Assembly (NCBI GenBank): GCA_012514775.1
Contig: JAAYZQ010000628.1
Location: forward strand, 1 to 8,930
Length of the DNA stretch: 8,930 nt
Source of the DNA: Anaerolineaceae bacterium
GTDB lineage: Bacteria; Chloroflexota; Anaerolineae; JAAYZQ01
Direction of reading: 5' to 3'
Shown here: positions 1-8,930 of the stretch, in pieces
Layout: every line of letters starts with the position of its first letter
Numbering within the stretch: position 1 is the stretch's first letter
Translations under genes and position numbers: made by a program
Notes under the pieces: generated by a model
Told to the model about the DNA's origin: nothing
Database searches by the model: none
The model's input: the letters and a program-made list of their open reading frames with translations, nothing else

Positions 1-1
1 C

Positions 2-778
2 ATGAGCCGGCCCCGCGTCCTCGTTTTGCACGCCACGGGCACCAACCGCGACCGGGAGGCGGCCTGGGCGGTGAGCGCGGCCGGCGGCGACGCCGAGATC
101 GTGCACGTCAACGCCCTGCGGGCCAACCCCGGGCGCCTGCACGCTGCTCAAATGCTCATCCTGCCCGGCGGCTTTTCCTACGGCGATAGCCTGGGCGCCG
201 GCCGCCTGTGGGCCATCGACCTGCGCTGGCTTTTTCACGATGCCCTGGCGCGGTTCATCGAGGCGGGCAAGCCCGTCCTCGGCATTTGCAACGGCTTCCA
301 GGCCCTCGTCAAGAGCGGATGGCTGCCCGGCCCGCCCGGCGACGGCGCCCGCGCCACCCTGACGCGCAACGCGTCGAACCGCTTCGAGTGTCGCTGGGTG
401 TCGCTCCGGCCCACGCCCGGCAGCCCCTGCGTCTTTACCCGCGACCTGGAGGAGAGCATCTACTGCCCCGTGGCCCACGGTGAGGGGCGCTTTGTGCCGG
501 CCGACGGCGCCGCCTTGCAGCGGCTGGTGGCCGGCAGGCAGGTGGCCCTGACCTACGTCGATGGGCACGGCCGGCCCGCGTCCTATCCCCACAATCCCAA
601 CGGCTCGGTGGCGGGCATTGCCGGCATCTGCAACGAGAAGGGCAACGTCCTGGGCCTGATGCCCCACCCCGAAGACCACGTCCACCCAACGCAACACCCG
701 TCTTGGACCCGAGGCCGGGGCGGCGGCCTGGGCCTGCCTCTCTTCCGGCGGGGCATCGACTATGCGCGGCAGTGCTAG
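2..778 (+). CDS. purQ: Phosphoribosylformylglycinamidine synthase, glutaminase subunit PurQ
   Basis: This is the class I glutamine amidotransferase subunit of FGAM synthase. It hydrolyses glutamine and passes ammonia to PurL, which converts FGAR to FGAM in the cytosol. Visible motifs are PGGFSYGD at residues 55-62 (oxyanion region), the nucleophile Cys96 in GICNGFQ, and His222 and Glu224 in MPHPED, which complete the Cys-His-Glu triad. At 258 residues it is longer than the Bacillus-type PurQ (about 227) and resembles the longer form with a C-terminal HPTQHPSWTR-type tail. The ATG at position 2 fits the usual PurQ N-terminus, a short lead into the first beta strand. That start reads ATGA, so an upstream gene could end in the overlapping TGA at 3-5; purL would be the natural candidate, but it is outside the window. 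purC follows after 25 bp. Identity is very secure; the start is likely. Confidence 0.95.
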   Translation: MSRPRVLVLHATGTNRDREAAWAVSAAGGDAEIVHVNALRANPGRLHAAQMLILPGGFSYGDSLGAGRLWAIDLRWLFHDALARFIEAGKPVLGICNGFQALVKSGWLPGPPGDGARATLTRNASNRFECRWVSLRPTPGSPCVFTRDLEESIYCPVAHGEGRFVPADGAALQRLVAGRQVALTYVDGHGRPASYPHNPNGSVAGIAGICNEKGNVLGLMPHPEDHVHPTQHPSWTRGRGGGLGLPLFRRGIDYARQC

Positions 779-788
779 GAGCGGGAAA

Positions 789-794
789 GAGGAG
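789..794 (+). promoter_or_regulatory. Ribosome binding site of purC
   Basis: GAGGAG lies 6 bases before GTG 801 and 9 bases before ATG 804. It lies downstream of the in-frame ATG at 762, which is inside purQ and has no such site, so the downstream starts are preferred. It does not by itself separate GTG 801 from ATG 804. Confidence 0.6.
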
Positions 795-803
795 CGCACC
801 GTG

Positions 804-1778
804 ATGGATGAGATGGATCGAGAGACGTGGCAGGAGTACGTCCCCCTGGCCCTGGCGGGCCTCGAGCTGGCGTGGCCCCACGAGCGGACGCGGGGCAAGG
901 TGCGCGAGATGTTCGCGCTGCCCGGCGGCCGGCGCCTCATTGTCACCACCGACCGGCTGTCGGCCTTTGACAGGGTGCTGGCCGCCGTGCCGTTCAAGGG
1001 CCAGGTGCTCAACCAGCTCAGCGCCTTCTGGTTCGAGGGCACCGCCGGGCTGATGCCCAACCACCTCCTGGCCGTGCCCGACCCCAACGTCAGCCTGGTC
1101 CGCGACTGCACGCCGCTGCCCATCGAGGTCATCGTGCGCGGTTATATCAGCGGCACCACCCACACGTCCCTCTGGTATCGCTACTCCCTGGGCGAGCGGC
1201 GCGTCTACGGCTACGATCTGCCCGACGGCCTGACCAAGAACCAGCAGCTCCCGGCCCCCATCATCACCCCCACCACCAAGGCGCGCGCCGGCGAGCACGA
1301 CGAGCGCATCGACTGCTCCGAGGTCGTGTCCCGCGGCCTCCTCGACGCCCCAACCTGGGAGCGCGTCCAGGCGGCGGCCCTGGCCCTGTTCCGCCACGGC
1401 CAGGAAGTGGCGCGCCGCGGCGGCCTCATCCTGGTCGATACCAAGTACGAGTTCGGCCGCGATGCCGGCGGCGATCTGGTGCTCATCGACGAGGTTCACA
1501 CGCCCGACAGCAGCCGCTTCTGGGTGGCCGCCAGCTACGAGGAGCGCCTGGCCGCCGGGCTGGAGCCCGAGAACCTGGACAAGGAGTTCGTCCGCCTGTG
1601 GTACGCCGAGCAGGGCTACCGCGGCGACGGCGAGCCACCCGCTCTCCCACCCGAGCTTCTCGCCCGCCTGGCCAAGCGCTACGTGAGGCTCTACGAAATG
1701 CTGACGGGCCGGGCATTTGTGCCCGCGCCCTATCCCGCCGAGCCGCGCATCGCCGCCGCGCTGCGAGGCTACCTGTAG
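804..1778 (+). CDS. purC: Phosphoribosylaminoimidazole-succinocarboxamide synthase (SAICAR synthetase) PurC
   Basis: PurC joins CAIR and aspartate, with ATP hydrolysis, to give SAICAR. From ATG 804 it is 324 residues, matching the longer, yeast Ade1-like form of about 300 residues rather than the 237-residue E. coli form. Visible family motifs are GKVREMF at 31-37 (nucleotide-binding loop), TDRLSAFD at 49-56, EVIVRGYISGT from residue 108 (substrate pocket), DTKYEFG at 212-218 and IDEVHTPDSSRFW at 228-240 (metal and nucleotide binding), followed by LDKEFVRLW. An in-frame ATG at 762 would overlap purQ by 17 bp and add 14 unconserved residues, so I prefer 804; GTG 801 is nearly equal. purE follows after 15 bp. 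No disruption is visible. Confidence 0.95.
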   Translation: MDEMDRETWQEYVPLALAGLELAWPHERTRGKVREMFALPGGRRLIVTTDRLSAFDRVLAAVPFKGQVLNQLSAFWFEGTAGLMPNHLLAVPDPNVSLVRDCTPLPIEVIVRGYISGTTHTSLWYRYSLGERRVYGYDLPDGLTKNQQLPAPIITPTTKARAGEHDERIDCSEVVSRGLLDAPTWERVQAAALALFRHGQEVARRGGLILVDTKYEFGRDAGGDLVLIDEVHTPDSSRFWVAASYEERLAAGLEPENLDKEFVRLWYAEQGYRGDGEPPALPPELLARLAKRYVRLYEMLTGRAFVPAPYPAEPRIAAALRGYL

Positions 1779-1793
1779 ACACGGGAGGGTTCG

Positions 1794-2270
1794 ATGCTGG
1801 CAGTAATTATCATGGGATCGCCCGGCGACGAGCCGGTGGCCCGGCGCGCCTCCGCCGTCCTGGACGAGTTCGGCATCCCGTGGGAGATGCGCGTCGCCTC
1901 GGCCCACAAGACGCCCGGCCACGTCCTGGCCATGCTGGAAGCGTACGAAGCGGACCCGCGCCCCAAGGTCTATGTTACCATTGCCGGGCGGAGCAACGCC
2001 CTCAGCGGCCTGGTGGACGCCCAGGTGGCCGCCCCGGTCATTGCCTGCCCGCCCTACTCCGAGGCCTTTGCCGGCGGCGACGTCCTGTCGTCACTGCGCG
2101 TGCCCTCCGGCGTCGCGCCCGCCGTCGTCCTGGAGCCGGAGGCCGCCGGCCTCCTCGCCGCCAAGATGCTCAGCCTGGCCGTGCCGTCCTTGCGCCGGGG
2201 GCTGGTCGCCGCCCGCGACACCCAGCGCCGCCGGCTGTTGGACGCCGACGCCGCCCTGCACGGCGCCTAG
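1794..2270 (+). CDS. purE: Phosphoribosylaminoimidazole carboxylase PurE, probable class II (direct CO2-using)
   Basis: This is a small 158-residue AIR carboxylase that forms CAIR. GSPGDEP at 8-14 and SAHKTP at 36-41 are the PurE phosphate and active-site loops. The centre is not the class I pattern (AGGAAHLPGM, N5-CAIR mutase). It reads AGRSN at 64-68, then CPP at 85-87, then DVLSSLRVPSG to residue 106 and VLEPEAAGLLAAKML. This closely parallels the PurE half of animal PAICS (AGRSNGLGP, SCPP, DVWSSLRLPSG, VLSPE) and class II bacterial enzymes such as that of Treponema denticola. Family knowledge says class II enzymes carboxylate AIR with CO2 and need no PurK, which fits the lack of purK here. 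The start has GGAGG at 1784-1788, spaced 5 bases. PurE identity is secure; class II is a motif-based inference. Confidence 0.93.
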   Translation: MLAVIIMGSPGDEPVARRASAVLDEFGIPWEMRVASAHKTPGHVLAMLEAYEADPRPKVYVTIAGRSNALSGLVDAQVAAPVIACPPYSEAFAGGDVLSSLRVPSGVAPAVVLEPEAAGLLAAKMLSLAVPSLRRGLVAARDTQRRRLLDADAALHGA

Positions 2271-2295
2271 CGCGTGGAAGGGTTGGTGAGCCAAG

Positions 2296-3720
2296 ATGCA
2301 CGATAAGCCCCAGGAAGCATGTGGAATCTGTGGCATCTATGCCCCGGGCAACCAGGTAGCCCGCCTGGCCTTTTTCGCCCTCTATGCCCTCCAGCATCGA
2401 GGCCAGGAGAGCGCCGGCATCGCCACGTCCGACGGGCGCGTGGCCCACATTCACAAGGGACAGGGGCTCGTCTCCCTGGTGTTCAACGAGGAGAACCTGC
2501 ATCACCTGAAGGGGCACCTGGCCATCGGCCACAACCGCTACTCTACCACGGGCGCGTCGCAGCTGCGCAACGCGCAGCCCTATCTCATCGAGACCGCCCT
2601 GGGCCCGCTGGGCATCGCCCACAACGGCAACCTGACCAACGCGCCGGCCCTGCGCCGGGAGCTCCTCGACCACGGCGTCGGCCTCGTCTCCTCGTCCGAT
2701 AGTGAGGTCATCACCCAGATGCTCGCCGGCGCGCCGGGCCGAACCTGGGAGGAGCGCATTGCCGCCTTCATGGCCCAGGCCCAGGGGGCCTATTCCCTCA
2801 CCATCCTCACGCGCCATGCCGTCTATGCCGTGCGCGACCCGTGGGGCTTTCGTCCCCTGTGCCTCGGCCGGCTCGACGACGGCACCGACGGCCGCGTCGT
2901 CGCCTCCGAGTCGTGCGCCCTGGCGACCATCGGCGCCACGTTCGAGCGCGAGCTCGCCCCGGGCGAGATCGTGCGCCTCGACGAGGATGGCGTCGCGACG
3001 TGGCAGGGCGCGCCCGCCAACACGCCCGCCCTGTGCGTCTTCGAGTACATCTATTTCGCCCGCCCCGACTCGCTCCTGGAGGGCCGTTCCGTTCACCGCG
3101 TGCGCCGCCACCAGGGCGAGCGGCTGGCCCAGGAGCACCCGGTGGATGCCGACATGGTCATCGCCATCCCCGACTCGGCCATCGCCCACGCCATCGGCTA
3201 TGCCCACGAGAGCCGCATCCCCTTTGGCGAGGGGCTCATCAAGAACCGCTACATCGGCCGCACCTTTATCCAGCCCGACGACCGGCTGCGCCGCCTGGGC
3301 GTGGCCCTGAAGTTCAACCCCCTGCCCGATTCGCTCCACGGCAAGCGCATCGTCGTCGTCGACGATTCCATCGTCCGCGGTACCACCTCGGGGCCCCTCG
3401 TCGGCCTCTTGCGCCAGGCCGGCGCGGCGGAGGTTCACCTGCGCGTCGCCTCGCCGCCCATCCGGCACCCCTGCTTCATGGGCGTGGACATGGCCACGCG
3501 CGAGGAGCTCATCGCCCACCGCATGACCGTGGACGAGATCGCTCAACACGTGGGCGTCGACAGCCTCGGCTACCTGTCGCTGGAGGGACTCCTCGACGTG
3601 GTGGGCCGCGGCAACGGGCAGCATTGCCAGGCCTGTTTCACCGGCGACTATCCCGTGCCGGCTTTGGCGTGCACGGGCAAGGAGATGTTCGAGGGAAAGG
3701 GGTTAGCACCGTGCGCGTAA
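2296..3720 (+). CDS. purF: Amidophosphoribosyltransferase PurF, [4Fe-4S] type with propeptide
   Basis: PurF catalyses the committed step, PRPP plus glutamine to 5-phosphoribosylamine. The N-terminal Ntn-hydrolase glutaminase begins at Cys9 (CGICGIY) after an eight-residue leader, which is expected to be cleaved autocatalytically to expose the cysteine. RYSTTG at 81-86 and AHNGNL from 108 are glutaminase motifs. The C-terminal phosphoribosyltransferase domain carries the PRPP loop VVVDDSIVRGTTSG starting at residue 353. Cysteines at 247 (CVFEYIYFARPDS), 393 (HPCFMG), 444 and 447 (CQAC) match the four iron-sulfur ligands of the Bacillus subtilis enzyme, and the 474-residue length is close to its 476. 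E. coli PurF lacks both leader and cluster. The ATG is preceded by GGTGAG at 2285-2290. The stop lies inside the start of the purD-purM gene. Feedback control by purine nucleotides is expected from the family, not seen here. Confidence 0.96.
   Translation: MHDKPQEACGICGIYAPGNQVARLAFFALYALQHRGQESAGIATSDGRVAHIHKGQGLVSLVFNEENLHHLKGHLAIGHNRYSTTGASQLRNAQPYLIETALGPLGIAHNGNLTNAPALRRELLDHGVGLVSSSDSEVITQMLAGAPGRTWEERIAAFMAQAQGAYSLTILTRHAVYAVRDPWGFRPLCLGRLDDGTDGRVVASESCALATIGATFERELAPGEIVRLDEDGVATWQGAPANTPALCVFEYIYFARPDSLLEGRSVHRVRRHQGERLAQEHPVDADMVIAIPDSAIAHAIGYAHESRIPFGEGLIKNRYIGRTFIQPDDRLRRLGVALKFNPLPDSLHGKRIVVVDDSIVRGTTSGPLVGLLRQAGAAEVHLRVASPPIRHPCFMGVDMATREELIAHRMTVDEIAQHVGVDSLGYLSLEGLLDVVGRGNGQHCQACFTGDYPVPALACTGKEMFEGKGLAPCA
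3696..3702 (+). promoter_or_regulatory. Ribosome binding site of purD-purM, inside purF
   Basis: AAAGGGG lies 8 bases before GTG 3711, within the last codons of purF. It supports GTG 3711 over the in-frame ATG 3720, as does the protein, since only the former gives the canonical MRVMVVGSGGREHALAW opening. Confidence 0.6.
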
Positions 3721-6026
3721 TGGTGGTTGGTTCGGGAGGGCGAGAGCACGCCCTGGCCTGGGCGCTGTCCCGGTCGCCCCGGGTGGAGGCGCTCTTCCTG
3801 GCGCCGGGCAACGGTAGCACCCGGGCCCTGGCGACGAACGTGCCCGTCGACGCCGGCGACGTGGCGGGCCTCGTGGCGGTTGCCCGCCGCGAGCGCATCG
3901 ACCTGACGGTGGTGGGGCCCGAGGCGCCGCTGGTGACCGGCCTGGTCGACGCGCTGCACGCCGCCGGGCTGCGGGCCTTTGGGCCGGTGGCGGCCGCCGC
4001 CCGCCTGGAGGGCTCCAAGGCCTTTGCCAAGCGGTTCATGATCGAGGAAGGCATCCCCACGGGCGTGGGGGCCATCTTTGACGACCACGACGCGGCCCGC
4101 GCCTACCTGGCCCGGCACCCCGAGCCCCTCGTCGTCAAGGCGAGCGGCCTGGCGGCCGGCAAGGGCGTCATGGTCTGCGCCACGCGCGACGAGGCGGAAG
4201 AAGCGCTCCACCACATCATGGTCGAGCGCGCCTTTGGCGACGCCGGCGACGAGGTCCTCGTGGAAGAATGCCTGGCCGGCGAAGAGGCGTCGCTCCTGGC
4301 CTTCAGCGACGGGCGCACCGTCGTGCCGATGCTCCCCGCCCGCGACTACAAGCGGGCCGGCGAGGGCGACAGGGGGCCCAACACCGGCGGCATGGGCTGC
4401 TACGCGCCGTCGCCCCACCTCCCCCCGGCCCTCGTCGACGAGGTGCTGGCGCGGGTCCTGCAGCCCGCCGTCGACGCCATGCGCCGCCGCGGCACGCCCT
4501 ACGTGGGCGTCCTGTACGCCGGCCTGATGCTCACCGATGCCGGGCCCCGCGTCCTGGAGTTCAACTGCCGCTTTGGCGACCCGGAGACGCAGGTGCTCTT
4601 GCCCCTCCTCGAAACCGACCTGGTGGAGGTTCTTCTGGCCTGCGTCGAGGGCCGCCTGCACGCCGTGGACGTCCGCTGGAAGGAGGCCCACGCCGTCACC
4701 GTCGTCATGGCCGCCCGGGGCTATCCCGGCGCCTACGAGCGCGGCCAGGCCATCGCCGGCGTCGACGACGCCGCGACCGTCGAGGGCGCCGTCGTCTTTG
4801 GCGCGGGCACCGCCTCGGTGGATGGCCGGCTTGTGACCAACGGAGGGCGCATCCTGGCCGTAACCGCCGTCGCCCCCGACCACGCGGCCGCCCGCGAGCG
4901 GGCGTACCGCGCCGTCGACCGGATCGACTTTGCCGGGGCCCAGGTCCGGCGGGACATCGGCGCCGGCCTTTCCGTGGCGCCCGCGGCCCCTGCCGGGAAG
5001 GAACCGGCGGCCGGTGCCTACGCCGGCGCCGGCGTCGACATTGACGCCGGCAACCGCGCCGTCGCCCTCATGCGCGACGCGGTGCGCAGCACCCACACGC
5101 CGGCCGTCCTGTCCGACATCGGCCTCTTTGGCGGGCTCTTTGCCCTCCACGACGCGGTGACGACCCGCGACCCGGTGATCGTCGCCTCCACCGACAGCGT
5201 CGGCACCAAGACCATCATCGCCGCGGCCACCGGCCGCTTCGAGGGCATCGGCCAGGACCTGGTGAACCACTGCGCCAACGACGTCCTGGTGCAGGGCGCG
5301 CGGCCCCTCTTTTTCCTCGACTATTTCGCCTCGAGCAGGCTCGACCCCGAGCAGGTGGCGGCCGCTGTCGGCGGCTGCGCTGCGGCCTGCCGCGCCCTGG
5401 GCTGCGCCCTCGTCGGCGGCGAGACCGCCGAGCTGCCCGGCGTCTACCGGCCGGGCGAGTTTGACCTGGTGGGCGCCATCGTCGGCTGGGTGGAGCGCGA
5501 GGCCATCGTCGACGGGCGAGGCGTGCGCCCCGGCCACGTCTGCCTCGGGCTGCCTTCGTCGGGGCTGCACACCAACGGCTATTCCCTCGCCCGCCGGGTC
5601 CTGGGCGGCCTCGGTTGGGACACGGTGCTGCCCGATCTGGGCGAATCGCTGGCCGATTGCCTGCTGCGCCCCCACCGGGCCTACCTGCGCGAGGTCGAGG
5701 CGCTGTGGGACGCCGGGGTGGCCATCGACGCCATGGCCCACATCACCGGGGGCGGGTTCGTGGAAAACCTGCCCCGCGTCCTGCCCGCCGGCGTCGGCGT
5801 CGAGATCGACCGCGCCGCGTGGCAGGTGCCGGCGATCTTTCGCCTCATCCGGCGCCTGGGCCGCGTGAGCGACGGCGAGATGTTCCGCGTGTTCAACATG
5901 GGCATCGGCATGGTCCTTATCCTGCCGCCCGACCAGGCGCACCGGGCCCTGGCGGTTCTGCCCGAGGCCATGGTCGTCGGCCGGGCCATGGGCTGGGATG
6001 GCCATGGGTCGCGGGTTCGCATCTAG
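3711..6026 (+). CDS. purD-purM: Fused GAR synthetase (PurD) and AIR synthetase (PurM)
   Basis: This is one 771-residue ORF with two complete enzymes. Residues 1 to about 418 are PurD, an ATP-grasp ligase joining phosphoribosylamine and glycine to GAR. Its motifs are GSGGREHALAW at 7-17, GSKAFAK from 101, VVKASGLAAGKGV at 141-153, RGPNTGGMG at 221-229, and LEFNCRFGDPETQ at 282-294 with the presumed metal ligands Glu283 and Asn285; it ends in the usual RRDIG. About 18 residues of Ala, Pro and Gly form a linker. Residues 437-771 are PurM, which closes FGAM to AIR: AGVDIDAGN, TDSVGTK at 494-500, HCANDVLVQGARPLFFLDYFA, GGETAELPG at 569-577, and HITGGGFVENLPR. The lengths match stand-alone PurD (about 430) and PurM (about 345). 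The linker holds no stop and only one in-frame GTG (4974), without a ribosome binding site. The gene starts 10 bp inside purF, suggesting translational coupling. Ser496 replaces the usual Gly in TDGVGTK. Confidence 0.95.
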   Translation: MRVMVVGSGGREHALAWALSRSPRVEALFLAPGNGSTRALATNVPVDAGDVAGLVAVARRERIDLTVVGPEAPLVTGLVDALHAAGLRAFGPVAAAARLEGSKAFAKRFMIEEGIPTGVGAIFDDHDAARAYLARHPEPLVVKASGLAAGKGVMVCATRDEAEEALHHIMVERAFGDAGDEVLVEECLAGEEASLLAFSDGRTVVPMLPARDYKRAGEGDRGPNTGGMGCYAPSPHLPPALVDEVLARVLQPAVDAMRRRGTPYVGVLYAGLMLTDAGPRVLEFNCRFGDPETQVLLPLLETDLVEVLLACVEGRLHAVDVRWKEAHAVTVVMAARGYPGAYERGQAIAGVDDAATVEGAVVFGAGTASVDGRLVTNGGRILAVTAVAPDHAAARERAYRAVDRIDFAGAQVRRDIGAGLSVAPAAPAGKEPAAGAYAGAGVDIDAGNRAVALMRDAVRSTHTPAVLSDIGLFGGLFALHDAVTTRDPVIVASTDSVGTKTIIAAATGRFEGIGQDLVNHCANDVLVQGARPLFFLDYFASSRLDPEQVAAAVGGCAAACRALGCALVGGETAELPGVYRPGEFDLVGAIVGWVEREAIVDGRGVRPGHVCLGLPSSGLHTNGYSLARRVLGGLGWDTVLPDLGESLADCLLRPHRAYLREVEALWDAGVAIDAMAHITGGGFVENLPRVLPAGVGVEIDRAAWQVPAIFRLIRRLGRVSDGEMFRVFNMGIGMVLILPPDQAHRALAVLPEAMVVGRAMGWDGHGSRVRI

Positions 6027-6059
6027 CGCGGTGGGACGGCTCGTGGCAAGGCGCCCCGT

Positions 6060-6064
6060 GGAGG
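6060..6064 (+). promoter_or_regulatory. Ribosome binding site of purN
   Basis: GGAGG lies 7 bases before ATG 6072. It is among the best Shine-Dalgarno matches in the window and indicates that purN is translated independently of purD-purM, although the two are in the same frame. Confidence 0.7.
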
Positions 6065-6071
6065 ACGGACG

Positions 6072-6701
6072 ATGACGCGCATCGCGATCCTGGTTTCCGG
6101 CTTTGGCTCCAACCAGCAGGCCATCCTCGACGCCGTCGAGGCGGGAGGCCTGCCCGGCGTCGAGGTGGCCCTCGTCGTCTCGAACCGCAGAAACGCCCGC
6201 GGCATCGACCGCGCCATCCACCACGGCGTGCCCGTAGTCTATTTTCCGCTGGCGCCCTACACCCGGGCCGGGCAGTCACGCGACGCCTACGACGCCCGCC
6301 TGGCGCGCATCCTGCAGGCCTTCGAGGTCCAATGGGTGGTCCTGGCCGGCTGGATGCACGTCCTGGGCGCCGCGTTCCTGGACCACTTTCCGGCCCGCGT
6401 CGTCAACCTCCACCCGGCGCTGCCCGGGACCTTTCCCGGCACCCACGCCATCCGGCGCGCCTACGACGCCTACCGCCGCGGCGAGATCGAGGGCACCGGC
6501 GTGATGGTGCACCTGGTGCCCGACCCGGCCGTGGACGCCGGCCCCGTCGTCGCCCAGAGGGCGGTGCCCATCCAGCCCGGCGACACCGTCGACGACCTGG
6601 AGGCGCGCATCCACGCCGTGGAGCACGAGCTGCTGGTGGCGGCGCTCCACGACCTGCTGTGCGGCGTTTCGGCCGGCGATGGCGGGCCGGCCGGAGCATA
6701 A
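6072..6701 (+). CDS. purN: Phosphoribosylglycinamide formyltransferase PurN (10-formyltetrahydrofolate-dependent)
   Basis: PurN transfers the formyl group of 10-formyl-tetrahydrofolate to GAR, giving FGAR. The 209 residues match the family (E. coli 212). SGFGSN at 9-14 is the phosphate-binding loop. The catalytic triad is visible as Asn112 and His114 in VVNLHPALPG and Asp155 in VDAGPVV, equivalent to Asn106, His108 and Asp144 of E. coli. GTGVMVHLVPD lies between them, as expected. The folate-binding strand reads VVLAGWMHVLG where LAGFMRIL is usual. The last dozen residues are Gly/Ala-rich and probably disordered. The gene lies 45 bp after purD-purM in the same frame, with one intervening TAG and no other stop. 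The IMP cyclohydrolase gene follows after 32 bp. Confidence 0.95.
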   Translation: MTRIAILVSGFGSNQQAILDAVEAGGLPGVEVALVVSNRRNARGIDRAIHHGVPVVYFPLAPYTRAGQSRDAYDARLARILQAFEVQWVVLAGWMHVLGAAFLDHFPARVVNLHPALPGTFPGTHAIRRAYDAYRRGEIEGTGVMVHLVPDPAVDAGPVVAQRAVPIQPGDTVDDLEARIHAVEHELLVAALHDLLCGVSAGDGGPAGA

Positions 6702-6733
6702 TCACCTGAGCATAGGGAAACGAGGGTAAGCTT

Positions 6734-7426
6734 GTGACCAAGAATGTTGTCGAGCGAGTCGACGATTGGGTGAGGATCCGGCACGTGCTGGTGAGCGTTT
6801 CGGACAAGACGGGGCTCGACGCCCTGGTGCCGGCGCTGGTCGAGGTCAACCCCGACGTTCGCCTGTACTCGACGGGCGGCACCTACCGGCACCTCGCCGA
6901 GATCCTGGGCCCGGCCGGCGCGGCGCGCCACCTGCAGCAGGTATCCGACTACACGGGGCAGCCCGAGACCCAGGGTGGGCTCGTCAAGACGCTGGATTTC
7001 AGGATCTACCTGGGGCTGCTCACCGAGACCTACAACGACGCCCACCAGGGCGACCTGGCCCGCACGGGGGCGGTGCCCCTCGACATGGTTGTCTGCAACC
7101 TCTACCCCTTTGCGGAGACCGTGGCGCGGGAGGGGGTGACGGTCGAGGAGGCGCGGGCCAACGTCGACATCGGCGGGCCGTGCATGATCCGCGCCGCGGC
7201 CAAGAACTATTTGCGGGTCGCGGCCGTGGTCGAGCCGGCGGACTACCAGGGCATCGCCGGCTTCCTGCGGGCCCACGGCGGAGCGCTGAACCTCAGCCTG
7301 CGTTTCGCCCTGGCAGCCAAGGCTTTTGCCCACACCGCCGCCTACGACACCGCCATCAGCCACTACTTTGGCCGGCAAGAGCCCGGCGCTGTGCCGGTGG
7401 CCTATACCCTGGCAAACGGAGAGTGA
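6734..7426 (+). CDS. purH: IMP cyclohydrolase, stand-alone N-terminal half of PurH
   Basis: This 230-residue protein matches only the MGS-fold cyclohydrolase domain of PurH, which closes FAICAR to IMP, the last step of the pathway. Visible motifs are VLVSVSDKTGL at 18-28, YSTGGT at 45-50, NLYPF at 122-126, VDIGG at 144-148 and RAAAKNY at 153-159. Tyr124, Asp145 and Lys157 correspond to active-site residues of human ATIC (Tyr104, Asp125, Lys137). The usual GRVKTLHP segment is instead GGLVKTLDFRIYLG at 81-94; Lys85 is kept but His-Pro becomes Asp-Phe. The protein ends soon after AKAFAHTAAYDTAISHYF, the normal domain boundary. The GTG start has GAGGG at 6722-6726, spaced 7 bases. It is in a different frame from the transformylase gene 13 bp downstream, and clean ends on both proteins favour a genuine split over a recent frameshift. 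Confidence 0.92.
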   Translation: MTKNVVERVDDWVRIRHVLVSVSDKTGLDALVPALVEVNPDVRLYSTGGTYRHLAEILGPAGAARHLQQVSDYTGQPETQGGLVKTLDFRIYLGLLTETYNDAHQGDLARTGAVPLDMVVCNLYPFAETVAREGVTVEEARANVDIGGPCMIRAAAKNYLRVAAVVEPADYQGIAGFLRAHGGALNLSLRFALAAKAFAHTAAYDTAISHYFGRQEPGAVPVAYTLANGE

Positions 7427-7428
7427 GG

Positions 7429-7433
7429 GGAGG
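7429..7433 (+). promoter_or_regulatory. Ribosome binding site of the AICAR transformylase gene
   Basis: GGAGG in a longer run of purines, 6 bases before ATG 7440 and just after the cyclohydrolase stop at 7424-7426. It fixes 7440 as the start rather than the in-frame ATG at 7326, which lies inside the preceding gene, and shows that the two PurH halves are translated separately. Confidence 0.7.
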
Positions 7434-7439
7434 GGTCCG

Positions 7440-8690
7440 ATGTCTCCAGATCTGAAGCAGGCGTACCGCACCATGGCCGGCGATCCGTTTCCCGATCGCA
7501 TGGAGATCGCCTTCGTGTGGGATGACACGCGATCAACCCTCGTGTACGAGAAGGTGTCGTGGGTCGTCGACGGCGAGCGGCGGGGGCTGCGCTATGGCGA
7601 GAACCCGGGCCAGCCGGCGGCCCTCTACAAGCTGGTCAACGGCAACCTGGTGCTGGGCGAGGTGGAGACCATCGCCCCTGGCCGCTACCTCGTCTCCGAC
7701 GTCGAGCTGCTCCAGTCGGGCAAGCACCCGGGCAAGATCAACATGACCGACGCCGACAACGCGCTGAACATCCTGCGCTTCCTGGGCGAGGGGCCGGCGG
7801 CGGCCATCATGAAGCACAACAATCCCTCGGGGGTGGCCCTGGGCGACAGCCTGGTGGAGGCCTACCTGAAGGCCGACCTGGCCGACCACGTGGCCGCCTT
7901 TGGCGGCTGCATCGCCCTCAACCGCCCGGTGGACGTGGCCACCGCCGAAGCCATCGCGGCCCGCTACGCCGAGGTCGTGGTGGCGCCCGAGTACGAGGCC
8001 GGCGCCGTCGAGATCCTGGCCCGGCGCCAGAACCTGCGCATCATGCGCGTGGGCAACATGGCGCGCCTGTCCGAGTTCGCCGCCGAGCGGTTCGTAGATC
8101 TGAAAAGCCTGGTCGACGGGGCCGTCATCGCCCAGCTCTCCTACCTGCCCCAGGTGCGCACCCCCGCCGACCTGAAGCCCGCCGAGACGCTTCACGGCGG
8201 CCGCACCTATCGCATCCAGCGGCCACCGGCAGAGCGCGAGGTGCAGGACATGCTCTTCGGCTGGCTGGTGGAAGCCGGCGTCACCTCCAACTCGGTTATT
8301 TATGTCAAAGACCGGGCCACGGTGGGCATCGGCACCGGCGAGCAGGACCGGGTCGGCGTGGCCGAGATCGCCCGCGACAAGGCCTACCGCAAGCTGGCCG
8401 ACAGGCTGGCCTTCGAGCGGCACGGCGTGATCTACAGCTCGCTGGCCGACGAGGCAGCCCGCCGCGCCATCGACGCCGAGGTGGCCGCGGAGCACGGCGG
8501 CCTGCGCGGCGCCGTCATGGTCTCCGACGCCTTCTTCCCCTTCCGCGACGGCGTGGAGGTCGGCCTGAAAGAGGGCGTCACCGCCGTCATCCAGCCCGGC
8601 GGCGCGCTGAACGATCACCAGGTCATCGAGGCCTGCAACGAGGCCGGGGCCACGATGGTCTTTACCGGGGAGCGGAGCTTCAAGCACTAG
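7440..8690 (+). CDS. purH: AICAR transformylase, stand-alone C-terminal half of PurH
   Basis: This 416-residue protein matches the formyltransferase domain of PurH, which uses 10-formyl-tetrahydrofolate to convert AICAR to FAICAR. Visible motifs are [14 protein letters not shown] with Arg51 to Gln58, [13 protein letters not shown] with the catalytic Lys125-His126 pair (human Lys266-His267), [39 protein letters not shown], and the C-terminal [30 protein letters not shown]. Before RYGENP there is an N-terminal segment of about 50 residues ([17 protein letters not shown], then VYEKVSW) that fused PurH lacks. I recall this segment in stand-alone transformylases such as those of Desulfovibrio, so it marks a subfamily that evolved as a separate protein. 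It is the last gene of the operon on this strand. Identity is very secure. Confidence 0.94.
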
Positions 8691-8747
8691 CCGGGGACGG
8701 CAGCACCGCTCCGCCGCTCGCTCCAGCGTCACCCTATCCTGGTCCGG

Positions 8748-8766
8748 CCACCCGTCTACCGGGCGG
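8748..8766. terminator. Possible weak hairpin between convergent genes
   Basis: CCACCCG at 8748-8754 can pair with CGGGCGG at 8760-8766 around a 5-base loop, with one A-C mismatch. It lies between the operon end and the convergent - strand gene, where a bidirectional terminator could sit. There is no T tract on either side, and such pairings are common in GC-rich DNA, so support is weak. Confidence 0.2.
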
Positions 8767-8769
8767 CGA

Positions 8770-8930
8770 TCAGTGCGGCGACCCGCCGCCCACCGGGGCC
8801 GGCCGGCATAGCCGCAAGGTCGCGTTGTCGAGGTTCACATCCAGCTCTCGCTCCAGGGTGGCCCACTTTTTGAGGGCATAGAGCCAGATCGTCACGTCCT
8901 CGCCCGGCGCCTCGAACCGCGTCCGGTAGG
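8770..8930 (-). CDS. Unrecognised protein, C-terminal fragment (5' end beyond the window)
   Basis: Reading the - strand from 8928 down to a TGA at 8770-8772 gives 52 residues with no start in view. It opens YRTRFEAPGEDVTIWLYALK and continues through KWATLERELDVNLDNATLRL to a CRPAPVGGGSPH tail. Composition is protein-like (Trp, Tyr, Lys, Asn and Asp, with a charged amphipathic stretch), and codon third positions are nearly all G or C, as in the operon genes. The other two - strand frames read as a frame with an early stop or an Arg/Pro/Gly-rich shadow. The + strand frames here look like shadows too. The gene converges on the purine operon with a 79 bp gap, so it is a separate transcription unit. 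I do not recognise the family. Confidence 0.55.
   Translation of the reverse strand, partial: YRTRFEAPGEDVTIWLYALKKWATLERELDVNLDNATLRLCRPAPVGGGSPH

Follow-up and report, generated by a model that had tools for sequence, protein, structure and literature searches.

A fused PurD-PurM gene in a Chloroflexota purine gene row and its relation to eukaryotic Ade5,7 and GART

Introduction

GAR synthetase (PurD) and AIR synthetase (PurM), the latter a dimer, catalyze steps 2 and 5 of purine synthesis, which are not consecutive. In yeast Ade5,7, both enzymes are carried, PurD first, on one chain of ~800 residues; in the animal trifunctional GART, the same two domains come first and the chain also includes a PurN domain. 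A 2024 review treats the bacterial PurD, PurN, and PurM enzymes as separate and assigns the joined form to vertebrates (PMC10912719). Here, we describe a bacterial counterpart in a stretch of 8,930 nucleotides, hereafter the window, from an Anaerolineaceae bacterium of the Chloroflexota (assembly GCA_012514775.1, contig JAAYZQ010000628.1), and compare it with its fused and unfused relatives.

Results

Within a row of pur genes (Table 1), purDM forms a single frame with a GTG start, 771 residues, and zero internal stops. Its product exceeded the cut-offs for Pfam GARS_N, GARS_A, GARS_C, AIRS, and AIRS_C. Both halves were also judged against the curated cut-offs of equivalog-level NCBIfam families: TIGR00877 (purD) matched residues 1 to 418 at 527.2 bits (cut-off, 288; model positions 1 to 421 of 425), and TIGR00878 (purM) matched residues 436 to 757 at 354.1 bits (cut-off, 236.35; model positions 2 to 323 of 332). 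The original prediction of a 771-codon frame holding a full PurD and a full PurM is thereby confirmed. With both full domains in one open frame and PurD first, the protein has the Ade5,7-type architecture, including the same five Pfam domains as the yeast-type protein P0242; it differs from yeast Ade5,7 in sequence (42 to 44% identity to the three yeasts aligned) and in its linker. As for animal GART, purN sequence directly follows, but in a frame of its own.

Table 1. Features of the window
Feature	Coordinates	Strand	Remarks
purQ	2..778	+	upstream, same gene row
purC	762..1778	+	upstream, same gene row; start codon uncertain, best family match from residue 39
purE, class II-like	1794..2270	+	domain match
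purF	2296..3720	+	10-base overlap with purDM start
Purine-rich, Shine-Dalgarno-like GAGGGAAAGGGG	3691..3702	+	ahead of purDM GTG; by eye
purDM, fused GAR synthetase (PurD)-AIR synthetase (PurM)	3711..6026	+	771 aa, GTG start
PurD half, residues 1-418	3711..4964	+	TIGR00877; RFGDPETQ motif at 287-294
Linker, residues 419-435, Ala/Pro/Gly-rich	4965..5015	+	between family matches; GGGAAGGAA inside
PurM half, residues 436-771	5016..6026	+	TIGR00878; alignment to 1cli
purN	6072..6701	+	separate gene directly downstream of purDM
IMP cyclohydrolase half of split purH	6734..7426	+	domain/family match
AICAR formyltransferase half of split purH	7440..8690	+	own ATG; Shine-Dalgarno-like GAGGGGAGGGG just upstream

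Two separate genes whose intervening stop had been lost through an assembly or sequencing error would produce the same picture. Third-position G+C is indeed lower in the linker (0.76 over 51 bases) than in the halves, and three genomes near the window clade (L161, L162, and L163) show just one half where found; against this, both halves lie in one common frame with the same third-position G+C of 0.93. PurD and PurM were joined in all 120 listed homologues of the window protein, a list that favors fused proteins because the query itself was fused. Since these include the relatives P0002 (97%) and P0003 (91%), whose linkers differ, as well as 118 others, chance and assembly error are excluded; the artefact is ruled out by independent relatives, and its probability is negligible.

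The catalytic residues checked are present in both halves, and both halves are probably active. The PurD motif RFGDPETQ satisfies the PS00184 pattern R[LF]GDPEx[EQIM], and all of its residues except T293 were invariant in the window protein and in 60 homologues taken from the listed 120. PMC3261824, which supplies this pattern, also names Asp65, Asp94, His190, and His247 as active-site residues of Escherichia coli PurM; by hand count in an alignment to 1cli, these correspond to Asp495, Asp524, His620, and His677 of the window protein, which were invariant across the same set. The PurM motif that usually reads TDGVGTK is TDSVGTK in the window, a change that could affect activity.

The linker was expected to be about 18 residues long and rich in Ala, Pro, and Gly; the composition held (12 of 17 residues), while the family matches set the length at 17. 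It was also expected to lack a ribosome binding site for a separate PurM. In fact, the purine-rich, Shine-Dalgarno-like GGGAAGGAA lies within it at 4995-5003, but no start codon was found close behind: the next in-frame ATG, at 5070, falls within the PurM domain, and an in-frame GTG at 4974 is upstream of the motif. Separate PurM from an internal start was rejected for want of a suitable start codon. That the gene is fused and two proteins are nevertheless used, through internal initiation or cutting of a linker predicted at low confidence, as disordered stretches are, is quite improbable, and the full-length chain would be the main product.

A predicted model of the protein (mean pLDDT, 87.7; pTM, 0.57) gave a pLDDT below 50 for residues 421 to 435 and no confident arrangement of, or interface between, the two halves; the low pTM may stem from the alignment of 61 sequences rather than from true flexibility. 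Among the 120 listed homologues, linker length, counted between the positions equivalent to residues 417 and 436 of the window protein, varied between 5 and 75 residues, with a median of 19, and no shared linker sequence was evident among the fused proteins. The linker of the window protein is short and probably flexible.

The fusion is standard in one bacterial group and present in a second. We decided fusion by the stop-to-stop frames of fetched loci and not by the reported length of an open frame; in G075, for example, the reported frame is 977 aa, yet a stop separates purD and purM. Three further genomes that appeared fused from full-length search rows (G099, G287, and G219) likewise proved to have a stop between the genes, and an Omnitrophota sequence (L029), a candidate for another fused lineage, has separate genes in the order purM-purD. 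Within the nearest order, any match was found in 19 of 48 genomes, and 13 of these had full-length fused rows with both halves in one stop-to-stop frame. Full-length fusions were present in at least 5 of 400 genomes of a phylum sample and in 7 of 99 genomes of an acidimicrobial order, one of them (G521) counted from its search row. Two other phyla yielded no full-length fused rows (0/149 and 0/200 genomes), and separate purD and purM thus look to be the norm elsewhere in bacteria, as the original prediction held.

A survey showing the fusion to be commonplace in its clade and already described would have counted against the same prediction, and this is half the case. The fusion is the rule among those genomes of the nearest order in which the genes occur (13 of the 19 with any match), and JGI records give many of the 120 listed homologues the name "phosphoribosylamine--glycine ligase/phosphoribosylformylglycinamidine cyclo-ligase"; these double-named proteins belong to the same family, with the window as a member and no essential difference, and the names look automatic. 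No paper on a bacterial PurD-PurM fusion was found in a literature search of titles and abstract openings, with most subscription journals outside its coverage.

Separate trees of the PurD and PurM halves were built twice. The first, quick trees had five vertebrates as their sole eukaryotes, and their tests, from which L032 (long branch) and L135 (duplicate) were dropped, were completed in 6 of 7 cases for PurM and 2 of 7 for PurD; both trees were redone carefully because the PurD tree was unreliable (the held-together tree outscored the free tree). The careful trees drew on 77 named rows (74 with enough PurD and 64 with enough PurM), with three yeasts and six animals and with background rows among the matches listed in a scan for window-like DNA, an uneven bacterial sample. 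Nine of the 120 listed homologues were included besides the window; fused sequences at a contig end (L086 and L125), with a frame break (L089 and L128), or partial (L146) were left out. AU tests on both halves rejected a single clade of bacterial fusions, with P values somewhat too strong because the groups had been named after earlier trees were seen. Bacteria apparently acquired the fusion on more than one occasion, from neighboring genes.

Do the bacterial and eukaryotic fusions share an origin, by descent or by transfer between Chloroflexota and eukaryotes? The domain order is the same, purN lies directly behind as in animal GART, and purC and a class II-like purE lie next to each other, like the paired domains of animal PAICS. 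In the PDB, the full-length protein matched 2qk4, the GARS part of GART, best (424.3 versus 418.1 bits for the next). Nor is the PurD half firmly against it: grouping the window clade with yeasts and animals gave an AU P value of 0.0645 (0.753 in the unreliable, vertebrates-only quick tree), and in the careful PurD tree the neighbors of the eukaryotes, with weak support (83/89), were two rows from Caldilineaceae (Chloroflexota) in which PurD is separate. However, the free PurD tree also sets the eukaryotes outside the window clade, the linkers are unrelated, and the PurM half rejected the grouping with yeast Ade5,7 and animal GART (AU P = 8.63e-05; vertebrates-only quick tree, P = 0.0018). In the careful PurM tree, three yeasts, six animals, and an Omnitrophota sequence form a clade among Bacillota, separated from the window group by a 100/100 branch. 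We therefore consider common origin very improbable, even more so than the use of two proteins, and separate origin of the joins in the window and in yeast Ade5,7 most likely. The suggestion of an independent parallel to the eukaryotic fusion looks correct, chiefly on the PurM half.

Discussion

The unfused relatives suggest how the join may have come about. In many of them, purD and purM are adjacent; the separate genes of Chloroflexota and Acidimicrobiales share with the window the order purF-purD-purM, often with purN behind, and differ from it by the stop codon between. Three of them (L083, L084, and L085) have purD, a single stop, and purM in the same frame, with a Shine-Dalgarno-like sequence between. 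Our best reading, which we consider very likely, is that the bifunctional enzyme arose through a lost stop between neighboring operon genes. Starting from a purF-purD-purM-purN row with purD and purM adjacent and in frame, loss of the stop codon would have turned the former spacer into the linker, and the product would be one bifunctional chain with a complete N-terminal GAR synthetase tethered by a short linker to a complete C-terminal AIR synthetase. The protein would presumably dimerize through PurM, and the immediate gain may be that both enzymes are made at a fixed 1:1 ratio and in one place, not that consecutive steps are channeled. Fusions of other pur genes in related genomes also suggest operon adjacency as the cause: the phylum sample included PurQ-PurM fusions in three genomes, PurD-PurN in one, and PurD-PurE in one, like the window in their in-frame joining of pur genes and unlike it in partners.

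Alternatively, a purine-synthesizing complex may have been selected, in which tethering PurD to PurM makes the pathway faster or shields unstable intermediates, leading to repeated fusion of this pair. Several bacterial groups, like yeasts and animals, have these two enzymes joined, and in E. coli an interaction cluster has PurD, PurM, PurK, and PurT as its core (PMC12583656). Several of the above observations make this possibility rather doubtful: the joined steps are not consecutive, the linkers vary widely in length without evident shared sequence, the model has no confident interface, and the other pur fusions fit adjacency equally. Moreover, members with separate genes are nested among the fused ones of the window clade: L162 and L163 in the PurD tree and L161 in the PurM tree. 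With a further separate-gene member (L179) nested within the acidimicrobial set and the fused label needing 8 changes on the PurD tree and 7 on the PurM tree, the direction of change, fusion or fission, is not fixed.

A broader and somewhat less likely proposal is that evolution prefers to pair PurD with PurM: independent tethering would have occurred in bacteria on at least three occasions and in eukaryotes on one, because a purine metabolon benefits when steps 2 and 5 are physically linked, and some lineages would later have re-split. If this were true, the fused, one-stop-away, and re-split versions that stand side by side in Chloroflexota would allow a direct test of it. Because the enzymes themselves are ordinary, the interest of the fusion is evolutionary rather than biochemical. 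It gives the eukaryotic Ade5,7/GART fusion a bacterial counterpart, and the fused group, the second group, and the relatives one stop away form a natural series in which to ask whether there is an advantage in linking nonconsecutive enzymes of a pathway.

Structure and gene context of purDM

The purDM gene joins a complete GAR synthetase (PurD) to a complete AIR synthetase (PurM), as originally noted, in one frame of 771 residues without a stop. Residues 1 to 418 matched the NCBIfam purD family and residues 436 to 757 the purM family, each well over the curated cut-off; the five Pfam domains that make up the pair were each matched as well. The predicted Ala/Pro/Gly-rich linker was confirmed in composition but not in length, which is 17 residues (419 to 435) by the family matches instead of about 18. 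Four active-site residues in the PurM half and a motif in the PurD half, all named in PMC3261824, are present. Apart from one variable motif position, they did not differ between the window and the 60 listed homologues (of 120) that were compared; the window PurM motif reads TDSVGTK versus the usual TDGVGTK, a single substitution.

The window genes run purQ-purC-purE-purF-purDM-purN, followed by purH in two pieces, with spacing from a 17-base overlap to a 45-base gap. PurE had its top PDB matches to 3rg8 (148 bits) and 5c5d (146 bits), the class II PurE of Treponema, followed by the PAICS-type chains (425 residues) 2h31 (92 bits) and 4ja0 (81 bits) and by 2ywx (71); no purK family match was found in the eight window frames scanned. 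purE adjoins purC, the same two that are fused in animal PAICS. The purH split recurred in the fetched locus L168 (pieces 67% and 72% identical), and the halves share one frame in L005, L006, and L169; bifunctional PurH is described as almost uniform among non-archaea in PMC6797443.

Purine biosynthesis features of the window
Feature	Position	Strand	Remarks
purE, class II-like (direct AIR carboxylase)	1794-2270		best PDB matches
purDM	3711-6026	+	771 residues; GTG start; uninterrupted to stop
split purH, IMP cyclohydrolase gene	6734-7426		family match
split purH, AICAR formyltransferase gene	7440-8690		own ATG; Shine-Dalgarno-like GAGGGGAGGGG

Distribution of the fusion

Among the 7,994 protein candidates with the most shared words, 7,992 passed scoring, and both halves were present in all of the best 120 of these, a set biased to fused proteins because the query is itself fused. 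The closest listed homologue (P0002, from an Anaerolineae bacterium) was 97% identical; judged by sequence comparison, the join is not an assembly artifact. Between the positions matching window residues 417 and 436, the 120 linkers spanned 5 to 75 residues (median, 19), with no shared sequence evident among those inspected. Repeat-like peptides (e.g., ESANQRI and NPKSKIQN), which may be translated intergenic repeats, occurred in the linkers of L140, L141, L149, and L161; in L161 (the same gene as L151), the stretch lies ahead of a stand-alone PurM.

In the nearest order (that of L001), 19 of 48 genomes had any match and 13 of 48 had both halves in one stop-to-stop frame. Two others (G416 and G418) encoded PurD without a close PurM, with only a 33% PurM-like match elsewhere; G437 encoded PurM alone; and the matches in G448 and G454 were broken off by contig ends. 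The match in G443 was spurious. Across this order, 29 of 48 genomes were without a PurD or PurM match and 1 more had a spurious match only; strong PurF matches (E < 1e-100) occurred in 17 of 48, and all 17 lay outside this set of 30. In these genomes, of unstated completeness, purine synthesis seems to have been lost across much of the order.

Beyond this order, fusion counts are lower bounds, as they cover the stronger matches, the frame check was applied to fetched loci only, and genome counts would miss fusions reported in pieces, as that of G434 in the nearest order was. Genomes were grouped as in the search database. In the phylum of L002 (the Chloroflexota sample; two candidates scored per genome), 366 of 400 genomes had a match and at least 5 were fused: G002, G184, G256, G371 (up to a contig end), and G208 (frame break within PurD). 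The acidimicrobial order of L007 (titled Acidimicrobiaceae) had matches in 96 of 99 genomes, with at least 7 fused by search rows, 6 of these checked by frame. Among the matches listed, no full-length fused row was found in the phylum of L046 (titled Clostridia; 148 of 149 genomes with a match) or that of L080 (titled Pantoea; 197 of 200), in line with the premise that purD and purM are usually separate in bacteria. In the nearest order, most matching genomes (13 of 19) were fused. Public records already carry a double PurD/PurM name; a literature search at the level of titles and abstract openings found no publication on a bacterial PurD-PurM fusion, and a 2024 review (PMC10912719) treats PurD, PurN, and PurM of bacteria as enzymes that are not joined.

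Origins of the fusion

In careful maximum-likelihood trees (PurD, 74 rows; PurM, 64 rows), separate-gene rows were nested among the fused members of the window clade: L162 and L163 (PurD alone) in the PurD tree and L161 (PurM alone) in the PurM tree. Their partners were not found nearby, with no good match elsewhere in the genome, reflecting re-splitting, loss, or assembly gaps. The fused L002 to L004 were placed among unfused L008, L083, L084, and L129, and the fused L005 and L006 among unfused L016 and kin, not paired together. The acidimicrobial fused set included unfused L179 and was joined by L087, representing the L087/L088 pair (G184 and G256; both 775 aa) from the Chloroflexota sample, by either gene transfer or misplaced contigs. 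Among bacteria, 8 changes of the fused label were required by the PurD tree, against 7 for PurM. A single clade of all bacterial fusions was rejected (PurM, p 1.67e-06; PurD, p 5.5e-78 as output), as was, by PurM, a group of the window clade with L002 to L004 (p 0.009), p values that are flattered because the groupings were chosen after earlier trees. As change counts do not tell gains from losses, several bacterial origins with some reversals is only the likely reading.

Yeast Ade5,7 has the same architecture. Eukaryotes in these trees (three yeasts and six animals) formed one clade outside the window clade in both free trees (support 98/93 for PurM and 78/50 for PurD). A common grouping with the window clade was rejected by PurM (p 8.6e-5) and not by PurD (p 0.0645), so the suggested independent parallel to the eukaryotic fusion, to be sought in separate trees, is supported by the PurM half. 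The PurD tree placed eukaryotes weakly (83/89) next to two Caldilineaceae (Chloroflexota) rows; a preliminary quick tree of PurD, in which vertebrates were the sole eukaryotes, even preferred the common grouping (p 0.753). On these trees, a join shared by origin with eukaryotes is unlikely.

Proposed route to fusion and possible benefit

Among the Chloroflexota and acidimicrobial relatives without a fusion, many carry purM directly behind purD on the same strand; 661 to 852 bases separate them in L094, L105, L109, L119, and L120, and in some others purM is located elsewhere. In L083, L084, and L085, PurD ends at one stop and PurM starts just beyond in the same frame, behind a Shine-Dalgarno-like sequence. 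Loss of such a stop would yield a single chain, with the former spacer becoming the linker. The window linker holds a purine-rich stretch (4995-5003) resembling that spacer sequence, with no start codon close 3'; this stretch may be a relic. In L119, the PurM frame (4675-6315) also matched the PDDEXK_3 nuclease family N-terminal to PurM (residues 26 to 139), which points to either an additional fusion or sequence inserted between the two pur genes.

Tethering for a purine enzyme complex could instead have driven the fusion, as an E. coli interaction cluster described in PMC12583656 has PurD, PurM, PurK, and PurT at its core. Yet PurD and PurM catalyze nonconsecutive steps (2 and 5), linkers are unconserved, and other pur pairs are fused in the L002 phylum sample: PurQ-PurM (L116 to L118; 644 to 656 aa), PurD-PurN (L122; 757 aa), and PurD-PurE (L134; 593 aa). 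For these reasons, we favor operon adjacency and stop loss as the cause. Tethering could still be beneficial, by analogy with the E. coli cluster. In the predicted model (pTM 0.57), the two halves folded confidently and residues 421 to 435 fell below pLDDT 50, which fits a flexible tether; fixed stoichiometry and co-location are plausible, predicted benefits. The architecture is familiar from yeast, and its evolutionary pattern in bacteria is the point of interest.
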